64,000 bases of DNA from Paracoccaceae bacterium (GTDB lineage Bacteria > Pseudomonadota > Alphaproteobacteria > Rhodobacterales > Rhodobacteraceae). The position numbers and the translations under genes are program-made. The notes beneath the pieces were generated by a model. The model was not told where the DNA came from, ran no database searches, and was given only the letters and a program-made list of their open reading frames with translations. The stretch lies in contig JALHOL010000002.1 of NCBI GenBank assembly GCA_022843025.1, positions 186,001 to 250,000 of the forward strand. Reading direction: 5' to 3'. Each line of letters starts with the position of its first letter. The stretch's first letter is position 1. Of this stretch, positions 1-64,000 are shown piece by piece.

Positions 1-135
1 TCGGTCGGTCTGGTGATCTTCTCGGGCATCACCATCGGCACGATGTTCACGCTCTTCGTGGTACCGGCCTTCTATACGCTGATTTCACGCAAGGAACTGG
101 CGAAACCGGTGGAAGATCCGGTAGCAAGCCACTGA
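1..135 (+). CDS. RND efflux transporter permease, C-terminal fragment
   Basis: The window opens inside this gene; only the last 44 codons are visible, ending in TGA at 133-135. The residues form one hydrophobic segment (GLVIFSGITIGTMFTLFVVP) followed by a short polar tail, which matches the final transmembrane helix of AcrB/MexB-type inner-membrane pumps, where a TLFVVP-x-x-Y-x-L motif is usual. Such pumps export drugs or solvents with a periplasmic adaptor and an outer-membrane channel. The adaptor gene, if present, lies left of the window. A strong terminator follows directly, so this gene ends its operon. The family call rests on this short tail only. Confidence 0.75.
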   Translation, partial: SVGLVIFSGITIGTMFTLFVVPAFYTLISRKELAKPVEDPVASH

Positions 136-137
136 AA

Positions 138-186
138 GCAAGGTGGCGATCCGCTGCATCGGATCGCCACCTTGCTGCAGATTTTT
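138..186 (+). terminator. Rho-independent terminator of the RND operon
   Basis: A perfect 16-bp inverted repeat (138-153 and 160-175, arm GCAAGGTGGCGATCCG) with a 6-nt loop is followed within a few bases by a T run at 182-186. It starts 3 bases after the stop codon of the efflux gene. Confidence 0.9.
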
Positions 187-204
187 CGCAGAAAAATCGT
201 TTCT

Positions 205-492
205 TTACACGCCATCCACAATCACCAAGGCCACCTCTGCCGCGCCCTCCCGCGCAGCACGCGCCGCCTGATATTCGGCTGACGCATAGCACGCCCGCGC
301 CGATGCCAGATCGGGAAACACGATCACCACATGCCGCGCTTGCTGCGACCCTTCCAGCACATCCGATTCCCCACCTCGCGCCAGAAACTGCCCGCCAAAC
401 CGGGCGAAGGCCGCCGGGGCGAGGGCCTGATACGCCTTGTATCGTTCGGGATCGGTGACCGTGACATGCGCAATCCAATAGGCCGCCATCAT
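205..492 (-). CDS. DUF1330 family protein
   Basis: This 95-residue protein begins MMAAYWIAHVTVTDPERYKAY and contains the GGQFLARGG and VIVFPDLASARACY stretches typical of DUF1330, a small ferredoxin-like-fold (dimeric alpha/beta barrel) family. The biochemical function of the family is not established. Its start overlaps the end of the GntR regulator gene by 4 bases (ATGA type), so the two are translationally coupled and co-expressed. Position next to a catabolic regulator suggests a role around the divergent monooxygenase operon, but nothing in the sequence shows which step. No signal peptide is seen. Confidence 0.85.
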   Translation of the reverse strand: MMAAYWIAHVTVTDPERYKAYQALAPAAFARFGGQFLARGGESDVLEGSQQARHVVIVFPDLASARACYASAEYQAARAAREGAAEVALVIVDGV

Positions 493-1187
493 GCGCCCTC
501 CAACATCCGCCGCGCGATCTCGGCCGCCTCGCGCAAGTGATCCTCCACCGCCTGCCGCGCCGCGCCCGCATCATTGGCGGCAATCGCCGCTGCGATGCGC
601 GCCATGCGCGCGCGGCCGGGCACCGCCCGGTCTGCCACAGTCAGCGTCAGCGCGCGCAGCCGGCTGATCCGCCCGTTCAGGCGCTGCACAATCTCCCACG
701 CGATGTCATGCCCGGCGGCGCGAAAGATCACCTCATAGAACTGCGTCGTCGCCTCAAAAACGGCATCTTCGGCGCCCGTCGCCGCCTCCAGCGCAGCCAG
801 CGCCGCCGCCAGATCGGCCTTCACCGCGGCATCTGCCACCACCGCGCAACCCGCCGCCGCCGATCCCTCCAGAAGCAGCCGGATGTCATAGATCTGCCGC
901 GCCTGCGCCCAGTCCATCCGCGCCACCACCGGCCCCCGGTTGGCCAGGCTTTCCACCAGCCCTTCCGCCTCCAGTATCCGGATCACCTCGCGGACGACCG
1001 ACCTGCTGACGCCCAGCTGATCGCACAGCGTCCGCTCCACCAACCGCGCGCCGGATGGAAAGCGCCCCGCGATGATCGCAGCCCGCATCCGGCCCAGCAC
1101 GATTTCGCGCAGGGTCTGCGGCATCTGGTCGATCCGCAATTCGGCGCGCAATTCCGCCTGCATTTCAGGATGTGCTGCCTGTTCCAT
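489..1187 (-). CDS. GntR family transcriptional regulator (FCD/FadR subfamily)
   Basis: The 232-residue protein has an N-terminal winged helix (about residues 20-90, with LREIVLGRMRAAIIAGRFPSG and LCDQLGVSRSVVREVIRILEAEGLV) and an all-helical FCD effector domain (about 95-225, with the YDIRLLLEGSAA and AALEAA segments). FCD regulators usually repress a neighbouring catabolic operon and release DNA on binding an organic acid. The gene is divergent from the oxidative operon starting at 1288. The 100-bp space between them holds a perfect palindrome of the type these regulators bind. Control of the 1288-6154 operon and of itself is inferred from this layout. Confidence 0.9.
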   Translation of the reverse strand: MEQAAHPEMQAELRAELRIDQMPQTLREIVLGRMRAAIIAGRFPSGARLVERTLCDQLGVSRSVVREVIRILEAEGLVESLANRGPVVARMDWAQARQIYDIRLLLEGSAAAGCAVVADAAVKADLAAALAALEAATGAEDAVFEATTQFYEVIFRAAGHDIAWEIVQRLNGRISRLRALTLTVADRAVPGRARMARIAAAIAANDAGAARQAVEDHLREAAEIARRMLEGA

Positions 1188-1245
1188 CGCCCCACCCTAG
1201 CGCCCGCGCCCCATCCGGGCAACGACTCATTGACATACGATCTTA

Positions 1246-1255
1246 TGGTATACCA
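1246..1255. promoter_or_regulatory. Candidate GntR operator (TGGTATACCA)
   Basis: A perfect 10-bp palindrome TGGTATACCA lies in the divergent space between the GntR gene and the catabolic operon. FCD-type GntR regulators typically bind short palindromes with a GTATAC-like core. A TTGACA hexamer at 1230-1235 sits just upstream, so bound regulator would cover the probable -10 region of the plus-strand promoter. Confidence 0.6.
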
Positions 1256-1287
1256 ACATACAACCAACAGCAAAGCCCGAGGTTCCG

Positions 1288-1890
1288 ATGCCCGCCCAGA
1301 TCCGCAAAACCCTTCTTCATGTCGAAACCACGCTGATCGAAGGCGGCCGCGCTGCGCCCAAACCGCTGAAGCTGATCGCGGCGGCGGCGGTCATCCGCAA
1401 CCCTTGGGCCGGGATGGGCTTTGTCGAAGACCTGAAACCCGCCATCCACGACGTGGCCCCCGAACTCGGCGCATTGCTGACCGGCATGATCCTTGATGCA
1501 GCAGGCGGTGGCGATGCCGTCGAAGGCTACGGCAAGGCCGCAGTCGTGGGGCTCGACGGCGAGGTGGAACACGCCTCCGCCCTGATCCACACCCTGCGCT
1601 TTGGCAACCACTACCGGCAGGCCGTGGGGGCCAAGACCTATCTCGCCTTCACCAACATCCGCGGCGGGGCCAACACGCCCGTCATGATCCCCTTGATGGA
1701 CAAGAATGACGAAGGCCGCCGCTCGCATTACCTGACCATCCATTTCGCCATCCCAGACGCACCCGCCGCCGATGAAATCGTCGTGGCCCTCGGCGCCTCC
1801 ATCGGGGGCCGCCCGCATCACCGCATCGGCGACCGATATCAAGACCTCAAGGATCTGGGCCATGATGTATCGAACCCTGCCTCTGTCTGA
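1288..1890 (+). CDS. Amino acid synthesis family protein (DUF1185)
   Basis: The protein has 200 residues with the opening IRKTLLHVETTLIEGG and the segment AAAAVIRNPWAGM, both characteristic of the DUF1185 / AA_synth family. Despite the family name, no reaction is established for it. Start choice is supported by GAGGT about 5 bases upstream of the ATG. It is the first gene of an operon; the next gene starts inside it (29-bp overlap). Association with a flavin-dependent monooxygenase, reductase and hydrolase suggests it acts on a ring-cleavage or amide intermediate; this is inference from neighbours. Confidence 0.85.
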   Translation: MPAQIRKTLLHVETTLIEGGRAAPKPLKLIAAAAVIRNPWAGMGFVEDLKPAIHDVAPELGALLTGMILDAAGGGDAVEGYGKAAVVGLDGEVEHASALIHTLRFGNHYRQAVGAKTYLAFTNIRGGANTPVMIPLMDKNDEGRRSHYLTIHFAIPDAPAADEIVVALGASIGGRPHHRIGDRYQDLKDLGHDVSNPASV

Positions 1891-2692
1891 CGGGGCCGCG
1901 GTCGGCCTCATCGAGGTCGGCCCCCCGGGAAATGGCGGCGAGCCGCTCCTGCTGATCCATGGCGTGGGCCTCAACGCCCGCGCCTGGGCCCCGCAAATCG
2001 CGGCGCTGGCCGCCACCACCCGGGTGTTTGCCGTGGATATGCCGGGCCATGGCCGCTCTGCCCCCCTGCCCCAAGGCGCGCGCCTGCCTGATTACGTCGA
2101 CTGGGCCGCGCGCGTGATCACTGCCCTTGGCGTGGGTGCGGTGAACGTCGCAGGCCATTCCATGGGCGCGCTGATCGCCACCGGGCTTGCCGCCGATTAT
2201 CCCGAACTCATCCGCCGCATCGCCATCCTGAACGCCGTCCACCGCCGCACGCCCGAGGCGCGCGCCGCCGTCACCGCCCGCGCCGATGCCATGGCCGCAG
2301 GGGAGTTTGACGCCACCGCCCCCCTCAAACGCTGGTTCACCGACGACGCGCAGGATGCCACCCCCCGCGCCCAAGTCGCCCGCTGGCTGGCCGAGGTCAG
2401 CCGCGACGGCTACGCCGCCGCCTACCGCGCCTTCGCCACCGGCGATGATATCTATGCCGACCGATGGGCCGCCATCACCTGCCCCGCCCTTGTCCTGACA
2501 GGCGATGGTGATCCGAACTCCACCCCCGACATGACCCGCCTGATGGCCGCCACCGCCCCGCGCGGCCGCGCCATCGTGATCGAAGGCCATCGTCACATGG
2601 TCAACCTCACCGCCCCCGACCGGGTGACAGCGGCACTCCGCGACTGGTTGCAAACGCCCCTGATGGCCGAAACCGAAGGGCTGCGCGCATGA
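1862..2692 (+). CDS. Alpha/beta-fold hydrolase
   Basis: The protein has 276 residues from the ATG at 1862; a longer frame runs back to 1772 but lies wholly inside the DUF1185 gene, and AAGGA precedes 1862. Classic alpha/beta hydrolase features are visible: the oxyanion segment LLLIHGVGLNARAW (about 29-42), the nucleophile elbow GHSMG with Ser100, the acid-bearing strand LVLTGDGDPNSTPD and the late GHRHMVN histidine. The lid region is helical. It probably hydrolyses an ester, amide or C-C bond in an intermediate made by the downstream monooxygenase, in the way RutD serves the Rut pathway. The substrate is unknown. Its end overlaps the flavin reductase start by 4 bases. Confidence 0.85.
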   Translation: MMYRTLPLSDGAAVGLIEVGPPGNGGEPLLLIHGVGLNARAWAPQIAALAATTRVFAVDMPGHGRSAPLPQGARLPDYVDWAARVITALGVGAVNVAGHSMGALIATGLAADYPELIRRIAILNAVHRRTPEARAAVTARADAMAAGEFDATAPLKRWFTDDAQDATPRAQVARWLAEVSRDGYAAAYRAFATGDDIYADRWAAITCPALVLTGDGDPNSTPDMTRLMAATAPRGRAIVIEGHRHMVNLTAPDRVTAALRDWLQTPLMAETEGLRA

Positions 2693-3633
2693 CCCAACCA
2701 CAAGACCCCCGCCGCGCCCTGCGCGATGCCTTTGGCACCTTCATGACCGGGGTCACTATCGTGACGGCACTGGATGACGCAGACCACCCCTTGGGCTTCA
2801 CCGCCAATTCCTTTGCCTCCGTCTCGCTCGACCCGCCGCTTCTGCTGGTGCAGATTGCCAAAACCTCCGCAAATTATCCGGCCTTCACCTCTGGTCGTGG
2901 CTTTGCCGTGAACATCCTTGCCGAAGGCCAGAAGGACATCTCCAACACCTTCGCCCGCCCCGCTGCCGACCGCTTCGCCGGGATCGACTGGCAACCCGGC
3001 CCGCACGGCGCACCGATCCTGCCCGATGTGGCCGCCTGGTTCGATTGCAGCACGCACCAGATCATCGACGCCGGTGATCACGCCATCCTTCTTGGCCGGA
3101 TTGAGGCGTTTCACGCCACCCCAGCACCCGGCCTTGGCTACTATCGCGGCACCTACTTCACCCCCGTCGCCACGCAGGCCACTGTCCCCACCGGGCCGGA
3201 TATCATCGTCTCAGCCATCCTCGAACGCGACGGGCAGGTGCTGCTGATCGACGATGGTTTTGGCGGCCTTACCCTTCCCACCGCCCGCGTGGGCCGCGAC
3301 GGCACCGCCGCCGCGCTGGCCGCGCTGATCGCGCAAAGCGGCATAGATGCCGCCCCCGGCCCGCTCTATTCCGTTTACGAAGACGTGGCCCGCGCCCAGC
3401 AGCACATTGCCTTTCGTTGCCCCGCCACGGCAGGCACACCCGCCAAAGGGGCCTTTGTCGACCTCTCCCCCGCCTCTTTCGCCGAAGTCACTGATCAGGC
3501 CCTGCGCACCATGCTGGAACGGCTGTCGGATGAATCGCGCATGGGCAATTACGGCATCTATTTCGGCAATCAGAATGCTGGCCGCATCGCGCTGGTCACA
3601 GAAGGCCCAGTCACGGAAGGAACGACCCCATGA
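2689..3633 (+). CDS. Flavin reductase fused to a NUDIX-like domain
   Basis: The first ~165 residues are a flavin reductase domain of the HpaC/RutF type: FGTFMTGVTIVTAL, GFTANSFASVSLDPPLLLVQI and a late GLGYYRGTYF. It would supply reduced FMN to the luciferase-like enzyme encoded next. About residues 170-300 (IIVSAILERDGQVLLIDDGFGGLTLPT...) resemble a NUDIX fold, but the catalytic NUDIX box (G-x5-E-x7-RE-x2-EE) is absent: the matching stretch reads TARVGRDGTAAALAALIAQSG without the glutamates. The extra domain may therefore bind a ligand or partner rather than hydrolyse a nucleotide. Start and stop overlap both neighbours by 4 bases, so reductase and oxygenase are made together. Confidence 0.85.
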   Translation: MTQPQDPRRALRDAFGTFMTGVTIVTALDDADHPLGFTANSFASVSLDPPLLLVQIAKTSANYPAFTSGRGFAVNILAEGQKDISNTFARPAADRFAGIDWQPGPHGAPILPDVAAWFDCSTHQIIDAGDHAILLGRIEAFHATPAPGLGYYRGTYFTPVATQATVPTGPDIIVSAILERDGQVLLIDDGFGGLTLPTARVGRDGTAAALAALIAQSGIDAAPGPLYSVYEDVARAQQHIAFRCPATAGTPAKGAFVDLSPASFAEVTDQALRTMLERLSDESRMGNYGIYFGNQNAGRIALVTEGPVTEGTTP

Positions 3634-4667
3634 AATTCTCGCTCTTCCTGCACATGGAACGGATCAGCCCTTCTGACGGCGAACAGCGCCTGTATCGCGA
3701 AATGCTGGAACTGTGCCACATGGCCGATGAGGGCGGGATGCACGCCATCTGGACGGGCGAACACCACGGCATGTCCTTCACCATCGCGCCCAATCCCCTG
3801 CTCAATCTTGTCGATATCGCGCGCCGCACCAAACATGTCCGCCTTGGCACCGGCACCGTGATCGCCCCCTTCTGGCATCCCATCCGGCTGGCGGGTGAGG
3901 CGGCGATGGCCGATCTGATCATGGATGGCCGGCTTGAACTGGGCATCGCGCGCGGGGCCTACAGTTTTGAATACGAACGCATTCTTCCCGGTCTGGATGC
4001 CTGGAACGCAGGCGGGCGGATGCGCGAACTGATCCCTGCAATAAAGGGGCTTTGGGCGGGCGATTACGCACTCGACGGGCAGTATTGGCAATTTCCGGCC
4101 ACCACATCGGCCCCCAAACCGCTGCAACAGCCGCACCCCCCCATCTGGGTCGCCGCGCGCGATCCCAACAGCCATGAATTTGCCGTCTCACAGGGCTGCA
4201 ACGTTCAATGCACGCCCCTGCACAACCCGCATGATGAGGTTGTGAGCCTGATGCAGCGCTTCAATGACGCCTGCGCCAAGACGCCCGAAATCCCCCGCCC
4301 GCGCATCATGGTTCTGCAACATGGCTATGTCGCCTCTGACGCCGCCGATGCCAATGTCGCGGCGCAGGAACTCAACCACTTCTACAACTATTTCGGCGCC
4401 TGGTTCCTGAACAAACGCCCGGTCAGCCAAGGCCTGATCGAACCCCTGACCGACTCCGAGATCGCCGCGCACCCCTTCTATTCGGCAGAGGTGATGCGCA
4501 AGAATCTCCTGATCGGCGACAAGTTTGAGGTGATCGACAAACTGGCCGCGATCAAGGCGCTGGGGTATGACGAATTCTCGCTCTGGATCGACAGCGGCCA
4601 ATCCTTCGCCCGCAAGCGCGACAGCCTGAAACGCTTCATCGACGATGTAATGCCCGCCTTCGCCTGA
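3630..4667 (+). CDS. LLM class flavin-dependent oxidoreductase
   Basis: This 345-residue protein belongs to the bacterial luciferase-like family. Visible hallmarks are the start MKFSLFLHME, the EHHGMSF segment, LGTGTVIAPFWHPIRLAGEAAMADLIMDGRLELGIARG and the PHPPIWVAARDPNS stretch. Such enzymes are TIM-barrel monooxygenases using reduced FMN and O2, and need a separate reductase, which is the gene directly upstream (4-bp overlap). The substrate cannot be read from sequence. The pairing with reductase, hydrolase and aldehyde dehydrogenase suggests oxygenative opening or cleavage of a ring or ether, followed by oxidation of an aldehyde. Confidence 0.9.
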   Translation: MKFSLFLHMERISPSDGEQRLYREMLELCHMADEGGMHAIWTGEHHGMSFTIAPNPLLNLVDIARRTKHVRLGTGTVIAPFWHPIRLAGEAAMADLIMDGRLELGIARGAYSFEYERILPGLDAWNAGGRMRELIPAIKGLWAGDYALDGQYWQFPATTSAPKPLQQPHPPIWVAARDPNSHEFAVSQGCNVQCTPLHNPHDEVVSLMQRFNDACAKTPEIPRPRIMVLQHGYVASDAADANVAAQELNHFYNYFGAWFLNKRPVSQGLIEPLTDSEIAAHPFYSAEVMRKNLLIGDKFEVIDKLAAIKALGYDEFSLWIDSGQSFARKRDSLKRFIDDVMPAFA

Positions 4668-4687
4668 GGCCCCTGCAAGGACAGCCC

Positions 4688-6154
4688 ATGGACCGCTTCC
4701 AGCTCTACATCGACGGTACGTTTCAGGATGGCGCCGCCACCTTCCCCAGCCTGAACCCCGCCACAGGCACCCCTTGGGCCGACATGCCCGAGGCGCGCGA
4801 GGCACAGGTGAACGCCGCCGTGGATGCTGCGCACCGCGCCTTCACCTCTGGCCCATGGCCCGCAATGACCGCCACGCAACGGGGCAAACTGCTCATGCGT
4901 CTTGCCGATCTGGTCGCGGAAGCCGCGCCAGAACTCGCCCGGCTGGAAACCCGCGACACGGGCAAGATCATCCGCGAAACCACCGCCCAGATCGCCTATG
5001 TCGCCGATTACTTCCGCTATTACGCAGGCCTCGCCGACAAGATCGAAGGCGCACATCTGCCCATCGATAAGCCGGACATGGAAGTGTGGCTGCGGCGCGA
5101 ACCTGTTGGCGTGGTCGCGGCCATCGTGCCATGGAATTCGCAACTCTTCCTCGCCGCCGTCAAGATCGGCCCCGCCCTCGCCGCCGGCTGCACCGTGGTG
5201 GTCAAGGCATCCGAGGATGGCCCCGCCCCCCTCTTGCACTTCGCCCGCCTCATCCATGCCGCAGGCTTCCCCCCCGGCGTGGTGAATATCCTTACGGGCT
5301 TTGGCCCCACCTGTGGCCATGTGCTGACCACCCATCCAAAGGTGGCCCATATCGCCTTTACCGGCGGCCCCGGCACCGCCCGCGCCGTGGTGCGCAATTC
5401 GGCCAAAAACCTCGCCTCCACCTCGCTGGAACTGGGCGGCAAATCCCCCTTCATCGTCTTTGCCGATGCCGATCTGGACAGCGCTGCCAACGCGCAGGTC
5501 TCCGGCATCTTCGCCGCCACCGGGCAAAGCTGCGTCGCAGGATCGCGCTTGCTGGTGGAGGCCTCTATCAAGGATGCCTTCCTCGCCAAGCTGAAGGCCA
5601 AGGCCGAGGCGATCCGCATTGCAGCGCCCGATGACATGACCACCGAAGTCGGCCCCCTCTGCACCGCGCGCCAGCGCGACCACATCACCGCCACCATCGC
5701 AGCCTCCCTTGCAAAGGGTGCCACTCTGATCACCGGCGGTGAACCGCTCCCCGGCCCCGGCTTCTATTTCCCGCCCACCATCCTCGATTGCTCCACCGCT
5801 CCCGATGCGCCCGCGCTGTCGGATGAATTCTTCGGCCCCGTCCTCGCCGTGACCACCTTCACGACCGAAGCCGAGGCGCTGGCCAAGGCCAATGACACAG
5901 CCTATGGCCTCGCCTCTGGGGTATTCACAAAATCTTTGACCCGCGCACACCGCATGATCCGCGGCCTGCGCGCGGGCGTGGTCTGGGTCAACACCTACCG
6001 CGCCGTGTCGCCCATCGCCCCCTTCGGTGGCCATGGCCTGTCTGGCCACGGCCGCGAAGGAGGCCTCGCCGCGGCGCTGGATTACACCACCACGAAAACG
6101 GTCTGGCTGCGGACATCAGACGACCCGATCCCCGACCCTTTCGTGATGCGCTGA
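4688..6154 (+). CDS. NAD(P)-dependent aldehyde dehydrogenase
   Basis: The protein has 488 residues, the normal length for the aldehyde dehydrogenase superfamily. The cofactor region PWNSQLFLAAVKIGPALAAGC, the general base Glu248 in LELGGKSP and the nucleophile Cys282 in GQSCVAGSR are all present with the usual spacing of 34 residues. It oxidises an aldehyde to its acid, most likely the product of the upstream monooxygenase/hydrolase. AAGGA precedes the ATG. It is the last gene of the operon begun at 1288, 20 bases behind the luciferase-like gene. Substrate unknown. Confidence 0.93.
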   Translation: MDRFQLYIDGTFQDGAATFPSLNPATGTPWADMPEAREAQVNAAVDAAHRAFTSGPWPAMTATQRGKLLMRLADLVAEAAPELARLETRDTGKIIRETTAQIAYVADYFRYYAGLADKIEGAHLPIDKPDMEVWLRREPVGVVAAIVPWNSQLFLAAVKIGPALAAGCTVVVKASEDGPAPLLHFARLIHAAGFPPGVVNILTGFGPTCGHVLTTHPKVAHIAFTGGPGTARAVVRNSAKNLASTSLELGGKSPFIVFADADLDSAANAQVSGIFAATGQSCVAGSRLLVEASIKDAFLAKLKAKAEAIRIAAPDDMTTEVGPLCTARQRDHITATIAASLAKGATLITGGEPLPGPGFYFPPTILDCSTAPDAPALSDEFFGPVLAVTTFTTEAEALAKANDTAYGLASGVFTKSLTRAHRMIRGLRAGVVWVNTYRAVSPIAPFGGHGLSGHGREGGLAAALDYTTTKTVWLRTSDDPIPDPFVMR

Positions 6155-6509
6155 CCCCCGACCAAAGGCCCCCGAGCAGCACGCTGACGAGCGCGGCAAA
6201 AGCAGGGATAACCTTTCCAGATCATGAATCGTTTACCGCATGACCGCCCGCTGCGTGCATACACTTTGCTGCACCGCCGTCTGCACCACGCGCTGCACAG
6301 GCATTTTCTGCCTTTTCCATCCGTTTCAACCCCTTGCAGCCCGAACCGATGCAAAGCGCGCGCCTTAACCAAACGGAAACTCTCGTATGTCAAATAGCCG
6401 GCAGCCATGCCCTGCCCGCCTGCAAACCAAGCGCGACAACGCAAGCCAATAGCCGTGAGTCATCCGGCCCCACCGCAACGCATGGGGACCACTCGGCCCT
6501 ATCCCCGGT
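6155..6509. other. Convergent intergenic region, no gene seen
   Basis: These 355 bases separate two converging gene ends. I see no convincing coding sequence, no RNA gene and no clean hairpin-plus-T-run terminator. A minus-strand open frame (6082-6444) is rich in Arg and Cys with no recognisable domain and is probably chance. Confidence 0.6.
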
Positions 6510-8093
6510 CTACTGCCGTTGTGGTTCCTGCATCGGGGACAGCGTCCAGAAGCCGTCGGCGGCAATCGGTTGCCAAGGCCCCTCGGTCCCATCAGGCCAG
6601 CGCACCCGCACCTCTGTCGCCTCCGCCGCACCCAACCCGAAATGCTGCCACCCCAGGCTGCCGCCCACATGTCCGCCCCCCAGCGTGACCTCGCGCTGCT
6701 GGATGCGGCCATCGGCCAGCTTCACCTCAACCCAGGCCCCGATGCCGTGGCGGTTCGCCCCCGGCATCGACAGCGCAACTTGCACCCAATGCCCTGACTC
6801 TCCACCCATATTCCGCCAGATCTGCGCCGGTTCATTGCGGTTGATCACCACCATGTCCAGCCAGCCATCTGCGTTCAGATCGGCCAGCGCCCCCCCGCGC
6901 CCTTGGCGGACCGAGGCCACCCCGGACGTGTCGCCAGCTTCCATGAAGGTGCCATCCGGGCGTTGCAGCAACAGATTGTTAGGATCGGCCATCGCAAAAT
7001 CCGGCATCGCCCAGACATTGCCCTTCACCACGAACAAATCGGACAGCCCATCATTGTTCACATCGCCAAACTGCGCGTGCCATGCGGTCGATGGGCGCAG
7101 GTCATCGCCCACATAGGGACGATGCGCTGTCACCCCCGACTTCAACGCAATATCGCGATACCGCGGCAAGGGCGGCCCTTCAGCTGGAACCTCGGCCAGG
7201 GTCTGCAACTTGTTGTCGGCCATGCTGGTCAGGTAGAATTCGGGGAAGCCATCGAAATTGATATCCTCCTGCGCGATGCCCATGCCCCAGATGCGCAGCC
7301 GCTGCCAGCCATCCGCTTCTGTAAAGGCCACGGGCGGCTGGCCGGGTTCGATCCGCCACATCTGTTCCTGCCCGCCCTTGTAATACTCCCGGTCATTCGA
7401 CACGCGCAGGTCGGGCGTGCCTTGTCTGTCCCAGTCGGTGAACAGGATCGACAGCGCGCAAAACCCGGGCTCAAGCGCCAGCGGCGCGGCAAAGCCACCC
7501 CCTTCGGCAGGGCGATACAGGTGATTGGCTGTGCAGTTGCCCCAGGGAAAGGCCTCCTCCGTCCGGTCGATATAGGTGCCCACGGCCAGCGTCGGCCAAT
7601 CGGCCCCCCGCTCCCATGTCGCGGCAAAGGCGGTGGACCACAGGTCCAACCCGTCAAATCCCCAGTCGGCACTGGCATCCTCGAACCGGCAATCGCCAAG
7701 TCCCCGCATCAACCGGTCATCGCCAACCCGCATCACGGCAAGGTCGATCAGACCATCGCCATCAATGTCGATCGGATACCCGCCCGACACCGAGTCCATC
7801 TCCAGCCCGCTCTCCACTGGGGTCAGAAGCAGCGCGCCGCCGGTTTCGCTGTCATTTCGGAACAGCCGCGCCGGTTCCGTGCCGCCCGCTGCAAAAACCT
7901 CGGGCCGCCCATCGCCGGAACAGTCGAATACCGCCGCGCCGCCGCCCACCATGAACTCCCATTCCCCGGTGAAGCTGTGGGTGAAACCCGCGGCCTCGGT
8001 CTCTTCCACAAAGCGGGGAATGGCCGGATCCTGCGCCATCGCGGCGGAGGCGCTTATCGTGGTTAACAAAAGGCTAAAGGCGCGCATCCGCAT
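6510..8093 (-). CDS. Secreted FG-GAP/VCBS repeat protein with ASPIC/UnbV domain (CRTAC1-like)
   Basis: From the ATG at 8093 (TGATG overlap with the upstream gene) the protein has 527 residues. An N-terminal signal peptide (MRMRAFSLLLTTISASAAMAQ) directs export. The body carries several calcium-binding repeat loops of the D-x-D-x-D-G kind (DCSGDGRPE, DIDGDGLID, DINFDGFPE, DVNNDGLSD, DLNADGWLD), consistent with a beta-propeller. About residues 440-527 form an ASPIC/UnbV domain (GANRHGIGAWVEVKLADG...). Proteins of this class are extracellular or periplasmic and of poorly known function. Coupling to the haloperoxidase-like gene is a recurring arrangement, so the two probably act together outside the cytoplasm. 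A longer frame to 8135 was rejected because it would place residues ahead of the signal peptide. Confidence 0.85.
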   Translation of the reverse strand: MRMRAFSLLLTTISASAAMAQDPAIPRFVEETEAAGFTHSFTGEWEFMVGGGAAVFDCSGDGRPEVFAAGGTEPARLFRNDSETGGALLLTPVESGLEMDSVSGGYPIDIDGDGLIDLAVMRVGDDRLMRGLGDCRFEDASADWGFDGLDLWSTAFAATWERGADWPTLAVGTYIDRTEEAFPWGNCTANHLYRPAEGGGFAAPLALEPGFCALSILFTDWDRQGTPDLRVSNDREYYKGGQEQMWRIEPGQPPVAFTEADGWQRLRIWGMGIAQEDINFDGFPEFYLTSMADNKLQTLAEVPAEGPPLPRYRDIALKSGVTAHRPYVGDDLRPSTAWHAQFGDVNNDGLSDLFVVKGNVWAMPDFAMADPNNLLLQRPDGTFMEAGDTSGVASVRQGRGGALADLNADGWLDMVVINRNEPAQIWRNMGGESGHWVQVALSMPGANRHGIGAWVEVKLADGRIQQREVTLGGGHVGGSLGWQHFGLGAAEATEVRVRWPDGTEGPWQPIAADGFWTLSPMQEPQRQ

Positions 8094-9409
8094 CACTTCC
8101 ATGTCTTCAGGGTGTTGACGAAATCCCCGACGCAAGCCCCTTGATCAAGGCCCTTCTCAATTGCCGCGCGGAAATGGATCCCGCCGTAAAGCCTTGAAAT
8201 TCCGGCCTCATTCGCTGCCGTCCAGAAATCCGGGAAATCGCGCGCCGCCAGCCCGTCATCGACATGCGTGCTGTCGGTAAAGGCGAACCCTTCGCCGAAC
8301 ACCTGCGTCAAAACCTGCGCCACCGCGCCCGACTGCGTGGAATGGCCTGACGGATATTCCGGGAAAGGCGGGGTGTTCAACAGCGGTTCCCATTTCGGGT
8401 CGATCACCCGGCGGATATAGGTAACAGGCCGCAGCAGATCATAGCGATACTTGTCGCGCCAGTTCACGATAAACCCGTCCGACACCGCAATCCCCAACCG
8501 CACCAGCGCATCCACTTGGTGCTCGACCGGGCGCTGATCGCGCGCCGCGATCTGGAACAGGATCGCCACCCAATGCCCGGGCGGCGTCGGCGACAGCATC
8601 GGATCATCCGACCAGAACCGCGCAATAAGCTTCTGCTCATCCGTCAAGCCCTTGGAGGTGTCATAAACCTCCATCGCCTCGATAAAGAAGGGCGAGGCAG
8701 GGTCCTCGGAATATGCGGGCGGCGGCGGCAGCGCGCAGGCCTCGCCATCAGGCAGGACCATCGGGCGGTTCTTGCCCCAGTTGGGCAGAAGCGGGGCCTG
8801 CTGCAACTGGATCAGGTTGGTGGGCACCCAATCCTGCGGCTCGCCCCCCAGCGTGTAGGTCATTGGAAAACCCATGTTTTCCACCACCGCCCCGCCATCA
8901 TCCGCCGAGGCTGCAATCACATGTTCCGCAACCGCAAGACCATAGGCCGCCGATCGTTCCAGCGTTTCGGCATCCACGCCCTCGGCCACCTTTGCCGCCA
9001 GCATAGCATTCAGCGCAGCCTTGGCCCGCTGCCCGGTCGGCCCGGTATTGGCGAAATAGACATCCACCGCCCGCGCCATCGCGGCGTTCAGAACCACGTC
9101 ATCAGCATAGCTCTGCGCCGGATCGCGCGCAGGCACCGGCCCCAACCATGTCAACTGCCCGGCCAAAGTCTGTAACTCGGGCGAACCAGAGGCCGTCGCC
9201 TCATAGGCGATGATCGCGGTATAGCCAAAGGACCGGCTGGCCACCGGCGGGGTCTGGGTGGGCGTGTGGCGCACCAGTTCCAGGATCATGCGGTACCAGT
9301 TGCTCAACACCTCGGCCCGCTGATCCGCCGCACCTCCGGCCGATACAGGCGTCCCACCCAAGCAGGCGGTTACTGCAAGGGCCGCATAAAGGCCTTTGAA
9401 TATGTTCAT
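8093..9409 (-). CDS. Secreted vanadium-dependent haloperoxidase-like (PAP2 superfamily) protein
   Basis: The 438-residue protein starts with a signal peptide (MNIFKGLYAALAVTACLGGTPVSAG). Three phosphate/vanadate-binding motifs of the vanadium haloperoxidase / acid phosphatase superfamily are visible: K320-x6-R327-P328 (KYRYDLLRP), the PSGH motif at 353-356 in EYPSGHSTQS, and SR at 405-406 followed by His412 (SRLYGGIH). Enzymes of this class oxidise halides with H2O2, or act as phosphatases; the sequence alone does not decide. It is coupled by a 1-base overlap to the FG-GAP protein gene. Its promoter should lie in 9410-9504. Confidence 0.88.
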   Translation of the reverse strand: MNIFKGLYAALAVTACLGGTPVSAGGAADQRAEVLSNWYRMILELVRHTPTQTPPVASRSFGYTAIIAYEATASGSPELQTLAGQLTWLGPVPARDPAQSYADDVVLNAAMARAVDVYFANTGPTGQRAKAALNAMLAAKVAEGVDAETLERSAAYGLAVAEHVIAASADDGGAVVENMGFPMTYTLGGEPQDWVPTNLIQLQQAPLLPNWGKNRPMVLPDGEACALPPPPAYSEDPASPFFIEAMEVYDTSKGLTDEQKLIARFWSDDPMLSPTPPGHWVAILFQIAARDQRPVEHQVDALVRLGIAVSDGFIVNWRDKYRYDLLRPVTYIRRVIDPKWEPLLNTPPFPEYPSGHSTQSGAVAQVLTQVFGEGFAFTDSTHVDDGLAARDFPDFWTAANEAGISRLYGGIHFRAAIEKGLDQGACVGDFVNTLKTWK

Positions 9410-9504
9410 CTTTCCCCCGATCCCAACCGCGCCTTACCAGCGTCTTGCGGTAACCGAAGCACGATCCGCAGGACAAAAGCAAGCCCGGTGCGGCGACCCT
9501 TGTC

Positions 9505-10863
9505 CTAGTGCGGCTCACCCTGAACCGCCTGCCTCCACGCGCCCGCATAGGGCACAAGCGCCGGGTCCGGCAAGACAGCCTCCACCTCAACCACAGGCCG
9601 CGCACCCTGCCCAAACAGCATCGCCGCCCCCAGCGCCGTGCCCGTCCGCGCAGCCGAGGCTTGGACGGGCCGCCCCGTTACCGTGGCCAGCATCCGCAGA
9701 AAATGCGCATTTCCACAGAACGGCCCTTCGATCAAGCTCGGCCCCGCCGCACCGATCATGGACAGGCATTCCGCCGTCATCAGCGCCAGATAATAGCCAA
9801 GCGCCACCGCTCGTTCGCCCGCATCCTCGGGCGCCACCGTCCAGCGGTGGCTGCGCCCCGGAAACGGCCCGCTGTCGCCAACCACGGCTGGCAGCAGCAT
9901 GCCCCCCCGCCCCTGCACCCGCTCGGCGTCCTGGGCGTCGCCTGCACCGGTCGATCCATCGCGGATCAGATCAAACTCCCGCCCGCCCATGAACCGGGCC
10001 GAAGGCACCGCCTCGCCAAACGCGCTGACATTTACCAGCGTGTCCCGCGCCGGATCAAGCATCACCGCAGCCCCGCCAATGGCCATGGAGATGACCCAAG
10101 TCCCTGTGGAGACAACAGAAAACGGCGCCTTCCGCGCCAGAAGATGCGGCAGAAGCGAAGCGTTGGAATCGTGGATCCCCACCAGAACTGGCACCGCACC
10201 GATCCCCAGATCGGCCTGCAAGCCGGGGCGCAACAGCCCCAAAACCTCCCCCGGACGGCGCGCCGGGGCCATCTTCCCCGCCAGCCCCAGCCGATCCACC
10301 AGCGGTGACCACTCCCCCCGCCACGGGTTCCACAAATCGGTATGGCAGCCCAGCGACGACAGATCCGATGCCGCCTCACCCGTCAGCCGGTAACCCCAAT
10401 ACTGCGGCCACGTCACCACCTGCGCCACCCGGTCGCGCAGGCCCAGGTCCTGCGCCAGCATCCAATGCAGTTGCGCACCAAGGTTCAACCCCATCGGCAG
10501 GGCGGGGCTTCCCGTCTGGGAAAACGGCGGTCGGATCGCGTCATACTCGGCGCGCATCGCATCCGGCCCGGTATGCTCATAGTCCAGCACAGGCGCGGCC
10601 AGCCCCCCATCGGGGCCCAGCAGCGCGGCGCAAGCCCCGTGGGTGGTCACCACAATCCCCTCCACCCGCGTATCCGCCGCCAGCCGCCGCAACGCGGCGG
10701 AGAGAAACGCCCACTGCCCCGCCACATCGAAATGCGGCCAAGGCGGGCCGGGGATCACGGCATTGGGCTGCGTTTCCACCGCAACTTCGGCCCCCAGCGA
10801 CAGGTCCACCAGCGCGACCTTCAGATTGGTCTTGCCAATATCGATGACGGCGACGGTCTGCAT
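9505..10863 (-). CDS. rhaK: L-rhamnulose kinase, FGGY family (RhaK)
   Basis: The protein has 452 residues, with the FGGY kinase opening VAVIDIGKTNLKVALVD (phosphate-1 loop), the TTHGACAALLG stretch, the nucleotide-binding segment STGTWVISMAIGG and a late TGTALGAAMLFG. It would phosphorylate L-rhamnulose at O1 with ATP in the cytoplasm. It is the last gene of the minus-strand rhamnose operon, starting 3 bases after the mutarotase stop. The order of the operon (regulator, binding protein, ATPase, two permeases, mutarotase, kinase) is that of rhizobial rhaRSTPQUK, in which the kinase is also needed for transport. Confidence in substrate comes from this context. Confidence 0.88.
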   Translation of the reverse strand: MQTVAVIDIGKTNLKVALVDLSLGAEVAVETQPNAVIPGPPWPHFDVAGQWAFLSAALRRLAADTRVEGIVVTTHGACAALLGPDGGLAAPVLDYEHTGPDAMRAEYDAIRPPFSQTGSPALPMGLNLGAQLHWMLAQDLGLRDRVAQVVTWPQYWGYRLTGEAASDLSSLGCHTDLWNPWRGEWSPLVDRLGLAGKMAPARRPGEVLGLLRPGLQADLGIGAVPVLVGIHDSNASLLPHLLARKAPFSVVSTGTWVISMAIGGAAVMLDPARDTLVNVSAFGEAVPSARFMGGREFDLIRDGSTGAGDAQDAERVQGRGGMLLPAVVGDSGPFPGRSHRWTVAPEDAGERAVALGYYLALMTAECLSMIGAAGPSLIEGPFCGNAHFLRMLATVTGRPVQASAARTGTALGAAMLFGQGARPVVEVEAVLPDPALVPYAGAWRQAVQGEPH

Positions 10864-10866
10864 GGC

Positions 10867-11184
10867 CTAGGGCATGTGAAAGACGGTAACCAGCGGCACC
10901 GCCACAGGTTCATTGTCGGGCTTGGTTTCCATGACATCGGCCATATGCGCCCACCAGCGCTGCATCACCGGATGCAGGGGCAGATCAGCCATCCCATGAT
11001 CCCCGCGCCGCCACAGCACACCGAACAAATGCCCAGTCTCGCGGTCCAGATGGATGGAATAATCCTCCACTCCCGCCTCTTTCAGCAGGTCCACCAGTTC
11101 CGGCCATATCTCATCATGGCGCTTGCGATACTCGGCCTCCATGCCGGGGTTCAGCCGCATGCGAAAGGCGAATTTCTCCATCAT
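10867..11184 (-). CDS. rhaU: L-rhamnose mutarotase (RhaU/RhaM)
   Basis: From the tandem ATGATG at 11184-11179 the protein has 105 residues (104 from the second ATG), the length of E. coli RhaM. The family pattern is clear: [61 protein letters not shown] and the ending VFHMP. It interconverts alpha and beta pyranose forms of L-rhamnose. The start overlaps the stop of the permease gene by 4 bases and GGGGGA lies just ahead. A longer upstream frame (to 11445) runs inside the permease gene and was discarded. Confidence 0.93.
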
Positions 11185-12161
11185 TTCCCCCGCAACAGGC
11201 GCGGCAGCGCGATCACCCCGATCAGCAGCACGCCCAGAAAAACCGACATCACAATCCCCGGCACGTTCAAAAGGCCAAAGCCGAATGTCACCATCCCCAT
11301 GATGATGGCCGCGAGCACCACCCCCGGGATCGTCCCCGATCCGCCCAGAATGTTCACCCCGCCCAGCACCACCATCGTCACCACCTCCAACTCCCACCCC
11401 GTCGCGATGGAGGGGCGGGTAGAGCCAAGGCGCGAAGTGAGGCACACTGCCGCCACCCCGCTCATCACACCGGTCAGCAGAAACAGGATGAACCGAACGC
11501 GCTGCACCCTGATACCCGAAAACTGCGCGGCGGTGGCGTTGTTGCCGATGGCATAGACCGCGCGGCCAAAGGTGGATCGATGCAGGACCGCCCAGTAAAT
11601 CAGCGCAAAGATGGCGAACAGGACCAGCTCAAAGGAGATCACCCACCACACGTACCCCTGCCCAAAGAAAGCGAATTCCGGCGGATAGCCGTTGAACGCC
11701 TGATCCCCCAGCACGATGAAAGCGATGCCGCGAAACAGGCTCATGGTGCCAATGGTCACGACGATCGAAGGCAGGCCCATCCCTGCCACAAGAAACCCGT
11801 TCACCGCCCCGCAGATCAGCCCCGTGCCGATGCCCACAAGCACAATCACCGGCACCCCCGCCCCCGCCGTCATGGCCAGCCCCATCGCGGTCGATGCCAG
11901 CGCGATGATCGAGGCGACGGACAGATCAATCTCCCCCGCGACGATCAGCATGGCCATGGCAAAGGCGATCATCGCCTTTTCGGTAAAGTTGAAAGTCGCG
12001 TCCGACAGGTTCCAGGCATTCAGGAAATAGGGCGACAGGAAGGTGTTCCCGATGAACACCGCCACCGCCACCACCAGAAGGATCGTCTCCCAACTCCGCA
12101 ATGCGCGGCGCAGCGGGGAATGCAACCGGTCAACAACGATCCGGGGCGCGGGCGCGGTCAT
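11181..12161 (-). CDS. rhaQ: Rhamnose ABC transporter permease (RhaQ)
   Basis: This 326-residue membrane protein has about eight to ten hydrophobic segments. It carries the BPD_transp_2 signatures of sugar permeases ([15 protein letters not shown] near residue 85, [24 protein letters not shown] near 275). It forms half of the inner-membrane channel, with RhaP, energised by RhaT and fed by RhaS. It overlaps the end of rhaP by 4 bases. Assignment as RhaQ rather than RhaP follows gene order; the two paralogues are similar in kind. Confidence 0.88.
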
Positions 12162-13123
12162 TGTGCGGCCTCCCGCAGGAGCAGGCGGCCCTTGGGGCGC
12201 GATTGCGCCGCGTTAAAGGCCACAGCAAGGATGATCGCCATACCCGAAATCGCCATCTGCCAGAATGGCGATGTGCCCACCACCGGCAGCGCGTTCTTGA
12301 TCACCCCCAGGAACAAAGCCCCCAACATTGCCCCCCAGATACTGCCCGAACCGCCTGCAATCGCGATGCCGCCAATCACGCAGGCCGCCACCACATCCAG
12401 TTCAAACCCGCCCGCCACATCGACATAGGCCACGGCATAGCGCGCCACCCAAAGGTATCCGGTAAACCCCGCCAGCGCGCCGGAAATGACAAAAGCCCAG
12501 AACTGCGTGCGCCCCACATCAATGCCCGCATAAACGGCAGCATGGGCATTGCCGCCCACCGCATAGAACGCCCGGCCCAGCGCCGTGCGCGTCAGCACCA
12601 CCGCAAAGATTAAGACGGTGGCAATGGCGATCCAGCTCATCACCGGCAGGCCAAGCACCACCAGACGCGGCAGCGCCTTGAACCCGTCGGTCATTTCATG
12701 GGCGTTCACCCATTTGCCTTCGGTCATCAGAAAGATGGTGCCGCGATAGATGGTCATGGTGCCCAGCGTCACGACGATGGATGGGATGCCCAGCTTCCAC
12801 ACCAACACCCCGTTCACCGCCCCCAGCAGCGCCCCTAGCACGATCACCGCGCACAGGATCAACGGCAGCGGAACCCCTGCCCCGTTCAACAGCGCCGCGA
12901 CCATACCGGTCAGCGCCAGATTGGCCGCCACGCTCAGATCAATGCACTTGGTCAAGATAACGATCATCTGCCCGATGGCCAACAGCATCAGGGGCGCCGT
13001 GTCATTGAACACATTGGCCAGATTGCCGGGCATGACAAAGGCAGGAAAGCGGGTGGAGATGATGCCAACAGAGACCAGGATCGCAAGCGCCAGCAGGGCC
13101 TCACGGCTTTTCAGAATGGTCAT
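12158..13123 (-). CDS. rhaP: Rhamnose ABC transporter permease (RhaP)
   Basis: With the start at 13123 (MTILKSREALLALAILVSVGI) the protein has 321 residues. The permease signature KCIDLSVAANLALTGM and the IGGIAIAGGSGSIWGAMLGALFLGVI segment are present. A longer frame starts at 13180, but that start lies inside a palindromic element, and its extra 19 residues look unlike a permease N-terminus. The 76-bp space to the ATPase gene, filled by two perfect palindromes, is unusual in an operon otherwise packed with 4-bp overlaps. It pairs with RhaQ to form the transport channel. Confidence 0.88.
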   Translation of the reverse strand: MTILKSREALLALAILVSVGIISTRFPAFVMPGNLANVFNDTAPLMLLAIGQMIVILTKCIDLSVAANLALTGMVAALLNGAGVPLPLILCAVIVLGALLGAVNGVLVWKLGIPSIVVTLGTMTIYRGTIFLMTEGKWVNAHEMTDGFKALPRLVVLGLPVMSWIAIATVLIFAVVLTRTALGRAFYAVGGNAHAAVYAGIDVGRTQFWAFVISGALAGFTGYLWVARYAVAYVDVAGGFELDVVAACVIGGIAIAGGSGSIWGAMLGALFLGVIKNALPVVGTSPFWQMAISGMAIILAVAFNAAQSRPKGRLLLREAAQ

Positions 13124-13144
13124 TGCAACGGCCCCCGCCCGATC

Positions 13145-13188
13145 CAAATTTGTTGGAACAAATTTGCAAAATTCTTCCAAGAATTTTG
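13145..13188. repeat. Two adjacent perfect palindromes between rhaT and rhaP
   Basis: Positions 13145-13166 have arms CAAATTTGTT/AACAAATTTG around GG. Positions 13167-13188 have arms CAAAATTCTT/AAGAATTTTG around CC. Both are perfect with 10-bp arms and touch each other. Their AT-richness contrasts sharply with the GC-rich surroundings. No T run follows, so they look like a dispersed palindromic element or an mRNA processing/stability element rather than a terminator. Confidence 0.85.
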
Positions 13189-13199
13189 GGTGCCCCAGA

Positions 13200-14696
13200 T
13201 CATGCCGCCACCGCCAATCCTGCCGCCGCGCGCACCAGTGCCTCGGGCGTCATCCTGTCGCCTGCTACCTCATCCACGATCCGCCCTTCGCGCATCACGA
13301 TCACCCGGTCCGACATGCCCAGCACCTCGGGGATCTCTGACGACACCATGATGATCGCCAAGCCCTGCGCCGCCAGTTCCGCCATAAAGGCATGCACCGC
13401 CGCCTTGGATCCGATGTCGATCCCCTTGGTGGGTTCATCCAGAATGATGACCCGCGGTTTGGTGGCCAGCCATTTGGCGATGACCACCTTCTGCTGATTG
13501 CCACCCGACAGCAGCCCCACATCCTGATCCAGCGCCGCCGCGCGCAGGTCCAGCCGTTGGGTATAATCTCGCGCCAGCGTCAGTTCCTCCGCCATCCGCA
13601 AAAACCCTGCCCGGCTTACCGCGCCCAGCGACGGCAGGGTGACATTCTGAAAGATCGGCAAGCCCTTCACCGCGCCCTGCCGACCGCGATCTTCGGGCAC
13701 ATAGACGATGCCCGCCTCGATCGCCTCGGATGTAGACCGGATCACGCGCACCTGATCGTCGATCCGGCAGGCCCCTTTCGACGGGGTGGTAATGCCGAAG
13801 AGCGCCTGCATCACCTCGGATCGGCCTGCACCGACAAGGCCGTAAAAGCCAAGGATTTCGCCGCGATGCAGGGTGAAACCGATATCGGCGAATTCAGTCG
13901 GGTGGCTGTAGCCCGACACCGTCAACACCGGCGGGCCGATATTGTGATCGCGCGCAGGGAATATCTGATCGACCGACCGACCCACCATCATCTGTACCAG
14001 CTGGCCTTCGGTCACCTCGGCCATGCGGCCTTCGCCCACGAATTGCCCGTCGCGGAACACGGTGTATCGGTCGGCGATGCGGAACACCTCGTCGAACTTG
14101 TGGCTGATAAACAGGATCGCTTTACCCTGCGCCTTGAGCGTTTCAACCAGTTCGTAAAGCTCGTGAATTTCCTTGTGGCTCAGCGCGGCCGTGGGTTCAT
14201 CAAGGATCACAACCCGCGCCTCGATCGACAGCGCCCGCGCAATTGCCACCATGTGGCGCGAGGCGATGCCCAGATCGCCCAAGCGCTGATCCGGGTCCAG
14301 CTTGGCACCGATTTCTGCCAGCAACCGCGCTGCACCCGCGCGCATGGCGCGGCGGTCGATCAGGCCCCAGCCTGTGCGCGGCGCATGGCCCAGCCAGATG
14401 TTCTCGGCCACCGACAATTCATCAAACAACACCGTTTCCTGATGGATCGCCGTCACTCCGGCCTTGGCCGCAGCATCGGCGCTGGCAAGGCGGGTCTCGC
14501 GTCCGTCAATTTCAATGGTGCCTTCCTCGGGTTGATAAATCCCGGTCAACACCTTCACGATGGTGGATTTCCCCGCGCCGTTCTCGCCGATCAGGGCAGT
14601 CACCTGGCCCGGATACAGATCAAGCTGCACGCCCGACAGCGCCTTGACGCCCGGGAATGACTTGGAAATGCCGCGCAGACGCAGGACGGGGTTCAT
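13200..14696 (-). CDS. rhaT: Rhamnose ABC transporter ATP-binding protein (RhaT)
   Basis: The 498-residue protein is a tandem ATPase of the sugar importer type. The first half has a full Walker A (GENGAGKSTIVKVL, about 37-50), a Q-loop and Walker B (VVILDEPTAAL). The second half has a degenerate Walker A (GLVGAGRSEVMQALFG), the signature LLSGGNQQKVVIAKWL and Walker B VIILDEPTKGID, as is normal for this subfamily. It powers rhamnose import with RhaP and RhaQ. This is an ABC ATPase, unrelated to the E. coli H+ symporter also called RhaT. It lies downstream of a hairpin that separates it from the binding-protein gene. Confidence 0.92.
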   Translation of the reverse strand: MNPVLRLRGISKSFPGVKALSGVQLDLYPGQVTALIGENGAGKSTIVKVLTGIYQPEEGTIEIDGRETRLASADAAAKAGVTAIHQETVLFDELSVAENIWLGHAPRTGWGLIDRRAMRAGAARLLAEIGAKLDPDQRLGDLGIASRHMVAIARALSIEARVVILDEPTAALSHKEIHELYELVETLKAQGKAILFISHKFDEVFRIADRYTVFRDGQFVGEGRMAEVTEGQLVQMMVGRSVDQIFPARDHNIGPPVLTVSGYSHPTEFADIGFTLHRGEILGFYGLVGAGRSEVMQALFGITTPSKGACRIDDQVRVIRSTSEAIEAGIVYVPEDRGRQGAVKGLPIFQNVTLPSLGAVSRAGFLRMAEELTLARDYTQRLDLRAAALDQDVGLLSGGNQQKVVIAKWLATKPRVIILDEPTKGIDIGSKAAVHAFMAELAAQGLAIIMVSSEIPEVLGMSDRVIVMREGRIVDEVAGDRMTPEALVRAAAGLAVAA

Positions 14697-14710
14697 CAGG
14701 TTCTCTCAGG

Positions 14711-14750
14711 GGAAAAAGGGGCCCCGGGCAGGGCAATATCCGCCCGGGGC
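14711..14750 (-). terminator. Hairpin with T run after rhaS (attenuating terminator)
   Basis: Read on the minus strand, GCCCCGGGC (14750-14742) pairs with GCCCGGGGC (14729-14721) and is followed by CCCTTTTTCCCC. It lies between the binding-protein gene and the ATPase gene, so it probably lowers expression of the membrane components relative to RhaS. Confidence 0.75.
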
Positions 14751-14758
14751 AATGCCGA

Positions 14759-15751
14759 TCAGAAGATCGATTTGAACTGGTCGATATTCGACGCGTCATA
14801 GGTGAACGGGTCGGACATGGCGGCCTCGTTGCCATCGTCCAGCTTGGCCGCGCCCATGCGGCCCATGCCGATTTCCGCGCCCGGCTCGGCCTTGGCGTTG
14901 CCCTTGACGAGGTTGTAGGAAATCATCGTCGCAGCATAGCCCAGGTCGATGGGGTTCCAGATCGCGAAGGATTTGGTCGCGCCCGACGCCACAGCCCCGG
15001 CCATTTCCGACGGCAGACCAAGGCCCGTCACATTGATCTCACCAATCTTGCCCGCATCCGTTACCGCCTGGCTGGCGGCAAGGATACCTACCGTCGTCGG
15101 CGCGATGATTGCTTTCAGGTTGGGATAGGTCGCCATCAGGCCCTGCGCTTCGCGATAGGATTTGTCGGCAAGGTCATCACCATAGACGGTGGCGACAAGG
15201 TTGATGCCCGGATAGTTCGGCAGCACCTTCGTCGCTTCTTCGATCCAGATATTCTGGTTCGTCGCGGTGGCCGAGGCCGACAGGATTGCCACTTCGCCGC
15301 CTTCGGGCAGGTGATCGGCCGCCAGCTTGATGATCGTGTTACCGATCAGTGCGTTGGACGACGGGTTGAGGTGCATCATGCGGCCTTCCGCCGCGACGCC
15401 CGAATCCCACGAAATGACGGTGATCCCCCGTTCCATCGCCTTTTGCAGCGTCGGAACCAGCGCGTCCTTGTCATTGGCCGAAACCGCGATGGCGTTTACG
15501 CCCTGCGCGATCAGGCTGTTGATCACCTCGATCTGGCCTTCCGCCGTGGTGTCGGTCGGGCCGGTGTAGATGATCTCCACATCCCCCAGTTCAGCCGCAG
15601 CCTCTTCGGCGCCCTTGGCGGCGGCTTCAAAGAAGCCGATGCCCAGCGCCTTGACGACGATGGCGATCTTTACATCCTGCGCCGCAGCCGATTGCGCCAT
15701 CAGCGCGGTCGCAACCGCTGCCGTGGCCAGTGCCTTTTTCCAGATGCTCAT
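14759..15751 (-). CDS. rhaS: Rhamnose ABC transporter substrate-binding protein (RhaS)
   Basis: From the ATG at 15751, preceded by GGGAGG, the protein has 330 residues. A Sec signal peptide (MSIWKKALATAAVATALMAQSAAAQ) is followed by a periplasmic-binding fold of the ribose-binding type: DVKIAIVVKALGIGFFEAAAKGAEEAA, AIAVSANDKDALVPTLQKAMERGITVISWDS, and IIAPTTVGILAASQAV. It captures L-rhamnose in the periplasm for RhaPQT. A longer frame to 15784 would overlap the regulator's stop and precede the signal peptide, so it was not used. This is the rhizobial RhaS; it is not the E. coli regulator of the same name. Confidence 0.9.
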   Translation of the reverse strand: MSIWKKALATAAVATALMAQSAAAQDVKIAIVVKALGIGFFEAAAKGAEEAAAELGDVEIIYTGPTDTTAEGQIEVINSLIAQGVNAIAVSANDKDALVPTLQKAMERGITVISWDSGVAAEGRMMHLNPSSNALIGNTIIKLAADHLPEGGEVAILSASATATNQNIWIEEATKVLPNYPGINLVATVYGDDLADKSYREAQGLMATYPNLKAIIAPTTVGILAASQAVTDAGKIGEINVTGLGLPSEMAGAVASGATKSFAIWNPIDLGYAATMISYNLVKGNAKAEPGAEIGMGRMGAAKLDDGNEAAMSDPFTYDASNIDQFKSIF

Positions 15752-15783
15752 GTTTTCCTCCCTATGAGCCGCTTCTTTTCGCA

Positions 15784-16596
15784 TCAGGCGTCGCCTGCGC
15801 GCTCCTCCGTCTTGTCTGCGGCGCCGACGCGCGCCACGATCAGCCTGACCTCGGCCGCCTCCAGCATGGCGGCGTCGCGGTCGGTGATGCCTTCATCGGT
15901 GATGACCGTGCTGATCCGCTTCAGCGGGCACAGCAGCAGGCTGGACCGCGCGGCGAATTTCGTGCTGTCGGCCAGCACCACAAGTTCATCTGCTTGTCCG
16001 ATCAGTTTCTGTTCGGCCTGCACCAGCAGCGGGTCCCCCTCCATCAGGCCCAGCGGGCCAAGGCCCCGGCACCCCATGAACATGCGGGTGGCATAGAAAT
16101 GGCGGCTGCCATCTTCATCAAATGGCGACAGGATGATGTTCTGTTCACGATAGATCGCACCTGCCGGGAGCAAGACCGTGTTCTTGGAATGGCGCAGCAA
16201 ATGTTCAGCAATCGGAAAGCTGTTGGTGAACACCTGACACCGCTTCGCACTCAGCGGGTGGACCATCTGGAAGGTCGTCGTGCCACCATTGACGATGATC
16301 GCATCGCCATCCGCGCACAGCTCCACCGCTGCGCGCGCAATCGCGCGCTTCTCGGCCAGACGGATCCCTTCGTTCACGCTGAAAGGGCGCGCGTTGATGC
16401 CCACATATTGCGGCGGCGCGATGGATTCCGCCCCGCCCCGGACCCGGCGCAAGCGCTTTTGCACATGCAGCGCAGCGATATCGCGGCGGATCGTGGCCTC
16501 GGACGCACCCGTCAGCGTGACCAGATCGGCGACGGTCACCACGGGGCGCCCTTCTATGGCTGATAGAATGATCCTGTGCCGTTCGCTTTCGTGCAT
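15784..16596 (-). CDS. rhaR: DeoR family regulator of rhamnose genes (RhaR)
   Basis: From the ATG at 16596, preceded by GGGGAGGA, the protein has 270 residues. It has a DeoR-type helix-turn-helix (about 5-55: ERHRIILSAIEGRPVVTVADLVTLTGASEATIRRDIAALH) and a sugar-phosphate-sensing domain with AIIVNGGTTTFQMVHPL, MFMGCRGLGPLGLMEGDPLLVQAEQKLI and VVLADSTKF. DeoR proteins usually repress until a phosphorylated sugar binds, here presumably an L-rhamnose intermediate. It heads the minus-strand operon and is divergent from rhaD. The shared 178-bp region carries four copies of a heptamer that is its probable operator. Confidence 0.9.
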   Translation of the reverse strand: MHESERHRIILSAIEGRPVVTVADLVTLTGASEATIRRDIAALHVQKRLRRVRGGAESIAPPQYVGINARPFSVNEGIRLAEKRAIARAAVELCADGDAIIVNGGTTTFQMVHPLSAKRCQVFTNSFPIAEHLLRHSKNTVLLPAGAIYREQNIILSPFDEDGSRHFYATRMFMGCRGLGPLGLMEGDPLLVQAEQKLIGQADELVVLADSTKFAARSSLLLCPLKRISTVITDEGITDRDAAMLEAAEVRLIVARVGAADKTEERAGDA

Positions 16597-16639
16597 TGCG
16601 TCCTCCCCTTGGCAAACAGTTTCCACTGGAATCGCTCAC

Positions 16640-16712
16640 TGTCAATCATTTTCAATCACAGAAATTCATTCTGCGATGCAGCATGATTGAACTTGATCGT
16701 TTATGATTGACA
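16640..16712. promoter_or_regulatory. Divergent rha promoter with four-heptamer operator array
   Basis: TCAATCA occurs at 16642-16648 and 16652-16658, and its inverse TGATTGA at 16684-16690 and 16704-16710. Spacings of 10 and 20 bp put copies on the same helix face. The outermost copies each merge into a TTGACA hexamer (minus strand 16645-16640, plus strand 16707-16712) usable as -35 elements of the two divergent promoters. A short inverted repeat CAGAA...TTCTG (16659-16673) lies near the centre. Confidence 0.75.
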
Positions 16713-16774
16713 TTCGCCTATTCCTTGGCACATTTGCCACAAGGGTTACGGCCAGAGCGTCAGGGGGGAAGCAC

Positions 16775-18871
16775 ATGACCAGAACCGGTAACCGGCTGGA
16801 AAACCTGTGGGATACGGCCCGCGCCGAGGGGATGTCCGAGTCGGAAAAGCTGCTCTATCGGTCCAACCTGTTGGGGTCGGACAAGCGGGTCACAAACTTC
16901 GGCGGCGGCAATACCAGCGCCAAGGTCATGGAACGCGATCCGCTGACCGGCCAAATGGTTCAGGTTCTATGGGTCAAGGGTTCCGGCGGCGATATCGGTT
17001 CCATGAAGATGGACGGGTTCTCCACCCTCTATATGGACAAGTTGCATGCGCTAAAGGGCCTGTATCGCGGCCTCGCGCATGAGGATGAAATGGTGGGCTA
17101 CCTGCCCCATTGCACCTTCAACCTGAATCCCCGCGCCGCCAGCATCGACACGCCGCTGCATGCCTTTGTCCCGCGCGCCCATGTCGATCATGTCCATTCG
17201 GATGCGATCATCGCCATCGCGGCATCCGTCAACTCGCGCGACCTGACCGCACAGATTTTCGGCGACAGCATCGGCTGGCTGCCGTGGAAGCGCCCGGGCT
17301 TTGAGCTCGGCTTGTGGCTGGAGAAATTCGCAGTTGAAAACCCGCAGGCGCGCGGTTGTGTGCTGGAAAGCCACGGGTTGTTCACCTGGGCCGATGATGC
17401 GCGCGATTGCTATCTGACGACACTGGATGTCATCAACATCGCGGCCGACTGGCTTGCCGAGCGGACGGCAAGCACTCCCGCCTTTGGCGGCCCCGCCCGC
17501 CCCACCCTGCCCGCCGAGGAACGACGCGCCATCGCTGCGCGGCTGATGCCCGCCATTCGCGGCCTGATCTCGAAAGACCGCCACAAGGTGGGCCATTTCG
17601 ATGACAGCCCCGCCGTGCTGGAATTCGTAGGCTCGCAGATGCTGGGCACCTTGGCCCCGATGGGCACCTCCTGCCCCGATCATTTCCTGCGCACCAAGAT
17701 CGCACCGCTGGTGATGGATTTCGACCCGGCCAAGCCGGATATCGACGCAACACTGGCCTCGCTAGAACCCGCCATCGCCGCCTATCGCGCCGATTACGCC
17801 GCATATCACGACCGCTGCAAACACCCCGACAGCCCTGCCCTGCGCGACCCGAATGCCGTGGTCTATCTCGTGCCGGGCGTGGGCATGGTCACCTTCGCGC
17901 TGGACAAGGCCACTGCCCGCATCTCGGGCGAATTCTACGTGAACGCCATCAACGTGATGCGTGGCGCCAGCAGCGTGTCCACTTATCAGGGCCTGCCGGA
18001 ACAAGAGGCATTCGACATTGAATACTGGCTTCTGGAAGAGGCCAAGCTGCAACGCATGCCCAAACCCAAGGCACTGGCAGGCCGGGTGGCGCTGGTTACC
18101 GGCGGCGCGGGCGGGATCGGATCGGCCACTGCGGAACGTCTGCTTTCCGAAGGTGCCTGCGTCATGCTGGCCGATATCGACGCGACCGCCCTCGCCGCCA
18201 CTTCAGAGGCTCTGGCCAAACGCCATGGCCGCGATGTCGTGCGTCATGTCGTGATGGACGTGACGCGCGAAGAGGCGGTCGCCCACGCCCATACCGAAAT
18301 CGCGGTGGAATTTGGCGGGATGGATATCCTGGTATCCAATGCCGGCATCGCCTCCTCTGCTCCGGTGGAGGAAACCACGCTCGCCCTGTGGAATCGCAAC
18401 ATGGATATTCTATCGACAGGATACTTCCTTGTCAGTCGCGACGCCTTCCGCCTCATGCGTGCGCAGGGCATTGGCGGCGCGGTGATCTTCGTGGCCTCCA
18501 AGAACGGCCTTGCCGCCAGCCCCAACGCCAGCGCCTATTGCACCGCCAAGGCGGCCGAAATTCACCTGGCCCGTTGCCTTGCTCTGGAAGGGGCCGAGGC
18601 GGGCATCCGCGTGAATGTGGTCAATCCCGATGCCGTGCTGCGCGGATCAAAGATCTGGTCCGGCGAATGGCTGGATCAGCGCGCCTCCACCTACAAGACC
18701 GACAAGGAAGGGCTGGAAGAGATGTATCGCCAGCGCTCGCTTCTGAAACGCGCGGTCCTGCCCGAAGACATTGCCGAAGGCGTCTATTTCTTCGCCTCGG
18801 ATCTTTCGGCAAAATCGACGGGCAATATCCTGAACGTCGACGCCGGCAACAAGGAAGCCTTCACACGCTGA
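16775..18871 (+). CDS. rhaD: Bifunctional rhamnulose-1-phosphate aldolase / short-chain dehydrogenase (RhaD)
   Basis: From the ATG at 16775 (GGGGGGAAG upstream) the protein has 698 residues. Roughly residues 1-430 are a class II aldolase domain (RVTNFGGGNTSAK, then LPHCTFN and DHVHSDAI with metal-type histidines). Residues ~435-698 are a short-chain dehydrogenase with the cofactor loop TGGAGGIGSA (~440) and the Y-x3-K pair in SAYCTAKAAE (~585). It cleaves rhamnulose-1-phosphate to dihydroxyacetone phosphate and L-lactaldehyde, and the second domain probably oxidises the lactaldehyde. This fused form is common in alphaproteobacteria. A longer frame from 16703 would start inside the operator and was rejected. 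Confidence 0.92.
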   Translation: MTRTGNRLENLWDTARAEGMSESEKLLYRSNLLGSDKRVTNFGGGNTSAKVMERDPLTGQMVQVLWVKGSGGDIGSMKMDGFSTLYMDKLHALKGLYRGLAHEDEMVGYLPHCTFNLNPRAASIDTPLHAFVPRAHVDHVHSDAIIAIAASVNSRDLTAQIFGDSIGWLPWKRPGFELGLWLEKFAVENPQARGCVLESHGLFTWADDARDCYLTTLDVINIAADWLAERTASTPAFGGPARPTLPAEERRAIAARLMPAIRGLISKDRHKVGHFDDSPAVLEFVGSQMLGTLAPMGTSCPDHFLRTKIAPLVMDFDPAKPDIDATLASLEPAIAAYRADYAAYHDRCKHPDSPALRDPNAVVYLVPGVGMVTFALDKATARISGEFYVNAINVMRGASSVSTYQGLPEQEAFDIEYWLLEEAKLQRMPKPKALAGRVALVTGGAGGIGSATAERLLSEGACVMLADIDATALAATSEALAKRHGRDVVRHVVMDVTREEAVAHAHTEIAVEFGGMDILVSNAGIASSAPVEETTLALWNRNMDILSTGYFLVSRDAFRLMRAQGIGGAVIFVASKNGLAASPNASAYCTAKAAEIHLARCLALEGAEAGIRVNVVNPDAVLRGSKIWSGEWLDQRASTYKTDKEGLEEMYRQRSLLKRAVLPEDIAEGVYFFASDLSAKSTGNILNVDAGNKEAFTR

Positions 18872-18893
18872 CGCGCATCCCGGGGGATGATCA

Positions 18894-20138
18894 ATGACCA
18901 AGGCCTATGATCTGGCGAAAGATGCCTTTGCCGAATGGGGCGTGGATACCGAGACCGCCCTTGCTGCGCTGGCGCGGATCGCGATTTCCGTCCATTGCTG
19001 GCAGGGCGATGATGTGGGCGGGTTCGAGCGGAAATCCGGCACTTCGGGCGGCGGAATTCAGGCTACCGGCAATCATCCCGGCCGCGCCCGCACCCCCGAT
19101 GAACTGCGCGCCGATCTCGATTTCGCCTTCGGCAACATCCCCGGCACGCACCGCCTGAACCTGCACGCCTGCTATCTGGACAGCACGGAAACCCCTGACC
19201 GTGACCAGATTGAATATCGCCACTTCACCCCATGGGTGGATTGGGCCAAGCATCGGGGTCTAGGCCTTGATTTCAACCCCACATTCTTTGGCCATGCCAA
19301 GGCCGATGACAACCTGACCCTGTCGCATCCCAATGCGGGCATCCGCGAGTTCTGGGTCGAACATGGCCGCCGCTCGCGCGACATAGCCGCCCGCATCGGC
19401 GCGGAACTGGGCAGCCAATGCGTGAACAACATCTGGGTGCCCGACGGCTATAAGGACATCCCCGTCGACCGTATGGCCGCGCGGCAGCGGCTTTGGGCAT
19501 CACTCGACGCGATGCTGGCCCCGGCACATGATCCGGCCACGCTGCTTGATGCCGTGGAATCCAAGCTGTTTGGCATCGGGGTAGAGGCCTGCACCGTTGG
19601 CAGCCATGAATTTTATCTGGGTTATGCCGCCCGCAAGGGTATCGCGCTCTGCCTCGACATGGGGCATTTCCACCCCACCGAAAGCGTGGCCGACAAGCTC
19701 TCGTCGGTCGCGCTGTCCATCCCCGACATTTTGCTGCACGTCTCGCGCCCGATGCGCTGGGACAGCGACCATGTGGTCCTTTTGAACGATGATCTGCTGG
19801 CGATGGCGCAGGAACTGGTCTTTGCGAACCTGCTGGAGAGAACGCGCATCGGGCTGGATTTCTTTGACGCCACGATCAGCCGCACGGCAGCCTGGGTGAT
19901 CGGCACGCGCAACATGCAAAAGGCGCTGTTGCGCGCACTGTTGTTGCCACAGGCGCACCTGAAATCTATGGAAGAACGGCTGGATTTCACCGCCCGCCTG
20001 CTCTGGACCGAAGAAGTGAAGGATCTTCCCTTCGCCGCCATCTGGGCAGAATTCTGCACAAGGCAGGATGTTCCCACCGGCGCGGCCCTGATCAACGCGC
20101 TGCACAGCTATCAGCACAGCGTCGCGTCGCGGGGGTAA
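18894..20138 (+). CDS. rhaA: L-rhamnose isomerase (RhaA type)
   Basis: The 414-residue protein matches the E. coli RhaA family along its length: SVHCWQGDDVGGFE, GGIQATGNHPGRAR, LRADLDFAF, RLNLHACYL, LGLDFNPTFF, NIWVPDGYKD, DAVESKLFGIG, LCLDMGHFHPTE, RWDSDHVVLL and AWVIGTRNMQKALLRALL. It converts L-rhamnose to L-rhamnulose in the cytoplasm with a metal ion held in a TIM barrel. It follows rhaD by 22 bases. Rhizobial rha loci use the name rhaI for their isomerase gene; the length and motif agreement with RhaA made me use that symbol here. Confidence 0.95.
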   Translation: MTKAYDLAKDAFAEWGVDTETALAALARIAISVHCWQGDDVGGFERKSGTSGGGIQATGNHPGRARTPDELRADLDFAFGNIPGTHRLNLHACYLDSTETPDRDQIEYRHFTPWVDWAKHRGLGLDFNPTFFGHAKADDNLTLSHPNAGIREFWVEHGRRSRDIAARIGAELGSQCVNNIWVPDGYKDIPVDRMAARQRLWASLDAMLAPAHDPATLLDAVESKLFGIGVEACTVGSHEFYLGYAARKGIALCLDMGHFHPTESVADKLSSVALSIPDILLHVSRPMRWDSDHVVLLNDDLLAMAQELVFANLLERTRIGLDFFDATISRTAAWVIGTRNMQKALLRALLLPQAHLKSMEERLDFTARLLWTEEVKDLPFAAIWAEFCTRQDVPTGAALINALHSYQHSVASRG

Positions 20139-20142
20139 GGCG

Positions 20143-21093
20143 TCACCGGCCCCAGACCACCGCGTTCTCGTGCCGCTTGATAAGGTGCTTCAACTCCTCG
20201 AACGCGGTGCCGATATAACTCGCCAACCGATCCGCCGCTTGCGACCGGTTGGCGGACGCCCGCCGCAGAATGCCAAGGCTGCGGTTGGGCTGCGGAATAT
20301 CCAGCGGCAGAACGGTGATCCGGTTCTCCTTGCGCTGCGCGAACACCACAGAAAACGGCAGCACGGCCAGCGCATTTGTTTCAGCCATGTAGTTGATCAC
20401 GCTCATCAGACTGCCACCGGAATAGCGGATGTTGATGTCGGATATCCCGTTGGACAGTAGGATCGAATGCAGGTCCGACATCAGCGGCGATCCCGGCAGC
20501 GGCGCGACCCAAGGAAAATCGCTGAGGTCGGAAATTTGCAGCCGCCGCTTGCGCAGCAATGGGTGGCCCGGCCTGCAAGACACGATATTCCGGCCCGGCA
20601 GAATCTCGATGAACTCAAACCCTGGCGCGGCCTCCAGCGCGCCCATTGGCACGATGCCCAGATCGATCAGGTCATTTTCCAGCGCCGAAGATAGATCCGG
20701 CAGATTGCCATAGCTTTGCTGAACGGTGACATCGGGCTCCAGATTCTGGAAATCCGCCACCATCCGGCTGATCATCGCATCCATGAAGAAGGGCACACCC
20801 CCCACCCGTACCAGACCCTTGGTCCCGGTCAGGAAGCCCGTCACTGTATCTGACGCCCTGCGCGACGCCGTCAGGATCGCCCGCCCATGCGCCGCTAGCT
20901 GCGCGCCAAGCGGCGTGGCCTGCAATGGCCGCTTTCCCTTGACGAACAATGGCGCGCCAATACGCGCCTCAAGCATCGCCAGCGACCGGCTGACCGCGGG
21001 CTGAGTCAGGCCCAGCCCCTGCGCGCCCGCGCTGATGCTGCCCGCATCCAGCACTGCGGCAAGCTGCATGAGATGTGCTTCGCTTAACTTCAT
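20143..21093 (-). CDS. LysR family transcriptional regulator
   Basis: The protein has 316 residues, with an N-terminal helix-turn-helix (about 5-65: AHLMQLAAVLDAGSISAGAQGLGLTQPAVSRSLAMLEARIG) and a periplasmic-binding-like effector domain from ~95. It ends 5 bases from the rhaA stop (convergent) but is divergent from the aromatic operon beginning at 21185. LysR proteins in this position normally activate the divergent operon when an aromatic intermediate binds, and repress themselves. The 91-bp divergent space contains ATAACGTTAT at 21092-21101, which overlaps the regulator's start codon. Confidence 0.9.
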   Translation of the reverse strand: MKLSEAHLMQLAAVLDAGSISAGAQGLGLTQPAVSRSLAMLEARIGAPLFVKGKRPLQATPLGAQLAAHGRAILTASRRASDTVTGFLTGTKGLVRVGGVPFFMDAMISRMVADFQNLEPDVTVQQSYGNLPDLSSALENDLIDLGIVPMGALEAAPGFEFIEILPGRNIVSCRPGHPLLRKRRLQISDLSDFPWVAPLPGSPLMSDLHSILLSNGISDINIRYSGGSLMSVINYMAETNALAVLPFSVVFAQRKENRITVLPLDIPQPNRSLGILRRASANRSQAADRLASYIGTAFEELKHLIKRHENAVVWGR

Positions 21094-21184
21094 AACGTTA
21101 TGGTATAGTGAGCGGCGCAGAAATCATCCACTTTCGTGAAAATCGGTCCACCTTTGTGTCACGGGAAGGGAGGCCCGGTCGAGG

Positions 21185-22093
21185 ATGGATGGAGGATCGC
21201 CGGAAAAGCATGCGCATAAGGTCCTGGAAGACCTTGCTTTGCGCGTGGGGTCTGACGCACGGTCCCGTCTGGCCTCGGCCTTCCTTGCCATTGTTGGCCG
21301 CGTGCATGATCTCGTCGCAGAACTGCAACCCTCGACCGACGAGTTGAAGGTCGTCATCGACTTCCTGACAGAGGTTGGTCACACCGCCGATGCCCGCCGT
21401 CAGGAATGGGTGCTGCTGGCCGATGTGATCGGCGTATCGACGCGGGTAGAAGATATCAATTGCCCCCGCCCCGAAGGCGCCACGCCCAACACGCTGCCCG
21501 GCCCTTTCTACCGGACCGATGTCCCCGACCTGCCCCTTGGCGCAACCCTGTCCCGCGACGGGATTGGCGAACCCCTGCACGTCCACCTGCGACTGATCGG
21601 CCTAGATGGCCGCCCGATCCCGCAGGCGCAGGTTGAAGTGTGGCATGCAAACGCCCTTGGGCGTTATGAAAATCAGGATCCGGACCTGCAACCCGAATTC
21701 AACCTGCGCGGTCGGTTTACTGCGGATAGCGCAGGTCATGTCACCTTTGAAACGATCAAGCCGCGCGGCTATGCCCTGCCGGAAGATGGCCCGGTGGGCC
21801 GCCTTCTCATGGCGCTTGGCCTGCGGCTGGAACGCCCGGCGCATCTGCATTTCCGGGTCACGGCTCCCGGATTTCAAACCCTGACCACCCATATCTTCGA
21901 CCGTCACGATCCAGCCATCGACCGCGACGCGCTGTTTGGCGTGCGGCCCGAACTTCTGGCCGATTTTCGCGCCAGCCCTTCGGATGCGGGCGGTGCACGG
22001 CATGATCTCGACCTTTGCTTCGTCCTTGTCCCTGCAGGAACGGACGCGGCCCAACGCTCTGAAAACTCGCGTCTATCAAGAAAGGAACATTGA
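21185..22093 (+). CDS. Hydroxyquinol-type intradiol ring-cleavage dioxygenase (copy 1)
   Basis: This 302-residue protein has the N-terminal helical dimer domain of catechol/hydroxyquinol 1,2-dioxygenases and a beta-rich catalytic domain. The four non-haem Fe(III) ligands are visible: Tyr161 (VWHANALGRY), Tyr196 (KPRGYALPEDG), His220 and His222 (RPAHLHF). It should open a 1,2-dihydroxy ring between the hydroxyls, giving maleylacetate from hydroxyquinol. It is the first gene of the LysR-controlled operon, with AAGGGAGG about 11 bases upstream of the ATG. A second dioxygenase with ligands at identical positions lies at 31844. The last ~20 residues (DAAQRSENSRLSRKEH) are an unusual polar tail. 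Confidence 0.88.
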   Translation: MDGGSPEKHAHKVLEDLALRVGSDARSRLASAFLAIVGRVHDLVAELQPSTDELKVVIDFLTEVGHTADARRQEWVLLADVIGVSTRVEDINCPRPEGATPNTLPGPFYRTDVPDLPLGATLSRDGIGEPLHVHLRLIGLDGRPIPQAQVEVWHANALGRYENQDPDLQPEFNLRGRFTADSAGHVTFETIKPRGYALPEDGPVGRLLMALGLRLERPAHLHFRVTAPGFQTLTTHIFDRHDPAIDRDALFGVRPELLADFRASPSDAGGARHDLDLCFVLVPAGTDAAQRSENSRLSRKEH

Positions 22094-22094
22094 A

Positions 22095-23057
22095 ATGGTT
22101 CAGGCCCTTGTCAGCGGCTACCATCACCTGACCCTGTCGACCGACGGCGCCCAGGAAGATTATGATTTCTACACGAAAACGCTTGGCCTGTTTTCCGTCA
22201 AGCGCACGGTGCTGTTCGATGGCACCATCCCTGTCTATCACCTCTATTACGGATCGCGGCACGGCGATGCCTCTACCATCATCACCACCTTCCCGTTCCG
22301 CAAGCCAGGCATCTATGGCCGTCGCGGCACAAACCAGACGCGCACGATCATGCAATCGATCCCGGTCGGCGCAGCGGATTACTGGGTGGACCGGCTGAAT
22401 GCAGCCGGCATCCCCGCCACCAAAGGCAGCCGCTTCGGCCTGACCCGCGTGCTTTTCGCCCACCCCTGCGGCATCCCGCATGAGCTGGTGGAAAACCCCG
22501 GTGACACCCGGACGCCCATCGTGAATGAGGCCGCCGGAACCACGGCACAGACCGCCATCAAGGGCATCTACGGCGCAGGTATCGCCGTGTTCGACATCGA
22601 TTCCATGAACGAATTCGTCGAAGGCGGTGTCGGCCTGAAGCGTGAAGCCAGCAGCGATGAGGGCCGGATGTATTCCGTCCCCGATAATCTTGGCCCCCAT
22701 TCGGTGGTGGAAATCATGGAGGATCGCACTTCCCGCCAGGGCACATGGATGCTGGCAGGCGGCACCGTGCACCACATGGCCCTGAACACGGGAACCGAGG
22801 AAAACCAGATCGCACTCAAGGCCCGGCTTGAGGGCATGGGGTTTACCGATGTCTCTGAACAAAAGGACCGCAACTACTTCAAATCGATGTATGTCCGCAG
22901 CCCCGGCGGCGCGCTGTTCGAAATCGCATGGACCGTCCCCGAAGGCTGGGCCAAGGACGAGGCCCCCGATGCCATTGGTCAGTCGCTGGTCTTCCCGCCG
23001 TGGTTCGAAGATCGCCGCGCCGAACTGATGCAGGGTCTGGAAGAGGCGGCATTCTAG
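22095..23057 (+). CDS. PcpA/LinE/MhqO-type hydroquinone ring-cleaving dioxygenase (VOC fold)
   Basis: With the ATG at 22095 the protein has 320 residues made of glyoxalase/VOC modules. Positions equivalent to the Fe(II) ligands of PcpA are present at the same numbers: His11 (YHHLTL), His227 (GGTVHHMAL) and Glu276 (GGALFEIAW). The second-sphere residues His10, Thr13, His226, Arg259 and Tyr266 are also there. PcpA cleaves (di)chlorohydroquinone between C1 and C2 to a maleylacetate-type product. It starts 1 base after the intradiol dioxygenase stop, with AAAGGAA upstream. A longer frame from 21936 lies inside the preceding gene. Whether its substrate is hydroquinone, a methyl- or a halo-hydroquinone cannot be read. 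Confidence 0.88.
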   Translation: MVQALVSGYHHLTLSTDGAQEDYDFYTKTLGLFSVKRTVLFDGTIPVYHLYYGSRHGDASTIITTFPFRKPGIYGRRGTNQTRTIMQSIPVGAADYWVDRLNAAGIPATKGSRFGLTRVLFAHPCGIPHELVENPGDTRTPIVNEAAGTTAQTAIKGIYGAGIAVFDIDSMNEFVEGGVGLKREASSDEGRMYSVPDNLGPHSVVEIMEDRTSRQGTWMLAGGTVHHMALNTGTEENQIALKARLEGMGFTDVSEQKDRNYFKSMYVRSPGGALFEIAWTVPEGWAKDEAPDAIGQSLVFPPWFEDRRAELMQGLEEAAF

Positions 23058-23059
23058 GC

Positions 23060-23704
23060 ATGACTGACAGGCTGCATCTTGGGGCAGATCTGGCAAGGGC
23101 AAAGGCGGTTTGCGTCTTTGTCCATGGCCGTGGCCAAAGCCCTGAGGAGATGGCGGATCACGTGATCCGCCATCTGCCGCAGGATATGGCCTATGTCCTG
23201 CCCCGTGCGGAGGGTGGGGCTTGGTATGCCGCACGGGCCGTGGATCCCCTCACGGATGACACCGCCTCTGAACTGGGGGCATCGCTGGCGCAGCTGCGTT
23301 CGGTCATCACATCGGCGCGTGCGGCGTCATCCGCGCCGCTGGTGTTGGCCGGGTTCTCGCAAGGGGCCTGTCTATCGCTGGAACTGGCCTGCAGCGGCCT
23401 TGCCTCGCCCGATACTGTGGTCGCCTTTACCGGCTGCCGCGTCGGCACTCCGGCGGACAACCGCCCGCGTGCGCTGCCGCGCGGTCTGCCGGTCTACTTG
23501 ACGGGTGGCGACGCCGATCCGTGGATACCTGTCACCGCGTTTGCCGAAGCCGTGGCCGACCTTGGCTCGCAGGGCGCAGCGCTGCGCGCCGATCTTTTCC
23601 CCGGGCGCGGGCATGAAGTCAGCGCCGCAGAACGCGCCATGCTCGCCGCCATACTGACTGACCTCGCATCGGGCCATCTGCCCGGATTGGCGGCCCCCAG
23701 ATGA
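23060..23704 (+). CDS. Phospholipase/carboxylesterase family hydrolase (MhqD-like)
   Basis: The protein has 214 residues from the ATG at 23060, two bases after the dioxygenase stop. It shows the carboxylesterase fold: VCVFVHGRGQSPEEM (oxyanion segment), LAGFSQGACLSLELA (nucleophile elbow, catalytic Ser), GGDADPWIP (Asp) and FPGRGHEVS (His). The combination of a PcpA/MhqO-like dioxygenase with an MhqD-like esterase is known from Bacillus quinone-stress operons. Here it probably hydrolyses a lactone, ester or acyl intermediate after hydroquinone cleavage. It overlaps the next gene by 4 bases. The frame running back to 22928 is a shadow inside the dioxygenase gene. Confidence 0.85.
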   Translation: MTDRLHLGADLARAKAVCVFVHGRGQSPEEMADHVIRHLPQDMAYVLPRAEGGAWYAARAVDPLTDDTASELGASLAQLRSVITSARAASSAPLVLAGFSQGACLSLELACSGLASPDTVVAFTGCRVGTPADNRPRALPRGLPVYLTGGDADPWIPVTAFAEAVADLGSQGAALRADLFPGRGHEVSAAERAMLAAILTDLASGHLPGLAAPR

Positions 23705-24762
23705 CCCGCGCCTTCACCTTTCCAGGCCTGACCACCCGCGTCATCTTTGGGGCGGGCACCCTCGCGCAAGTGGCAGATGAGGTGCAGCGTTTGGGCCATG
23801 CCCGCGCGCTGATCCTGTCCACCCCGCATCAGGCCGATCAGGCGCAATCGCTGGCCGACACGCTCGGCCCCCTTGCCGCAGGCGTCTTTGCCGGGGCGGC
23901 GATGCACACGCCTGCAGACGTGACCGAAACCGCCGTTGCGGCCTTCACGGACAGCGGGGCCACCTGCGTGATCAGTTTGGGCGGCGGCTCCACCACGGGG
24001 CTGGGCAAGGCGATTGCCGTGCGGACAGGGGCCGATCAACTGGTGATCCCCACCACCTATGCCGGGTCGGAAATGACCGACATCCTCGGCGAAACCGCAG
24101 CTGGCGAGAAAACCACCCGCCGCGACCCCGCCATCCGGCCCGAGGTGGTGATCTATGACGTCAACCTGACGCTGTCGTTGCCTGTCACCCTGACCATGAC
24201 TTCGGCGCTGAACGCCATCGCCCACGCGATGGAGGCCTTCTATGCCCCCGATCGCAACCCGGTGATCGAGGCGATGTGCCGCGATGCCATGCGCGCCTTT
24301 CACACAGCCTTGCCCGTCCTGCACCGCGATCCGCTCAACCGTGACGCGCGGGCCGAGGCGCTCTATGCCGCGTGGTGTTGCTCCACCGCGCTGGGGCAGG
24401 TCAGCATGGCCCTGCATCACAAGCTGGCCCATGTGCTGGGCGGGTCTTTCGGGATGCCGCATGCCGAAACCCACGCCGTGCTGCTTCCCCATACCACTGC
24501 CTTCAATGCAGTGGCGGCGCCCGCACTTTTGGCCCCGATCTCCGACGTCTTCGGCTCCCCCGCCGGCGCCGGGCTGTGGGATTTCGCCGCCCATATCGGC
24601 GCGCCCCAGCGCCTCGCTGATCTCGGTCTTGCGGAACCCGACCTCGACCGCGCCGCTGACATAGCGCTGCGCAATGCTTATTGGAACCCGCGCCCCTTCA
24701 ACCGCGACGATATCCGCGATCTGCTTCAGGCGGCGTTTGAAGGGCGCCGCCCAACCAACTGA
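23701..24762 (+). CDS. Maleylacetate reductase
   Basis: The 353-residue protein belongs to the iron-containing alcohol dehydrogenase family in its maleylacetate reductase branch. Visible features are FPGLTTRVIFGAGTL at the start, the nucleotide-binding GGGSTTGLGKAIA (~97), the PTTYAGSEMTDILG segment and the histidine-rich LHHKLAHVLGGSFGMPHAETHAVLLPH (~240-266). It reduces maleylacetate to 3-oxoadipate with NAD(P)H, and dehalogenates 2-chloromaleylacetate in chloroaromatic pathways. It joins the products of both the intradiol and the PcpA-like dioxygenases to central metabolism. Translationally coupled to the esterase. Confidence 0.93.
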   Translation: MTRAFTFPGLTTRVIFGAGTLAQVADEVQRLGHARALILSTPHQADQAQSLADTLGPLAAGVFAGAAMHTPADVTETAVAAFTDSGATCVISLGGGSTTGLGKAIAVRTGADQLVIPTTYAGSEMTDILGETAAGEKTTRRDPAIRPEVVIYDVNLTLSLPVTLTMTSALNAIAHAMEAFYAPDRNPVIEAMCRDAMRAFHTALPVLHRDPLNRDARAEALYAAWCCSTALGQVSMALHHKLAHVLGGSFGMPHAETHAVLLPHTTAFNAVAAPALLAPISDVFGSPAGAGLWDFAAHIGAPQRLADLGLAEPDLDRAADIALRNAYWNPRPFNRDDIRDLLQAAFEGRRPTN

Positions 24763-24798
24763 ACTCAAAGGCCAACAGAACTTCTAGGGAGGACGACC

Positions 24799-26073
24799 AT
24801 GCTGACCAGACGGAAATTCCTGCACTCCACCGCCGCCACCGGCCTGACGATTGCCGCGTCCGGCCTTGCCGCCCCCGCCATCGCGCAAGGGGCGAAAATC
24901 AAGCTGGGCTATGTTAGCCCGCAATCGGGCCCCTTGGCGGGTTTTGCCGAAAGCGATGACTACAACATCAAATCCTTCCTCGCGACCGACGCGGGTAAGA
25001 ACTTTGAGGTGATCGTCAAGGACAGCCAGTCCAACCCCAACCGCGCGGCGGAAGTGGCCAAGGAACTGATCGTGTCCGATGAGATCGACCTGATGCTGGT
25101 CGCCTCTACCCCGGAAAACACCAACCCGGTGGCCACCACTTGCGAAGCCGAGGGCGTTCCCGTCATCTCGACCAAGGCGCCCTGGCAGCCGTGGTTCATC
25201 GGCCAGCAAGGCAACCCCGGCGATCCGGCCAGCTGGAAGCCCTTCGATTTCGCCTTCCACTATTTCTGGGGGCTCGAGGATGTGATTGCCGTCTTCCTGA
25301 ACATGTGGAACCAGATCGAGACCAACAAGATGGTCGGCGGCCTTTTCCCAAATGACGGCGACGGCAACGCTTGGGGCGATCCGAATGTGGGCGTGGGCCC
25401 CGGTTTCGCGGCGGCGGGTTACACCCTCACCGATCCGGGTCGCTATCAGAACCTGACCGATGATTTCAGCGCCCAGATCAACGCCTTCAAGGCCGCGAAC
25501 GCAGAAATCGTCACCGGCGTTGTGATCCCGCCCGATTTCACCACCTTCCGCAATCAGGCCATCCAGCAGGGTTTCAATCCCAAGATCATCACTGTGGCCA
25601 AGGCCATCCTCTTCCCGCAATCGGTGGAAGCGCTGGGTGAAGCGGGGCATAACCTGTCATCCGAAGTGTGGTGGTCCAACACCCACCCGTTCAAATCCTC
25701 GCTCACCGGCATGTCGGCAGCCGACCTTGCTGCCGATTTCACCGCGCAGACGGGGCGCCCTTGGACGCAACCTATTGGTTTTATTCATTCACTGTTCGAA
25801 GTGGCGACCAACGTCATGGGCCGCGTCGACGACGTGACCGATGCCGAAGGCGTGGCCGCTGCGATCGCCGCCACCAACATGGATACGATGGTGGGCAAGA
25901 TCGCATGGGATGGCGCTGGCCTGCCGCCCTTCGCTGCCACCAACGTGTGCAAGACGCAACTGGTGGGTGGCCAGTGGCGGCGCAATGCCGACGGCACCTT
26001 TGCCCTCGTCGTGGTCGACAATCAGACCGCGCCGAACATCCCCACCGGCGGCGTGATGGAGGCGCTGGCCTGA
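24799..26073 (+). CDS. ABC transporter substrate-binding protein, HAAT/LivK type, Tat-exported
   Basis: The 424-residue protein starts with a twin-arginine-like signal (TRRKFLHSTAATGLTIAASGLAAPAIAQ), followed by a type I periplasmic-binding fold (IKLGYVSPQSGPLAGFAESDDYNIKSFLAT, LIVSDEIDLMLVASTPENTNPVATTCEAEGVPVISTKAPW). GGGAGGACG precedes the ATG by few bases. It belongs to the branched-chain amino acid/amide/aromatic acid importer family. Location inside a ring-cleavage operon suggests an aromatic or quinone-related ligand. A GC-rich hairpin follows, which would keep the binding protein in excess over the membrane parts. Confidence 0.9.
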   Translation: MLTRRKFLHSTAATGLTIAASGLAAPAIAQGAKIKLGYVSPQSGPLAGFAESDDYNIKSFLATDAGKNFEVIVKDSQSNPNRAAEVAKELIVSDEIDLMLVASTPENTNPVATTCEAEGVPVISTKAPWQPWFIGQQGNPGDPASWKPFDFAFHYFWGLEDVIAVFLNMWNQIETNKMVGGLFPNDGDGNAWGDPNVGVGPGFAAAGYTLTDPGRYQNLTDDFSAQINAFKAANAEIVTGVVIPPDFTTFRNQAIQQGFNPKIITVAKAILFPQSVEALGEAGHNLSSEVWWSNTHPFKSSLTGMSAADLAADFTAQTGRPWTQPIGFIHSLFEVATNVMGRVDDVTDAEGVAAAIAATNMDTMVGKIAWDGAGLPPFAATNVCKTQLVGGQWRRNADGTFALVVVDNQTAPNIPTGGVMEALA

Positions 26074-26081
26074 TCCCCCTG

Positions 26082-26105
26082 CCCCGGCCCATCCAAGGGC
26101 CGGGG
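26082..26105 (+). terminator. Hairpin after the binding-protein gene
   Basis: CCCCGGCCC (26082-26090) pairs with GGGCCGGGG (26097-26105) around a 6-nt loop, 8 bases after the stop. Only a short T-rich stretch follows, so partial termination or protection of the upstream mRNA from 3' decay is likelier than full termination. Confidence 0.65.
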
Positions 26106-26123
26106 TCACTTTCGGAGCGGTGC

Positions 26124-26843
26124 ATGACCATCCTCAACCTCAGCGACGTGTCCAAAAGCTTCGGTGCCCTCAAGGTCACCGATGGCGTGTCCTTTTCCGT
26201 GCCGCGCGGACAGGCGCTGGGGATCATCGGGCCGAACGGGGCGGGCAAATCCACCCTGTTCAACCTGATCACCGGCAATATCGCGCCCGATGCCGGAAAG
26301 ATCACCTTCCTCGGTCAGGATGTCACGCGCCGCCCGGCAATGGACCGAGTCCGCATGGGCGTGGGCCGCAGCTTTCAGATCCCCCAGCCGTTCGAAGGGC
26401 TGACCGTCTATGAAAACCTCGCCGTGGCCGCCAGTTTCGGACAGGGCAAGTCTGAGGCAGCGGTTACCGATGACTGCGTGCGTATCCTGCACGACACCGA
26501 ACTGATGCGCCTCGCCAACACGCCCGCAGGGGCGCTTTCCCTGCTGGATCGCAAGCGGCTGGAACTGGCCCGTGCCATGGCCACAGGGCCGGAACTGCTG
26601 CTCTTGGATGAAATCGCAGGCGGGCTGACCGAGGGCGAATGCAAGGCGCTGGTCGCCACGATCAAAGGGCTACACGCGCAGGGCATGACAATCATCTGGA
26701 TCGAACACGTCCTGCACGCCTTGACCGCCGTCGTCGAACGTCTGCTGGTGCTGGATTTTGGCCGAGTCATCGGAATTGGCGAGCCGGAGGCGATCATGGC
26801 CTCCAAGGAAGTGCGCGAGATTTATCTGGGGATCGAGGTATGA
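26124..26843 (+). CDS. ABC transporter ATP-binding protein, LivG type
   Basis: The protein has 239 residues from the ATG at 26124. Walker A GPNGAGKSTLFNLITG (~38-53), the LivG-type SFQIPQPFEGLTVYENL Q-loop region, the signature LSLLDRKRLELARAM and Walker B LLLLDEIAGGL are visible. LivG-type ATPases form a heterodimer with a LivF-type partner, here the next gene with which it overlaps by 4 bases. The signature reads LSLLDRKR rather than LSGGQ-type, a common variant in this transporter subgroup. Confidence 0.92.
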   Translation: MTILNLSDVSKSFGALKVTDGVSFSVPRGQALGIIGPNGAGKSTLFNLITGNIAPDAGKITFLGQDVTRRPAMDRVRMGVGRSFQIPQPFEGLTVYENLAVAASFGQGKSEAAVTDDCVRILHDTELMRLANTPAGALSLLDRKRLELARAMATGPELLLLDEIAGGLTEGECKALVATIKGLHAQGMTIIWIEHVLHALTAVVERLLVLDFGRVIGIGEPEAIMASKEVREIYLGIEV

Positions 26844-27547
26844 CCTTGCTGGAAACAAAGGGCCTCACCGCCAGCTATGGCCAGTTCCGCGCCCTGTTCG
26901 GCGTGGATGTCTCGCTGTCGGCGGGCGAAACCGTCGCTATCATCGGCGCAAACGGGGCGGGCAAATCCACCCTATTGCGGTCCATCACCGGCATTTTGCG
27001 CAATGACGCAGGCATGGTCCTGCACCGGGGTGACGCCATCGGCGCATTGCCGCCCGAGTCCGTCATGCAGCGCGGCATTGCTATGGTCCCCGAGGGGCGC
27101 AAACTGTTCCCCTCGCTCTCGGTCGAAGAAAACCTCAAGATCGGCGGTCAGGTCCGCAAGGCGGCTGGGCCTTGGTCGCTGGACGCGATCTATGACCTCT
27201 TCCCGATCTTGCGCGAAAAGCGGAACGTGCCAGGCACCGCGCTTTCGGGCGGCCAGCAGCAGATGGTGGCCATAGGGCGCGCGCTGATGTCCAACCCCGA
27301 AGTTCTGCTCTGCGATGAAATCAGCCTCGGCCTCGCTCCCGTCGTGATCCGCGACATCTATGCCGCCATGCCCCGCATCAAAGCATCGGGGGCCGCGATC
27401 ATAGTGGTCGAACAGGACATCGGCCGTGCGCTTTCAGTCGCCGACCGCGTCTATTGCATGATGGAGGGCCGGGTCACCCTTGCCGCCCCTGCGGCCACGG
27501 TCAGCCGTGCCGCCATCCACACCGCCTATTTCGGAGATGCCGCATGA
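26840..27547 (+). CDS. ABC transporter ATP-binding protein, LivF type
   Basis: The protein has 235 residues from the ATG at 26840. It carries Walker A GANGAGKSTLLRSITG, the signature LSGGQQQMVAIGRALM and Walker B VLLCDEISLGLAP followed by the VEQDIGRALSVADRVYCMMEGR tail typical of LivF. It overlaps both neighbours by 4 bases. Partner of the LivG-type ATPase in the same importer. Confidence 0.92.
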   Translation: MTLLETKGLTASYGQFRALFGVDVSLSAGETVAIIGANGAGKSTLLRSITGILRNDAGMVLHRGDAIGALPPESVMQRGIAMVPEGRKLFPSLSVEENLKIGGQVRKAAGPWSLDAIYDLFPILREKRNVPGTALSGGQQQMVAIGRALMSNPEVLLCDEISLGLAPVVIRDIYAAMPRIKASGAAIIVVEQDIGRALSVADRVYCMMEGRVTLAAPAATVSRAAIHTAYFGDAA

Positions 27548-28407
27548 TCTGGATCGACACCCTCGTCCAAGGCATCCTGCTGGGAGGGCTTTATGCCCTG
27601 TTCGCAGCCGGCCTTAGCCTCGTCTTCGGCATCATGCGGCTGGTCAATCTGGCGCATGGCGACATGATCATCTTTGCCGCCTTCGCCATCCTGCTGATCA
27701 CCGGCAGCCTGGGCCTGAACCCGTTCCTTGCCGCGCTGATCGCCGCGCCGCTGATGTTCGCACTGGGCTGGGCACTGCAACGCTTCGTGCTGAACCGCGT
27801 GCTGGGCAAGGATATCCTTCCCCCTCTGCTGGTCACCTTCGGCCTGTCCGTCGCACTCCAGAACGGAATGCTGGAGGCCTTCTCTGCCGACAGCCAGCGC
27901 ATCCCCGCAGGACCACTGGAAAGCGCGTCCGTAGACCTCGGCATCGTGACCGTGGGCTGGATGCCGCTTTTGACCTTTGCCACCGCCATCGCAGTGATCG
28001 TGGGGCTGAACCAGATCTTCTACCGCACCGCCCTTGGCCGTGCCTTCCGCGCCACCAGCGATGATCCGGTTACGGCGAGCCTGATGGGCATCGCGCCGAA
28101 GGGCATCTTCGCCATCGCCACAGGCCTTGCAATGGTCGTGGTCACCATCGCAGCACTCTACCTTGGCATGCGGGCGAATTTCGATCCCTCCATCGGCCCC
28201 GCGCGCCTGATCTATGCCTTCGAGGCGGTGATCATCGGCGGTCTGGGCAGCCTTTGGGGCACGTTGGCGGGCGGCATCATCATCGGCGTGGCGCAAACGA
28301 TGGGCGCAGCGATCAATCCGGAATGGCAAATTCTGGCTGGCCATATCGCCTTTCTGATCGTGCTTCTCATTCGCCCGCGCGGCCTGTTCCCACGGGCGGT
28401 GGATTGA
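27544..28407 (+). CDS. ABC transporter permease, LivH type
   Basis: The protein has 287 residues with about eight membrane segments. The LivH pattern GILLGGLYALFAAGLSLVFGIMRLVNLAHGDMI opens the protein, and the cytoplasmic EAA-like loop region ends in VIIGGLGSLWGTLAGGIIIGV. It is one of the two channel subunits. Start overlaps the LivF-type gene by 4 bases; the LivM-type gene follows with a 1-base gap. Confidence 0.92.
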   Translation: MIWIDTLVQGILLGGLYALFAAGLSLVFGIMRLVNLAHGDMIIFAAFAILLITGSLGLNPFLAALIAAPLMFALGWALQRFVLNRVLGKDILPPLLVTFGLSVALQNGMLEAFSADSQRIPAGPLESASVDLGIVTVGWMPLLTFATAIAVIVGLNQIFYRTALGRAFRATSDDPVTASLMGIAPKGIFAIATGLAMVVVTIAALYLGMRANFDPSIGPARLIYAFEAVIIGGLGSLWGTLAGGIIIGVAQTMGAAINPEWQILAGHIAFLIVLLIRPRGLFPRAVD

Positions 28408-28408
28408 C

Positions 28409-29488
28409 ATGACCTATCACGTCGCCACCCGCACCCGCACCGGCACCATCGCAGGCACCGCCGCGCTCGCACTGATCGTGCTGGGCCTTGCCTTGCCCGC
28501 CATCGCGCCCCGCGCGCTGATCCAAGATCTGTTCACCATCCTGACCCTGCTGACGCTTGCGCAACTCTGGAACCTGCTTGCCGGCTATGGTGGCCTTGTC
28601 AGTGTGGGCCAGCAGGCCTTTGTCGGCATCGGGGCCTATGCCATGTTCGCAGGTGTCATCCTGTGGGGCATGGACCCGGTCCTTGCCATCCCGCTGGGCG
28701 GCATCGCTGCACTGGCCCTGTCGATCCCTACCGCCTTCTTCGCCTTTCGCCTGCAAGGCGCCTATTTCGCCATCGGCACCTGGGTCATCGCCGAGGTTAC
28801 CCGCCTGCTCGTCGCCCAATGGAAGGCGCTGGGCGGTGGCACCGGCACATCCCTGCCGCGCGAGGCAACCTCCGATATCATCGGAGTCGAGGCGATCCGC
28901 ACGCTGTTCGAGGTACGTGAAGCAGCCGCCCGTGACATCCTCGCCTATTGGCTGGCGCTGGCGCTGGCCGCCGTCACCATCGCGGCAATCTACTGGCTTT
29001 TGCGCAACCGCCTCGGTCTGGCCCTTGCCGCCGTCCGCGACAACACCGAGGCCGCGAAATCCGTGGGCGTTGACGCCCGCCGCATCAAATGGGCGGTGTT
29101 CCTGATCGCAGCCTTTGTGACCGGCGTGACCGGCGCGCTGATCTATGTCCAGACCGCCCGCATCTCGCCGGATGCCGCCTTCAGCGTCACCGACTGGACC
29201 GCCTATGTCATCTTCATCGTCGTCATCGGCGGCATCGGCCGCATCGAAGGCCCGATCGTCGGTGTCATCGTCTTCTACATCCTGCAATCCACGCTGGCTG
29301 ATTACGGCGCGTGGTATCTGCTGACGCTTGGCCTGATCGCCATAGCGGTGATGCTGTTCGCCCCGCGCGGGCTCTGGGGCCTCTTGTCCGACCGTACCGG
29401 CCTGCACCTGTTCCCTGTTCAACGCCGTCTCGTCCAAAGCGGGCCCGACGCTGGCCCGTCCATGACCCAAAGGGAGGAACGATCATGA
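28409..29488 (+). CDS. ABC transporter permease, LivM type
   Basis: The protein has 359 residues with multiple membrane segments and the LivM pattern LAQLWNLLAGYGGLVSVGQQAFVGIGAYA. The second signature is NTEAAKSVGVDARRIKWAVFLIAAF. It completes the importer (binding protein, two ATPases, two permeases). Its stop overlaps the start of the SnoaL-like gene (ATGA), so that protein is made as part of the transporter block. Confidence 0.92.
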   Translation: MTYHVATRTRTGTIAGTAALALIVLGLALPAIAPRALIQDLFTILTLLTLAQLWNLLAGYGGLVSVGQQAFVGIGAYAMFAGVILWGMDPVLAIPLGGIAALALSIPTAFFAFRLQGAYFAIGTWVIAEVTRLLVAQWKALGGGTGTSLPREATSDIIGVEAIRTLFEVREAAARDILAYWLALALAAVTIAAIYWLLRNRLGLALAAVRDNTEAAKSVGVDARRIKWAVFLIAAFVTGVTGALIYVQTARISPDAAFSVTDWTAYVIFIVVIGGIGRIEGPIVGVIVFYILQSTLADYGAWYLLTLGLIAIAVMLFAPRGLWGLLSDRTGLHLFPVQRRLVQSGPDAGPSMTQREERS

Positions 29489-30027
29489 CCAACGAAAAAA
29501 CCGGCCTGACCCGCCGCGATGCACTGGCCGCTGTTGCTGCGGCTGGCGCCGCCGCCGTGGCCGCGCCAGCCGTCGCGCAATCCGCAACCGATGATGACCG
29601 CAAGGCCGTCGCAGAAAGCTATCTGAAATCTCTGGATGCGGGCGGCGTGTCACCCACCACCGGCCTTGGCCTGTTCGACCATTTCTCTGACGATGCCGAG
29701 GTTTTCTTTCCCAAATGGGGTGTCGCGCGAGGCAAGGAAGAAGTGATCAAGATGTTCTCGGATGTCGGCGGCACGCTGAAGGGGATCACGCACCATTATG
29801 ACAAGTTTATCTGGTACATGAACGGCAGTGACAGTTTTGCCGTCGAAGGCACCAGCGAAGGCGAGCATCGCGATGGCCCTTGGATGGCTGATCAGCCCAA
29901 ATGGGGTGCAGGTCGTTTCTGCGATTGCTTTACCGTCAAGGACGGCAAGATCACCCGGTTATTCATCTATCTCGACCCTGATTATGCCGGCAAGGACACC
30001 GCCCGTTACGGCTGGATCCCGGCCTGA
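29485..30027 (+). CDS. Exported nuclear transport factor 2 / SnoaL-like protein
   Basis: The 180-residue protein begins MTNEKTGLTRRDALAAVAAAGAAAVAAPAVAQ, a twin-arginine-like export signal ending in AVAQ. The mature part resembles the NTF2/SnoaL fold: AESYLKSLDAGG, LFDHFSDDAEVFFPKWGVARGKEEVIKMFSDVGG, then ITHHYDKFIWYMNGSDSFAVEGTSEGE and GRFCDCFTVKDGKITRLFIYLDPDYAG. Most SnoaL-like proteins of catabolic operons are cytoplasmic isomerases, hydratases or binding proteins; export is unusual. It lies between the transporter and the hydroxylase, so it may act on or bind the substrate in the periplasm. No catalytic assignment is possible from sequence. Confidence 0.8.
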   Translation: MTNEKTGLTRRDALAAVAAAGAAAVAAPAVAQSATDDDRKAVAESYLKSLDAGGVSPTTGLGLFDHFSDDAEVFFPKWGVARGKEEVIKMFSDVGGTLKGITHHYDKFIWYMNGSDSFAVEGTSEGEHRDGPWMADQPKWGAGRFCDCFTVKDGKITRLFIYLDPDYAGKDTARYGWIPA

Positions 30028-30036
30028 GATCACATC

Positions 30037-30059
30037 GCCGCCGGGCTGATCCCGGCGGC
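30037..30059 (+). terminator. Hairpin between the SnoaL-like and hydroxylase genes
   Basis: GCCGCCGGG (30037-30045) and CCCGGCGGC (30051-30059) form a perfect 9-bp stem with a 5-nt loop, 9 bases after the stop. There is no T run, so it is a stability or processing hairpin more likely than a terminator. Confidence 0.55.
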
Positions 30060-30083
30060 ATCCCCTGATAAGAGGCTTTCGCA

Positions 30084-31841
30084 ATGTCCGCAGACATCAC
30101 AACTGACGTCCTGATCATCGGCACAGGCCCCGCTGGCAGTGCCACCGCCGCCCTGCTGGCCAGCTACGGCGTCGAGGTCATGGTCATCAACCGCTATCGC
30201 TGGCTGTCCAACACCCCCCGCGCGCATATCACCAACCAGCGCACGATGGAGGTGCTGCGCGATCTGGGGGCCGAGGTGGAGGGCGAGGCGATGATGCACG
30301 CCGCCCCCCAGCACCTGATGGGCGAAAACGTCTTTTGCGAAAGTCTGGCGGGCGAGGAACTGGGCCGGATGAAAAGCTGGGGCACCTCACCCTTGACCAA
30401 GGCCGAGCATCTGCTGTCCTCGCCCTGCGAGATGAACGATCTGCCGCAAACCTTCATGGAACCCATCTTGTTCAAGACCGCCTGTTCGCGCGGCGCTCAG
30501 GCGCGGATGAGCACGGAGTATGTCAGCCACGAACAGGATGATGACGGCGTCACCACCACTTGCCGGGATCGCCTGACAGGCAAGACCTTTACCGTGCGGT
30601 CGAAATTCTTGGTGGGCGCCGATGGCGGCAACAGCCTTGTCGCCGAACATCTTGGCCTGCCGTTCGAAGGAAAGATGGGCGTGGGCGGGTCGATGAACAT
30701 CCTGTTCCGCGCCGACCTGTCGCGTTACGTCGCGCACCGCCCCTCGGTTCTGTATTGGGTGATGCAGCCCGGCGCGGATGTGGGTGGCATCGGCATGGGT
30801 CTGGTCCGGATGGTGCGGCCATGGAATGAATGGCTGATCGTTTGGGGCTATGACATCAACCAACCTGCCCCCGTGGTGGATGCTGCGATGGCCGCGCAAG
30901 TGGCACGCCAACTTGTTGGTGACCCGGATCTGGAGATCGACCTGATCTCTGCCAACACCTGGACCGTCAACAACTGCTTTGCCACTCATATGCAAAAGGG
31001 TCGCGTCTTCATCATGGGCGACGCCGCCCACCGCCATCCGCCGTCGAACGGGCTTGGGTCCAACACTTCCATTCAGGATGGCTACAACCTTGCCTGGAAA
31101 CTGGCTGCCGTGGTCAAAGGGCAAGCCACGCCCAAGCTGCTTGATAGCTACAGCGCGGAACGCGCCCCGATCGCACGTCAGATCGTCACCCGTGCCAACC
31201 AGTCCATCGCCGAATTCGGCCCGATTTTTGAGGCGTTGGGCATGGATGGCGGCGTCGATCACGACAAGATCCAGCGCAGCATGGCCGCCCGCTGCGATGC
31301 CACCCCTGCGGCCGAGGCGCAGCGCGAAGCCCTGCGCAAGGCCATTGAATTCAAGAAATACGAATTCGATTGCCACGGGGTCGAGATGAACCAGCGCTAC
31401 ACCTCTGGCGCCGTGGTCACCGATGGCCAGCAGCCCCCTGCCCCAAACGCGGATATGGAACTGCACTATCAGCCCACCACTTATCCCGGCGCGCGCCTGC
31501 CGCATGTCTGGGTCTTTGACCGCAACGGCGCAAAGCACTCTACCCTCGACCTTACCGGAAAGGGCCAGTTCACCCTGATCACCGGCATCGGCGGCGAAGC
31601 TTGGATTGCGGCAGCAGAGGCGCTGTCGAAAACCCTTGGCCTGCCCATCCGCACTGTAAAAATCGGCCCCCGCTGCGCAGTCGAAGATCACGGCGGCGAC
31701 TGGGCCCGCGCCAGCGAAATCCGCGATGCGGGCTGCCTTCTGGTGCGCCCGGACCAGCACGTCGCATGGCGCGCGGCCACCCTCACCAACGATCCGCAGG
31801 CCGATCTCACCCGCGTCCTGCACGCCATTCTGGGACACTGA
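30084..31841 (+). CDS. FAD-dependent aromatic hydroxylase (TfdB / phenol monooxygenase family)
   Basis: The 585-residue protein is a class A flavoprotein monooxygenase. The FAD-binding GxGxxG is in VLIIGTGPAGSATAALLA (~10-27), the second dinucleotide motif in VGADGGNSLVAEHLG, and the ribityl-binding GDAAHRHPPSNGLGSNTSIQDGYNLAWKL at ~312-340. A C-terminal thioredoxin-like domain follows, as in TfdB and phenol hydroxylase. Such enzymes add an ortho-hydroxyl to phenols using NAD(P)H and O2. Here it would make the diol or triol substrate for the ring-cleavage dioxygenases, for example hydroxyquinol from resorcinol or hydroquinone. Starts after AAGAGG. Substrate inferred from context. Confidence 0.88.
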   Translation: MSADITTDVLIIGTGPAGSATAALLASYGVEVMVINRYRWLSNTPRAHITNQRTMEVLRDLGAEVEGEAMMHAAPQHLMGENVFCESLAGEELGRMKSWGTSPLTKAEHLLSSPCEMNDLPQTFMEPILFKTACSRGAQARMSTEYVSHEQDDDGVTTTCRDRLTGKTFTVRSKFLVGADGGNSLVAEHLGLPFEGKMGVGGSMNILFRADLSRYVAHRPSVLYWVMQPGADVGGIGMGLVRMVRPWNEWLIVWGYDINQPAPVVDAAMAAQVARQLVGDPDLEIDLISANTWTVNNCFATHMQKGRVFIMGDAAHRHPPSNGLGSNTSIQDGYNLAWKLAAVVKGQATPKLLDSYSAERAPIARQIVTRANQSIAEFGPIFEALGMDGGVDHDKIQRSMAARCDATPAAEAQREALRKAIEFKKYEFDCHGVEMNQRYTSGAVVTDGQQPPAPNADMELHYQPTTYPGARLPHVWVFDRNGAKHSTLDLTGKGQFTLITGIGGEAWIAAAEALSKTLGLPIRTVKIGPRCAVEDHGGDWARASEIRDAGCLLVRPDQHVAWRAATLTNDPQADLTRVLHAILGH

Positions 31842-31843
31842 CC

Positions 31844-32725
31844 ATGACCACCGAACAGGGATTCTTCACCGAGGCCGACAGCGCAGATGTTGTCATCAGC
31901 CGCAACGTGAACGCACAGGATGAACGCCTGAAACAGGTGATGGCCGTCATCACCCGCAAATTGCATGAGGCGGTCAAGGAAATCGAACCGACCGAGGAGG
32001 AATGGTTCCGCGCCATCATGTTCCTCACGGACACAGGCCATATGTGCAACGATTGGCGGCAGGAATTCATCCTGCTGTCAGATGTGCTGGGCGTGTCGAT
32101 GCTGGTGGATGCGATCAACAACCGCAAACCTTCGGGCGCGTCCGAATCCACCGTCCTTGGCCCTTTTCACGTGGCCGATGCGCCGGAACTGCCGATGGGG
32201 TCCAACATCTGCCTGGATCAGAAGGGCGAACCGATGCGGGTGCGTGGCCGCATCCTGGATACCGATGGAAACCCGATCGCCGGGGCAAAGATCGACGTGT
32301 GGCAAGCCAATGACGAAGGCTTCTACGATGTGCAGCAAAAGGGCATCCAGCCCGATTTCAACCTCCGCGGTGTGTTCCGCACCGGGGCAGATGGCAGCTA
32401 TCACTTCCGCGGGGTGAAGCCAAAATTCTATCCCATTCCCGATGATGGTCCAGTGGGCAAACTGCTGGCGCAACTGAGCCGTCATCCCTATCGCCCTGCC
32501 CATCTGCATTACATCGTCGAGGCCCCGGGATATGATCGCCTCGTCACGCATATCTTTGATCCCGACGATCCCTATATCCGTTCAGATGCTGTTTTTGGCG
32601 TGAAGCAAAGCCTGATGGCCAAGTTCCGGCCCGTCACCGACCCCGACGCCGCAAAGGCCGCCGGGTTTGACGGCCCCTTCCTTGACCTTGCTTTCGATTT
32701 TGTGCTGTCCCGCTCTGGGGCATGA
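31844..32725 (+). CDS. Hydroxyquinol 1,2-dioxygenase (copy 2)
   Basis: This 293-residue protein is an intradiol dioxygenase with Fe(III) ligands Tyr161 (VWQANDEGFY), Tyr196 (KPKFYPIPDDG), His220 and His222 (RPAHLHY), at the same numbers as in the copy at 21185. The segment STVLGPFHVADAPELPMG is typical of hydroxyquinol dioxygenases, which lack the bulky pocket residues of catechol enzymes. It produces maleylacetate, the substrate of the reductase encoded at 23701. It starts 2 bases after the hydroxylase stop, so hydroxylation and cleavage are coupled. It ends the operon. Confidence 0.92.
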   Translation: MTTEQGFFTEADSADVVISRNVNAQDERLKQVMAVITRKLHEAVKEIEPTEEEWFRAIMFLTDTGHMCNDWRQEFILLSDVLGVSMLVDAINNRKPSGASESTVLGPFHVADAPELPMGSNICLDQKGEPMRVRGRILDTDGNPIAGAKIDVWQANDEGFYDVQQKGIQPDFNLRGVFRTGADGSYHFRGVKPKFYPIPDDGPVGKLLAQLSRHPYRPAHLHYIVEAPGYDRLVTHIFDPDDPYIRSDAVFGVKQSLMAKFRPVTDPDAAKAAGFDGPFLDLAFDFVLSRSGA

Positions 32726-32845
32726 CCGGACAGTCCGTCATCGGCAGCGTGGCCGCAGTCGGGCCACGGCCGGCAACCCGGCGGTGCGCATCAGCATTGC
32801 CGGGTCTCCCCTCCGCACATGAGGCCCTCTGGTCCGGCGCCAGCT

Positions 32846-32873
32846 CAGGCAAGCACACTTCCACGCTTGCCTG
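32846..32873. terminator. Hairpin downstream of the aromatic operon
   Basis: CAGGCAAGC (32846-32854) and GCTTGCCTG (32865-32873) form a perfect 9-bp stem with a 10-nt loop, about 120 bases after the last dioxygenase gene. No T run follows. It lies in a 263-bp space that should also hold the promoter of the photolyase-like gene. Confidence 0.4.
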
Positions 32874-32988
32874 TCATGGCTAATTCGGCTCGCCCCGGCC
32901 ACATCCGGCCCACGACACGGTGCCGCAGCATGTTGAATTCCGGCCCCGGTGAAACATGTATCGCCCTCGGCTAGCGAAGGCACCACCC

Positions 32989-34209
32989 ATGACAAACTCG
33001 CCCCTTGCAACCCGCGCCGCCGGACTGGCGCGCCTTCAGGCCTTTGCTCCGGCTATGGGGCGGCGCTATGCCAATGGTCGCAACTATGACCTTGGCGCTG
33101 GGCGACACACCGCCGTATCGCTCCTTTCCCCCTATATCCGCCGCCGCTTGGTGACCGAACAGGAAGTCACCGCCGCCGCGCTGGCAGCGCATGGCCCGGA
33201 AACTGCCGAGAAATTCGTCGAAGAGGTGGTCTGGCGCGGCTATTTCAAGGGATGGCTGGAACGCCGCCCACAGGTCTGGGCCAGTTATCAGCAGGGCTTG
33301 ATGGCTGATCTTGCCGCCCTTGACCGTGACCGTCGCCTGCGCCGCGATGTGACCCGCGCACAGGATGGCCAGACCGGGCTGGACTGCTTCGACGCCTGGG
33401 CCGAGGAACTGGTTCAAACTGGGTACCTCCACAACCATGCGCGCATGTGGTTCGCCTCAATCTGGATTTTCACGCTCGGTCTGCCGTGGCGCCTTGGGGC
33501 GGATTTCTTCTACCGTCATCTGATGGACGGGGATGCTGCCGCCAACACACTGGGGTGGCGCTGGGCGGCAGGCCTGCACACACGCGGCAAACCCTATCCC
33601 GCCCGCGCCGACAACATCGCCACCTTTACCCATGGCCGCTTTAACCCGCGCCCCACCGATCTGGCCGAGGTAACCCAAGGGCTGGAGTCGACCGAACCCG
33701 ACGGCCTGCCTTCTGTGCAACCCCTGCGCGCCGTCACCCCGCCACAACGAGGCAAGCCCACTGCCCTGCTGATCACGGATGAAGATTGCCGCATCGAAGA
33801 CTTCGACCTTTCCGCATTGGACATCTGTGGCGTGGCCACCCTCGCCACCAGCCACCTGCGCTCGCCCCTCGCCGTGGCCGATGCTGTGACCGCGTTTGAG
33901 ACCGGGGCGCTCACTGATACGGCCGCCCGCGCCGGTTTTTCCCCGACCCTGCTCAGCGCCGATCACCCGGATATTCTGGCAAAATGGGCTGTGCAGACCG
34001 GGGCCAGCCAGATCGTCACCCCCTATGTCACCCGTGGCCCCTTGCACGACTGGATGACCGAGGCCGCCCCCTACCTTTCCGCGCGCGGTATCACCCTTAC
34101 GGAGTGGCAACGTGACTGGGACCGCGCCATCTGGCCCCATGCCACGGCAGGTTTCTTCAAGGTGAAACAGCAAATCCCCCAAATCCTGAACCATTTGGTG
34201 CCTGCATGA
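32989..34209 (+). CDS. Photolyase/cryptochrome FAD-domain protein with apparently reversed domain order
   Basis: From the ATG at 32989 (GAAGG upstream) the protein has 406 residues. About residues 20-235 match the FAD-binding domain of photolyases: LSPYIRRRL, ELVQTGYLHNHARMWFASIW, DGDAAANTLGWRWAAG and PYPARADN. Normally this domain follows an N-terminal alpha/beta antenna domain of ~130 residues; here nothing precedes it. Instead an alpha/beta-looking region of ~150 residues follows (about 255-405, starting TALLITDEDCRIEDFDL and ending DWDRAIWPHATAGFFKVKQQIP). The reading as a permuted photolyase is inference. It could repair DNA, sense light, or carry out another flavin reaction. It heads a four-gene operon and overlaps the next gene by 4 bases. 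Confidence 0.8.
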   Translation: MTNSPLATRAAGLARLQAFAPAMGRRYANGRNYDLGAGRHTAVSLLSPYIRRRLVTEQEVTAAALAAHGPETAEKFVEEVVWRGYFKGWLERRPQVWASYQQGLMADLAALDRDRRLRRDVTRAQDGQTGLDCFDAWAEELVQTGYLHNHARMWFASIWIFTLGLPWRLGADFFYRHLMDGDAAANTLGWRWAAGLHTRGKPYPARADNIATFTHGRFNPRPTDLAEVTQGLESTEPDGLPSVQPLRAVTPPQRGKPTALLITDEDCRIEDFDLSALDICGVATLATSHLRSPLAVADAVTAFETGALTDTAARAGFSPTLLSADHPDILAKWAVQTGASQIVTPYVTRGPLHDWMTEAAPYLSARGITLTEWQRDWDRAIWPHATAGFFKVKQQIPQILNHLVPA

Positions 34210-35141
34210 TCCCCATCGCCATCATCGGGGCCGGAATGTCCGGTCTGGCCTGCGCGCGGCATCTGGCGCAGGCAGGGCATGCCCCAGTCATCTTTGACAA
34301 GGGGCGCGGCATCGGTGGCCGTCTGGCCACCCGCCGGGCCGATGGCCTGCAATTTGACCATGGCGCACAATTTGTGAATGCCCACACACCGGGCTTTGCA
34401 GCGCTTCTGGACCAACTCACCATCGCCGGAGTTGCTGCGCCCTGGGCAGATGGCACGGGCCGCACCCATACGGTTGGCACACCCGGCATGGCCGCACTGG
34501 CCAAGGCCATGGCCCCGGGCCTGACCATCCACCAGAACGCGCAGGTCACCTCGCTCACGCACAGCGGTGACGGCTGGCACCTGCGCATCGGCGACACCGA
34601 CCACCACGCCGCCCGTGTGGTCCTCACTGCCCCCGCCCCACAAGTCGCCTCGCTGCTGGGTCCAGATCATCCGCTTTCGCAGGCAGTCTCTGCCGTCCGG
34701 CTTGCCCCCTGCCTCACGCTCATGGCCGCCATCCGCGCGCCGGCCCCTTTCATCACGCGCAATGAACCTGAAGACGACCTCGCCTGGATCGCGCAGGACA
34801 ACAGCAAACCCGGACGCCCCGTTGGCGATGCCTCCCTCTGGGTCGCCCAAGCCAGCCCGGACTTCAGCATCCAGCATCTGGAAAAAGACCCTGCCGCCAT
34901 CGCTGCGCTGATGCTGCCCCTGCTCTGCGACCGTATCGGCGCAAACCTCGGCGCCGTCACCCATGCCGCCGCCCATCGTTGGCGCTATGCGCGCGTCACC
35001 GCCCCCCTCGGTCAACCCTTCCTCGCCACGCCTGATGCCACGCTCTACCTCGGCGGCGATTGGTGCCTTGGCCCAAGGGTCGAGGCTGCATGGACCAGCG
35101 GCACCGCAATCGCGCAGGACATGCTGGCCCGGGTCCCATGA
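34206..35141 (+). CDS. NAD(P)/FAD-dependent oxidoreductase (renalase/amine-oxidase-like)
   Basis: The 311-residue protein begins with a dinucleotide-binding fold PIAIIGAGMSGLACARHLAQAGHAPVIFDKGRGIGGRLATRRADG followed by FDHGAQFVNA, the pattern of renalase-like flavoproteins. The end LYLGGDWCLGPRVEAAWTSGTAIAQDML is the usual second FAD contact. No signal peptide. It is coupled by 4-bp overlaps to the photolyase-like gene before it and the membrane methyltransferase after it. The substrate is not known; two flavoproteins made from one mRNA suggests electron transfer or successive redox steps. Confidence 0.85.
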   Translation: MIPIAIIGAGMSGLACARHLAQAGHAPVIFDKGRGIGGRLATRRADGLQFDHGAQFVNAHTPGFAALLDQLTIAGVAAPWADGTGRTHTVGTPGMAALAKAMAPGLTIHQNAQVTSLTHSGDGWHLRIGDTDHHAARVVLTAPAPQVASLLGPDHPLSQAVSAVRLAPCLTLMAAIRAPAPFITRNEPEDDLAWIAQDNSKPGRPVGDASLWVAQASPDFSIQHLEKDPAAIAALMLPLLCDRIGANLGAVTHAAAHRWRYARVTAPLGQPFLATPDATLYLGGDWCLGPRVEAAWTSGTAIAQDMLARVP

Positions 35142-35959
35142 TGGCAGACCCCCGCATCACGCGCTTGCTGGCGCTGATCCGCGCGGCGCTGCGCCCGCCC
35201 GCGGGCGCTGGGCGCATCGCGCTGGCGCTGACACTCGGGGTCATCTGCCATACGATCTTTTCGCTGGCCGTTCTTGCTATGATCATCGCCATGTTCTTCG
35301 GCTTGAGCCAAAGCTTCGGCACCGTGCCATGGCCTTGGGCCATCCTTGCCAACGCGGCCTTGATCGCGCAATTCCCGCTCGCCCATTCACTTTTGCTCAC
35401 CGGGCACGGCGGGCGCCTCCTCGCGCGCCTGATCCCCGGACCACATGGCCAAACGCTGGCCACCACCACCTATGCCATCATCGCCTCGGCCCAACTCCTC
35501 GCGCTTTTCACACTATGGACGCCGTCCGGCATCATCTGGTGGCAGGCCGATGGCGCGGTGTTCTGGCTGATCACCACCGCCTATGGCGCAAGCTGGCTTC
35601 TGCTGCTTAAGGCCAGCTTCGATGCCGGGGCCGAGGTGCAATCCGGCGCTCTGGGTTGGATGTCCCTGATGGCCCGCATCCGCCCGGTGTTTCCTGATAT
35701 GCCGACCCAAGGGCTGTTCCGCCTCATCCGTCAGCCGATCTATGTGGCCTTCGCCCTGACGCTCTGGACAGTCCCGATCTGGACCCCGGATCAACTGGTC
35801 CTCGCCATCAGCTACACCGCCTATTGCCTGCTCGCCCCCCGGTTCAAGGAACGCCGCTTCGCCGCACGCTATGGCGAGCGGTTCCTGCACTATCGCGCCC
35901 GCGTCCCCTATGCCCTGCCCCGCCGCGCGCCTGCCAAGGACCAGACCCATGCGCAATGA
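35138..35959 (+). CDS. Integral membrane methyltransferase-like protein (ICMT/NnrU-like)
   Basis: From ATGATG at 35138 the protein has 273 residues with about six hydrophobic segments (for example IALALTLGVICHTIFSLAVLAMIIAMFF, IIASAQLLALFTLWTP, VFWLITTAYGASWLLLL). The C-terminal part GLFRLIRQPIYVAFALTLWTVPIWTPDQLVLAISYTAYCLLAPRFKERRFAARYGERFLHYRARVP has the R-x-P-x-Y plus E-R-x-x-x-x-Y-G-x-x-Y pattern of isoprenylcysteine carboxyl methyltransferase-like enzymes. These use S-adenosylmethionine at the membrane. It overlaps both neighbours. Substrate unknown. Confidence 0.8.
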   Translation: MMADPRITRLLALIRAALRPPAGAGRIALALTLGVICHTIFSLAVLAMIIAMFFGLSQSFGTVPWPWAILANAALIAQFPLAHSLLLTGHGGRLLARLIPGPHGQTLATTTYAIIASAQLLALFTLWTPSGIIWWQADGAVFWLITTAYGASWLLLLKASFDAGAEVQSGALGWMSLMARIRPVFPDMPTQGLFRLIRQPIYVAFALTLWTVPIWTPDQLVLAISYTAYCLLAPRFKERRFAARYGERFLHYRARVPYALPRRAPAKDQTHAQ

Positions 35960-36653
35960 CCTGACAATTTATGACCGCGTCGCCGACCGATGGTGGTCGG
36001 ATGATATTCGTTGGGTTCGCACACTGAAAAACCTCGTCCCCGGCCGTCTGGCTTGGTTCGACAAACACATCGATTGGCACGGCAAGGACGTGCTGGATCT
36101 GGGTTGCGCCGGGGGCTTCATGGCAGAAGCCATGGCCCTGCGCGGCGCAAATGTCACCGGCATTGATCCAGCGGCCGATGCGATCGAGGCCGCACGCCGC
36201 CACGCCCGCGCCTCCAACCTGCGCATCCGCTATGACGTGGGGATGGGCGAGGCGCTGCCCTATGACGCCGCCGCTTTTGACGCTGTGGTCTGCGTCGATG
36301 TTCTGGAACATGTCTCCGACCTGAACCGCGTGCTGGCCGAGGTAGCCCGCACTTTGCGCCCAGGTGGCCTGTTCCTGTTCGACACCATCAACCGCAATCC
36401 GCTGGCCCGTTTGGCCACCATCACGGTGGCCGAAGACATCCTGCGCCTTCTGCCATGCGGCACCCATGACCCGGCCATGTTCATCAAGCCGCGTGAATTG
36501 CGCCACGCCCTTACCGGCGCAGGGCTGGTTCCCGGCCCTATCACCGGGCTTGGCCCGCGCGGGATAAACCGCAGGCTCGATCTGACCTTCGGTCCCCTGC
36601 CGCTGACCGCGATCCTCTACATGGGTCTGGCGCGCAAACCGCTGACCGCGTGA
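35949..36653 (+). CDS. Class I SAM-dependent methyltransferase, UbiG-like
   Basis: The protein has 234 residues from the ATG at 35949, overlapping the preceding gene by 11 bases. SAM-binding motif I is VLDLGCAGGFMAEAM (~49-63), followed by GIDPAADAIEAARRHA and the motif DAVVCVDVLEHV (~114-125), then LRPGGLFLFDTINRN. The N-terminal IYDRVADRWW and the TINRN ending resemble UbiG, the O-methyltransferase of ubiquinone synthesis, but the operon context makes a dedicated role more likely than the housekeeping one. It ends 3 bases from the convergent ABC ATPase gene. Confidence 0.85.
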   Translation: MRNDLTIYDRVADRWWSDDIRWVRTLKNLVPGRLAWFDKHIDWHGKDVLDLGCAGGFMAEAMALRGANVTGIDPAADAIEAARRHARASNLRIRYDVGMGEALPYDAAAFDAVVCVDVLEHVSDLNRVLAEVARTLRPGGLFLFDTINRNPLARLATITVAEDILRLLPCGTHDPAMFIKPRELRHALTGAGLVPGPITGLGPRGINRRLDLTFGPLPLTAILYMGLARKPLTA

Positions 36654-36656
36654 TCT

Positions 36657-37418
36657 TTACGCCGCGTCCTGCCCGCCCTTAACCCCGGTGATGTAACTGA
36701 CGATGTCATTGCCGTCGGTTTCATCCTTGCGCAGACTCGCCACGATCCGGCCCCGGCGGAACACGACGATCCTGTCCACCAGATCAAACACCTGCCGCAA
36801 ATTGTGCGAGATCAGCACCAAAGGCACCCCCCGCTCTTTCAACCCCCGGATGATGTTTTCTACCTGCGCGGTTTCCTGCACGCCCAGCGCCGCCGTTGGT
36901 TCATCCATGATCACCAGCTTCGACGCAAAGGCCGCCGTTCGCGCGATGGAAACGCATTGCCGCTGCCCCCCGCTCATGTTGCGGATTGGGTTGTCGACAT
37001 TGGGGATCTTTACCGCCGTGGTCTTCAACGCCTCCAGCGTGCGTTCGCGCATCGCCTTGCGGTCCAGAATGGAAAACGGCCCCAGCCGAAAGCGGAAAAG
37101 TTCGCGCCCCAGAAACAGGTTCGACGGCACGTCCAGATCATCAGCCAGCGCCAGCGTCTGGAACACGGTTTCAATCCCGGCCTCGCGCGCCTCCAACGGC
37201 CCGGCAAAGTTCACCTCGCGCCCGTCAAAGAAGATCTGCCCCGCGCTTTTCTGCTCCACCGCCGTGATCTGACGCACAAAGGTGGATTTCCCCGCCCCGT
37301 TATCACCCACCACGGCCACATGTTCCCCTTTGCGCAGGATGAAATCCGCATCCTCCAGCGCGTGCACCCCGCCATAGCGCTTGGTCAGCCCGCGCGTTTC
37401 CAGAACGATGTCATCCAT
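36657..37418 (-). CDS. Sugar-type ABC transporter ATP-binding protein (single domain, FrcA-like)
   Basis: The 253-residue protein has one ATPase domain: Walker A GDNGAGKSTFVRQITA (~37-52), signature MSGGQRQCVSIARTAAF and Walker B VIMDEPTAALGVQE. Sugar importers usually have a tandem ATPase; the single-domain form, as in the FrcBCA family, dimerises. It lies 4 bases after the permease gene on the minus strand and ends the operon. Context suggests a sugar, cyclitol or inosamine substrate. Confidence 0.9.
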   Translation of the reverse strand: MDDIVLETRGLTKRYGGVHALEDADFILRKGEHVAVVGDNGAGKSTFVRQITAVEQKSAGQIFFDGREVNFAGPLEAREAGIETVFQTLALADDLDVPSNLFLGRELFRFRLGPFSILDRKAMRERTLEALKTTAVKIPNVDNPIRNMSGGQRQCVSIARTAAFASKLVIMDEPTAALGVQETAQVENIIRGLKERGVPLVLISHNLRQVFDLVDRIVVFRRGRIVASLRKDETDGNDIVSYITGVKGGQDAA

Positions 37419-37422
37419 GTGA

Positions 37423-38499
37423 TTACCCCCGCACCCGGCTGCGTTGCCGCCATTGATCCAGAACCACCGCCGCCACGATGATGATGCCCTTCACCATTTC
37501 CTGGTAATAGGCGTCCAGCTTCAGGAAGGTGAAACCCGAAATGATCACCCCAAAGATCAGCGCCCCCAGCACGGTCCCCAGAATGGACCCGCGCCCACCG
37601 GAAAGCGAAATGCCGCCGATCACCGCCATCGCGATGGCATCAAGCTCGTACATCACCCCCATCCCCGCCTGCGCGGTCAGGTTCTTGGATGACAACACCA
37701 CGGCGGCCAACGCCGCCAGCGTGCCCGCAATGGCATAGACCAGCACCTTGTGGGAATTCACGTTGATCCCCGACATCCGCGCCGCAGCCTCGTTCGATCC
37801 GATGGCATAGCAATGCTTGCCATAGCGCGTGTAGGTCATCACGCAATGAAACAGGATCGCCAAAACCGCAAAGATCAGCACCGGCATCATACCCTGCCCG
37901 ATGGCCGAATACTGTTCAGTCGGAAAGGAAATCGGATTACCTTTCGACCACCATTTCGCGGCCCCCCGCGCCGTGACCATCATCCCCAGCGTGGCGATGA
38001 AGGGCGGGATGCGCGTATAGGCGATCAGCGCCCCGTTGATCAGCCCCGCCGCCAGCCCGCAGGCCAGCCCCACGACAATCGGCACGATCACGGGCAGGTC
38101 CATGAACGCCTCGCCAAAGATGGCCTTGGGGTTCGGGTTGCCGTTCACCATCGCCGTCTGGGCAAAGCTCATGGCCACCATCGCCGTCACCCCGACGATA
38201 GAGCCGGATGACAGATCAATCCCCCCGGTGATGATGACCTGCGTCACCCCCAGCGCGATGATGCCAACGATGGACACCTGAAGAATGATGATCGACAGCC
38301 GCTGATTGTTGAACAGCGTGTCGACATTCTCACGCGTGTTGAACAGAAAGCTGTCCCCGAGGAACAGCCGACCGATCAATTCAAAGGTGACGACAATCAG
38401 CACCAGCGCCAGGAACACGTTCAATTCCTGCGGGCGCTCTTTCTTGCGCGGGTCGTATTTCAGCCCGCCCAGCCCATGCGATGCCTCTGACACGGCCAT
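37423..38499 (-). CDS. Sugar-type ABC transporter permease (FrcC-like)
   Basis: From the ATG at 38499, preceded by GGGAGG, the protein has 358 residues with about ten membrane segments. Signatures of the BPD_transp_2 family are GGIDLSSGSIVGVTAMVA and AIAMAVIGGISLSGGRGSILGTVLGALIFGVI. The N-terminus is a ~40-residue hydrophilic stretch (SEASHGLGGLKYDPRKKERPQE). It follows the binding-protein gene after a hairpin. A longer frame to 38553 was rejected because the ribosome site fits 38499. Confidence 0.9.
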   Translation of the reverse strand: MAVSEASHGLGGLKYDPRKKERPQELNVFLALVLIVVTFELIGRLFLGDSFLFNTRENVDTLFNNQRLSIIILQVSIVGIIALGVTQVIITGGIDLSSGSIVGVTAMVAMSFAQTAMVNGNPNPKAIFGEAFMDLPVIVPIVVGLACGLAAGLINGALIAYTRIPPFIATLGMMVTARGAAKWWSKGNPISFPTEQYSAIGQGMMPVLIFAVLAILFHCVMTYTRYGKHCYAIGSNEAAARMSGINVNSHKVLVYAIAGTLAALAAVVLSSKNLTAQAGMGVMYELDAIAMAVIGGISLSGGRGSILGTVLGALIFGVIISGFTFLKLDAYYQEMVKGIIIVAAVVLDQWRQRSRVRG

Positions 38500-38554
38500 C
38501 CCCTCCCAACGAATTCTGCTGCAAAGCTTCTCCCCGACGCTTCGCACCGGCAAG

Positions 38555-38585
38555 AAGAAAGGGGGCGGCCCGCAAAGGCCGCCCC
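38555..38585 (-). terminator. Hairpin between binding-protein and permease genes
   Basis: On the minus strand GGGGCGGCC (38585-38577) pairs with GGCCGCCCC (38570-38562) around TTTGCG and is followed by CCTTTCTTCTT. Probably an attenuating terminator that favours the binding protein. Confidence 0.7.
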
Positions 38586-38601
38586 GATCCGGTCAAAGAC
38601 C

Positions 38602-39543
38602 TCAGTTCTTGGCGAGGAAGTCGCCGATATTGGCCGGGGTCACCAGCTGGAACGGAATGTAAACCTTCTGCTCCACCGTTTCGCCCTTGGACAGCTTGAT
38701 CGCCGCATCCAGCGCACCCGCGCCCTGACCGGCCGCATCCTGGAACACCGTGATGTCCAGATCGCCTGCCTGCATGGCCGCCAGCGCGTCCTGCGTCGCA
38801 TCCACACCGCTGACGATGACCGTTGCCATGTCGATGCCTGCAGCCTTCATCGCCTGAATGGAACCGATGGCCATTTCGTCGTTGTTGGCGATGACGCCGT
38901 CGAATTCCGCGCCGGCCGACAACCAGTTCGTCATCAAGGACTGCGCTTGGTCACGTGACCAGTTCGCGGTTTGCTGATCGATCACGTTGATCGTCACCGG
39001 GCATTCGCCGGCCTCGATCACGTCATAGATGTTCTGCGTGCGCTGCACGGCGGCCTGGTTGGACAACTCGCCCTGCAGGACATAGACATCCACCGCCGTC
39101 TCGCCCGCTTCGGCCCACAACCGGCAGGATTCCTTGACGCCCTGCGAGCTGGAGTCCGTCTCGTTCGATGCGACAAAGGCCTGATTGTCCGGCAGCGAAT
39201 CCACGTTGATCGGCTGACGGTTCACATAAACCAACGGCACACCCGCAGCGGCCGCTGCATCCGACATGGCCTGAGTCGCATTGGTGTCCACCGGGTTCAC
39301 GATGATGGCCGCAACACCGCTCGCGATGAAATTGTTGATCTGGTCCAACTGCTTGGCCACATCGTTCTGCGCATCCTCGACCTGCAGGTTCACACCCAGC
39401 GACTCGCCCTGTGCGATCATGCCGTTGCGCAGCACGGTCAGGAAGTTGTCGTCGAACGCAGCCATCGAAACGCCGATGTCCTGCGCCATCGCCGTTGTGC
39501 CCATCAGGCAGGCAAAGCCTGCGGCGATAAGGGTTTTTTTCAT
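38602..39543 (-). CDS. Sugar/inosamine ABC transporter substrate-binding protein
   Basis: From the ATG at 39543 (GGGAGGAGAG upstream) the protein has 313 residues with a Sec signal peptide (MKKTLIAAGFACLMGTTAMAQ). The mature part is of the ribose-binding type: IGVSMAAFDDNFLTVLRNGMI, NNFIASGVAAIIVNPVDTNATQAMSDAAAAAGVPLVYVNRQP, FDGVIANNDEMAIGSIQAM and VIVSGVDATQDALAAM. NPVDT and NDEMA are the usual ligand-site loops. Neighbours (TIM-barrel isomerase, MocD/MocE-like oxygenase) suggest a rhizopine- or inositol-like ligand, as for MocB; this is inference. Confidence 0.9.
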   Translation of the reverse strand: MKKTLIAAGFACLMGTTAMAQDIGVSMAAFDDNFLTVLRNGMIAQGESLGVNLQVEDAQNDVAKQLDQINNFIASGVAAIIVNPVDTNATQAMSDAAAAAGVPLVYVNRQPINVDSLPDNQAFVASNETDSSSQGVKESCRLWAEAGETAVDVYVLQGELSNQAAVQRTQNIYDVIEAGECPVTINVIDQQTANWSRDQAQSLMTNWLSAGAEFDGVIANNDEMAIGSIQAMKAAGIDMATVIVSGVDATQDALAAMQAGDLDITVFQDAAGQGAGALDAAIKLSKGETVEQKVYIPFQLVTPANIGDFLAKN

Positions 39544-39689
39544 GTCTCTCTCTCCTCCCAGTTGATGCCCCCATGATTTCATGGCGGGCGAGATCGCGTC
39601 GTCCTTGGCTTCGGTCTTGTGGCAGCAACGGGCGTCCTCCACACCCGCGCCCCAAGGCTGAAGAAGTTAACCTTTACCGTCAACCGATT

Positions 39690-39707
39690 TTTGCAACCGG
39701 TTGCAAA
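39690..39707. promoter_or_regulatory. LacI-type operator palindrome upstream of the binding-protein gene
   Basis: TTTGCAACCGGTTGCAAA is a perfect 18-bp palindrome with a central CG, the hallmark of LacI-family operators. It lies in the 198-bp space ahead of the binding-protein gene, after the isomerase gene, so the transporter has its own regulated promoter. Confidence 0.75.
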
Positions 39708-39741
39708 TCAGTGCCGGGCGCAGAACCTTGCACCCACTCCG

Positions 39742-40545
39742 TCACACAACACCCTTGCGCATAAACTCCATGCTTGCCGACAGTGCCGCAAAGGGATCGC
39801 TCAGCGCGTGAACAGATGGCGCAAAGGGCTCATAACTGATCGGCCCAGCATAACCCGCAGCCCGCAAGGCCCGGATCTGAGCGACATTGCCCAGCACATC
39901 ATCCGCATCCACCAGCACGCGATGCGGGTCGCGCATGTCATCCAGCGCGATCATGTCCTTGACGCCCGACACATGCACGATCCCCGTCAGATCAGGAAAG
40001 ATCGGCCCGAAACCGGCCAAGGCATGATGAAACGTGTCATGCACCATGAAAAACGTGCCTTCGCCGCCCACCGCTTCTATCGCATCGGCCAAAACATCCT
40101 TGTAACGCAATGAACAGATGGCAAAGCCAAGCGGTTCCACCATCGCCTTCAACCCATGCGCCCGCAACATCGGCAGAACTTCCCGCAACGCGGTTTCGGT
40201 CACCTTGCGGCTGTCACCCCGATCCGTCGCCACACCATCATTGCGCGGGATCAGGCTGATCGCCTCGGCCCCCGCCGCGACAGCGATCTGCATCAATGCC
40301 TCCGCCTCGGCGGCTTTGGCATCTGACCAGTCGTTGAACGTCTTCACCTCAGCCAGCGCCAGAAAACGCAAACCTCGCGCTTCCAACGCCGCGCCCACTT
40401 TTTCCGGGGCCTCGCCGCCAAAAAGCGGCCCGGCCAGATCATTGCGATACTCCACACCCACACAGCCAAGGCGCGCGGCAAGATCGGCAAAGGCAAGCCA
40501 ATCGAGGTTCGGGGCTGTCATATGGTTCAGCGCAAAAGGCAGCAT
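39742..40545 (-). CDS. TIM-barrel sugar isomerase/epimerase (IolE/MocC/hydroxypyruvate isomerase-like)
   Basis: The 267-residue protein has the xylose-isomerase-like TIM-barrel layout: LDWLAFADLAARLGCVGVEYRND, LRFLALAEVKTFNDW, AGAEAISLIPRNDG, LKAMVEPLGFAI (metal-type Glu), GTFFMVHDTFHHALAG and IVHVSGVKDM, ending YAGPISYEPFAP. The carboxylate and histidine residues suit a divalent metal site. It probably isomerises or dehydrates a keto-sugar or keto-inositol. It lies between a LacI regulator and the transporter genes on the same strand, an arrangement close to mocC next to mocB in rhizopine loci. Confidence 0.82.
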   Translation of the reverse strand: MLPFALNHMTAPNLDWLAFADLAARLGCVGVEYRNDLAGPLFGGEAPEKVGAALEARGLRFLALAEVKTFNDWSDAKAAEAEALMQIAVAAGAEAISLIPRNDGVATDRGDSRKVTETALREVLPMLRAHGLKAMVEPLGFAICSLRYKDVLADAIEAVGGEGTFFMVHDTFHHALAGFGPIFPDLTGIVHVSGVKDMIALDDMRDPHRVLVDADDVLGNVAQIRALRAAGYAGPISYEPFAPSVHALSDPFAALSASMEFMRKGVV

Positions 40546-40634
40546 CGGGTTCCATCACAAGGCAGGCTGTTGATGGAATTCTTGTTCTATTTTACCCAAA
40601 ACTCAACCGCTTTATTCCACACCATCCCCGCGAT

Positions 40635-40650
40635 TGACGATTTTTCGTCA
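40635..40650. promoter_or_regulatory. Candidate operator TGACGA-TTTT-TCGTCA
   Basis: A 16-bp sequence with perfect TGACGA/TCGTCA arms ends on the stop codon of the LacI-family gene and precedes the isomerase gene by 89 bases. A related sequence (TGACGATTTTTGACGAAAAA) occurs at 41728-41747 in front of the divergent desaturase gene, so this may be the site of the local regulator. Confidence 0.6.
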
Positions 40651-41685
40651 GATCGACTCTGCCACATGCAGGTCGGGCGGCAGGAATACCTGCGCGTTTT
40701 CCGGCAGTTCGCCCTTCTGCAAAGCTGCCTGCGTCATGCGTTGGAACAGCACCCGGCACAGCTTTTCCAGCGGCGTATCCGTGACGAGTGTGACCACCCC
40801 TTCGGCCAGCCCCCGCCGCGAATCGGGCGTCAGGGCGGAAACCACCAGCGACACCTCTCCCGACCGCCGCTTTTCACGCAGCGCAGCAATCGCGCCCTCC
40901 ATCCCACCCCCGGCCACGTAGATACCGCGCAGATCGGGATGCAGCGCCAGCTTGGCCAACACCGCCTCATAGGTCAGTTGCCGCGTCTCCAGGTTGACGA
41001 TGGTTTCCAACACCTCCAGTTGCGGCGCGGTTTCGCGCAAATAGGAACGAAACCCCGTCTCGCGCAGTTCGTGCCCATGCCAGCGATGCCCGCCCACGAA
41101 CAAAAGCACCTTGCCCGGCGCCTTGGCCGACAGCGCCGTCATCCACCCTGCCGTGCGCCCGACCTTCAGATTGTTCAATCCCAGATAGCCTGACCGCATG
41201 CCCTGCGCGAAATCCGACAGCAGACAGAACACCTGCAATCCCTGCGCGCGCACATCTTCGACCGCCGCTGTCACCTCAGGATGGTTCACTGCGGTCGCCG
41301 CCAGCACGTCACACCGCCCCACCATCGACCGCAGCAGCGCCGCCATTTCCGATGGCCCCTGCGAGGCGGAAAACTCCAGCACCAGTCGCCCCCGCACATT
41401 CGTCACCTCAGCCAGCGACCGGTGCAACTCTTCGGCAAAAGCCTTATAGAAATCCTGCCCCTGTTTGTGCAGCACCACGCCAAAGCGCACCTCGGGCAAA
41501 TCGCGCGGCGCCGCGCCGCCGCTCAGACGGAGCAGAGCAGGATGCCCGATCCGCTCCGCCGCCGCCGCGATACGCGCGCGCGTCTCGGCGGATACGGACT
41601 CCCGTCCGTTCAGCGCCCGGTCGACCGAAGCGATTGAAACCCCTGCCGCCGCTGCAAGCTCTGCCATCCCGACCCGCCGCGCCAT
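40648..41685 (-). CDS. LacI family transcriptional regulator
   Basis: The 345-residue protein has a LacI helix-turn-helix (about 5-28: MAELAAAAGVSIASVDRALNGRESVS) of the 'VDRALN' type. The ribose-binding-like effector domain from ~65 includes VRFGVVLHKQGQDFYKAFAEEL, VLLFVGGHRWHGHELRETGF and GIYVAGGGMEGAIAAL. Regulators with this fold sense sugars or cyclitols. It is divergent from the MocD-like gene and leads the isomerase/transporter genes on its own strand, so it probably controls both arms. Confidence 0.9.
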   Translation of the reverse strand: MARRVGMAELAAAAGVSIASVDRALNGRESVSAETRARIAAAAERIGHPALLRLSGGAAPRDLPEVRFGVVLHKQGQDFYKAFAEELHRSLAEVTNVRGRLVLEFSASQGPSEMAALLRSMVGRCDVLAATAVNHPEVTAAVEDVRAQGLQVFCLLSDFAQGMRSGYLGLNNLKVGRTAGWMTALSAKAPGKVLLFVGGHRWHGHELRETGFRSYLRETAPQLEVLETIVNLETRQLTYEAVLAKLALHPDLRGIYVAGGGMEGAIAALREKRRSGEVSLVVSALTPDSRRGLAEGVVTLVTDTPLEKLCRVLFQRMTQAALQKGELPENAQVFLPPDLHVAESI

Positions 41686-41727
41686 AACCCCCTCCGCGAT
41701 GCGTTCTCGTCAAACCCACCGCAAGTG

Positions 41728-41747
41728 TGACGATTTTTGACGAAAAA
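41728..41747. promoter_or_regulatory. Candidate regulator site in the lacI/mocD divergent region
   Basis: TGACGATTTTTGACGAAAAA sits between the LacI-family gene and the desaturase gene. It shares the TGACGA and TGACGAAAAA elements with the palindrome at 40635-40650, suggesting two sites for one regulator. Confidence 0.55.
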
Positions 41748-41829
41748 CACCAGCGCCCACTTTCAGCATGTGGAATCTTCGTTCTATCCTTGCTGTCAGG
41801 AACGGGCGCAGACTGCGACGGGGGAAAAG

Positions 41830-42924
41830 ATGACGGAACGCAACTACAGCCTGCTTGGCCCGGATGGGGCGCGCGCTGTCGAAACCGGGCTTGCCGCCGC
41901 CGAATGGTATCACACCGATGTGCCGCGCAAGGTGATGAAAGACCTGATGCAGCGATCCGATCAACCCGCCATCCGTGACACGGTAATTCTTTATGGCTGC
42001 ATGATCGCTTTCGCCGCCATCGGCGTTGCGCTTTGGCCAAGCTGGTGGTCGCTGCCCTTCTGGCTCGCCTACGGCGTTCTCTACGGATCGGCGTCAGATT
42101 CGCGCTGGCATGAATGCGGCCATGGCACAGCCTTCAAGACGGCTTGGATGAACAACGCCGTTTATGAAATCGCGTCCTTCATGATCATGCGCAACTCCGC
42201 CACCTGGCGGTGGAGCCACGCCCGCCACCATACCGACACCTACATCGTGGGCCGCGACCCCGAGATTGCGATCATGCGCCCCCCGGCCTTCGTCAAGCTG
42301 ATCGGCAGTTTCTTCGGCATCCCCGAAGTGATCGACTTCTTCCCCCGCATGATCCGCAACGCCCTGTCCGGCCCCACTGTGGAGGAACGGACGTTCGTGC
42401 CGCAATCCGAATGGGCCAAGGTGCAGCGTGTCGCGATCATCTATACCGCGATCTACGCATCCACCTTGGCGCTGGCCGTCTGGATAGGCTCCATCCTGCC
42501 GCTGATGGTGATCGGCCTGCCCCGGATGTACGGTGCATGGCACCATGTGATGACTGGGCTGCTGCAACATGGCGGGCTGGCCGACAATGTCATCGACCAC
42601 CGCCTGAACTCCCGCACCGTCTACATGAACCCGATCAGCCGCTTCATCTACTGGAACATGAACTATCACGTCGAACATCACATGTTCCCGATGGTGCCCT
42701 ACCACGCCCTGCCGCGCCTGCATGACACGATCAAGCATGACCTGCCTGCCCCGAACCCCTCCATCCCGGCGGCATTCGCCGAGATGTGGCCCGCGCTGAA
42801 ACGCCAACTGGCCTATGAAGATTACTTCCTGCGCCGCGACCTGCCGCCAAGTGCCAAACCCTACCGCGAAGATTTCCACCGCGATGCTCTGGGTGACCTG
42901 CCCGATGCCCTGCCCGCCGAATAA
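41830..42924 (+). CDS. mocD: MocD-like membrane di-iron oxygenase (fatty acid desaturase superfamily)
   Basis: From the ATG at 41830 (GGGGGAAAAG upstream) the protein has 364 residues. The three histidine boxes of membrane di-iron enzymes are present: HECGH (94-98), HARHH (130-134) and HVEHH (280-284). Hydrophobic segments lie around 52-90 and 210-245. A longer frame from 41737 starts inside the regulatory region. Co-transcription with a Rieske ferredoxin, rather than with lipid genes, matches MocD/MocE, the pair needed for O-demethylation of the rhizopine 3-O-methyl-scyllo-inosamine. Hydroxylation of a methyl ether would release formaldehyde. A desaturase acting on lipid is the alternative. 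Confidence 0.8.
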   Translation: MTERNYSLLGPDGARAVETGLAAAEWYHTDVPRKVMKDLMQRSDQPAIRDTVILYGCMIAFAAIGVALWPSWWSLPFWLAYGVLYGSASDSRWHECGHGTAFKTAWMNNAVYEIASFMIMRNSATWRWSHARHHTDTYIVGRDPEIAIMRPPAFVKLIGSFFGIPEVIDFFPRMIRNALSGPTVEERTFVPQSEWAKVQRVAIIYTAIYASTLALAVWIGSILPLMVIGLPRMYGAWHHVMTGLLQHGGLADNVIDHRLNSRTVYMNPISRFIYWNMNYHVEHHMFPMVPYHALPRLHDTIKHDLPAPNPSIPAAFAEMWPALKRQLAYEDYFLRRDLPPSAKPYREDFHRDALGDLPDALPAE

Positions 42925-42934
42925 GGACTGACAG

Positions 42935-43249
42935 ATGCCCCAATGGATCCGCGCCTGCGCCACCGATGATATCGACGAAGAGGATCTGATCCGCTTCGAT
43001 CACGCCGGTGCCACCTATGCCATCTATCACTCTCCCGAAGGCGATTTCTTTGCCACGGCTGGCAAATGCACCCATGAAGAGGTGCATCTTTGCGACGGGC
43101 TGGTGATGGGCCACCTGATCGAATGCCCCAAACATAACGGCCAGTTCGATTATCGCACGGGCGAGGCGAAACGCGCCCCCGTCTGCGTGAACCTGCGCAC
43201 TTATCCTGTCCGGGTTGATGGCGGCGACGTCTATATCGAGGTGCCCTGA
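42935..43249 (+). CDS. mocE: MocE-family Rieske [2Fe-2S] ferredoxin
   Basis: The 104-residue protein has a complete Rieske cluster site: Cys45 and His47 (CTH) and Cys64 and His67 (CPKH) with the normal 16-residue spacing between pairs. It is soluble and would pass electrons from a reductase to the di-iron oxygenase encoded 10 bases upstream. No reductase gene (MocF equivalent) is seen in this operon, so one must be borrowed from elsewhere. Confidence 0.9.
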   Translation: MPQWIRACATDDIDEEDLIRFDHAGATYAIYHSPEGDFFATAGKCTHEEVHLCDGLVMGHLIECPKHNGQFDYRTGEAKRAPVCVNLRTYPVRVDGGDVYIEVP

Positions 43250-43250
43250 C

Positions 43251-44051
43251 ATGCCTCGTCCCCCCACCGTCCGCGATCTGCTGGATGCGCGCGGCAAGCA
43301 CCAGTTCGCCATGCTGCGCGTCGAAACCTTGGATGAGGCCGAGGCCGCGCATCGCGCCGGTGTGGAACTCCTTTCCATCCCGCCCGCCATGATCCTTGAT
43401 CGTCGCTTCCGCGAGGTGGCCCCTTCGGCTTTCGCCTTTCCGGGCGACAACTTCTACGAAATAGGGGATACCGCCGACTTCCTGAAATGGGCCTTTCCGC
43501 TGTTCAAGCACGGGGCCGACGGCTTTTATTGCTCCGGCTCGTTGCAAACGATCCGCGCGATGGCCGATCACGCCTTGCCGGTCTGCGGCCATGTCGGGCT
43601 GATCCCATCAAAACGCACATGGACCGGGGGATACAAGGCCGTGGGAAAGACGCTCGACAGCGCCAAACTGGTCTGGAACCAGATCAAGGCGCTGGAAGAC
43701 GCAGGCGCCTTCGCGGCCGAGATCGAGGTCGTCCCCCATTCGATCACCGCCGCCATCGCCGAAAAGACCAGCCTGTTCCTCATCTCGATGGGCGCGGGCG
43801 CCGGGGGCCATGCGCAATACCTGTTCAGCGATGATGTACTGGGCCAGAACACCGGCCACATCCCCCGCCACGCCAAGGTCTACGCCAATCTCGCCGCCGA
43901 ACAAGCCCGCCTGCAAGAGATGCGGGTGCAAGCGATGGGATCCTTCGCGCAGGACGTGCACTCGGGCAGCTATCCCGCTCCCCAGCATCTGGTGGATTGC
44001 GACGCCGAAGTTGTCGAAGGCTTCCGCGACTGGCTGGATCAGGTCTGCTGA
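43251..44051 (+). CDS. PanB-like (ketopantoate hydroxymethyltransferase superfamily) protein
   Basis: The 266-residue TIM-barrel protein starts 1 base after the ferredoxin stop. It keeps PanB hallmarks: PVCGHVGLIPSKRTWTGGYKAVGKT, AAEIEVVPHSITAAIAEKT with the catalytic-type Glu, and ISMGAGAGGHAQYLFSDDVLG. The N-terminal substrate region (LRVETLDEAEAAHRAGVELLSIPPAMIL) differs from housekeeping PanB, which has a YD-x-P/GDSLG-type pattern there. PanB moves a one-carbon unit from methylene-tetrahydrofolate. In an operon whose oxygenase may release formaldehyde, a one-carbon role is attractive but unproven. It probably ends the operon. Confidence 0.8.
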   Translation: MPRPPTVRDLLDARGKHQFAMLRVETLDEAEAAHRAGVELLSIPPAMILDRRFREVAPSAFAFPGDNFYEIGDTADFLKWAFPLFKHGADGFYCSGSLQTIRAMADHALPVCGHVGLIPSKRTWTGGYKAVGKTLDSAKLVWNQIKALEDAGAFAAEIEVVPHSITAAIAEKTSLFLISMGAGAGGHAQYLFSDDVLGQNTGHIPRHAKVYANLAAEQARLQEMRVQAMGSFAQDVHSGSYPAPQHLVDCDAEVVEGFRDWLDQVC

Positions 44052-44229
44052 CCGCCTGCACGACCGATCCGCCGGGAAAGGCGTCGCGACAGCGTGACCG
44101 GTACGGCATGCCCGTATGGACATCTTCTCAGGCCCACTGTCAGGCTTCAGTTCAGGAAAGCCCCCGCCGCATCGCCCCTTGCGCCGCATCTGCGGCCTTG
44201 CCATGCAGGCAGTCTTGGGGGGCGTTCCA

Positions 44230-45282
44230 ATGGACACCGAAATTCTCATCATCGGCGGCGGTCTTGCGGGCCTCGCCCTTGCTGACCGGCTTCAGGCGCA
44301 GGGCCGAGATTGGCTTCTGGTCGAGGCACAATCCCGGCTGGGCGGGCGGATCCTTTCGCCCGAGATTGCCGGGGCAAGGTTCGATCTTGGCCCCGCATGG
44401 TTCTGGCCAGGGCAGGCCAGACTGGCCGCGCTGGCGCAAAGACTGAACCTTCCGGTCTTTGACCAACACAGCAAGGGCGCAACCCTGCTGCAAGACCGCG
44501 ATAGCGCGGTGCAGGCCCATCACGGCCCGTCTCCCATGCAGGGATCGCTCCGCATCGCGGGCGGCATGGGGGCCTTGATCGACGGGCTGGCGCAGGCCCT
44601 ACCGCCCCATCGGATCACGTCCGACAGCCCTGTCACCGCGCTCCACCGATCCGGCACCCACATCACGGCAACCCATGCACAGGGCGAGGTGCGGGCGCGG
44701 CGGGTGGTGCTGGCCCTGCCACCCCGCATCGCATCGGCAACCATCTCCTTCTCACCCGCCCTGCCCGATCCGGCACAAAGTGCCGCCCGCGCCATACCCA
44801 CCTGGATGGCAGGTCAGGCCAAGATCCTTGCCGTCTATGCCGATGCCCCGTGGCGCAAGGCAGGCCTCTCCGGAACGGCCATGAGCCGAAAGGGCCCCAT
44901 GGTCGAAATCCATGACGCCTCGCCGATGGATGGCGCGCCCTTTGCCCTGTTCGGCTTTGTCGGCCTTCCCCCCGCCTTGCGGGCCAGCCACGCTGATGAG
45001 GTGACAGCCCTCGCCCTCACACAGCTTCAGGAATTGTTCGGGCCCGACATGGCGCAGCCGCTCATGATCCAGATGATGGATTGGGCGCGCCAGCCCCATA
45101 CCGCAACTACGCTTGACCTCGCGACGCCGGGCCATCACCCGGCCTATGGGCTACCCGCCCCCTTGCGCGGCCTTTGGGACAACGCCCTCCTCTTCGGCTC
45201 AACCGAAACTGCCACCGACTTCGGTGGTTATCTCGAAGGCGCGCTGGAGGCGGCAGAGCGTGTCGCGGAGCAATTGACATAG
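44230..45282 (+). CDS. FAD-dependent amine oxidase-like oxidoreductase
   Basis: From the ATG at 44230 the protein has 350 residues with an N-terminal FAD fold (EILIIGGGLAGLALADRLQAQGRDWLLVEAQSRLGGRI, then FDLGPAWFWPGQARL) and a C-terminal FAD contact (DNALLFGSTETATDFGGYLEGALEAAERVAE), as in flavin monoamine oxidases. At 350 residues it is shorter than most (about 450), with the substrate domain reduced. A longer frame to 44116 precedes the fold with unrelated residues and was rejected. It stands alone between two operons; its substrate is unknown. Confidence 0.83.
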   Translation: MDTEILIIGGGLAGLALADRLQAQGRDWLLVEAQSRLGGRILSPEIAGARFDLGPAWFWPGQARLAALAQRLNLPVFDQHSKGATLLQDRDSAVQAHHGPSPMQGSLRIAGGMGALIDGLAQALPPHRITSDSPVTALHRSGTHITATHAQGEVRARRVVLALPPRIASATISFSPALPDPAQSAARAIPTWMAGQAKILAVYADAPWRKAGLSGTAMSRKGPMVEIHDASPMDGAPFALFGFVGLPPALRASHADEVTALALTQLQELFGPDMAQPLMIQMMDWARQPHTATTLDLATPGHHPAYGLPAPLRGLWDNALLFGSTETATDFGGYLEGALEAAERVAEQLT

Positions 45283-45400
45283 ACCCGCGCTCCAAGGCCA
45301 TGACCGCAGCGCCATGATCGGCATCGCAGCCGCGCCCTGTCATCCTGTCGCGCCTTTCCGTCAGCGACCTCAGCCTTATCTCCCGTGTAAGGAGGCCCCT

Positions 45401-46051
45401 ATGCTGCTTGCTTTGCGCGACGTGACCAAAACCTATCCCAACGCCGCCGCCGCCGTCCTGCGCGGGGTTTCCTTCGATCTGGCCAAGGGCGAAATGCTGG
45501 CCCTTACCGGCGAATCCGGGTCGGGCAAAAGCACGCTCTTGCACCTGATCGGGGGGCTGGACACCGCTGACAGCGGCGCGGTCGCAATCAATGGCGTTGA
45601 CCTGACACCGCTTGATGATGCCGGGCGCGCCACCCTGCGCCGCGGCACCGTGGGCGTGATCTTTCAGCAATTCAACCTGATCCCCTCGCTAACCGTGGCC
45701 GCCAACATCGCCTTTCAGGCCCGGCTTGCAGGCCGCCATGACCCCGATCGCGACCAACGCCTCGCCCTTCGGCTTGGGCTGACGGACCAACTGGCCAAAT
45801 ACCCCGAACAACTCTCCGGCGGGCAGCAACAGCGCGTTGCTATCGCGCGCACCCTATCCCCGCAGCCCGATCTGGTGCTGGCCGATGAACCAACCGGCAA
45901 TCTGGACGAGGCGACGGCAGACACCGTCCTGACCCTGCTGCAGGAACTGGTCGCCGAAACGGGCGCGGGCCTGATCATGGTGACCCATTCCGAACGGCTG
46001 GCCGCCCGCCTGCCCCGCCGGCTGCATCTGCGCGCGGGGCAACTGGCGTGA
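45401..46051 (+). CDS. ABC exporter ATP-binding protein (LolD/MacB type; AttE-like)
   Basis: From the ATG at 45401, with GGAGG 6 bases upstream, the protein has 216 residues. Walker A GESGSGKSTLLHLIGG (~36-51), Q-loop FQQFNLIPSLTV, signature LSGGQQQRVAIARTL and Walker B LVLADEPTGNLDE are as in LolD/MacB ATPases, which drive FtsX-like permeases. It overlaps the permease gene by 4 bases. With the lipocalin-like gene further down the cassette resembles attEFGH. Confidence 0.92.
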   Translation: MLLALRDVTKTYPNAAAAVLRGVSFDLAKGEMLALTGESGSGKSTLLHLIGGLDTADSGAVAINGVDLTPLDDAGRATLRRGTVGVIFQQFNLIPSLTVAANIAFQARLAGRHDPDRDQRLALRLGLTDQLAKYPEQLSGGQQQRVAIARTLSPQPDLVLADEPTGNLDEATADTVLTLLQELVAETGAGLIMVTHSERLAARLPRRLHLRAGQLA

Positions 46052-48435
46052 ACGCAGCGATCCTTTCGACCCTCGCATCGCATTGGCGGCGCAACCCCTT
46101 GCAACTGATTACACTTCTGGCCGGACTGGCCCTTGCCACCGCGCTTTGGTCGGGCGTGCAGGCCATCAACGCCGAAGCGCGCGCCAGCTATGACGCCGCC
46201 GCCGCCACCTTGGGCGAAGGGCAATACGCCCAGATCACCGGGCGCGACGGCGCGGTGATCCCGCAACAAACCTATGTCGCGCTGCGTCGGGCGGGCTGGC
46301 TCGTCTCTCCGGTGATCGAAGGGCGTTTGTCCGGCGTGCGGATCATCGGGCTGGACCCACTCACCGCGCCGGGCGGCCTTGGCCCCGTCACCTCGGCAGA
46401 GGGGGCCGATCTGGGGCGCTTTCTCTCCGGGGAGGGGCAAATCTTCGCCCGTCCCGATACACTGGCGCGCCTGCCCGAAACCGGGATCGAAGGGGTGGCC
46501 TCCCCCGACATTGCTGCCAATACCGCGATCACCGATATCGGGGTGGCACAACGCCTGTTGAAGCGCGATGGACAGATCGACCGTCTGATCCTTGCCCCGC
46601 AACAACCGCTCAACCGCCCGCCGCTGGAAAACGTGGCCCCCGATCTGATGCTCACCCCCGCACAGGATAGCGGCGATGTCGCACGGCTCACGGACAGCTT
46701 CCACCTCAACCTCACGGCCTTTGGCCTTTTGTCCTTTGCCGTCGGCCTGTTCATCGTCCATGGCGCAATCGGCCTCGCTTTTGAGCAACGCCGCAGCATG
46801 GTGCGCACGATGCGTGCTCTGGGCGCGCCCCTTGCGCGGCTGATCGCGCTGATGGCGGCAGAACTGGCCCTGCTGGCGCTTTTGGCAGGGGCAATTGGCG
46901 TCATACTCGGCTACATCATGGCCGCCGCGCTGATGCCGGATGTGGCCGCCACCCTGCGCGGCCTTTACGGGGCCGATGTCTCGGGCCAGCTAACACTACG
47001 CCCGGTCTGGTGGCTGTCGGGACTTGCCATCGCGATGGGCGGCACGGCCGTTGCAGCAGGCGGCGCGCTTTGGTCGCTGGCGCGGATGCCCCTGCTGACC
47101 GGGGCGCAGGCCTGGGCCTCGGGCATGTCACGCCGCTGGGGCCTTCACGCAGCGCTCGCTTTCGGCCTTCTGGCGTTCTCGGCGGGTCTGGCGCTCTGGG
47201 GCCAAGGGCTTCTCGCGGGTTTCGGCATGCTGGGGGCCTTGCTCATCGGTGGCGCGCTGTCCCTGCCGCCACTTCTGGCCCTGCTCCTGTCGGGGGCCGA
47301 GGCGCGGGCCCGCGCTCCGGTGGCCCAGTGGTTCTTTGCCGACACGCGCCAACAGCTGCCGGGCCTGTCGCTTGCCCTCATGGCGCTGCTCCTTGCCATG
47401 GCCGCGAATGTCGGCGTATCGACTATGGTCTCGTCCTTCCGGCTCACCTTCATCGGCTTTCTCGACCAACGCCTCGCGTCCGAACTTTACGTCACCGCGA
47501 CAGACAGCGCGCAGGCCGATGCCATCCTAGCCGTGGCCGACGAACAGGCCGATGCCGCCCTGCCGCTCCTCAGCATCGACCGCTCCATAGCTACCCTGCC
47601 CGCCCAGATCTACGCCGCCCGCGACCATGCCACCTATCGCGACAACTGGCGCTTCCTGCGCGCCACGCCGGATGTCTGGGACGAACTCGCCGCGGGCGAT
47701 GGTGTCCTGATCAACGAACAACTTTTCCGCCGGGCCGGTCTCAATCTGGGGTCACTCGTCCCGCTTGCCCCCGGCGTCAGCCTGCCGGTGCTGGGCATCT
47801 ATGGCGATTACGGCAACCCCGTCGGACAGGTCATCGTGACCGAACCGGTGTTCCGCCGCCTGTTCCCCGAAGTGACCGCCCTGCGCTTTGGCCTGCGCGT
47901 CGAACCGGCCCGTGTCGAAGCCTTGAAGGAAGGTCTTCGCGACAAAGCCGGGCTATCGGACAGCGCGATGATTGATCAGGCGGCGATCAAGGCTCTGTCC
48001 TTGGCCGTCTTCGAACGCACCTTCACCGTGACCACCGCTCTGAACGTGCTGACACTGGCCGTCGCGGGTTTCGCCATCCTGATGAGCTTGCTCACCCTCG
48101 CCGCCATGCGCCTGCCGCAGCTAGCCCCGGTCTGGGCGCTTGGCCTGACACGGCGCCGGCTTGCCACGCTTGATCTGCTGCGCGCGGTGGTTCTGGCCTT
48201 GCTGACCGCGGCGCTGGCGCTGCCGCTCGGGCTGGCGCTGGCCTGGGCGCTGCTTGCCGTCGTGAATGTCGAGGCATTCGGTTGGCGACTACCCATGTAT
48301 CTGTTCCCGCTGGATTACCTGCGGCTGGCGCTGCTGGCGCTTGCAGCCGCGGCACTGGCCGCCGCCTGGCCCGCGTGGCGGCTGTCCCGCACGCCGCCCG
48401 CGCAACTTCTGGGGGTTTTCCGCCATGAACGTTAA
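46048..48435 (+). CDS. FtsX-like ABC transporter permease
   Basis: The 795-residue membrane protein starts with GTG inside the ATPase stop (GTGA overlap). It has an N-terminal membrane helix, a large extracytoplasmic domain (~45-220), then three FtsX-type membrane segments near 225-330 and further helices. A second extracytoplasmic domain lies at ~475-640 and a final three-helix FtsX block at ~660-785. This two-block layout is that of long MacB/YbjT-like permeases and may equal AttF plus AttG fused. Such pumps extract or export lipids, lipoproteins or peptides and do not usually import. Confidence 0.9.
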   Translation: MNAAILSTLASHWRRNPLQLITLLAGLALATALWSGVQAINAEARASYDAAAATLGEGQYAQITGRDGAVIPQQTYVALRRAGWLVSPVIEGRLSGVRIIGLDPLTAPGGLGPVTSAEGADLGRFLSGEGQIFARPDTLARLPETGIEGVASPDIAANTAITDIGVAQRLLKRDGQIDRLILAPQQPLNRPPLENVAPDLMLTPAQDSGDVARLTDSFHLNLTAFGLLSFAVGLFIVHGAIGLAFEQRRSMVRTMRALGAPLARLIALMAAELALLALLAGAIGVILGYIMAAALMPDVAATLRGLYGADVSGQLTLRPVWWLSGLAIAMGGTAVAAGGALWSLARMPLLTGAQAWASGMSRRWGLHAALAFGLLAFSAGLALWGQGLLAGFGMLGALLIGGALSLPPLLALLLSGAEARARAPVAQWFFADTRQQLPGLSLALMALLLAMAANVGVSTMVSSFRLTFIGFLDQRLASELYVTATDSAQADAILAVADEQADAALPLLSIDRSIATLPAQIYAARDHATYRDNWRFLRATPDVWDELAAGDGVLINEQLFRRAGLNLGSLVPLAPGVSLPVLGIYGDYGNPVGQVIVTEPVFRRLFPEVTALRFGLRVEPARVEALKEGLRDKAGLSDSAMIDQAAIKALSLAVFERTFTVTTALNVLTLAVAGFAILMSLLTLAAMRLPQLAPVWALGLTRRRLATLDLLRAVVLALLTAALALPLGLALAWALLAVVNVEAFGWRLPMYLFPLDYLRLALLALAAAALAAAWPAWRLSRTPPAQLLGVFRHER

Positions 48436-49462
48436 GGCAATCCTTTTGGCACTGATGCTTCCCCTCATGGCTCAGGCGCAGGGCTTTGCCGGTCTGGGAA
48501 CCGACTCCGGGGATTTCGCACAGCCTGTGCCGGGGCCCGCGTTCGACTTTCCCGCCGATCACGGCGCGCATCCCGAATACCGCATCGAATGGTGGTATCT
48601 GACCGCCAACATGACAGGCCCGGACGGCACCCCCTATGGCCTGCAATGGACGCTGTTCCGCTCTGCCCTCGCCCCGCGCGATGGCACGGGCTGGAACACA
48701 CCGCAACTCTGGATGGGCCACGCCGCCGTCACCACCGCCGATGCTCACCATGTGGCGGAACGCCTCGCACGCGGCGGCATCGGTCAGGCGGGTGTCACCG
48801 CCACGCCGTTTTCTGCCTGGATCGACGATTGGGCGATGCAGGGGCCGGATCTCGACACCCTCCGTCTCACCGCCACAGGCAGCGATTTTGCCTATGACGT
48901 GCAGTTGCGTGCGACGGGGCCGTTGGTCAAACACGGGGTGGATGGCTATTCGGTGAAATCCGCCGCCGGACAGGCCAGCTATTACTATTCACAGCCCTTC
49001 TTCGCCCTGACTGGCACGCTGACCCTGCCGCAAGGGGATATCCCCGTCACCGGCACCGCCTGGCTGGACAGGGAATGGTCCTCGCAACCCCTTGCCGCCG
49101 ATCAAACAGGCTGGGACTGGTTCTCGCTGTCCTTTGACAGCGGCGACAAGCTGATGGGTTTCGTCCTGCGCGGCAGCACGGATTACACCGCCGCCACCTG
49201 GATCACCCCGGATGGCCAGACCACCGCCCTGCCCGATGGGGCCTTCACCGCCACCCCGCTGTCGCGCCACAGCGTGGCTGGGCGCACGGTGCCCACGACT
49301 TGGCAGGTCCGCCTTCCCGAAAAGGGCGTCGATGTCACCGTCACCGCGCTGAACTCCGATGCCTGGATGGCGACGTCGGTCCCCTATTGGGAAGGTCCGG
49401 TCACCTTGTCCGGCAGCCATGCAGGCGTCGGCTATCTGGAAATGACCGGCTATGACGACTGA
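48425..49462 (+). CDS. Exported lipocalin-like / CrtC-family protein (AttH-like)
   Basis: From the ATG at 48425 (overlapping the permease by 11 bases) the protein has 345 residues with a signal peptide (MNVKAILLALMLPLMAQAQ). The mature protein has the YRIEWWYLTANMTGPDGTPYGLQWTLFRSAL opening and AWLDREWSSQPLAADQTGWDWFSLSF segment of the hydroxyneurosporene hydratase/AttH family, two lipocalin-like barrels. Members next to MacB-type exporters are probably periplasmic lipid or terpenoid handlers; carotenoid hydration is not implied since no carotenoid genes are nearby. Confidence 0.87.
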   Translation: MNVKAILLALMLPLMAQAQGFAGLGTDSGDFAQPVPGPAFDFPADHGAHPEYRIEWWYLTANMTGPDGTPYGLQWTLFRSALAPRDGTGWNTPQLWMGHAAVTTADAHHVAERLARGGIGQAGVTATPFSAWIDDWAMQGPDLDTLRLTATGSDFAYDVQLRATGPLVKHGVDGYSVKSAAGQASYYYSQPFFALTGTLTLPQGDIPVTGTAWLDREWSSQPLAADQTGWDWFSLSFDSGDKLMGFVLRGSTDYTAATWITPDGQTTALPDGAFTATPLSRHSVAGRTVPTTWQVRLPEKGVDVTVTALNSDAWMATSVPYWEGPVTLSGSHAGVGYLEMTGYDD

Positions 49463-50021
49463 TCCCCACCCCTGGGCCACCACGCTAGACGGGCTGCACG
49501 CGCAAGTCTGGCTGCGTCTCGTACGCGGGGCGGCGGACCGCCGCGCACCGGCACGCCACCCGACCCTTGCCACCGTCTCGCCCGATGGCTGGCCCGAGGC
49601 GCGGACCGTCGTCCTGCGCACAGCAGACCCCGTCACCGCCACGTTGGACCTTCACACAGACCTGCGCTCTGCCAAGGTGGCCGCCTTGCAGGCGATGCCC
49701 CGTGCCGCCCTGCACATCTGGGATCAGACCGCGCATCTGCAAATCCGCCTCATGGCCGATGTCACGATCCTGACCGGTGACAGCGTGGCTGCCACATGGG
49801 CTAAGGTGCCTGAAACCTCGCGTCGCGCCTATACCATGACACCCGCCCCCGGCCATCCGATCCCCACGGCGCTGAACTATCAATCAACCCCGGACCAGCC
49901 ATTCTTCGCCGTGCTGCGCTGCACGGTGCAGGCCATGGATATCCTCCATCTCGGCCCCGAACACCGCCGCGCCGCGTTTGACCGGGCCACCGGCTGGGCC
50001 GGAACTTGGCTTTCTCCGTGA
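49452..50021 (+). CDS. Pyridoxamine 5'-phosphate oxidase family protein
   Basis: The 189-residue protein shows the PNPOx-like split-barrel: PTLATVSPDGWPEARTVVLRTAD, LHTDLRSAKVAALQAMPRAALHIWD (FMN-phosphate and dimer contact regions) and IRLMADVTILTGD. It lacks the long C-terminal part of housekeeping PdxH, so it is likelier a general FMN- or haem-binding reductase. It overlaps the end of the AttH-like gene by 11 bases and so belongs to that operon. Confidence 0.83.
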   Translation: MTTDPHPWATTLDGLHAQVWLRLVRGAADRRAPARHPTLATVSPDGWPEARTVVLRTADPVTATLDLHTDLRSAKVAALQAMPRAALHIWDQTAHLQIRLMADVTILTGDSVAATWAKVPETSRRAYTMTPAPGHPIPTALNYQSTPDQPFFAVLRCTVQAMDILHLGPEHRRAAFDRATGWAGTWLSP

Positions 50022-50124
50022 CACCCACAGGGGAAGAGTTGAGCAATCCGCCGCCTTCCCGTACCTAAGATGTGTAAAGCGCAGCCACCCGGCTGATGCA
50101 TACGCTCCCAAAGGCCCCAAAGAC

Positions 50125-51015
50125 ATGAGCACCCCCGCCCTCGCCTCGGCCATCGTCCTGATCACTGGCATCTTCTGGGGGATCTACTGGCTGCCCGTGC
50201 GCGCCATCGCCGATCTGGGCCTTGACGGGGCATGGGGCACCGGGGCGATCACACTGGCTGCGGCACTGTTCCTGTTGCCCGTCATCCTGGCACGGGCCAA
50301 CACCCTGCGCAGCGCCAATGCCATCGGCATGGCGTCCATCGCCTTGGGCGGCGCGGCCTTCGCGCTCTATTCCATCGGCTTTCTCTACGGCAAGGTCGCC
50401 CTCGTCGTGCTGCTGTGGTTCTTCAGCCCGGTCTGGAGCGTGCTGATCGCCAAATACCTCCTGCGCTGGCACGTGCCAAAACTGCGCCTTGTTGCCATCG
50501 CCGTGGGCTTGGCCGGGCTGTTCATCATGCTGGGTGGCGACGGGGGCCTTCCCGTTCCCGGCAGCCTTGGGGAATGGATGGCCTTCATCGGCGGTCTCAT
50601 CTGGGCGCTGGCGACGGCGGGTATGCGCTTGAAATCCGACATGCCCCCCCTGCCCGCCGCCTTCCTTTTCGCCATCGGCGCAACCATCACCTCTTTCGCC
50701 TTCGCGCCTTTCCTTGAACCGCTTCCTACGATCACACTCTCCGACCTGCCCCTTCTCTCGGCGCAGGTCCTGCTCACCGGCGGGCTCTGGTGGGGCGCGT
50801 CCATCGCCGCGCTGATGTGGGCAACCCTGCGCCTCGACCCGGCGAGGGTGGGCATCCTGCTGATGACCGAGGTGATCTTCGGCGCCATCACCGCGGCGAT
50901 CTTTGCCGGGGAAAGCCTGTCGACCAGCGAAATGATCGGCGGCGCGCTGGTCATCCTCTGCGGCCTTCTCGAAGTCTGGCCCACCAAAGACGCACCCGGC
51001 CACTCATCAGCCTGA
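50125..51015 (+). CDS. EamA/DMT family transporter
   Basis: From the ATG at 50125 the protein has 296 residues and ten hydrophobic segments in two EamA repeats of five (for example SAIVLITGIFWGIYWLPVRAIADLG and VGILLMTEVIFGAITAAIFAGESLSTSEMIGGALVILCGLLEVW). Such proteins export amino acids or other metabolites, or import sugars-like solutes, across the inner membrane. The upstream frame to 49978 lies in the preceding gene and was ignored. It stands 103 bases behind the PNPOx-like gene and ends before a bidirectional terminator. Confidence 0.9.
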   Translation: MSTPALASAIVLITGIFWGIYWLPVRAIADLGLDGAWGTGAITLAAALFLLPVILARANTLRSANAIGMASIALGGAAFALYSIGFLYGKVALVVLLWFFSPVWSVLIAKYLLRWHVPKLRLVAIAVGLAGLFIMLGGDGGLPVPGSLGEWMAFIGGLIWALATAGMRLKSDMPPLPAAFLFAIGATITSFAFAPFLEPLPTITLSDLPLLSAQVLLTGGLWWGASIAALMWATLRLDPARVGILLMTEVIFGAITAAIFAGESLSTSEMIGGALVILCGLLEVWPTKDAPGHSSA

Positions 51016-51152
51016 TCTCACAAAGACCTTGCCATCCCCCTGAGCGCCATGGCCGAGACAGTGGGATACGATCCCCGCAGGGCCTTCGCAGCACAGCCCG
51101 CAACACGCGGCCACTTCAACACACCGTCAAACGGAACAGGTCCAAATGAACG

Positions 51153-51188
51153 CGGCGCGCCCTGCAAAGGCGCGCCGTCTTCCTTTGT
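51153..51188. terminator. Bidirectional terminator between the EamA and TRAP binding-protein genes
   Basis: CGGCGCGCC (51153-51161) pairs with GGCGCGCCG (51169-51177) around a 7-nt loop, followed on the plus strand by TCTTCCTTTGT and on the minus strand by GCGTTCATTT. It lies between two converging gene ends. Confidence 0.75.
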
Positions 51189-51234
51189 CAGCCCCAAACC
51201 CAGCAACTGCCAGACCGGGGATAAAGCCCCGTTC

Positions 51235-52350
51235 TCAGGTCGCCTGCGGACCCGGGAACGGGAATTCCAGCGTGCGGGCGTTCAGGAACGCCTGTTCGTT
51301 GAACCGCAGGAAGCGCATCGTATCGGCGCGCGACGCTAGATAGCTGTCCCAGATGCGGCGGGTCAGATCGTCACCCGCGTCATAGCTTTCCTGGATCACC
51401 TCGCCCGCAGCCTTGCCCAGCGCCTCCAGCACCGGCCGCTCCAGACGGCGGAACTCCACGCCATGCTCCACCCGCAGCGTCTCCATCGCGCGGCCGGATT
51501 GCAGGTCGTATTCCACCTTCATGTCCTCATGTCCCGCATGGGCAGCAGCGCGGATGATTTCCTGCAAATCGGCGGGCAGCTCCTGAAACTTGGCGGTATT
51601 CAGCATCAGCTGCACCGTGCCGCCGGGCTCCTGAACCCCGGGGCCATAGGACAGCTTGGCAACCTGATGGAATCCCATCGGCAGGTCGTTCACCGGCCCG
51701 ATGAATTCTGCCGCGTCCACGGCGCCCGATTGCAGCGCCGCGAAAATCTCGCCACCCGGCAGCAGCACCGGGGTCGCGCCCAGTTTCTTGACCATTTCGC
51801 CGCCCAGACCCGGCATCCGGATTTTCAGACCCTGAAAATCCTCTGGGGTGTTGATCTCTTTCTTGAACCAGCCAAAGGACTGGGCCGAAGTCTGGCCCGC
51901 TGGCAGCGACAGGATTCCGAACTGGCTGTTCAGCTCATCCCAAAGCGCCTGCCCGCCGCCATGCAACAGCCACGCCGCCTGTTCATCCCCCGTCATCCCG
52001 AAAGGCACCGCGAAAAAGGCCGCCAGCATAGGATGCTTGCCCACATGGTAGAACGATGCGTCATGGCCCATCTCGGCCGTGCCGTCCATCACCGCGTCCA
52101 TGCAGCCCAGCGCGGGGACAAGCTCACCTGCGGCAAAGACGTTGATCTTCAGCCGCCCGCCCGACATCGCCTCGATCCGCCGCGCCAGCCGCTCGGCCCC
52201 CACGCCCACGCCCGGCAGCCCTTTGGGCCAGGAATGGACCATACGCCATTCGATGGTGCCCTGCGCGATTGCGGGCGCGGCAAGCCCTGCCGCCGCCACG
52301 GCCGCCCCGCCCCCCAGAACAGTTTTCGTCAGAAAGTCGCGTCTCTTCAT
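51235..52350 (-). CDS. TRAP transporter substrate-binding protein (DctP/TakP-like), Tat-exported
   Basis: From the ATG at 52350 (GGGAGGAA upstream) the protein has 371 residues with a twin-arginine signal (MKRRDFLTKTVLGGGAAVAAAGLAAPAIAQ). The mature start IEWRMVHSWPKGLPGVGVGAERLARRIEAMSGGRLKINVFAAGELVPALGCMDAVMDGTAEMGHDASFYHVGKHP is of the TakP (alpha-keto acid) / lactate-binding subgroup of DctP proteins. The 2-oxo or 2-hydroxy carboxylate ligand is inferred from that likeness. It is transcribed divergently from its DctQ and DctM partners. Confidence 0.92.
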   Translation of the reverse strand: MKRRDFLTKTVLGGGAAVAAAGLAAPAIAQGTIEWRMVHSWPKGLPGVGVGAERLARRIEAMSGGRLKINVFAAGELVPALGCMDAVMDGTAEMGHDASFYHVGKHPMLAAFFAVPFGMTGDEQAAWLLHGGGQALWDELNSQFGILSLPAGQTSAQSFGWFKKEINTPEDFQGLKIRMPGLGGEMVKKLGATPVLLPGGEIFAALQSGAVDAAEFIGPVNDLPMGFHQVAKLSYGPGVQEPGGTVQLMLNTAKFQELPADLQEIIRAAAHAGHEDMKVEYDLQSGRAMETLRVEHGVEFRRLERPVLEALGKAAGEVIQESYDAGDDLTRRIWDSYLASRADTMRFLRFNEQAFLNARTLEFPFPGPQAT

Positions 52351-52673
52351 TCCTTCCTCCCGCTGCCATTTGCATTGGCGGCGGAACCCGCTCCCGGACC
52401 CGCCGCAGTGGCGATGGAATTGGAGACGCTTTGTCACAGAGCAACAGGCAAAGCCGCGGAAAATGGTCTTTTAGGAGAAAACTATCGAAAGCTATCGGCG
52501 CTAACTATTCCGTTTAAAAAAACCTATCCGTCGCCCTTGCATTCCCGAAAACGACGGCAATCTAGCGCAAATGTGCCGGGACCAAACCCGATCGCACAGA
52601 CGAACAGGGACAGCGTGGGTGGCATCGCGGCCAAGACCGGCGGGCCATTGACGCGACAGGGAGAGAGCAAGGA
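52351..52673. promoter_or_regulatory. Divergent TRAP regulatory region
   Basis: This 323-bp non-coding stretch separates the binding-protein gene from dctQ. CTATCG occurs at 52482-52487 and 52492-52497, exactly 10 bp apart, with related CTATTC (52505-52510) and CTATCC (52524-52529) further on. The stretch 52471-52530 is AT-rich compared with its surroundings. It is a good place for the LysR regulator encoded at 54947 to act on both arms. Confidence 0.6.
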
Positions 52674-53264
52674 ATGGCAACAGTGTATGCCGGGCCAGAG
52701 CCCGGCTGGGTACGTGCTGCGGCGCGTGTCGTGGGCGTGATTGACGGTCTTTGCCGCTGGAGCGGCTATGTTGTCGCCTGGGCGACGCTGGCCACGGTGA
52801 TCTTGTGCTTTGCCACAGTCTACCTGCGCTACGTCATGGGCACCGGCCTGATCTGGTTGCAGGAAGCCTATATCTGGACCCATGTCGTCGTGATCGTGAT
52901 GGGCGCGGGCTACACTATGATGAGCGGCGGCTTTGTCCGGGTGGACGTGTTCTATTCCCACTGGTCCGTCCGGCGCCGGGCGTTGTCAGACATGATGATG
53001 ACGCTCCTCCTTTTGCTGCCCTTCCTGCTGATCTTCGGCTACGGGGTCTGGACGTTCTGGACCGCGTCCTATGCGGCCGACGAAGGGTCGCTCAATCCTG
53101 GCGGGATGGGCAATTACTGGATCCTGAAGGCCACGCTCTTGGGCTTCATCCTGCTTGTCGGGCTACAGGGCGCGGCCTTCGTGTTGCGCGGATTGATGGT
53201 CCTTGCGGGGCATGAACGCCACGCGCTTAACCATGGCGGCCACGGCGCCGACCAGACCCTTTAG
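52674..53264 (+). CDS. TRAP transporter small permease (DctQ-like)
   Basis: The 196-residue protein has four membrane segments (about 30-50, 70-90, 112-132, 150-170), including the WLQEAYIWTHVVVIVMGAGYTMM region. It matches DctQ, the small membrane subunit. GGGAGAGAGCAAGGA lies upstream. It is followed after 16 bases by the large permease gene. Confidence 0.9.
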   Translation: MATVYAGPEPGWVRAAARVVGVIDGLCRWSGYVVAWATLATVILCFATVYLRYVMGTGLIWLQEAYIWTHVVVIVMGAGYTMMSGGFVRVDVFYSHWSVRRRALSDMMMTLLLLLPFLLIFGYGVWTFWTASYAADEGSLNPGGMGNYWILKATLLGFILLVGLQGAAFVLRGLMVLAGHERHALNHGGHGADQTL

Positions 53265-53280
53265 GCCATAGGAGATACCC

Positions 53281-54939
53281 ATGGACGCAGCACTTCTTGG
53301 CCAGCTGATGGCAGCAGGCCTGTTTCTGCTCATCATCCTTTTCCTCATGTCGGGCTACATCGTGGCCTTCACCCTTGGCGGTCTCGCGATCCTCGTGGGG
53401 TTTGCGGGCATCGCCGTCGGGGCATTCGATCAATCCCTTTTCGCTGCCCTGCCAAACCGCTTCTGGGGGGTGATTACGAATCCGGTCCTTGTAGCCGTGC
53501 CCCTCTTTGTCTTCATGGGGGTGGTACTGGAACGATCGGGCATCGCGGAATCCCTGCTCACCACCATGGGGCAACTTTTCGGCTCGCTGAGGGGCGGTCT
53601 TGCCCTGTCGGTGGTCCTTGTGGGCGCGCTGCTCGCTGCGGCGACGGGTGTCGTCGGGGCAACCGTCGTCACCATGGGCCTGCTCAGCCTGCCTGCCATG
53701 ATGCGCGCAGGCTATGATCCGAAACTCGCCACCGGCACAATCTGCGCCGCAGGGACGCTGGGCCAGATCATCCCACCCTCTACCGTGCTCATCTTTCTTG
53801 CCGATATCCTGCAAGGCGCCAATTCCGCCGCCCAACTGTCGCTCGGGAACTTCGCTCCGGATACCGTGTCGGTCGGAGACCTGTTTGCCGGTGCAATCCT
53901 GCCCAGCCTCGTACTCGTGGCCATGTTCATCCTCTACATCGTCTGGAAAGCGATCTTCCATCCTGAGACATGCCCCCCGGTCGCGATGACGGCAGCCGAA
54001 AAGGCCGGGCTCGGCCTGCGGATCGTCGGCGCACTGATCCCGCCGCTTCTGCTCATCGTTTCGGTTCTGGGGTCCATCGTCGCGGGTGTCGCAACGCCTA
54101 CGGAAAGCGCAAGTGTCGGCGCGGTTGGGGCGCTGTTCCTCGCCGCGGTCAAACTGTTCGCCGACGCCTATCTCGGGGCCGAGGGCGACCCGCGCCGCGA
54201 CATCCGTCTGTTCTGGTTCTGGTTGGTGGCGCTCATCGCGCTTGCCGCCACGGCCTGGCTCTTTGGCGCGGCGGGCCTGCTTAACACAATGCTGGTTCTG
54301 CTGGGTCTTGCCCTTCTTGTCATCCTGATCCGCGGCGACCTGCGGCGCAGCTATGTTCAAACGCTTTTCCGCTCTTCGGTATCCACCATGTCGATCACTT
54401 CGATGGTCTTCATCATCCTGCTTGGCGCCACGGCCTTCGCCTTGGTCTTCACCCAACTTGGCGGCACCGATATGGTGCGCGGCTTCCTCGAACAGATGCC
54501 CGGCGGTCAGTTCGGCGCTCTGTTGGTCGTTTTCCTGATCATCTTCGTGCTGGGCTTCTTTCTTGACACCTTCGAGATCATCTTCATCGTGATCCCGATA
54601 ACCGCCCCGGTGCTGCTGATCATGGGGGTGGATCCAATCTGGCTGGGGGTGATGATCGGCTTGCTGTTGCAGACCTCCTTCCTGACACCCCCCTTCGGCT
54701 TCTCGCTCTTCTACCTGCGCGGGGTGGCACCCCGCACGATCACCACACCGATGATCTATCGCGGGGTCGTGCCCTTCATCGTGATCCAGCTTATCGCCCT
54801 TGCCGTGCTTTGGATGTTCCCCGAAATGGCCACCTGGCTTCCGAACGAACTGTTCCGCTCGGACGCGCCAGGTACCGAAGATGCCCCGCCCCCGCCGCCC
54901 TCATTCGACGAAGGCGGTGGCGAGGATGAATTCCTGTAA
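53281..54939 (+). CDS. TRAP transporter large permease (DctM-like)
   Basis: The 552-residue protein has many membrane segments and the DctM patterns FVFMGVVLERSGIAESLL, GVVGATVVTMGLLSLPAMMRAGYDPKLATGTICAAGTLGQIIPPSTVLI and LLLQTSFLTPPFGFSLFYLRGVAP. It is longer than common DctM (about 430): an extra hydrophobic stretch with a charged linker occurs at ~290-355, and an acidic, proline-rich tail (DAPPPPPSFDEGGGEDEFL) ends it. It uses the ion gradient to move the solute delivered by the binding protein. Confidence 0.92.
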   Translation: MDAALLGQLMAAGLFLLIILFLMSGYIVAFTLGGLAILVGFAGIAVGAFDQSLFAALPNRFWGVITNPVLVAVPLFVFMGVVLERSGIAESLLTTMGQLFGSLRGGLALSVVLVGALLAAATGVVGATVVTMGLLSLPAMMRAGYDPKLATGTICAAGTLGQIIPPSTVLIFLADILQGANSAAQLSLGNFAPDTVSVGDLFAGAILPSLVLVAMFILYIVWKAIFHPETCPPVAMTAAEKAGLGLRIVGALIPPLLLIVSVLGSIVAGVATPTESASVGAVGALFLAAVKLFADAYLGAEGDPRRDIRLFWFWLVALIALAATAWLFGAAGLLNTMLVLLGLALLVILIRGDLRRSYVQTLFRSSVSTMSITSMVFIILLGATAFALVFTQLGGTDMVRGFLEQMPGGQFGALLVVFLIIFVLGFFLDTFEIIFIVIPITAPVLLIMGVDPIWLGVMIGLLLQTSFLTPPFGFSLFYLRGVAPRTITTPMIYRGVVPFIVIQLIALAVLWMFPEMATWLPNELFRSDAPGTEDAPPPPPSFDEGGGEDEFL

Positions 54940-54946
54940 GCCTCCG

Positions 54947-55879
54947 ATGCGCGATCTTCCCAGCCTCCGGCAGCTTGAATACTTCGTGGCCCTTGTCGAC
55001 ACCGGCAGCTTCAAGGCCGCCGCCGACCAATGCGGCATCAGCCAGCCCTCGCTTTCGGTCCAGCTTGCCACGCTGGAAAAGCGGCTGGGCCAGCGGCTGG
55101 TGGAACGGGGCCGCGCGGGTGTGATACCAACTCTGGCCGGGCGCGAGGTTCACGACCGCGCCCGCGCTATCCTTGACGCGGCACAGACCCTGGTCAACCG
55201 CTTCGACCTGCCGCGCACGGGCCTGTCGGGAACGATCCGCTTCGGCGCTTCGGGAACGCTGGGCCCCTACCTGCTGCCCCATGTCATCGCGCGGCTACAT
55301 GCCCGCCACCCGGACCTGCAGCTCTTCATCCGCGAAGCCCCGCCCGAGGCGCTGGCCGCCGGCCTGGCGCGCGGTGATTTCGACATGATCCTCGTACAAT
55401 TGCCGGTGCGCGGCGATGTCACGCCGATCCGGCTGTTTCGTGAACCGCTGGAAATCGTGGTGGCCCGCGATCACCCTTTCGCGGGCCGCGACCGCATCCC
55501 GCGCGAAGAACTGCGCGGTCAGACAGTGCTCGCGCTCGGGCCCGCCTTCGCCCTGCGTCAGCAGGTGGCAGACCTTTGCGAAACACTGGGCGCAAGGTTG
55601 CGCGCGGATTACGAAGGCACCAGCCTTGATGCGATACGCCTCATGGCCGGCATGGGCATGGGTATCGCTTTCCTGCCTGCACTCTATGTCCGGTCCGAAA
55701 TCGGCCCTGATGACCGTGACGTCGCGGTGGTCTCCCTAGAAGGCCCGCGCACCTTGCGCTCGGTCGGCCTCGTCACCCGCAGCAACAGCGCCGATGACGC
55801 CGCCCCCCGCATCGCCCGCCTGATCCAGACCGTCGCCCGCGAGGTTTTCGCAGGCACCCTCGTCCTGGAACCCCTATGA
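54947..55879 (+). CDS. LysR family transcriptional regulator
   Basis: From the ATG at 54947 the protein has 310 residues with a helix-turn-helix (SLRQLEYFVALVDTGSFKAAADQCGISQPSLSVQLATLEKRLGQRL, about 5-50) and a LysR effector domain. It starts 7 bases after the dctM stop, so it is likely co-transcribed with the TRAP genes and feeds back on the divergent region at 52351-52673. The sequence has some likeness to OxyR-type regulators in the DNA-binding half, but I see no basis for peroxide sensing. A start at 54926 is also possible. Confidence 0.88.
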   Translation: MRDLPSLRQLEYFVALVDTGSFKAAADQCGISQPSLSVQLATLEKRLGQRLVERGRAGVIPTLAGREVHDRARAILDAAQTLVNRFDLPRTGLSGTIRFGASGTLGPYLLPHVIARLHARHPDLQLFIREAPPEALAAGLARGDFDMILVQLPVRGDVTPIRLFREPLEIVVARDHPFAGRDRIPREELRGQTVLALGPAFALRQQVADLCETLGARLRADYEGTSLDAIRLMAGMGMGIAFLPALYVRSEIGPDDRDVAVVSLEGPRTLRSVGLVTRSNSADDAAPRIARLIQTVAREVFAGTLVLEPL

Positions 55880-55965
55880 ACGTTGGCATAGCCCGACCCC
55901 AACGGAAGGCGCGAGCCAACAGTCACAGCGCGGTCTGGGCAGACCACACCCACAGCCGGGCCTGA

Positions 55966-55997
55966 CCGGAAAACCCTTCCATCACGGGTATTTCCGG
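55966..55997. terminator. Imperfect hairpin before the tRNA remnant
   Basis: CCGGAAAACCC (55966-55976) pairs with GGGTATTTCCGG (55986-55997) with one bulge, about 90 bases after the LysR stop. No T run; weak support. Confidence 0.35.
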
Positions 55998-56025
55998 ATC
56001 AATCCTGGTATGGTCTGAAGGGAAG

Positions 56026-56070
56026 TGGTGCCGCTGAAGGGACTCGAACCCCCGACCCCATCATTACGAA
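56026..56070 (-). tRNA. 3' remnant of tRNA-Thr(CGT), probable attachment site
   Basis: Read on the minus strand these 45 bases give, in order: anticodon loop TTCGTAA (anticodon CGT), anticodon 3' stem TGATG, variable loop GGGTC, T stem GGGGG, T loop TTCGAGT, T stem CCCTT, acceptor strand CAGCGGC, A73 and CCA. This is exactly positions 32 to 76 of a tRNA. The next bases upstream cannot form the 5' half of the anticodon stem beyond one pair, and no D arm or 5' acceptor (GCCGCTG) follows. It is therefore not a working gene but the 3' identity block typically left when an integrative element recombines into a tRNA gene. Confidence 0.88.
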
Positions 56071-56071
56071 T

Positions 56072-56471
56072 TGTTTTCCTGAGCAATATCAATAGATTGG
56101 AGTGCGACTGACAGCGTTGCAGCAACCATCACAACGCTTTGGCAGGCCTCGTCTTTCCCGAACTTGAGGCTTGCAGGCCGTTGGACACCGCCGGGCCGCA
56201 CCTCATGGCGCTTCCATACTATGGCCCTACAGATTTTCGTTTGCCCTACTAAAACTCGGGGGGGCAGACCGGCAGCTTCTGCTTGCTTTAGCTGGCTGGT
56301 CCCGCGCACCCCTACGCTGTCTTGCCCCCACCCCACCCCATCAACGGGCCGCTCGGAACCCAGCTAGCAGGCCGCCCTCCAGTAGACCCCTCTGTGGCGC
56401 ATCTGTGATCCTTCTTGAACTGGGCACCCCACCAAGGCACTGTTCCGTAACGGCACCGGGAGACCAACGCT
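56072..56471. other. Island left-end non-coding region
   Basis: These 400 bases between the tRNA remnant and the first island gene show no convincing gene. Open frames on both strands lack recognisable domains and ribosome sites. It may be decayed DNA plus the promoter for the DUF262 gene. Confidence 0.55.
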
Positions 56472-58364
56472 TTGCAGACAGACGATTTTTCTATTGAAAC
56501 CATTTTGGCAGAAAGCCGTCGCTTTATGGTTCCGCTGTATCAGCGCAAGTACCAGTGGGCTGATGATCGCCTTGCGCCCTTTTGGGATGATGTCGAAGCA
56601 AAGGCGACGGAAGTGCTCGAAGGCAACAGTCGCTTTCAGCACTACATGGGCGCGCTCATCCTCTCGCCCCTTGGTGAAGGGTCGCAGATTGGCATTACAC
56701 CGCGAATGCAGATCGTTGATGGTCAACAGCGCCTGACCACGTTTCAGCTTTTCCTAGCGGCACTTAGGGAAATCGCGAGAGAAAACGAACTGCCAGAAGT
56801 CATTGAGCAGGTGAATGGATACCTTTTCAACGTTCCCCGATCAAAAGACACTGACCCTCTCGTCAGGTTCAAGCTGACACCGACGCCCTCTGACCGCGAG
56901 GTCTTCCACGACATCATCGACAACCCTCACCGGCAGGTGCGGATCAAGTATAACCGGTACTACTGGGGCGGTGGGGTGCCAAAGAACACGCCCGTTCGTG
57001 CGCTGCGCGCCTATGTCTTATTCCTCAACTTCATCAGGCAATTCGTACTTACCGGTCCCACGGACGTACAGCGGGAGGAAGAAGACGGCGACGAACCGAA
57101 GTCTACCGAACGCGCACCCAAGGAACTGATCGAACAGCGCCTCGACGCTCTGCTACGTGCTGTCCTCGCACAGATGAAGCTGGTCGTTATCACGCTGGGA
57201 GAAGGCGATGACGCACAGGTCATCTTCCAGTCGTTGAATTCGCAGGGGCTACCGTTGCTGGCCATGGATCTTGTCCGCAACAACATTTTTCATCGTGCGG
57301 AAAGGCAAAGCGCCTCAACCGAGGAATTGTACAAGGAGCTGTGGGACCCATTCGACGATTACTGGTGGAAGGAGAACGCACCGAACGCGAGACCGATGCG
57401 ACCTCGGATCGACCATTTCTTGGCTCATGTTCTTGCCGCTGAAACCGGGGCCTCGATCGCCATGCGCGAGCTGTATTCGGAGTACCGAGCGTTTGCGACG
57501 CCACGCGGTAAACCGCGCTTTCCAGATGTCGAAGATGAACTCAAGTTGTTGCAGAGACACGCACCTATCTACGAAACGCTAGAAGGCAGAAAGAGCGCCA
57601 ATCCGACTATGGCATGGTTGGGTCGAAAGCTGGCAACGTGGCAAGTGACCACAGCTTACCCGGTGATGATGCAGGTGGCGTCAGCTGGTCTGCCGGAAGC
57701 CGAGCAGGACCGGATCGCACGGCTCATCTATTCCTATGTCGTACGCCGGGCGGTCTGTGAAATGACCAACAAGAACCTAAACAAGCTGTTTCAGGCAATT
57801 TCCCAGCGTTTCTATGAAGATACGCCTTCCTATGACTTGCTTCGCACTTTCTTCCTCAGCAGATCAGGAGAAAGCTCCCGCTTCCCAAACGACGACGAGT
57901 TCAAGCGCGCCATTCTGACAAAGCCTGTCTACCGAAACGCACCCGGCGAAAGGAACAAGGACATTCTGTGGGAGCTTGAACTTGCAAGTCGATCAAAGTT
58001 TTCAGAGACGGTGGCGAGACCTAGTGGCCTGTGGACTGAGCATGTTCTTCCCGTGTCATGGAACGAGGATTGGCCCTACGCAGAAGGCGACTTTGTGGCT
58101 AGGGGTTCTGCCGATCCAAGGGCTGATGCACGGAATGCACTGCTGCAAACGTTGGGAAATTTGACCCTCATCACTGGTGCCCTGAATGTTTCTTCGGGCA
58201 ACAAGGGGTTCATGCAGAAGCGCGAGAAGTTCGAGGAGCACACATCCTTGTTCTTGAACAAGTGGTTCACCAAACGAACAGCCTGGACCGAAGCAGATAT
58301 CAGAGAACGCGGCGAGCACCTTGCGGAGAAGGCTGTATTGATCTGGCCCAGCCCGGAAGTCTGA
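56472..58364 (+). CDS. DUF262 and DUF1524 (HNH-like) domain protein, GmrSD-type
   Basis: The 630-residue protein combines an N-terminal DUF262 domain with a C-terminal DUF1524 nuclease-like domain, the two parts of the GmrS/GmrD type IV restriction enzyme in one chain. DUF262 shows FMVPLYQRKYQW (~18-29), IVDGQQRLTTFQLFLAAL (~80-97, the DGQQR nucleotide motif) and VIFQSLNSQGLPLLAMDLVRNNIF. DUF1524 shows TEHVLPVSW (~523, His) and NALLQTLGNLTLITGALNVSSGNKGFMQKREKF (~555-588). GmrSD enzymes use NTP and cut modified phage DNA. The start is TTG, with GGGAGA 8 bases upstream; the next ATG (56526) would remove the conserved FSIETILAESRRF segment. First gene of the island. Confidence 0.9.
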   Translation: MQTDDFSIETILAESRRFMVPLYQRKYQWADDRLAPFWDDVEAKATEVLEGNSRFQHYMGALILSPLGEGSQIGITPRMQIVDGQQRLTTFQLFLAALREIARENELPEVIEQVNGYLFNVPRSKDTDPLVRFKLTPTPSDREVFHDIIDNPHRQVRIKYNRYYWGGGVPKNTPVRALRAYVLFLNFIRQFVLTGPTDVQREEEDGDEPKSTERAPKELIEQRLDALLRAVLAQMKLVVITLGEGDDAQVIFQSLNSQGLPLLAMDLVRNNIFHRAERQSASTEELYKELWDPFDDYWWKENAPNARPMRPRIDHFLAHVLAAETGASIAMRELYSEYRAFATPRGKPRFPDVEDELKLLQRHAPIYETLEGRKSANPTMAWLGRKLATWQVTTAYPVMMQVASAGLPEAEQDRIARLIYSYVVRRAVCEMTNKNLNKLFQAISQRFYEDTPSYDLLRTFFLSRSGESSRFPNDDEFKRAILTKPVYRNAPGERNKDILWELELASRSKFSETVARPSGLWTEHVLPVSWNEDWPYAEGDFVARGSADPRADARNALLQTLGNLTLITGALNVSSGNKGFMQKREKFEEHTSLFLNKWFTKRTAWTEADIRERGEHLAEKAVLIWPSPEV

Positions 58365-58390
58365 TCACTTCTAGAACGTAATCGAACGGT

Positions 58391-58419
58391 TAGAAGCGGG
58401 CCACAACAGCCCGCCTCTA
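58391..58419. terminator. Shared hairpin between converging genes
   Basis: GCGGGC (58396-58401) pairs with GCCCGC (58409-58414) around a 7-nt loop; TAGA and TCTA extend the stem after one mismatch. It lies between the DUF262 gene end and the end of the minus-strand small-protein pair. Confidence 0.65.
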
Positions 58420-58421
58420 GG

Positions 58422-58559
58422 TTACTTGCGCTTGCGGTCCGGTGCTTGGGTAAGCGCTGAAGCCGCCACGCTCTTTACGGCCTTCGGGGTCTTGGGGTTG
58501 GCCAACAGCTTGGCAGCCTTGGAAGCAACCCGGCGCGATGTGCTTTCGTTCTTTGCCAT
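58422..58559 (-). CDS. Small basic conserved protein (MAKNESTS family)
   Basis: This 45-residue protein begins MAKNESTSRRVASKAAKLL and ends ALTQAPDRKRK, with a net positive charge and one predicted amphipathic helix. The same opening and ending recur in small uncharacterised bacterial proteins that I recognise from accessory regions, which is why I call this short frame real. It starts 12 bases after the stop of the 61-residue gene on the same strand, with GGGGGATG just upstream. Function unknown; a nucleic-acid-binding or regulatory role would fit the charge. Confidence 0.75.
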   Translation of the reverse strand: MAKNESTSRRVASKAAKLLANPKTPKAVKSVAASALTQAPDRKRK

Positions 58560-58571
58560 CACACATCCCCC

Positions 58572-58757
58572 TTAGGCGTACTGGATCAGCGTCCAAGTCA
58601 CCGCTTTCCCGCCATAGGGCGGCATGCGGTTCCCTTTGGCGATGGGAGCGGTGGTGCTGGGGGTTCCCACGACCTTCCATACACCGCTTTCCGGGCAGGC
58701 CTCACCAGTCTTTGCTGTCGTGCCCAACGGGGCACGGGTCTTCGCTGCGTAGTTCAC
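58572..58757 (-). CDS. Small conserved hypothetical protein, 61 residues
   Basis: The protein begins with GTG (MNYAAKTRAPLGTTAKTGEACPESGVWKVVGTP) after a strong AAGGAG site and ends GGKAVTWTLIQYA. The pattern T-G-x-x-C-P-x-S-G-x-W followed by an aliphatic C-terminus resembles small SH3-like bacterial proteins that carry a single such motif. It is the first gene of a two-gene minus-strand unit with the MAKNESTS-type protein. Function unknown. Confidence 0.72.
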   Translation of the reverse strand: MNYAAKTRAPLGTTAKTGEACPESGVWKVVGTPSTTAPIAKGNRMPPYGGKAVTWTLIQYA

Positions 58758-58918
58758 GATAGGTCTCCTTATGCTCCGGCGTCCGTGTTTGGCTAGCCGG
58801 TTTCGTATAGATAGATCGAACGCTTCACTTCGTCAACCCATGTGGTATGATTGCGTATCACACGACCTTACGGCGCATCTCTCGGTGGTGCGCCGTTATG
58901 ATTCTGGGAGGAAGACTC

Positions 58919-59254
58919 ATGTCGTTTGCCACGAGGCTGAACCAGCTTAGGCTTCGCAAAGGTCAATCATTACAAGATGTTGCTGATGCCATAGGCGTAT
59001 CGAAGACCCATATTTGGGAGTTGGAGAAAGGGCGCAGCGACAACCCTTCGCTGGAAATGCTCACCAAGCTCGCGAACCACTTTGGAGTGACCATCCGAAG
59101 CTTGGTCGGTGAAGACCCCGAATCGTCTGAAGACGAAAAGCTAGCGATGATGTTCCGGCAGGCTGGTGAACTAGGGCCAAACGACCGCGCTGTTCTGGAA
59201 GACATGATACGTTCAATGGTTGCGAGGAATCAAAAGCGTGGCGCTGAAAATTGA
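58919..59254 (+). CDS. XRE family helix-turn-helix regulator
   Basis: From the ATG at 58919 (GGGAGGAAG upstream) the protein has 111 residues with an N-terminal Cro/C1 domain (RLNQLRLRKGQSLQDVADAIGVSKTHIWELEKGRSDNPSLEMLTKLANHFGVTIRSLVGE, about 5-64) and a short helical C-terminus. It overlaps the ImmA/IrrE protease gene. Such pairs control phage or mobile-element genes, and a similar XRE/DUF955 pair forms the toxin-antitoxin type defence system named RosmerTA. In these pairs the protease inactivates or is restrained by the regulator. Confidence 0.9.
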   Translation: MSFATRLNQLRLRKGQSLQDVADAIGVSKTHIWELEKGRSDNPSLEMLTKLANHFGVTIRSLVGEDPESSEDEKLAMMFRQAGELGPNDRAVLEDMIRSMVARNQKRGAEN

Positions 59255-60104
59255 AAGAATGGAAATTGACGATGCAGGCGCAAATCCAAAGAAACTGGCT
59301 GAGTCCATCGTCAAGCAGCTTCCACCGGGAACACAGGCAGTACCAGTGAGGGAGATCGCTAAGGCGATTGATATCTACGAAATCCGTGAAGCTGTGCTCG
59401 ATGGGCTTGAAGGCGGCCTAATCGTTCCTGAAAACAAGGCCAACGGAGCCATCTTGGTACATGCTGATCGGCATGAAACCCGAAAGCGCTACACAATCGC
59501 GCATGAGATTGGCCACTATGTGAACCCAAACCACCGCGCCAGTAGCCCGGAGGGCTTCAGATGCTCGCGCAAAGATATGGCGATCCATTCGGCACAGGCG
59601 GGCGACAGGCACGAAAAGATGGAGGCCGAAGCCAATCAGTTTGCGGCTGAACTGCTGATGCCCGACTCCTACGTGAAATCCTTCATGCGGCGCAGAGAAG
59701 GTGCCGATCTCGAGCATGTTATCACAATGGCCGAGTGGTTTGAGGTAAGCAAGGAGGCGGCAGCGCGTCGATACATTTCAAAGCTAGAAACACCTGCTGC
59801 AATCGTCTTTTCATGCAATGGAACTATCCGCTACATCAAGACCAATAACGGTTTCCCGCGCCTGTCGCTTTGGAATGGCGCTTCGATCCCAAGTAATTGT
59901 TTGTCGGCAACCAGCAGCGCACAGATTGGTCGAGTCACCGATACGGTTGAAACGCCCGGCCATCTTTGGTTGGAACGGTCTGCGGGGCTTTCCTTGGGTG
60001 AGCAAACCGTCGCGCAGAAGAATGGCTACCGCATGACGCTTTTGTCGGTGGAGAGCGTTGAAGCTGAGGAAACCGAATGGCAGGCCCCCAGCATTCGGCG
60101 ATAG
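59238..60104 (+). CDS. ImmA/IrrE family metallo-endopeptidase (DUF955)
   Basis: From GTG at 59238 (GAGG upstream; TTG 59220 or ATG 59259 are alternatives) the protein has 288 residues. The zinc-protease motif HEIGHY is clear in RYTIAHEIGHYVNPNH, and the third ligand region HEKMEAEANQFAAELLMP follows ~40 residues later. The C-terminal ~110 residues (from IVFSCNGTIRYIKTNNGFP) form an extra domain of unknown role. ImmA cleaves phage repressors and IrrE acts in stress response. Overlap with the XRE gene indicates a functional pair. Confidence 0.9.
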   Translation: MALKIERMEIDDAGANPKKLAESIVKQLPPGTQAVPVREIAKAIDIYEIREAVLDGLEGGLIVPENKANGAILVHADRHETRKRYTIAHEIGHYVNPNHRASSPEGFRCSRKDMAIHSAQAGDRHEKMEAEANQFAAELLMPDSYVKSFMRRREGADLEHVITMAEWFEVSKEAAARRYISKLETPAAIVFSCNGTIRYIKTNNGFPRLSLWNGASIPSNCLSATSSAQIGRVTDTVETPGHLWLERSAGLSLGEQTVAQKNGYRMTLLSVESVEAEETEWQAPSIRR

Positions 60105-60259
60105 CAAAGGACGCATCTAACTCTTTATCGACCGATTTTGCCGTATAGGCTCTCACACGCGCGCAGGATCAGGTGCTCTGGCAGCCGTTGGTCTTGTCGT
60201 ATCACAATTAACGTTCGCGGCTCCGCTCTGATAACGGGCCGGTAAAAACACCACGCCAC

Positions 60260-61585
60260 TTAGAGATCGAGTTCTTCAGCGGCGGCAAGCCACCCGGCGC
60301 GGCCTGCGCTGAATTGAGATGACTGGGATTCCGTAAATTCAAGGGATGCCGCCGGATTTTGAATGACACGGATGATGGGCCGGTAAGTGGCGGCATCTTC
60401 GACAACGACAAGCAGGAAGTTATCCCGGTGATGGTTCGCCGCCTCGAATTCTAGTGCGGTGAGGGTCACGCTCGCCCCCTGGCCGACGAAGCTCTTGACC
60501 TCGACCACGAATGCCTGCCCGTCTTTGCGCACCCATAGGTCAAACCCGTAACCGCGCCTCTGATTGTAGTAGACCACCGCCCAGCCCGCCGCTGCGAAGA
60601 CCTTGCCGATCAGCAGCTCGGAATCGGCTCCGCTATTGGTCTGCGGTGCAGCCGGAGGCGAAAGCAGTTCTTCCGGCGCTTCCGCGTCAGGGATTCGCAA
60701 AACAGTCGGGGTGCGCGGCACTGGCGCGGGTCTCGCTCGTGCGGGCCGCTGCCGTGGAAGCCTGGCACCTTCTTCCGCCTCAGCTTCTCCAATCGCGGGG
60801 CGGGCCAGGGCACGGGTCAGGAGAAGTTCGTTTTCAACCCGGACAGCGCGCGCGCCCAGAGAGAATAGGGAGAAGGTGTGGCGGGCCACATCCCGCCAGT
60901 TGTTGTAGGGCTTACGCGGATCGTTGCCCACGCCGTCCGGTATCCTGTCGTCTACCAGCTGCCGCAAGGCCTGCTTCTGCGGCGCTGCAAGAAGCCTAAA
61001 TGCCGCAATGCGCGCAACGGCAGGATCAATCTCGGCTTGCGTCCGGATGCGGGAGACGAACAGGTCAAACTCGTCAACATCCACATACCCGGCGGAGCGG
61101 GTCATCACCTCGAGGATGGCCTGATAAGGCCTTACGTTGAAGGCTGCATATTCATCCGCGCGTCCCTGCGAATACCACGGGACGCGGCAGAACCGGATGT
61201 CGGCAAGCTGATGCTCCAGAACCCCGACCGTATCGGTCCCAGTAGCGAGTTCTATTCCTGCCTGCGTCAGGCGGATATCCCTCCAACGGCGAGGATCGAT
61301 CCGTTCGATCAGGCGTAGTGGCGTATCCATTGCCAGAAAGTAGTGCCGGTTAATGACGACAGCCGGGTCCGGTGTGTCGATCTCAAGGTTGCGGGCAAGG
61401 TTTCGGTAATGGCCCGGCGTGAGCGTCAAGGCATGAGCGGCCCCCGCGTCATGCAGGTAGGAAGTGATCTGCTGTAGTCGGACGGCGTTCAGATGGACGC
61501 GGGTCAGGAGCCACCAGCCCCTGTCGCCCCGGTCTCCTTCGTCCAGCCGCGCAGTCAGCGCGTCTCTCAACTCTCCAAACGTCAC
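60260..61585 (-). CDS. PD-(D/E)XK-type nuclease, DUF3883-like C-terminus
   Basis: The 441-residue protein starts with GTG after GGGGGGATC. The N-terminal ~250 residues (WWLLTRVHLNAVRLQQITSYLHDAG, DIRFCRVPWYSQGRADEYAAFNVRPYQAILEVM) look helical with winged-helix-like parts and no family I recognise. A proline/arginine-rich linker (~270-315) follows. The C-terminal ~120 residues contain FAAAGWAVVYYNQRRGYGFDLWVRKDGQAFVVEVKSF, which has the D-x(n)-E-x-K nuclease core, and TALEFEAANHHRDNFLLVVVEDA as in DUF3883. Probably a restriction nuclease. It is divergent from the HNH gene with a shared 97-bp regulatory region. Confidence 0.75.
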   Translation of the reverse strand: MTFGELRDALTARLDEGDRGDRGWWLLTRVHLNAVRLQQITSYLHDAGAAHALTLTPGHYRNLARNLEIDTPDPAVVINRHYFLAMDTPLRLIERIDPRRWRDIRLTQAGIELATGTDTVGVLEHQLADIRFCRVPWYSQGRADEYAAFNVRPYQAILEVMTRSAGYVDVDEFDLFVSRIRTQAEIDPAVARIAAFRLLAAPQKQALRQLVDDRIPDGVGNDPRKPYNNWRDVARHTFSLFSLGARAVRVENELLLTRALARPAIGEAEAEEGARLPRQRPARARPAPVPRTPTVLRIPDAEAPEELLSPPAAPQTNSGADSELLIGKVFAAAGWAVVYYNQRRGYGFDLWVRKDGQAFVVEVKSFVGQGASVTLTALEFEAANHHRDNFLLVVVEDAATYRPIIRVIQNPAASLEFTESQSSQFSAGRAGWLAAAEELDL

Positions 61586-61633
61586 GATCCCCCCACAAGG
61601 CCGAGAAAGCTCCTACCAGATTCTTTTTCTTGA

Positions 61634-61671
61634 ATTTTCCCACAAAGTTTGACTCCCTGGGCGGGGAAAAT
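61634..61671. promoter_or_regulatory. Inverted repeat in the nuclease/HNH divergent promoter
   Basis: ATTTTCCC (61634-61641) and GGGAAAAT (61664-61671) are perfect inverted copies 22 bp apart, flanking a TTGACT hexamer (61649-61654) that could be a -35 element for the HNH gene. Spacing of 30 bp between starts puts them on one helix face. Confidence 0.5.
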
Positions 61672-61682
61672 GAAGATGTAAC

Positions 61683-62717
61683 ATGGCCCGTCGGCAAAGC
61701 TATACCAGAGTCGTGCGCTCCAATTTTCAGAATCCTGACCATGTCAAGGGCATGGGAGACAAGGTCTTTCGGGGATTCCAGTGCCTGAACAAGGATTGCA
61801 CGAATTTTGTATTCGTGCGCGAAGACGGCCTAGGCGCGGATTTCTCAATCAACTGCGATTCGTGCGGCTTCGTACACGCCGCCGGTGAAACAGCCAGCCT
61901 CTATGACTATGAACTATTTCGCGACGATAAGAAAATCGAGGATGGTTCGTTTCAGATATTGCATGACGATCACATCAACGACGCGCAACGCTACAAGTAC
62001 TGCATCGTTTGCGGCGCGCTGAAGCCCCTTGAACAATTCGATCGCCACAGCGCGCGTGCGAGCGGGCGTCAGGGGGAGTGCTCGCTGTGCAAGCAGGTTT
62101 ACAACAGCATCAAGAACCAGACGCGCCTCGTCGAGCAACACCGCGAAGCCAGCCAGAAACGCCGCCTCTATACCCAGTTTGAGCAACCGTCGAAGCTGGA
62201 TATCAGGGCGATTTATGACCGTTTCGGTTGCCGGTGCTTCAAGTGCGGCGTCGATCTCGCCGGCGACCTAGAGGCCGGGGCATTGCAGAAGCTAGGTAAT
62301 CTCGACCACACGCTCCCGGTTTTCTACCTCTGGCCGCTCACCACCAATAACGCAACCTTGCTCTGCCGCGATCACAACGGGGAAAAGGCCGAGAAGTGGC
62401 CAGGAGCTTATTACGAGGACGCGGAACTAAGACGCCTGTCGGCGCTCACCGGTATCGAATATCGGCTGATGGCGGACGCGCCAAATTTCAATCCGGAGGC
62501 GCTGGAATGGCTGGGCAAGCCGGAATTTGTCGAAAGCCTATTCGAGAAATTCGCGCGCTACCCGCATGAATTGTTGCGGCTGCGCAACCGCATCCTGGCT
62601 ACAACCGGATTCGATTTTCTCGACAGCTCCGCCCGGATTTCCCCCGACTGGCGCAGGAACGCGGACGCCCTGAGGGGCGCTATCGCCGCCGAAACAGAAG
62701 ATACTGATGGTGCGTGA
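61683..62717 (+). CDS. HNH endonuclease with several zinc-binding CxxC pairs
   Basis: The 344-residue protein has CxxC-type knuckles: CLNKDC (~34) and CDSCG (~59), CIVCG (~107) and CSLCK (~133), then CRCFKCG (~178). The HNH centre follows as LDHTLPVFYLWPLTTNNATLLCRDHNGEK (~208-236), with the H, N and H of the motif and its last zinc cysteine. Such proteins are type II restriction nucleases or Cas9-like HNH modules. It reads towards the methyltransferase gene and the two coding regions overlap by 38 bases at their 3' ends. Pairing with that methyltransferase as its protective partner is likely but inferred. Confidence 0.85.
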   Translation: MARRQSYTRVVRSNFQNPDHVKGMGDKVFRGFQCLNKDCTNFVFVREDGLGADFSINCDSCGFVHAAGETASLYDYELFRDDKKIEDGSFQILHDDHINDAQRYKYCIVCGALKPLEQFDRHSARASGRQGECSLCKQVYNSIKNQTRLVEQHREASQKRRLYTQFEQPSKLDIRAIYDRFGCRCFKCGVDLAGDLEAGALQKLGNLDHTLPVFYLWPLTTNNATLLCRDHNGEKAEKWPGAYYEDAELRRLSALTGIEYRLMADAPNFNPEALEWLGKPEFVESLFEKFARYPHELLRLRNRILATTGFDFLDSSARISPDWRRNADALRGAIAAETEDTDGA

Positions 62718-63981
62718 CCGTTCCTTTGTCGCGTATGCCGTGGCTTTCACAATGCTCGACGCTCTCGGCGAATGAATCGATAAGATCGAGATGCGCGCTG
62801 CCTACTGCTGTGAGGGCGGCTGCCATATCGCATTTCGCGCTCTTGCCCAGATGAACGGCAAAGTATCCGCCCGGCTTCAATCGCGCAGCACCCTGGGAAA
62901 ATATGGAATCGTAGATTGCGAAACTACGCTTCTGTCTTTCATCGACGAACGTTGCCGGTTTTTCGGCAAAGTCACAGGCCTCCCAGCCCGCGAACCATAA
63001 GCGCATCCAATTGGCGGTATGAAACCGCGTGCTGTCAAAGAAAGGCGGCGACGTAATGATGGCGTCAAGATCGGCAACTTCGTCCGGCCATGCAGCCGTG
63101 GCATCCTGAAAGTACGACTTGCCCTGCGGCAGGTCTTCGCCCGCTGCTTCGCGTAGCGCGCGATCCACCTTTTTCTGCACCCGGTCGATGACTCCGCGAT
63201 ACTCAAATTCCCCGGTCGGCGCGAAGGGCGTGATCGGGTGGGAACGGCGGCTCAGGGCATAAGGGCGGTTACCATGAAGCACATGCAGGAGAGCGGAAAA
63301 AACCAGCGCCTCCGATCCGGTCAAAGGCGGATTCTTGATGAAGAAATCCCGTGCCGCGACGATTTCTTTAAGCGTTTCGGGATGAAAATAGGACGGCAAG
63401 GTACCGTTGAAACGAATGCGGTCCAGGGCGGCGAGATCAACAGCCTTGGTACGCCGCTTGCCGATATGGAGCCGGAGCTCCTCTATGACAGAATTTACAG
63501 AAACGCGATTGACCGGTTCGAGTTTCGCACGGGATATGGCGATGGCTGCGGGGCTGATATCAAAGCCGAAAGCGGTGTGCTCTTGCAGGCGAGCCTCGAA
63601 GGGAATTGATCCCACGCCGGAGAACGGGTCGAGAAGACGCCCCCCCTGATCGGGCAACAGCGCGTGCGTCAACGTGTGCGCGATCGATGCTTTCAGCTTG
63701 CCTTGGTAGGAACACAGGGAATGCCAGGGATGGCCCCAATTCCTTTTCGCCATGACGCCGCGCTGATGGGGAAGCGTCTCTCGAAACAGGTTCCACTTTT
63801 CGATGCGGTGGTCAGCTTTCGCCCGCGCGCTTTTGGTTGCGCGGGCGCTCCCGCTCGTCTTGACTGTCCTGGTCGCAAGGGGACGAAACACCTGAAGGGT
63901 TTGCGAAAGCTTGCTGCCGCCCCGCGACTGGCGTTCCCGCAACACGACCAGTTCGGAACGGCTGAACCCGTTTTCAGCCAT
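62680..63981 (-). CDS. DNA methyltransferase (N4-cytosine/N6-adenine type)
   Basis: The visible 433 residues contain motif I LLDPFSGVGSIPFEA (SAM binding, ~115-129) and motif IV ITSPPFF (~310), in the order I then IV. The S-P-P-F form is commonest in N4-cytosine enzymes, though N6-adenine enzymes of this layout exist. WGHPWHSLCSYQGKLKASIAHTL before motif I is the usual 'Y-x-G-K' lead-in. The ATG at 63981 is only 19 bases from the window edge and the frame stays open upstream (DIICDL precedes it), so the true start may lie outside. Likely protects host DNA against the neighbouring nucleases. Confidence 0.88.
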   Translation of the reverse strand: MAENGFSRSELVVLRERQSRGGSKLSQTLQVFRPLATRTVKTSGSARATKSARAKADHRIEKWNLFRETLPHQRGVMAKRNWGHPWHSLCSYQGKLKASIAHTLTHALLPDQGGRLLDPFSGVGSIPFEARLQEHTAFGFDISPAAIAISRAKLEPVNRVSVNSVIEELRLHIGKRRTKAVDLAALDRIRFNGTLPSYFHPETLKEIVAARDFFIKNPPLTGSEALVFSALLHVLHGNRPYALSRRSHPITPFAPTGEFEYRGVIDRVQKKVDRALREAAGEDLPQGKSYFQDATAAWPDEVADLDAIITSPPFFDSTRFHTANWMRLWFAGWEACDFAEKPATFVDERQKRSFAIYDSIFSQGAARLKPGGYFAVHLGKSAKCDMAAALTAVGSAHLDLIDSFAESVEHCESHGIRDKGTVTHHQYLLFRRR

Positions 63982-64000
63982 AAGATCGCAGATAATGTCG

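Follow-up and report, generated by a model that had tools for sequence, protein, structure and literature searches.

Whole-tRNA replacement by an integrating element was described as tRNA-dependent lysogeny by Guerrero-Bustamante and Hatfull (2024; PMC10865867) for temperate phages of Actinobacteria, together with one cited Lactobacillus prophage. In the sections of that paper that set out the system, a tyrosine integrase with an arm-binding domain acts on an attB within a host tRNA gene, the common core measures 8-17 bp (their Table 2), and the host tRNA is not reconstructed, a tRNA of the same isotype being carried by the element; the frequency of whole-tRNA replacement elsewhere and its relation to the canonical mode are left open there. 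The island analysed here agrees with the phages in its integrase, its target, the missing reconstruction and the carried isotype, and has a core of 8 bp. It differs from them in being a 15.5-kb island with defence-like cargo and no phage structural or packaging gene among the 10 larger element proteins scanned, and in the placement of its tRNA, which is separated from the core by 97 bp, adjoins arm-like repeats and is aligned with the host upstream region. As the two defining sequence features of tRNA-dependent lysogeny are present but no phage is recognisable, we regard the island as a variant of that system and not as a strict member.

A second relevant case comes from another alphaproteobacterium, Sinorhizobium meliloti, in which tRNA-Leu(UAG) has been replaced by a prophage-borne copy (PMC11476347). 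There, as in our island, the host tRNA was inactivated by integration and an element-borne gene serves as the replacement, whereas the S. meliloti elements are prophages. The same study, in its passages on these genes, reports that three islands and a prophage carry tRNA-Thr(GGT), with no claim that it replaces a split gene, and states that there is no evidence for the use of element-borne tRNA genes as new integration sites (PMC11476347). Such use, a speculation concerning a plasmid in the pertinent part of the phage paper (PMC10865867), is seen as a layout in one relative of our strain (G017), which, as far as layout can tell, is evidence of this kind. Canonical tDNA islands, in the part of the Islander description that defines them (PMC4383910), likewise combine a tyrosine integrase, a tRNA target, crossover at the anticodon loop and a 3' fragment at the far end; their attP carries the tRNA fragment that restores the target, whereas here the element brings the gene whole and the two host halves persist. 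In the open-access literature we found no description of non-phage islands with whole-tRNA replacement in the attachment region.

A host tRNA-Thr(CGT) gene split by an island

The window, the whole stretch of 64,000 nucleotides that was analysed, is G000:C2:186001-250000, where G000 denotes the genome of the analysed strain; features beyond its right edge are given on L003 (C2:241000-260000), in which a position equals the window position minus 54999. A 45-bp block at window positions 56026-56070 reads on the minus strand TTCGTAATGATGGGGTCGGGGGTTCGAGTCCCTTCAGCGGCACCA, the part of tRNA-Thr(CGT) that extends from the anticodon loop as far as the encoded CCA, and its identification as the 3' half of that gene in a sequence-only reading was confirmed on this strand. 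ARAGORN found no whole tRNA in the 64-kb window, where the block occurs once at up to 3 mismatches (mean of 0.00 in 100 shuffles). At the same tolerance it occurs twice in the genome, at C2:242026-242070 and C2:257443-257487, both times with 0 mismatches. The second copy had been predicted to lie to the right within an intact tRNA-Thr(CGT), and an exact copy is indeed found there at 15.4 kb; the tyrosine integrase expected on that side sits in the island between the block and the intact gene, the position that it has in canonical tDNA islands. A repeat search gave a direct repeat of 46 bp, and also revealed a third tRNA piece outside the intact gene, 48 nt long (L003 16607-16654) and 90% like the tRNA 5' part, whose exact match starts at the anticodon loop (L003 16617). 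This 5' half, 97 bp beyond the intact tRNA, is cut at the same anticodon loop as the 3' half. In a canonical island the host 5' half is inside the intact gene, so that no separate 5' piece would be expected.

The empty site is preserved whole, without the island, in G061, a genome labelled as the same species. The left flank (L003 1-1072) aligns to L209 of G061 at 22-1094 (98.2%) and the right flank (L003 16617-19001) at 1087-3471 (97.4%); the two alignments overlap by 8 bp, TTACGAAT, which is all that the two outer junctions have in common, and an intact tRNA-Thr(CGT) (L209 1049-1124) spans the joint. With adjacent flanks and this overlap, the element measures 15,552 bp with one core copy. 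G061 is also the relative that had been anticipated, in which the left flank, here LysR and the 146 bp after it, runs directly into an intact tRNA, and together with the split halves it bears out the view of the block as an insertion junction at the anticodon loop. On these alignments the host gene is split at that loop, its 3' half having gone to the left end of the element and its 5' half to the right end (Table 1).

Table 1. Features of the island and its junctions (window positions unless marked L003).
Feature	Position	Strand	Evidence or remark
Host tRNA-Thr(CGT) 3' half, including encoded CCA, displaced to island left end	56026..56063	-	Sequence, same-species empty site, second genome copy
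8-bp common core TTACGAAT (anticodon loop + 1 bp), presumed crossover region	56064..56071	.	Overlap of flank alignments on G061, L209 1087-1094
Element, left part	56072..64000	.	Absent from G061 empty site; runs on to G000:C2:257615 (L003 16616)
Putative integrase arm-type sites, left end	56224..56251	.	GCCCTAC 56224-56230, GCCCTACTA 56243-56251; like those beside element tRNA
GmrSD-type restriction-like protein, defence-like	56472..58364	+	PF03235 2.1e-31, PF07510 7.9e-24; PADLOC Orf5 6.3e-89, mREase_IV 1.9e-80
CapH-like HTH regulator	58847..59254	+	PADLOC capH 1.3e-25
CapP-like M78 metallopeptidase	59220..60104	+	PF06114 2e-14; PADLOC capP 7.2e-52
NOV_C/Mrr-like protein	60260..61585	-	PF13020 1.8e-9, PF04471 3.6e-4
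Endonuclease VII-like protein	61683..62717	+	phrog_1035 2.6e-14
Double-domain DNA methyltransferase, 899 aa (L003 7681-10380), C-terminal part in window	62680..63999	-	PF01170, PF01555
Tyrosine integrase	L003 10930-12105	+	PF00589 3.4e-15, Arm-DNA-bind_3 1.3e-8
AlpA-like protein (weak)	L003 12474-12815	+	HTH_17 5.1e-4, below curated cut-off; phrog_66 8.7e-8
VapE-like helicase	L003 12664-15102	+	Protein-family match
Full tRNA-Thr(CGT), inside element	L003 16444-16519	-	Contains the second genome copy of the block; empty-site alignment
Arm-like repeats beside element tRNA	L003 16536-16555	.	Motif
Host tRNA-Thr(CGT) 5' half, outside element	L003 16617-16654	-	Repeat search, empty-site alignment

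Our reading, which we hold at a probability of about 0.93, is that the block is one of two remnants of a host tRNA-Thr(CGT) split by a 15.55-kb island that carries a whole replacement tRNA. Canonical regeneration, our starting hypothesis, would instead assemble the intact tRNA from the host 5' half plus a 3' half supplied by attP, which leaves the additional 5' half as an unrelated older relic. A tyrosine integrase, a tRNA and a 3' fragment around an island are the classic signature of that mode as described for Islander (PMC4383910); the right flank of the empty site, however, joins the extra 5' half and not the intact tRNA, as judged from G061 and eight relatives. With a 5' half outside the intact tRNA, and at the host flank according to G061, canonical regeneration was rejected, and we consider it very improbable. 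What stands of the standard fragment-type integration assumed in the sequence-only reading is the 3' block, the island, the integrase and the intact tRNA; what does not is the origin of the intact gene, which is wholly element-borne, with the host 5' half separate and farther outwards.

Seventeen same-genus genomes were compared. The right flank is joined directly to an intact tRNA-Thr(CGT) in eight of them (L009-L015, L017), whereas in G000 it follows the extra 5' half; besides these eight with an empty right side, two hold the same kind of element (G005, G017) and one a different element (G007), the tally leaving G001, G004, G009, G011, G015 and G016 unplaced. Left-flank matches in the other compared relatives lie away from this tRNA, so it is G061 alone that tests the left boundary. 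Two of these genomes deserve a separate remark. In G011 (L018) an intact tRNA-Thr(CGT) near the right-flank gene has a short spacer-like stretch upstream, which may be what is left of an element since lost. The element of G007 (L040 1099-2697, L041 9016-9060) occupies the same tRNA, with the host 5' and 3' halves far apart, and has its own tRNA-Thr(CGT), 89.6% alike, about 1.5 kb inside one end.

The element tRNA of G000 is identical to the G061 host tRNA at 76/76 positions, so that the distinction between element and host gene in G000 depends on the empty site and the relatives and not on sequence alone; the orphan 5' half differs from both at 1 position. The element tRNA has the orientation of the host gene and lies 135 bp further downstream. 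An Rfam tRNA search of G000 gave 41 matches, without Tyr or Ile tRNAs and hence an incomplete census, and ARAGORN on all 41 places recognised one CGT gene (that of the element), one Thr(TGT) and one Thr(GGT). The single CGT copy is backed independently by the genome-wide search with the 45-bp pattern.

Motifs related to the repeats beside the element tRNA occur near both ends of the G000 element (L003 1225, 1244, 16536 and 16547). The spacer between core and tRNA is 97 bp long, and a double repeat, TAGTAGGGCCATAGTAGGGC or a variant, is present in most aligned spacers of 94-100 bp; we infer that these repeats are putative arm-type sites of the integrase. The 11 aligned sequences, split and empty alike, share CTACACA and TGCTAATAG on the upstream side of the host 5' half, and it is possible that the element tRNA is transcribed from the host promoter through the 5' half.

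The integrase of G000 is of the P4 type. Phage satellites of Gram-negative bacteria (PICI- and P4-like) bring int, alpA and a replication gene together within a small island. Ours resembles them in its P4-type integrase and VapE-like replication protein, both clear matches, and in its size of about 15 kb, and it may resemble them in an AlpA-like protein, a weak match. It is unlike them in that neither packaging nor capsid genes were recognised in G000, whereas a terminase large subunit is encoded by one of the viral contigs discussed below (L167). The scan of island proteins (G000, G005, G017) gave no match to a relaxase or capsid family. At 58847-61585 a CapH/CapP-like regulator and protease pair stands beside the NOV_C/Mrr-like protein; the scan of the element proteins gave no match to a cyclase.

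Related elements in other hosts

The layout recurs in G005 around different cargo: 3' half, element, full tRNA, a 97-bp spacer (85% alike) and 5' half. Its integrase and VapE types are the same as in G000, and its cargo comprises a PAPS-reductase-like protein, an AAA_23 protein and a protein with DndE and HerA/TrwB-like matches, a set that we take to resemble Dnd systems. Between its element tRNA and its own host halves there are 2 changes, which compensate each other as a pair in the acceptor stem. Three viral contigs (L167, L169, L172) hold related elements with the same tRNA and near-identical spacers between different host halves, which are 11-12 kb apart; L167 is 96-98% like L172 over the three longest shared blocks and 77-87% like L169 over the four longest. 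L167 encodes a resolvase and a DUF5906 protein besides the terminase large subunit, and given this terminase the device seems to be shared by elements that may be packaged. The tRNA of the three viral contigs is also found, with a spacer near-identical to theirs, on a Thauera contig (L132). The related elements of 11-12 kb, with one shared tRNA in different hosts, are possibly phage satellites.

Stem pairing allows the origin of the halves to be compared, counting G-T as a pair over 12 stem positions, with the halves taken either together or each with the element tRNA. The element tRNA is itself paired at 12/12 positions in G000, G005, G017 and L170 and at 11/12 in L167, L169 and L172. The halves pair mutually at 12/12 positions in L167 (8 and 7 when mixed with the element tRNA) and in L170 (8 and 9), which again contradicts a canonical origin of the intact gene. 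The test discriminates weakly in G005 (12/12; 11 and 11 when mixed), L169 (11/12; 11 and 9) and L172 (11/12; 10 and 9), and it does not discriminate for G000 and the inner split of G017, because there the element and the host have the same or almost the same sequence.

G017 shows a nested layout, with two 3' halves (C16:217435, C16:237033), one full tRNA and two spacers, between which a 5' half is located. Such a layout would result if one element had inserted into the tRNA of another. Both stretches have an integrase homolog, together with a replication protein that is Prim-Pol in the inner element and VapE in the outer. By position, each also has an EVE-HNH protein, accompanied by type I restriction parts and a GT4-conflict protein in the inner element and by a ResIII protein in the outer. 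The outermost 5' half has decayed beyond recognition. As both 3' halves (L038 5436-5490, L039 6034-6090) are followed by ATCCTTCTC, as after an element-borne tRNA, a third, older nested element is possible.

Two further loci stand apart. In G022 (L042 13600-13900) the 5' half beside an intact full tRNA looks, by eye, badly decayed, so that precise excision would not restore the host gene. In G704 (L243 14492-17749) two half-plus-full modules lie 3 kb apart, one with tRNA-Thr(GGT) and one with tRNA-Thr(CGT), with an integrase homolog between them; this suggests a composite, or an element changing its target.

Spread of the module and its link to the integrase

A pattern of half, spacer and half with a Thr anticodon matched at least 118 stretches in genome contigs and 6 in viral contigs. 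Among the matches listed, 125 instances comprise 103 with one full tRNA, 21 with two and 1 with none; the single full tRNA is downstream in 102 of the 103, the exception being L145 with an upstream gene, and all instances with two different anticodons had two full tRNAs. A strict test, requiring that the half be present and that less than 45% identity to the tRNA 3' half follow it, was passed by at least 92 loci (73 CGT, 11 GGT, 8 TGT; 87 from genomes and 5 from viral contigs), and half and full gene share the anticodon in all 92 among the matches listed. The 92 include L074, L118 and L132 with 14 to 17 mismatches in the half, that of L132 being partly N, that of L118 looking like an alignment shift and L074 being doubtful. 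The strict count omits 10 of 102: L050 and L058, in which the half is missing as the stretch begins there, and L054, L055, L062, L108, L141, L155, L160 and L164, with 45% identity or more after the half. Judged by eye, three of these (L054, L108, L155) resemble true members and four (L055, L062, L141, L160) a T-loop variant. In these last four loci, all from Clostridia, the 5' fragment upstream of the full tRNA-Thr reaches the T-loop before it breaks, which looks like the same strategy with a T-loop crossover.

Hosts of the module, among the matches listed, are mostly Alphaproteobacteria from several orders, with a few Beta- and Gammaproteobacteria and Firmicutes. In even draws, with G000 included and by pattern before the strict test, the signature turned up in 18 of the 295 family genomes and in 3 of the 385 class genomes drawn, one of these three (G117) looking like two full tRNAs. 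A reversed control pattern gave no match among the rows listed in the signature scans.

These counts also bear on whether half, spacer and full tRNA might have arisen by local tandem duplication or recombination, independently of the island. The tRNA pieces are only 97 bp apart in G000, and two full tRNAs are seen in 21 of the 125 instances among the matches listed, as such an origin would have it. Yet the spacer has its start precisely at the anticodon loop, does not occur at the empty site of G061, recurs at 85% likeness in G005 and contains TAGGGC in 56 of the 92 strict loci among the matches listed. On the spacer and the empty site we rejected a tandem duplication for the G000 locus, where it is scarcely credible.

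The split by an island carrying its own tRNA is further linked to a particular kind of integrase. A tblastn search confined to the short loci located such a homolog in 13 of the 102. With this result in view, forty of the 87 strict genome loci were hand-picked, mostly for long contigs, and 24 of these 40 genomes have a homolog of the G000 integrase (at least 46% identity) on the contig of the module, on the element side, 3.5 to 18 kb from the tRNA and reading toward it. Some of the 24 are damaged: the homolog is in two pieces in G084 and broken in G085, and one stop codon lies inside the matched stretch in G062, G080, G092, G093 and G094. In 16 of the 40 no homolog was found on the contig of the module at E 1e-20 or better, except in G079, with a 29% match 281 kb from the module. 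Seen from the integrase, close homologs (E 1e-95 or better, at least 58% identity) occur in 11 of 295 genomes of the family, and 10 of the 11 are beside the module, 8 by pattern and those of G538 and G704, whose modules are half-plus-full, on reading the region. The eleventh, in G551, has no tRNA in 19.9 kb at a contig end, and the G551 module lies on a different contig; none of the 11 showed a canonical layout. The two linkage counts are not independent, as at least five genomes are common to both sets (G484, G532, G567, G618 and G636 are G065, G082, G092, G087 and G080, with the same coordinates). The recurrence of the module beside related integrases is a further point against canonical regeneration.

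Proposed mechanism and role of the carried tRNA

In the mechanism that we propose, the island entered the host tRNA-Thr(CGT) at the anticodon loop, presumably via the 8-bp core, the cut probably being made by its own integrase. Since island and target share only 8 bp, the tRNA cannot be regenerated from a fragment; the island instead brings a whole tRNA-Thr(CGT) just inside its right end, beside the putative arm sites. The gene has the orientation of the host gene and lies downstream of the conserved upstream region of the host. It would then be expressed, perhaps from the host promoter, and be needed by the cell, and decay of the orphan host halves would make the element hard to lose.

The need for the carried tRNA is a presumed part of this scheme. 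G000 also has a tRNA-Thr(TGT) gene. A tRNA-Thr(TGT) might read ACG by wobble. With the same structure, Thr(TGT) could therefore cover ACG, and the carried gene could act mainly as a landing site or as a decoy, for example against tRNA-cutting defences; the TGT isoacceptor of G000, the defence-like cargo of G000, G005 and G017 and the apparent landing in an element tRNA in G017 would fit such a role. Against it, the stems of the element tRNA are intact (11-12 of 12 positions) and in G005 carry a compensatory change, the host 5' half is decayed in G022 (by eye) and so is the outer one in G017, and the anticodon agreement between half and full gene extends to all 92 strict loci among the matches listed. 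We consider a dispensable tRNA unlikely and retain the view that the carried gene would be needed.

At somewhat better than even odds, we would extend the split-and-replacement reading from this locus to a clade of P4-type integrases in Alphaproteobacteria, with relatives elsewhere, that would use whole-gene replacement instead of fragment regeneration. Placed inside the attachment region, the carried tRNA would be at once a payload and the next landing site, in line with the host promoter. Decay of the orphans would keep precise excision from restoring the gene and so lock in the island as bearer of the sole copy, and the host tRNA-Thr would have been replaced repeatedly by mobile alleles.

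Whole-tRNA replacement, described in 2024 for actinobacteriophages, here goes with an integrase clade on defence-carrying islands. The Islander algorithm, in the description available (PMC4383910), would probably take the element tRNA as the host gene and place one boundary about 135 bp short, and, if the inferred parts of our scheme hold, tools that map islands by the fragment rule may set their ends wrongly. As G000 has the island and G061, of the same species, lacks it, this pair allows a direct test of the idea. On the same condition, islands would gain a way to become hard to lose, and alleles brought in by elements would replace the tRNAs of their hosts.
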